Shown here one piece after another: positions 1 to 11,823 of a stretch of DNA of 11,823 nucleotides. A model generated the notes under the pieces. That model was not told the origin of the DNA, ran no database searches, and saw nothing but the letters and a program-made list of their open reading frames with translations. A program made the position numbers and the translations under genes. How positions within the stretch are numbered: the first letter of the stretch is position 1; the number at the start of each line of letters is the position of its first letter. The stretch spans positions 1-11,823 of the forward strand of contig JAITQP010000271.1 of the NCBI GenBank assembly GCA_031288885.1. Direction: 5' to 3'. Source of the DNA: Prevotellaceae bacterium (lineage in GTDB: Bacteria; Bacteroidota; Bacteroidia; Bacteroidales; UBA932).

Positions 1-1
1 T

Positions 2-73
2 CTCTCTCCTGCCTGAAAGGCAGGACTGCTAAGACTTAAAGACTTAAAAGTCCTGCCTTTCAGGCAGAGAGAG
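2..73. repeat. Long inverted repeat made of two nested palindromes
   Basis: The arms at 9-27 and 49-67 are perfectly complementary over 19 bp. After a one-base bulge (C8) the pairing continues through CTCTCT (2-7) and AGAGAG (68-73). Each arm is itself a hairpin: CCTGCCT-GAA-AGGCAGG (8-24) and CTGCCT-TTC-AGGCAG (53-67). The 21-base loop holds a direct repeat AGACTTAA (32-39, 40-47). There is no T-run after it, so a standard intrinsic terminator is not indicated. The nesting allows a switch between one long hairpin and two short ones. Confidence 0.85.
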
Positions 74-90
74 GAGGAGGGGCGCCCTCT

Positions 91-111
91 CCGCAGGTCG
101 TTGACCTGCGG
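91..111. repeat. Perfect 9-bp hairpin, loop GTT
   Basis: CCGCAGGTC (91-99) and GACCTGCGG (103-111) are perfect reverse complements with a three-base loop. It follows the larger palindrome by 17 bp and has the same compact stem with a three-base loop, so it probably belongs to the same repeat cluster. No T-run follows. Confidence 0.85.
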
Positions 112-122
112 TTATGAAGATT

Positions 123-175
123 AAGCCCTTTCAGGGCTTGTGAGAAAGGGAGAACCCTTTCCAAAAATGGGAAAG
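123..175. repeat. Run of short palindromes
   Basis: AAGCCCT-TTC-AGGGCTT (123-139) is followed by GAAAGGG-AGAA-CCCTTTC (144-161). CTTTCC (157-162) can alternatively pair with GGAAAG (170-175), so the last two hairpins exclude each other. The loop TTC and the string TTTCAGG also occur in the first palindrome (59-64), which suggests a common repeat family. Confidence 0.75.
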
Positions 176-215
176 CGAAATTTGTAATATGCTAATAATA
201 CGCCTAATACAATTT

Positions 216-339
216 CGTCATTGTAAGCGAAGCGAAGCAACCGGAGCGCAGCGGAGCTCGGCGTAGCCAACCCAGAAATACGGGCAAGGCAACGCAAAGC
301 GTGCGTTGCTGGATTAACTTCGTTGAACGCGCAATGACG
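216..339. repeat. REP-like dispersed palindromic element
   Basis: The element begins CGTCATTG (216-223) and ends CAATGACG (332-339), perfect inverted ends. Behind the left end is AAGCGAAGCGAAGCAAC, and behind the right end, read on the other strand, CAACGAAGTTAATCCAG. These match two degenerate halves of a widespread bacterial repeat built on CGTCATTGCGAGCGAAGCGAAGCAATCCAG-like sequence, recognised from general knowledge. AACCCAG (269-275) and CTGGATT (309-315) pair near the centre, and GCAACGCA (289-296) pairs with TGCGTTGC (302-309). The left half seems to carry about 28 extra GC-rich bases. It is non-coding and presumably a mobilised REP/MITE-like sequence. Confidence 0.7.
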
Positions 340-361
340 CGAGGCGTGCGTCGCTTGCGCC

Positions 362-2032
<1,671 letters not shown>

Positions 2033-2037
2033 CTAAG

Positions 2038-3153
2038 ATGCTTTTTACAGAGCTAATAGACACGTACGATTGGGATGCTATTCAATCCCGCATTTACGCC
2101 AAAACCGCCGGCGACGTTGAGCGCGCGCTGAACAGCGACAGGCGAAGCGTGGAGGATTTTATGGCGCTGGTTTCCCCCGCCGCGCAGGCCTACTTGGAGC
2201 CCATGGCGAGGCTCAGCCGCCGCTACACGCAGCAGCGCTTCGGCAACACCATTCAGCTCTACATCCCCCTCTACCTGACCAACTCCTGCATGAACCACTG
2301 CGTTTACTGCGGGTTTAACCACAGTAACAGCATCCGGAGGATTATCCTGACCGATGAGCAAATCCTGCGCGAGGCGGAGGCCATCAAGCGCATGGGCGAT
2401 TTTCAGCACATCCTGCTCGTAACCGCCGAAAATCCGCGCGACGCGGGAGCCGGCTACATCGAAAACGCTATCCGCCTGCTAAAACCCTACTTTGCCTCCA
2501 TCTCCATGGAGGTGCAGCCGCTGAAGGAGGCGGAGTACCGGCAGCTCTCCGAGGCTGGGCTCAACGCCGTGTACTGCTACCAAGAAACCTACCGCAAAGC
2601 CACCTACGGGCGCTACCACCCCAAGGGCATGAAGTCGAAGTTCGATTGGCGTTTGGACGGGTTTGACCGCATGGGGAGGGCGGGCGTTCACAAAATCGGG
2701 CTGGGTATTCTGGTCGGCTTGGAGGACTGGCGCACCGACGCGACGCTCATGGCGCTGCACCTCCGCTACCTGCAAAAATGCTACTGGCAAACCAAGTACT
2801 CGCTGTCGTTCCCCCGTATGCGCCCGCACGAGGGCGGGGATTTTCAGCCCAACGTCATCATGAGCGACAGGGAGCTGGCGCAGCTGATTTTCGCCTGCCG
2901 CATCTTTGACCACGACGCCGAGATTGCCCTGTCGACCCGCGAAAGCCCAACGTTTCGCGACAACATGGCCGGCTTGGGGGTAACTTCGCTCAGCGCAGGC
3001 TCCAAAACCGACCCGGGAGGCTACGCCGTTTACCGCAGCGAGCTGGAGCAATTTGCCATCAGCGACAGCCGCACGCCCGATGAAATCCTCGCCTCCGTGC
3101 GGGGGCAGGGGTACGAAGCCGTGTGGAAAGATTGGGATTTGAGGTTGCAGTGA
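2038..3153 (+). CDS. thiH: Tyrosine lyase ThiH (2-iminoacetate synthase)
   Basis: ThiH is a radical SAM enzyme that cleaves tyrosine to dehydroglycine (2-iminoacetate) and p-cresol, supplying the glycine-derived part of the thiamine thiazole in anaerobes and many facultative bacteria. With the ATG at 2038 the product has 371 residues, close to the family norm (about 370-380). The SAM-cluster motif CxxxCxxC is C84, C88, C91 (CMNHCVYCGF). Other family motifs are SMEVQPL, CYQETY, YHPKG, GILVGLEDWRTD and SFPRMRPHEG. An upstream in-frame TTG at 2026 would overlap the thiC stop. The ATG is preferred because it lies 5 bp after that stop and gives the usual N-terminus. Its usual partner ThiG is not in view, so it must be encoded outside the window. 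Confidence 0.96.
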   Translation: MLFTELIDTYDWDAIQSRIYAKTAGDVERALNSDRRSVEDFMALVSPAAQAYLEPMARLSRRYTQQRFGNTIQLYIPLYLTNSCMNHCVYCGFNHSNSIRRIILTDEQILREAEAIKRMGDFQHILLVTAENPRDAGAGYIENAIRLLKPYFASISMEVQPLKEAEYRQLSEAGLNAVYCYQETYRKATYGRYHPKGMKSKFDWRLDGFDRMGRAGVHKIGLGILVGLEDWRTDATLMALHLRYLQKCYWQTKYSLSFPRMRPHEGGDFQPNVIMSDRELAQLIFACRIFDHDAEIALSTRESPTFRDNMAGLGVTSLSAGSKTDPGGYAVYRSELEQFAISDSRTPDEILASVRGQGYEAVWKDWDLRLQ

Positions 3154-3171
3154 GGTGAGGTGGGGTGGGGG
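3154..3171 (+). other. G-rich tract after the thiH stop
   Basis: Directly after the TGA of thiH come four G-runs: 3154-3155, 3159-3160, 3162-3165 and 3167-3171. They are separated by 1-3 bases and are long enough for a two-tier G-quadruplex on the coding strand. No ordinary hairpin plus T-run terminator for thiCH is seen. A role in stopping transcription or protecting the 3' end is only a guess. Confidence 0.4.
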
Positions 3172-3180
3172 ATAAAAAGA

Positions 3181-3212
3181 TTTGCTGTTACGGTAAAAAG
3201 CGGCTATATTTG
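3181..3212 (+). promoter_or_regulatory. Bacteroidota-type promoter for the AAA-ATPase-like gene
   Basis: TTTG (3181-3184) and TATATTTG (3205-3212) match the Bacteroides -33 (TTTG) and -7 (TAnnTTTG) consensus exactly, with 20 bp between them, within the usual 19-21 bp. Transcription would start near 3218, giving a leader of roughly 40 bases before the ATG at 3261. This is the best promoter in the window. Confidence 0.7.
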
Positions 3213-3223
3213 CCCTGCAAATA
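3207..3223. promoter_or_regulatory. Operator-like palindrome over the -7 element
   Basis: TATTTGC (3207-3213) and GCAAATA (3217-3223) are perfect inverted arms with a CCT spacer. The palindrome covers most of the -7 element and the expected transcription start, a position where a bound dimeric repressor would block initiation. It could be coincidence, since the left arm is partly fixed by the promoter consensus. Confidence 0.4.
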
Positions 3224-3245
3224 GCATCGTATTCATATAACTCTT

Positions 3246-3262
3246 ATAAGCCTCACGCTTAT
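3246..3262 (+). promoter_or_regulatory. Hairpin covering the start codon of the AAA-ATPase-like gene
   Basis: ATAAGC (3246-3251) pairs perfectly with GCTTAT (3257-3262) across a five-base loop. The right arm includes the first two bases of the ATG at 3261, and a T-G wobble could add the third. In mRNA this would hide the start codon and could damp translation. Confidence 0.45.
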
Positions 3263-4823
3263 GCTACCTCTTAGAAAATTGCCCGTCGGCATACAGGATT
3301 TTGAAAAGCTGCGCACCGAAGAGTACGTTTACGTGGACAAAACGGCCTACATGCACCGGCTTACGCAAATGGGCTGGCCCTATTTTCTTGCCCGTCCGCG
3401 CCGCTTTGGGAAAAGCCTGCTCATCTCCACGCTCAAGGCGTATTTTCTGGGCAAAAAAGAGCTGTTTGAGGGCTTGGCGGTGAGCGCGCTGGAGAAAGAC
3501 TGGGTAGAGTATCCGGTTATCCATCTGGATATAAACAGGGCGTCGTACGAAACCCCGCAAACGTTTGAGGATAATCTTCACGCGCTGCTGAGCGAGTATG
3601 AGGAGACATGGCAGCTGGAAAACCGCATTGAGGATGTCTCCATGCGCTTTGACCGGCTGATAAGCGGCGCGCACCGGCAAACGGGGCGCAGGGTGGTGGT
3701 GCTGATAGACGAGTACGACAAGCCGCTGGTCAACACCTTGGATGACCCCGAGCGGCACAGCGCGCTACGCGAAATGCTGAAGAGCTTCTACGGCATCCTC
3801 AAAAGCGCCGACGCCCACCTGCGCTTCGTGATGCTCACCGGCGTTACCAAGTTTTCAAAGGTGAGCGTGTTTAGCGACCTGAACCACCTAATGGATATTA
3901 GCTTTGACAAAGAATTTGCCGGCATCTGCGGCATTTCCGAACCGGAGCTCATCGCCTGCTTTCAGCCGGAGATTACGGCGCTGGCCGACGAGCTCGGCAA
4001 AACCCGCGACGAAACGCTTGTCGAGCTGAAGCAGCGCTACGACGGCTACCACTTTTCCAAGAGCAGCGAGGGGCTCTACAACCCCTTTAGCCTGCTGAAT
4101 ACCTTATCCAAGAAAGCGTTTAGCGACTACTGGTATGCTACGGGTACGCCAACGTTCCTCGCTAAGATGATAAAGAGCATAGCGTTTGACGTAAAAAGTC
4201 TGGAGAATGACGTGCGCGTCCCCACCCACGGCATGACCGACTACAGGGTAGGGGAGGTGAAACCGCTACCGCTGCTCTACCAAAGCGGCTACCTCACCAT
4301 AAAGGGCTACGACGCGCTGCTCGACGAGTACGTGCTCGGCTTCCCCAACGGCGAGGTCAAGTACGGCTTTTTCAACGAGCTGCTGCCGGTTTACGTGCCT
4401 AACAAAGACGTCTGGAGCGAGTTCTCCGTAACGCACTTCCTTCGGGATTTGCTTGCGGGCAACGTTGACGGCTTCATGACCCGCCTGCGCGCCTTTTTTG
4501 CGGGGATACCCTACGAGCTCAACAACAAGGAGGAAAAGCACTACCAGACGATATTTTTCATCATGTTTCGCCTGATGGGGCAGTTTGTCGAGGCGGAGCA
4601 GCGCAGCGCCGCCGGTCGCGCCGATGCGGTGGTGGTTACCGGCAGCACGGTGTTCGTCTTTGAGTTTAAGCTCACCGGCAACGCCACCGCCGAAGATGCG
4701 CTGAGGCAAATAAACGACAAGGGCTACCTGATACCCTACTCCGCGGGCAGCAAGGCAATCGTAAAAGTCGGCGCAGAGTTTAGCGCGGAGGAGCGCACGC
4801 TGAGCCGCTGGGTGGTGGGATGA
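3261..4823 (+). CDS. AAA-ATPase-like protein with C-terminal PD-(D/E)XK nuclease domain
   Basis: The 520-residue product has the architecture of the AAA-ATPase-like (DUF1703-type) family joined to a PD-(D/E)XK nuclease domain, a group very common and often multicopy in Bacteroidota. The N-terminal part has the family opening VGIQDFEKLR and YVDKT, a Walker A-like RRFGKS (47-52) that lacks the usual GxxG start, and a Walker B VVVLIDEYD (145-153). Mid-protein motifs are RYDGYHF (259-265), SGYLTI (342-347) and FPNGEV (361-366). The nuclease fold shows GRADAVV (452-458, D455), EFK (468-470) and a downstream RQI (482-484), so the catalytic residues look intact. No signal peptide or membrane segment is seen. 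It has its own promoter and a converging neighbour, so it is a single-gene unit. The biological role of the family is unsettled; defence or mobile-element functions are possible but not shown here. Confidence 0.9.
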   Translation: MLPLRKLPVGIQDFEKLRTEEYVYVDKTAYMHRLTQMGWPYFLARPRRFGKSLLISTLKAYFLGKKELFEGLAVSALEKDWVEYPVIHLDINRASYETPQTFEDNLHALLSEYEETWQLENRIEDVSMRFDRLISGAHRQTGRRVVVLIDEYDKPLVNTLDDPERHSALREMLKSFYGILKSADAHLRFVMLTGVTKFSKVSVFSDLNHLMDISFDKEFAGICGISEPELIACFQPEITALADELGKTRDETLVELKQRYDGYHFSKSSEGLYNPFSLLNTLSKKAFSDYWYATGTPTFLAKMIKSIAFDVKSLENDVRVPTHGMTDYRVGEVKPLPLLYQSGYLTIKGYDALLDEYVLGFPNGEVKYGFFNELLPVYVPNKDVWSEFSVTHFLRDLLAGNVDGFMTRLRAFFAGIPYELNNKEEKHYQTIFFIMFRLMGQFVEAEQRSAAGRADAVVVTGSTVFVFEFKLTGNATAEDALRQINDKGYLIPYSAGSKAIVKVGAEFSAEERTLSRWVVG

Positions 4824-4831
4824 TGAAGAAT

Positions 4832-4863
4832 GAGGGTTCCGCAAAGCCCTCCGGCGTATTTTT
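4832..4863 (+). terminator. Weak terminator candidate between convergent genes
   Basis: GAGGGTT (4832-4838) pairs with AGCCCTC (4845-4851), including one G-T wobble, around a six-base loop. A five-T run (4859-4863) follows, but seven bases after the stem rather than directly. The hairpin lies just after the stop at 4823 and overlaps the end of the convergent gene, a reasonable place for a terminator. Confidence 0.3.
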
Positions 4864-5776
4864 ACCTCACGTAAGCTTTCAGCTTTTCGGCTTGCAGCGA
4901 GGTTATCAGGTTGTTTTTTATGAGCTCGTCGAGGGTGGGGACGCTGCCCTTGCGCTTGGCGTACTGCGCAATGCCGCGCGCCGCATACGCTCCAAGGTAG
5001 GGATGACGGCGCATGAGCTCAAGGTTTTCTTCGCTCAGCGTAAGCTTACGCACCAGCGACGTATCTACGCTCACGCGGCTGGCAAGGCGCTGCATCCGCT
5101 CGCTGCCAAAGTTCTTTATCTCCAGCAGCTGCTCTGCCGATGTGTAGCCGCCCAGCTGTTCGCGGTACTCCACAATTTTCTGGGCAAAGTACTTGCCAAT
5201 GCCCGGGAGGGTGCACAGCAGCGCGGTGTCGGCGGCGTTGAGCTCCACCAGCTGTGGCGCGGCGGCCTCCGTCTTTTCCGTGGCGCGCCGCAGGGTGTCC
5301 GCGTGGGGGGCGCTTTTGGCGGCAGCCGGCGCAATGTTGATGTAGGGTTGCAGCCGCTGCTTTTGCTTTTCGGTAATGACGCCCAGCTTCAGGAAATCGG
5401 CGGCGGTGCGGAACCGCCCTCCGCGCTCGCGGTATCGGGCAATAGCCGCAGCCTGCTTTGGGGAGAAGCCGAGCAGCGTTAGCGAGTCGGTGGAGATGGT
5501 GTTGGGGTCGAACTTGAAGGTTTGGCTTTTTGGCCGCTGCGATTTTTTGTCCAGCGCGCTTTCCTCCAGCTGCTCAAATTGCGATTGGGCGGCCTCGTTG
5601 AGCCTGTCGGCGTGCTGGCGAAGCAGGGAGATGTCGCTGTCGGCGAGCTTGGGGCGGAAGCAAGCTCGGTAAACGGGCGGAGCGAGCAGCAGCAAAAGCA
5701 GCAGCGCCCCCAAAAATAAAACGCCTCTGCGCTCGCCCTTGGAAAAGTCCAGCCAATCTTTGAGAAACCGGTTCAT
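4862..5776 (-). CDS. Membrane-anchored protein with three helix-hairpin-helix repeats (ComEA-like)
   Basis: The 304-residue product has a short positively charged start (MNRFLKDWLDFSKGERR), one membrane helix at about residues 18-36, a hydrophilic linker, and three helix-hairpin-helix (HhH) units at about 86-146, 176-240 and 243-303. The second is the clearest (VELNAADTALLCTLPGIGK, then YREQLGGY). HhH repeats bind DNA backbone without sequence specificity; ComEA proteins use them outside the membrane to capture DNA during transformation. A soluble part facing the periplasm is inferred from the N-terminal anchor, but the charge pattern gives only moderate support. Three repeats is more than the usual pair in ComEA. 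No competence genes are nearby. The ATG at 5776 is preferred over an in-frame TTG at 5785 because it fits the promoter-proximal leader. Involvement in DNA uptake is possible; the exact role is unknown. Confidence 0.85.
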   Translation of the reverse strand: MNRFLKDWLDFSKGERRGVLFLGALLLLLLLAPPVYRACFRPKLADSDISLLRQHADRLNEAAQSQFEQLEESALDKKSQRPKSQTFKFDPNTISTDSLTLLGFSPKQAAAIARYRERGGRFRTAADFLKLGVITEKQKQRLQPYINIAPAAAKSAPHADTLRRATEKTEAAAPQLVELNAADTALLCTLPGIGKYFAQKIVEYREQLGGYTSAEQLLEIKNFGSERMQRLASRVSVDTSLVRKLTLSEENLELMRRHPYLGAYAARGIAQYAKRKGSVPTLDELIKNNLITSLQAEKLKAYVR

Positions 5777-5800
5777 ATCAATCAAATTTCAAATTCCATA

Positions 5801-5831
5801 CAAAAGTACGGATTTTAGTTGACTTTTAAAA
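5801..5831 (-). promoter_or_regulatory. Promoter for the helix-hairpin-helix gene
   Basis: On the minus strand TACTTTTG (5808 down to 5801) matches TAnnTTTG exactly. TTTT (5831-5828) stands 19 bp upstream as a three-of-four match to TTTG. The predicted start of transcription, near 5795, gives a leader of about 20 bases to the ATG at 5776. Confidence 0.5.
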
Positions 5832-5898
5832 GCGCCCCCAAATCCACCGCCTTTTCTTCCGTTTTTGGGCGTGGCTTTTTCGTTTTAATCAACAAAAA

Positions 5899-5930
5899 TT
5901 TGTCCGTCTGGAATAAAATGGTTAATATCG
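5899..5930 (+). promoter_or_regulatory. Candidate promoter of the five-gene uptake/redox operon
   Basis: TTTG (5899-5902) and TAATATCG (5923-5930) are 20 bp apart. The -33 is perfect; the -7 keeps TA, one T and the final G of TAnnTTTG. The ATG of the first operon gene is 24 bp downstream. ACAAA-AA-TTTGT (5892-5903), a small palindrome, overlaps the -33 and could be an operator. It is divergent from the promoter of the helix-hairpin-helix gene, with about 70 bp between them. Confidence 0.4.
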
Positions 5931-5954
5931 CACAAATTATAAACTCAGTAACAA

Positions 5955-6464
5955 ATGGATGCAACAGTAAAACTTTATTCGCTATCGTACAGGGAGGCAA
6001 GAACCTACCTCTTTTCGTTGATTTTCATTGTGGGAAACATTGCGCTGCCTCAGCTTTGCCACCTGCTCCCCAACGGTGGGCTGATGTGGCTGCCGATTTA
6101 CTTTTTTACGCTGATTGCGGCGTACAAGTACGGCATTCGCGTTGGGCTGCTCACGGCTATTGCCTCGCCGCTTGCCAACAGCCTGCTGTTTGGCATGCCT
6201 CCGGCGGCGGCGCTGCCCATCATTGCTATCAAGTCGGTGCTGCTGGCGGTGGGGGCGGCTTACGCGGCGCGCGTTAGCGGAAAGGTGTCGCTGCTGGCCA
6301 TTGCGGCGGCGGTGGTGGCGTACCAGCTCGTCGGAACGCTCGTGGAGTGGGCTATTGTGGGCGATTTCTTCAGGGCGCTTAAGGATGTGAGGGTTGGGTA
6401 TCTCGGGCTGCTGGTGCAGGTGTTTGGTGGGTACGCTGCGCTAAAAGCGCTGGTTAAGCTGTAG
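5955..6464 (+). CDS. ECF transporter S component (substrate-binding membrane protein)
   Basis: The 169-residue product is almost wholly hydrophobic, with about six membrane segments (roughly 17-37, 44-58, 62-78, 85-106, 110-134, 147-167). Size and pattern fit the S component of energy-coupling-factor vitamin transporters. The run LPQLCHLLPNGG (31-42), IYFFTLIAAYKYG (48-60), SPLANSLLFGMP (71-82) and GTLVEWAIVG (127-136) resembles a Bacteroidales group annotated as ECF S component. It would bind a small cofactor or precursor in the inner membrane. No ATPases or T component are encoded here, so it should share a module made elsewhere. It is the first operon gene, and the next start lies 3 bp after its stop. 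The substrate cannot be told from sequence. Confidence 0.75.
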   Translation: MDATVKLYSLSYREARTYLFSLIFIVGNIALPQLCHLLPNGGLMWLPIYFFTLIAAYKYGIRVGLLTAIASPLANSLLFGMPPAAALPIIAIKSVLLAVGAAYAARVSGKVSLLAIAAAVVAYQLVGTLVEWAIVGDFFRALKDVRVGYLGLLVQVFGGYAALKALVKL

Positions 6465-6467
6465 GCT

Positions 6468-6866
6468 ATGCAGGCTAAGACGTTTGACGAGGTGCTGGAG
6501 AAATTCAGGCGGGTCGCCTTTGCTGAAAAGTTCGACATGGTTGTCGCCGTTGCCAACGGAGGGATAATACCCGCTGCCATCATCAACCAGCGGCTTGGCG
6601 TTGAAATTCAGCTGCTGAGGATTAACCTGCGCGACGACAACCAGCAACCGAGGTACGAGCACCCCAAGCTGCTATCGCCGGTGGACTTTGAGTTTAAGGG
6701 CAAAACCATTCTTGTGGTCGATGACCGCGTCAAAACGGGGGCTTCGCTTGCGCTGGCAAGGGAGCTGCTGCAGGGAGCAACGCTGATAAAAACCTTTGCC
6801 GTGAATGGAAGCGCCGACTATGCGCTGTATAACGAGGAATGCTTTAAATTCCCGTGGATAGCTTGA
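6468..6866 (+). CDS. Type I phosphoribosyltransferase-domain protein
   Basis: The 132-residue product is a compact type I phosphoribosyltransferase. The PRPP-binding signature is ILVVDDRVKTGASL (81-94), with the two acidic residues D85 and D86 and the following TGAS loop. VANGGIIP (28-35) corresponds to the pyrophosphate-binding loop. Such enzymes join a nucleobase-like ring to ribose 5-phosphate using PRPP. It is shorter than typical hypoxanthine or xanthine phosphoribosyltransferases (about 150-180), with a small hood region, so the base cannot be assigned. Its placement 3 bp after the S component suggests that it modifies and traps the imported substrate, though this is inference. The next gene starts 12 bp downstream. 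Confidence 0.85.
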   Translation: MQAKTFDEVLEKFRRVAFAEKFDMVVAVANGGIIPAAIINQRLGVEIQLLRINLRDDNQQPRYEHPKLLSPVDFEFKGKTILVVDDRVKTGASLALARELLQGATLIKTFAVNGSADYALYNEECFKFPWIA

Positions 6867-6878
6867 TAGAAAATAAGC

Positions 6879-8753
6879 ATGAAAAGAATATTGTTGATTT
6901 CAACCGCCCTTTTTTTACAGCTGCTGCCTGCCGGCGAAAGCCTTGCGAGCGCCATTACAGACTCCGTGCAGCTGGAGGGGGTTGTTGTAACAGGCTCACG
7001 TACAGAAGCAAGCCTGCAAAATATACCCATGAGCGTAACCGTTGTTGGCAGCAAAACGATTGAGAGCAGGCTGGAGCAATCGCTGTTACCCATTATCACA
7101 GAGGAAGTTCCGGGGCTGTTTATTACCGGACGCGGCGTAATGGGCTACGGAGTATCCACAGGCGCTGCCGGAGGGATGAAAATCAGGGGAGTAGGCGGCA
7201 GCCCGACTACGGGAGTGCTGCTGCTGATTGACGGTCATCCCCAGTACATGGGGCTTATGGGGCATCCCCTGCCCGACGCCTACCAGTCAATGATGGCTGA
7301 GCGCGTGGAGGTTATACGGGGCGCGGCGTCGGCTCTTTACGGCTCAAACGCTTCGGGGGGAGTTATCAATATTATCACCAAAAAGCAGCGGGTGGACGGC
7401 GTGGAAACGAACCTCAGGGCAATGTATGGCTCGTATAATACTGTCTCTTCGGAGGTTGGCAGCCATGTTCGCTCGGGGAAGTTCAGCAGCTACCTCTCGC
7501 TGGGGTACAATCGTAGCGACGGAACCCGCGAAAATATGGACTTTGACCAGTACAGCGCCTACGGAAAATTTGGGTACGATTTTACGCCAACGTGGAAAGC
7601 ATTTGCAGATGTGAACGTTACGAATTTTTCCGCCTCAAACGCCGGCGAAATCAACGACCCGCTAATTGACAACGACGCAGACGTTACCCGTGGCGTGGCC
7701 TCGTTTTCGCTTGAAAACAAGTATGATAAAACATCGGGAGCGTTGAAATTCTTCTACAACTTTGGGATGCACGAGGTTGACGACGGATACGCGCCAAACG
7801 GCGGCGTTCCTCGTGATTTTCACTTCCGCTCCACCGACAACATGCTTGGAGTGTCGCTGTACCAAACGCTTAGCCTTTTTACGGGAAACCGCATTACCGC
7901 CGGACTTGACCTCCAGCGCTTTGGCGGTCGCGCGTGGAGCAGCTATTTGGACGGCAGGGCGGATGTTGATATCGTAGAAAAAGGAATTAACGACGCCGCC
8001 GGATACCTCACTATTGAGCAAAGCGTGCTCTCCAACCTGCTGCTAAACGCCGGAGTAAGAGCTGATAACAACAGCAGGACGGGCACGGAGTGGATTCCGT
8101 CGGTGGGGCTTAGCTTCCCCGTATCCGGCGCAACAGCGCTGAAGGCCATTGTGAGTAAAGGATTTAGAAACCCCACCATCAGGGAGATGTACATGTTTCC
8201 GCCGCAAAACCCCGACCTCAAGCCGGAGCGGTTGATGAGCTACGAGCTGTCGTTTTCGCAAAAGCTGCTGGACTACAAGCTGGGGTTTGATGTTAACGTG
8301 TTCTACATCAACGGAAATAACGCCATACAAACGGTAATGTTAAATGGCAAGCCACTAAACGTCAATATCGGCAAAATTGAAAATTACGGTTTGGAGCTGG
8401 CGTCTTTCTACAAAGTTACTCCAAGCTTCAGCATATCTGCCAACTACAGCTGGCTGAACATGAAGTACAAGGTGGAGGCAGCGCCGGAGCATAAGCTGTA
8501 TGCGGGTTTTAGCTATGCCGTATCGAAGTGGAGGCTTGCATCGGGCGTGCAGCATATTGGAAATCTTTACGTTGGAGAAAATTTGGTAAAGAATTCCTTT
8601 ACCCTCTGGAACGTAAGGGCAGCCTATAGCGTCTGGAAATCGCTGGAGCTGCTTGTGAGGGGCGAAAATCTGCTGTCGCAAAAGTATGAAATCAACGAAG
8701 GATACCCAATGCCGGAGGCAACGGTATTTGGTGGCATAAATTTAAGGTTTTAA
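6879..8753 (+). CDS. TonB-dependent outer-membrane receptor (siderophore/cofactor type)
   Basis: The 624-residue product starts with a signal peptide (MKRILLISTALFLQLLPAGESLASA, cut near 24). A TonB-box-like segment LEGVVVTGSR (32-41) follows, then a plug domain (about 47-168) with MKIRGVGG (100-107), LLLIDGHPQ (114-122), ERVEVIRGAASALYG (141-155) and NASGGVINIITKK (157-169). The rest is a 22-strand-type barrel ending in an aromatic residue (GGINLRF). It lacks the N-terminal carboxypeptidase-like domain and SusD partner of glycan receptors and is close in size to BtuB/CirA-like receptors. Iron chelates, heme, cobamides or other cofactors are thus likelier cargo than sugars. The plug segment at 118-139 is rich in Met and His. 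It sits mid-operon with genes on both sides within 25 bp. Confidence 0.93.
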   Translation: MKRILLISTALFLQLLPAGESLASAITDSVQLEGVVVTGSRTEASLQNIPMSVTVVGSKTIESRLEQSLLPIITEEVPGLFITGRGVMGYGVSTGAAGGMKIRGVGGSPTTGVLLLIDGHPQYMGLMGHPLPDAYQSMMAERVEVIRGAASALYGSNASGGVINIITKKQRVDGVETNLRAMYGSYNTVSSEVGSHVRSGKFSSYLSLGYNRSDGTRENMDFDQYSAYGKFGYDFTPTWKAFADVNVTNFSASNAGEINDPLIDNDADVTRGVASFSLENKYDKTSGALKFFYNFGMHEVDDGYAPNGGVPRDFHFRSTDNMLGVSLYQTLSLFTGNRITAGLDLQRFGGRAWSSYLDGRADVDIVEKGINDAAGYLTIEQSVLSNLLLNAGVRADNNSRTGTEWIPSVGLSFPVSGATALKAIVSKGFRNPTIREMYMFPPQNPDLKPERLMSYELSFSQKLLDYKLGFDVNVFYINGNNAIQTVMLNGKPLNVNIGKIENYGLELASFYKVTPSFSISANYSWLNMKYKVEAAPEHKLYAGFSYAVSKWRLASGVQHIGNLYVGENLVKNSFTLWNVRAAYSVWKSLELLVRGENLLSQKYEINEGYPMPEATVFGGINLRF

Positions 8754-8777
8754 ATTTCCCTAATAAAATAATTAACC

Positions 8778-9707
8778 ATGGACAGAAAACAATTTTTAAG
8801 GACGATAGCGCTGACCGGAGCCGTTATCACGCTGAAATCGAAAGCCGGAATGGATTTGATGGCGCAATCGCAAAACGGTAAGGCGGTTGACTTGGTTGCC
8901 GTGATGGGCGGCGAGCCGGAGGAAATGTTCCGGCAGGCCATTGAGGAGCTGGGAGGTATGTCCCAGTTCATCAAAAAAGGCTGGAAGGTGGTCGTAAAGC
9001 CCAACATTGGCTGGGACAAATCGCCGGAGCTGGCGGGAAATACCAACCCGAAGCTGGTGGGCGAAATTGTGCGCCAATGCTTTCAGGCGGGGGCTAAGGA
9101 GGTGATAGTGTTTGACCACACCTGCGACGACTGGCTAAAATGCTACAAGAACAGCGGTATCGCGGCGGCGGCTGAGGCGGAGGGCGCAAAAATGGCGCCG
9201 GCAAACGAGGAGTCGTACTACAAAGAGGTGGAGCTGCCCGACGCAAAGAAGCTCAAAACCGCCAAAATCCACGAGGCAATCCTGAACAGCGACGCGTGGA
9301 TTAACGTTCCCGTGCTGAAGCACCACGGCGGCGCAAACCTGTCGATTTCCATGAAAAACTACATGGGGATAGTTTGGGACAGGCGCATTTTTCACCGCAC
9401 CGACCTCCAGCAGTGCATTGCCGACATTTGCACCATGTACAAACGACCGGCGCTGAACGTTGTTGACGCCTACCGAACCATGAAAACCAACGGGCCGCAA
9501 GGCCGCTCAACCGCCGACGTGGTGAGCACCAAGAGCCTCTTTGTCTCGCGGGATATTGTGGCGGTGGATACCGCCGCCGCAAAATTCTTTGGGCAGGTCA
9601 GGGATATGCCCTTGGAAAACGTGGGGCACCTCGCCAACGGGCAAACGCTGGGAATAGGAACAATGGACTTGGAAAAGCTGAACATCAAAAGAATAAAATT
9701 GGGATAA
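8778..9707 (+). CDS. DUF362-family protein with Tat-like N-terminus
   Basis: The 309-residue product begins MDRKQFLRTIALTGAVITL, a twin-arginine-like leader with RK in place of RR followed by FLR and a hydrophobic stretch. Export across the inner membrane is likely but not certain. The body has the DUF362 pattern: VVVKPNIGWD (71-80), TNP (89-91), INVPVLKHHGGA (175-186), SMKNYMGI (191-198), NVVDAYR (227-233) and AVDTAAAKFFG (262-272). The family has no established single function and often occurs next to or fused with ferredoxin domains. Only scattered cysteines are present (101, 116, 122, 213, 218), so it has no ferredoxin cluster motif of its own. It lies 24 bp after the receptor and 3 bp before the polyferredoxin gene, suggesting that the two products work together. 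A catalytic partner that receives electrons is a reasonable guess. Confidence 0.88.
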   Translation: MDRKQFLRTIALTGAVITLKSKAGMDLMAQSQNGKAVDLVAVMGGEPEEMFRQAIEELGGMSQFIKKGWKVVVKPNIGWDKSPELAGNTNPKLVGEIVRQCFQAGAKEVIVFDHTCDDWLKCYKNSGIAAAAEAEGAKMAPANEESYYKEVELPDAKKLKTAKIHEAILNSDAWINVPVLKHHGGANLSISMKNYMGIVWDRRIFHRTDLQQCIADICTMYKRPALNVVDAYRTMKTNGPQGRSTADVVSTKSLFVSRDIVAVDTAAAKFFGQVRDMPLENVGHLANGQTLGIGTMDLEKLNIKRIKLG

Positions 9708-9710
9708 GGG

Positions 9711-11243
9711 GTGCTGAGGATAACAAGAACATTCATATCGATAGCGTTATTTTCGCTGATAACGTTTTACTTTGTTGACTTTGCAGGGCTAATGCCAAAC
9801 CGCTGGCACGTGCTCATGCATCTGCAGTTTATACCCGCAATTTTGGCGCCTGCCGGCGTTGTGCTGCTGATATGGGTTGTCCTGACGCTGCTGTTCGGGC
9901 GGGCGTACTGCTCCTCCATTTGCCCCATGGGGGTGTATCAGGATGTGGTGGCGTGGGCGTCGAAGCGTGCCGCCAAAAAGAAAAAACGCTACAAGTTTAG
10001 CAAAGCTAAGAACATCCTGCGCGCGTCTGTGCTCGTGGTCACGGTGGGCGTTTTTTGGAAGCTCCCGCTAATGCTGGGTTTCGTTGACCCGTACAGCGCG
10101 TACGGGCGGATGGCGGCAAACATCTTCCGTCCGGTTTACATGGCCGGCAACAACCTGCTGGCAACGCTTTTCATGAAATTTGAAAACTACACTTTCTACA
10201 AAACGGACGTATTCGTAGCAAGCGCATTCTCCCTTGCGGTAGCCCTGCTGACCATGCTCGCCATAGGCTACCTCGCGTGGAGAAACGGGCGCACGTACTG
10301 CAACACGATTTGTCCGGTGGGGACAATGCTGGGATTTTTGAGCCGCTTTTCCGTTTTCAAAATCAGGATAGATGAGGGTAAGTGCAACAGCTGCGGAGCC
10401 TGCGAGGCGCAGTGCAAGGCGGCGTGCATCAGCAGCAAGCAAAAAACCATCGACAGCAGCCGCTGCGTGGACTGCTTCACCTGTCTGGACGTTTGCCGGC
10501 GGAATGCCCTGAAGTTCTCCCCTCCGCTTGCCCGCGCCAAGAGCGCGGACGCGGCGGCAGCAAAAGTTCCCGTAGATGGGGGGAAGCGCCGCTTTCTGAA
10601 GGCCGGCGTTTTAACAGCGGTTGCCGCCCCCGTTGCGACCATCGAGGATGAGGTGAACAGCCTGCGGAAAAGCAACCGCTACGTCCGGCAGCAGCCCATT
10701 CTGCCACCGGGCGCGGTGAGCACGGAGAATATGCTGAAGCGCTGCACCTCGTGCCACCTGTGCATCAGCAAGTGCCCGTCGCGGGTGCTGAAGCCGGCCT
10801 TTATGGAGTACGGGCTTGCCGGAATGATGCAGCCAACAGTGCACTTCGAGAATGGGTTTTGCAACTTCGACTGCACCATCTGCTCCGAGGTGTGCCCTGC
10901 CGGCGCAATAAAGCCGCTCACCAAAGACCAAAAGCATTTAAATCAGAGCGGGCACGTAGTTTTTACGCGCGACATTTGCGTTGTGCAGACCGATGAAACC
11001 AGCTGCGGCGCCTGCTCGGAGCACTGCCCCACGCAGGCGATAACGATGGCTCCCTACAAGGGCGGGCTCACCATTCCGCAGATAAACGTTGAAATATGCA
11101 TAGGTTGCGGCGGGTGCGAGTTTATTTGCCCCGTTCGCCCATACCGCGCCATTCACGTGGAGGGGCACGCCGTGCAGGGCAAAGCAAAACCCTTTGAGGA
11201 GCAGAAAAAAGAGGAAAAAGAAATAGAAGATTTTGGATTTTAA
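9711..11243 (+). CDS. NapH-like membrane polyferredoxin fused to NapG-like periplasmic ferredoxin
   Basis: The 510-residue product has two halves. Residues 1-270 are NapH/NosR-like: four membrane helices (about 5-25, 44-63, 103-123, 167-188), two CxxxCP motifs (C67-C71, C197-C201) and two cytoplasmic-type [4Fe-4S] sites (C225/C228/C231/C235 and C252/C255/C258/C262). Then GGKRRFLKAGVLTAVAAPVA (290-309), a twin-arginine-like signal, lies in the middle of the chain. It is followed by LPPGAVSTEN and four more cluster motifs (C345/348/351/355; C384/388/391/395; C423/432/435/439; C463/466/469/473), the layout of periplasmic NapG. Electrons from menaquinol or a cytoplasmic donor could reach the periplasm. 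No NapA nitrate reductase is present; DUF362 is the neighbour. The GTG start is chosen because it adds the first membrane helix and follows the previous stop by 3 bp. The charged tail EEQKKEEKEIED is unusual. Confidence 0.88.
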   Translation: MLRITRTFISIALFSLITFYFVDFAGLMPNRWHVLMHLQFIPAILAPAGVVLLIWVVLTLLFGRAYCSSICPMGVYQDVVAWASKRAAKKKKRYKFSKAKNILRASVLVVTVGVFWKLPLMLGFVDPYSAYGRMAANIFRPVYMAGNNLLATLFMKFENYTFYKTDVFVASAFSLAVALLTMLAIGYLAWRNGRTYCNTICPVGTMLGFLSRFSVFKIRIDEGKCNSCGACEAQCKAACISSKQKTIDSSRCVDCFTCLDVCRRNALKFSPPLARAKSADAAAAKVPVDGGKRRFLKAGVLTAVAAPVATIEDEVNSLRKSNRYVRQQPILPPGAVSTENMLKRCTSCHLCISKCPSRVLKPAFMEYGLAGMMQPTVHFENGFCNFDCTICSEVCPAGAIKPLTKDQKHLNQSGHVVFTRDICVVQTDETSCGACSEHCPTQAITMAPYKGGLTIPQINVEICIGCGGCEFICPVRPYRAIHVEGHAVQGKAKPFEEQKKEEKEIEDFGF

Positions 11244-11560
11244 ACACAGCGTTTGTCAATCCATAGGCGCTATCGTCTCTTCATCAATGACTTACATCAA
11301 AAGCACCTATATTTTCCCCCGATGGCTTGTTTTACTAAAAATAATCAAATATCATACGTAGTATTGTGCTCGTACACTTATAGTTGTGTGCGGACACACG
11401 TGCGAATAGTGGATCTTTGCCGATAAGAAAAATCAAAAAACATAGTATATAAATCATTTTTTTCAATCCGATTAAGATTTGAAAAGCCTAATTTTGGGCT
11501 TTCATGGTTATAATTTACAAACCGCATTTTTGTGGTGTCATTGTTGGCAGATAGCATGTA

Positions 11561-11593
11561 AATTTTCCTTGATTGGCCAAGAAAATTATTTTT
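11561..11593 (+). terminator. AT-rich hairpin followed by a T-run
   Basis: AATTTTCCTTG (11561-11571) pairs with CAAGAAAATT (11578-11587) with one bulged C, leaving a six-base loop ATTGGC. ATTTTTA follows directly (T-run 11589-11593). The shape fits an intrinsic terminator on the + strand, but the stem is AT-rich and lies about 320 bp after the operon stop. Confidence 0.35.
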
Positions 11594-11641
11594 ATACCGA
11601 TGTTGTGTATTTCTAACATATTCTACGCTTTGTGTAGCTCG

Positions 11642-11666
11642 CTGCTCTTGCCATACAGGCAAGCAG
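11642..11666. repeat. Hairpin just upstream of the CA tract
   Basis: CTGC-TC-TTGCC (11642-11652) pairs with GGCAAGCAG (11658-11666), with two bulged bases and loop ATACA. It ends 11 bp before the dinucleotide tract and has no T-run. Confidence 0.5.
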
Positions 11667-11675
11667 TAATTTATG

Positions 11676-11756
<81 letters not shown>

Positions 11757-11823
11757 CTCAATAAGAGACAGCAAACTATCAAACGTACAACATTTATCTA
11801 TAGAAATCAAAATATTATATCTA

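Follow-up and report, generated by a model that had tools for sequence, protein, structure and literature searches.

The window analyzed here, 11,823 nucleotides in length, is one entire contig of a Bacteroidales-type genome (G000; 2.49 Mb in 320 contigs, 79.5% complete). ORF calling gives five plus-strand genes, separated by 3, 12, 24 and 3 bp, exactly as described in a sequence-only reading of this DNA, Table 1. The families proposed there for the last four genes are borne out by Pfam (PF00156, PF00593 with PF07715, PF04015 and Fer4_5/Fer4). The window matches no Rfam riboswitch family at E ≤ 1, and none reaches its gathering score in the 12 loci searched out of the 80 considered below; the upstream riboswitch that had been suggested as a check was not found 5' of S. 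The first 78 bases of the window give five microRNA-family Rfam matches, far under their own gathering scores. A link to thiamine was also set aside, as thiC lies within 9 kb in 3 of the 80 loci and in the window, too rarely to be of use.

Table 1. Genes of the operon and codons of the DUF362 residues compared with LarA
Feature	Position	Strand	Basis
S: putative solitary ECF-type S component, 169 aa	5955..6464	+	PF12822 in alignment relatives, helical AF2 model
PRT: type I phosphoribosyltransferase, 132 aa	6468..6866	+	PF00156, 52 bits
TonB-dependent receptor, 624 aa	6879..8753	+	PF00593 + PF07715
DUF362: Tat-type N terminus (DRKQFLRT), predicted LarA-fold domain	8778..9707	+	PF04015
PFD: NapH-NapG-type fused polyferredoxin, GTG start	9711..11243	+	Fer4_5 + several Fer4
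Codon His114 of DUF362 (cf. LarA His108)	9117..9119	+	A7; not invariant, Asn in part of family
Codon His183 of DUF362 (cf. LarA His174)	9324..9326	+	invariant, 24 sequences of A7
Codon Lys193 of DUF362 (cf. LarA Lys184)	9354..9356	+	invariant in A7
Codon His206 of DUF362 (cf. LarA nickel-ligand His)	9393..9395	+	invariant in A7

A profile prepared from an alignment of 13 S proteins (A1) retrieved at least 548 relatives in named genome contigs, the best 80 of which were kept, and the locus counts that follow refer to genes on the same strand within 9 kb of S in these 80. In 16 of the 80 named loci the complete five-gene set occurs in the window order, the proteins being about 49-87% identical, so that the arrangement is not a matter of chance. 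The proposed combination of uptake across two membranes with a PRPP enzyme and a redox module of periplasmic type does recur as an operon; the closest named loci among the matches listed are Prevotellaceae MAGs. The receptor alone is missing from the set in a further 11. Over all 80 loci the partners of S are PRT (34), DUF362 (31), polyferredoxin (40), receptor (25), an aldo/keto reductase (20) and DUF1893 (18), and 18 loci, some at contig ends, have none of the listed partners. DUF362 and polyferredoxin without PRT are found in 3, and PRT without DUF362 in 6, some at contig ends, as well as in L005, which comprises 3.5 kb only; in L013 PRT and DUF362 are located at a contig end. DUF362-bearing S loci come from records named Bacteroides, Parabacteroides, Dysgonomonas, Proteiniphilum, Petrimonas, Paludibacter, Azobacteroides and uncultured Prevotellaceae.

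PRT and DUF1893, the latter identified as TM1506, never share a locus (0/80). DUF1893 belongs to a second architecture, which in L056 reads polyferredoxin, Tat-type Fe-S aldo/keto reductase, DUF1893, receptor and S, and in the variant L077 DUF1893, S and then a reductase that has no Tat-type start. In L160 DUF1893 follows the Tat-type reductase in frame; in L158, L159 and L161 it is itself followed by the receptor without a break in frame, either as a true fusion or with internal initiation. Locus L162 encodes, downstream of the reductase and a DUF1893 frame and immediately upstream of S, a DUF362-like protein with an N terminus that we read as a Sec-type signal.

The assignment of the first gene as an ECF S component is weaker than was first stated. 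The window protein matches no Pfam family at 1e-3, its score against PF12822 (18.1 bits) is under the cut-off of 30.7, and it has no sequence match to solved protein chains and therefore none to solved S components. In favor of the assignment, PF12822 is matched at E ≤ 1 by 11 of the 13 A1 proteins (best 1.9e-5), relatives carry the source name 'ECF transporter S component', and AlphaFold predicts a bundle of helices for it (pLDDT 83.6). An ECF transporter comprising S, EcfT and EcfA was rejected, since EcfT (PF02361) is absent from 49 of 51 S genomes, the exceptions being those of L044 and L075; it was not found in the window genome, and the same search was positive in 10 of 14 control genomes.

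PRT carries the PRPP motif VVDDRVKTGAS. S occurs in 22 of 198 Bacteroidales genomes. Members of the PRT family (identity ≥56%) are present in 7 of the 198, all with S, adjacent to it in 6 and on a separate contig in G401; two further matches at 35-38% (G366, G468) lie in genomes without S. Most S genomes have TM1506 in place of PRT: it is found in 19 of the 198 genomes, 15 of them with S, and in 9 of these 15 it lies within about 4 kb of S. One or the other enzyme is present in 21 of the 22 S genomes, both only in G353 and neither only in G414, where S is at 39% identity. According to a review (PMC8946771) TM1506 is an ADP-ribosylating family whose prototype modifies itself by ADP-ribosylation. 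The exchange of one ribose-transferring enzyme for another supports ribosylation of the molecule that S would import, and the earlier suggestion of trapping as a ribotide gains support accordingly.

The N terminus of the window DUF362 protein, MDRKQFLRTIAL, is a Tat-type signal in which RK replaces RR; RR is present in 76 of 81 DUF362 sequences checked for RRxF, and RK in the window protein and four relatives. PF04015 is its sole Pfam match at 1e-3. The LarA proteins are nickel-pincer-nucleotide (NPN) racemases (DUF2088) with a cofactor made by LarB, LarC and LarE, and in the predicted structure the cofactor domain of DUF362 has the LarA fold, the match extending over model residues 43-276 only and mainly to the N-terminal domain of LarA. 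Membership of Lar_N (PF09861/DUF2088) was rejected by sequence, and the window genome contains no match to that family. Sequence profiles of DUF362 and LarA could not be reliably aligned, and residues are therefore equated by their spacing and by the range over which the structures match. On this footing His206 would correspond to the nickel-ligand His of LarA, which we take to be number 200. The Hx9Kx12H pattern is present in 81 of 81 DUF362 sequences; the tree of these 81 rows leaves out pieces shorter than 250 aa as well as L102 and L103, which are duplicates, and among the genomes that it labels 'none' are five that have lar genes elsewhere (L086, L093, L101, L138, L186). LarA Lys184 is the presumed site of NPN attachment (PMC11796402), the adduct on LarA having a mass of about 450 Da according to that paper, and DUF362 serves as an outgroup in a nickel-pincer paper.

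The receptor shows full-length but low-scoring similarity to BtuB (136 bits against TIGR01779, cut-off 600; E about 1e-14 against BtuB chains). PFD cannot be placed in NapH or NapG by NCBIfam cut-offs (napH_ 73.9 bits, cut-off 213; NapG 57.5 bits, cut-off 269), matches to NapF are likewise under cut-off, and an internal RRFLK motif precedes its C-terminal Fe-S half. A polyferredoxin follows DUF362 in 20 of 20 loci of one map set and 51 of 52 of another, and a receptor is among the DUF362 neighbors shown in only 3 of 52 maps (L090, L183, L190).

The DUF362 family was found in 59 of the 198 genomes (60 matches less the weak G341). It shares 7 genomes with S where 6.6 are expected (p=0.5), and there is thus no enrichment among the 198; the two are clustered in five of the seven (G000, G073, G325, G399, G437), on different contigs in G307 and G401, and S is absent from the remaining 52 DUF362 genomes. 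The association of the first two genes with the last three that had been expected therefore fails at the level of genomes and holds at that of loci. DUF362 with its polyferredoxin is, on these counts, a module independent of S, and for this reason the proposal that it reduces an imported substrate is not favored.

The genome-wide lar search covered LarC, LarB and LarA. LarC is present in 23 of the 198 genomes, including a weak partial match in G436, LarB in those 23 plus G450, and LarA in 7. DUF362 and LarC are common to 15 genomes (expected 6.9, p=2e-4), and LarC or LarB is present in 16 of the 59 DUF362 genomes. In eight genomes from seven families (G302, G310, G405, G411, G424, G442, G446, G447) a divergent larC adjoins DUF362, with larC-larE-larB in line in five, and three genes beside DUF362 in L102 exceed the NCBIfam cut-offs for LarC, LarE and LarB. 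LarA is missing from 16 of the 23 LarC genomes, of which 10 have DUF362 and 6 have neither. The LarA fold, together with adjacency to larC, larE and larB, points to DUF362 as a cofactor enzyme. LarC and LarB were not found in the window genome, which does not itself show the lar genes that would accompany a LarA-type NPN enzyme; as that genome is about 79% complete, genes missing from it count for little. No genome among the 198 has both S and LarC (expected 2.6, p=0.056), and LarC is absent from 50 of 51 S genomes, the exception being G249 (L009), with LarC and LarB. DUF362 is present in 5 of 14 named control genomes, four of which have LarC and LarB; the fifth is Bacteroides ihuae, with locus L042 reading S-PRT-DUF362-polyferredoxin. 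B. nordii is likewise of the S-PRT type.

Neither lar genes nor S are present in 36 of the 59 DUF362 genomes (37 before LarB was found in G450), and DUF362 may not need the cofactor in these or may get it otherwise. We mapped 35 of them at DUF362 (in L187, of G470, no DUF362 was recognized), along with 14 of the 16 genomes having lar and DUF362 (G333 and G338 were covered only at larC). A small membrane protein adjoins DUF362 in 14 of the 35, divergently in 13 and codirectionally in 1, and in 0 of the 14; the Fisher test (p=0.0025) was computed from 0/16 and 14/37 and is thus only approximate for the mapped counts. The protein matches no Pfam family above cut-off, and homology to S was rejected (hhalign probability 0.7% with 14 sequences, 0.4% with 4), so we treat the two as analogous only, relatedness not being demonstrable.

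Tentatively, and with the balance leaning slightly against it, we take the operon to make a periplasmic oxidoreductase and to supply its nucleotide cofactor. DUF362, a protein of predicted LarA fold with a Tat-type signal and a membrane polyferredoxin as partner, would bind an NPN-type or other pyridine-derived mononucleotide, the NPN type being suggested by the fold, by the His/Lys set and by the larC/larE/larB linkage in relatives. It would be filled in the cytoplasm and then exported folded, and the polyferredoxin would conduct electrons along the inner membrane or through it. Where larBCE are absent, as seems to be so here, a cofactor base or precursor would enter through the receptor in the outer membrane and be carried in by S, and PRT would add ribose 5-phosphate, both trapping the molecule and making the mononucleotide bound by DUF362 before export. 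The parallel version would use TM1506 for PRT and the Tat-type Fe-S aldo/keto reductase for DUF362. The redox protein may thus be the customer of the transporter and not the processor of its cargo, an order of cause that probably differs from that of the sequence-only reading. It is possible, if doubtful, that DUF362 is in particular the missing non-LarA NPN protein and that larBCE-less gut Bacteroidales take in, by receptor and S, either the cofactor or the pyridine base from which it derives and ribosylate it by PRT or TM1506.

The weak joints of the mechanism are the 36 DUF362 genomes that have neither lar genes nor S and the lack of any type I PRT known to us that uses a pyridine base. Also against it are the small membrane protein, beside DUF362 in only 14 of those 36; the missing genome-wide enrichment of S with DUF362; the 6 of 23 LarC genomes, and the controls C. 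glutamicum and M. jannaschii with LarC and LarB, that are without DUF362; the parallel version, in which S occurs without this DUF362; the S genome G249, which owns LarC and LarB; and RK in place of RR in the window protein and four relatives.

That a periplasmic DUF362 instead reduces or releases a receptor-imported substrate with electrons from the polyferredoxin, S then carrying it in and PRT trapping it, is rather unlikely. This explains the operon order and its recurrence, the Tat-type N termini and NapH/NapG-type partner and the parallel operon, which likewise couples a Tat-type redox enzyme to a polyferredoxin, and it has a precedent in BtuM, a solitary S component that chemically alters its ligand (PMC6072759); it does not predict the larC/larE/larB linkage, however, and sits badly with the 52 of 59 DUF362 genomes without S and with the rarity of receptors near DUF362. 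We consider it unlikely that two unrelated modules share one transcript by common regulation or chance fixation, S-PRT(-receptor) salvaging a base and DUF362-PFD serving separate periplasmic redox chemistry. The genome-level independence of S and DUF362, the frequent occurrence of DUF362-PFD without S and the loci having PRT without DUF362 are as expected for such modules, but DUF362 accompanies S in 31 of 80 loci from many named genera, S directly adjoins DUF362 where PRT is missing (L006, L008, L085, L146), and the parallel operon is built along the same lines, in-frame fusions included. Ordinary uptake of xanthine, guanine or hypoxanthine by S, with PRT a relative of xanthine PRT as its best PDB matches (purine PRTs) and the automatic names ('xanthine phosphoribosyltransferase') would have it, is most improbable, because PRT scores 47.6 bits against an NCBIfam cut-off of 138, most S genomes use TM1506, and the xanthine PRT Lys that presumably binds purine O6 aligns with Val112, a Val in at least 90% of 16 family sequences, which argues against a 6-oxopurine substrate and led us to reject such an assignment.

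The earlier interpretation is thus partly supported, and the operon itself is confirmed and of greater interest than was described; the open-access literature yielded no description matching this gene set, in keeping with the earlier statement that no such pathway was known. In about 15% of surveyed genomes larB, larC and larE occur without larA, and the nickel-pincer recipient protein there is unknown (PMC11796402). The predicted fold of DUF362, its matching Lys/His pattern and its lar adjacency in Bacteroidales open the recipient question in larA-less genomes to direct testing. Should S-PRT prove to be a salvage route, we know of no earlier uptake system for the nickel-pincer cofactor. The recurrence of the gene set in gut-type Bacteroidales may reflect the uptake, by some bacteria, of a cofactor that others produce.

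Among known systems, xanthine-guanine phosphoribosyltransferase shares with PRT the type I domain and PRPP motif, but PRT is 132 aa long and has Val for the base-site Lys. PFD resembles the NapH/NapG quinol dehydrogenase pair in combining a membrane polyferredoxin with a NapG-like Fe-S domain, but is a single fused protein, under cut-offs, with DUF362 or an Fe-S aldo/keto reductase as partner. DUF362 differs from LarA in the partial extent of the structural match, in its Tat-type signal and polyferredoxin partner and in a window genome that has no Lar_N match, and nickel in DUF362 is a proposal only. S, finally, is like the solitary BtuM and BioY of PMC6072759 in occurring in genomes without EcfT, but matches no solved chain by sequence and is paired with PRT or TM1506.

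Among the best 80 of at least 548 relatives of S, the solitary ECF-type S component that opens the operon, gene maps place thiC within 9 kb of S in three loci (L026, L027 and L083). Seven of the same 80 loci (L025, L034, L048, L062, L072, L073 and L077) have a putative tatC-like gene in the neighbourhood of S. Upstream of S in L026, L027, L033, L059, L083 and L085 we also find a second DUF362 protein that carries 4Fe-4S motifs and has no Tat-type start, the Pfam search of this protein having covered the L026 copy.

Features of the window around the operon
Feature	Positions	Strand and location	Basis
thiC and thiH	389-3153	operon's strand, upstream of operon	NCBIfam equivalogs
AAA-ATPase-like (PF09820) and PDDEXK_9 protein	3261-4820	between thi genes and operon	Pfam
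Helix-hairpin-helix protein (HHH_3)	4862-5785	- strand, opposite to operon, immediately upstream of it	Pfam
Long (AC)n dinucleotide run, ~75 bases	11679-11753	close to contig end

A membrane protein family of ∼175 amino acids, for which a Pfam search gave no convincing family, adjoins DUF362 in a series of mapped loci (L095, L097, L099, L100, L168, L169, L172, L173, L174, L179, L180, L181, L182 and L184).

In the parallel S operon, where TM1506 (DUF1893) takes the place of the phosphoribosyltransferase, three genomes (L158, L159 and L161) have no stop between TM1506 and the TonB-dependent receptor that follows it, the two forming one continuous frame. TM1506 is in frame with the Tat-type Fe-S aldo/keto reductase in a further locus (L160:5134-6978), an arrangement that would put TM1506 outside the cytoplasm.
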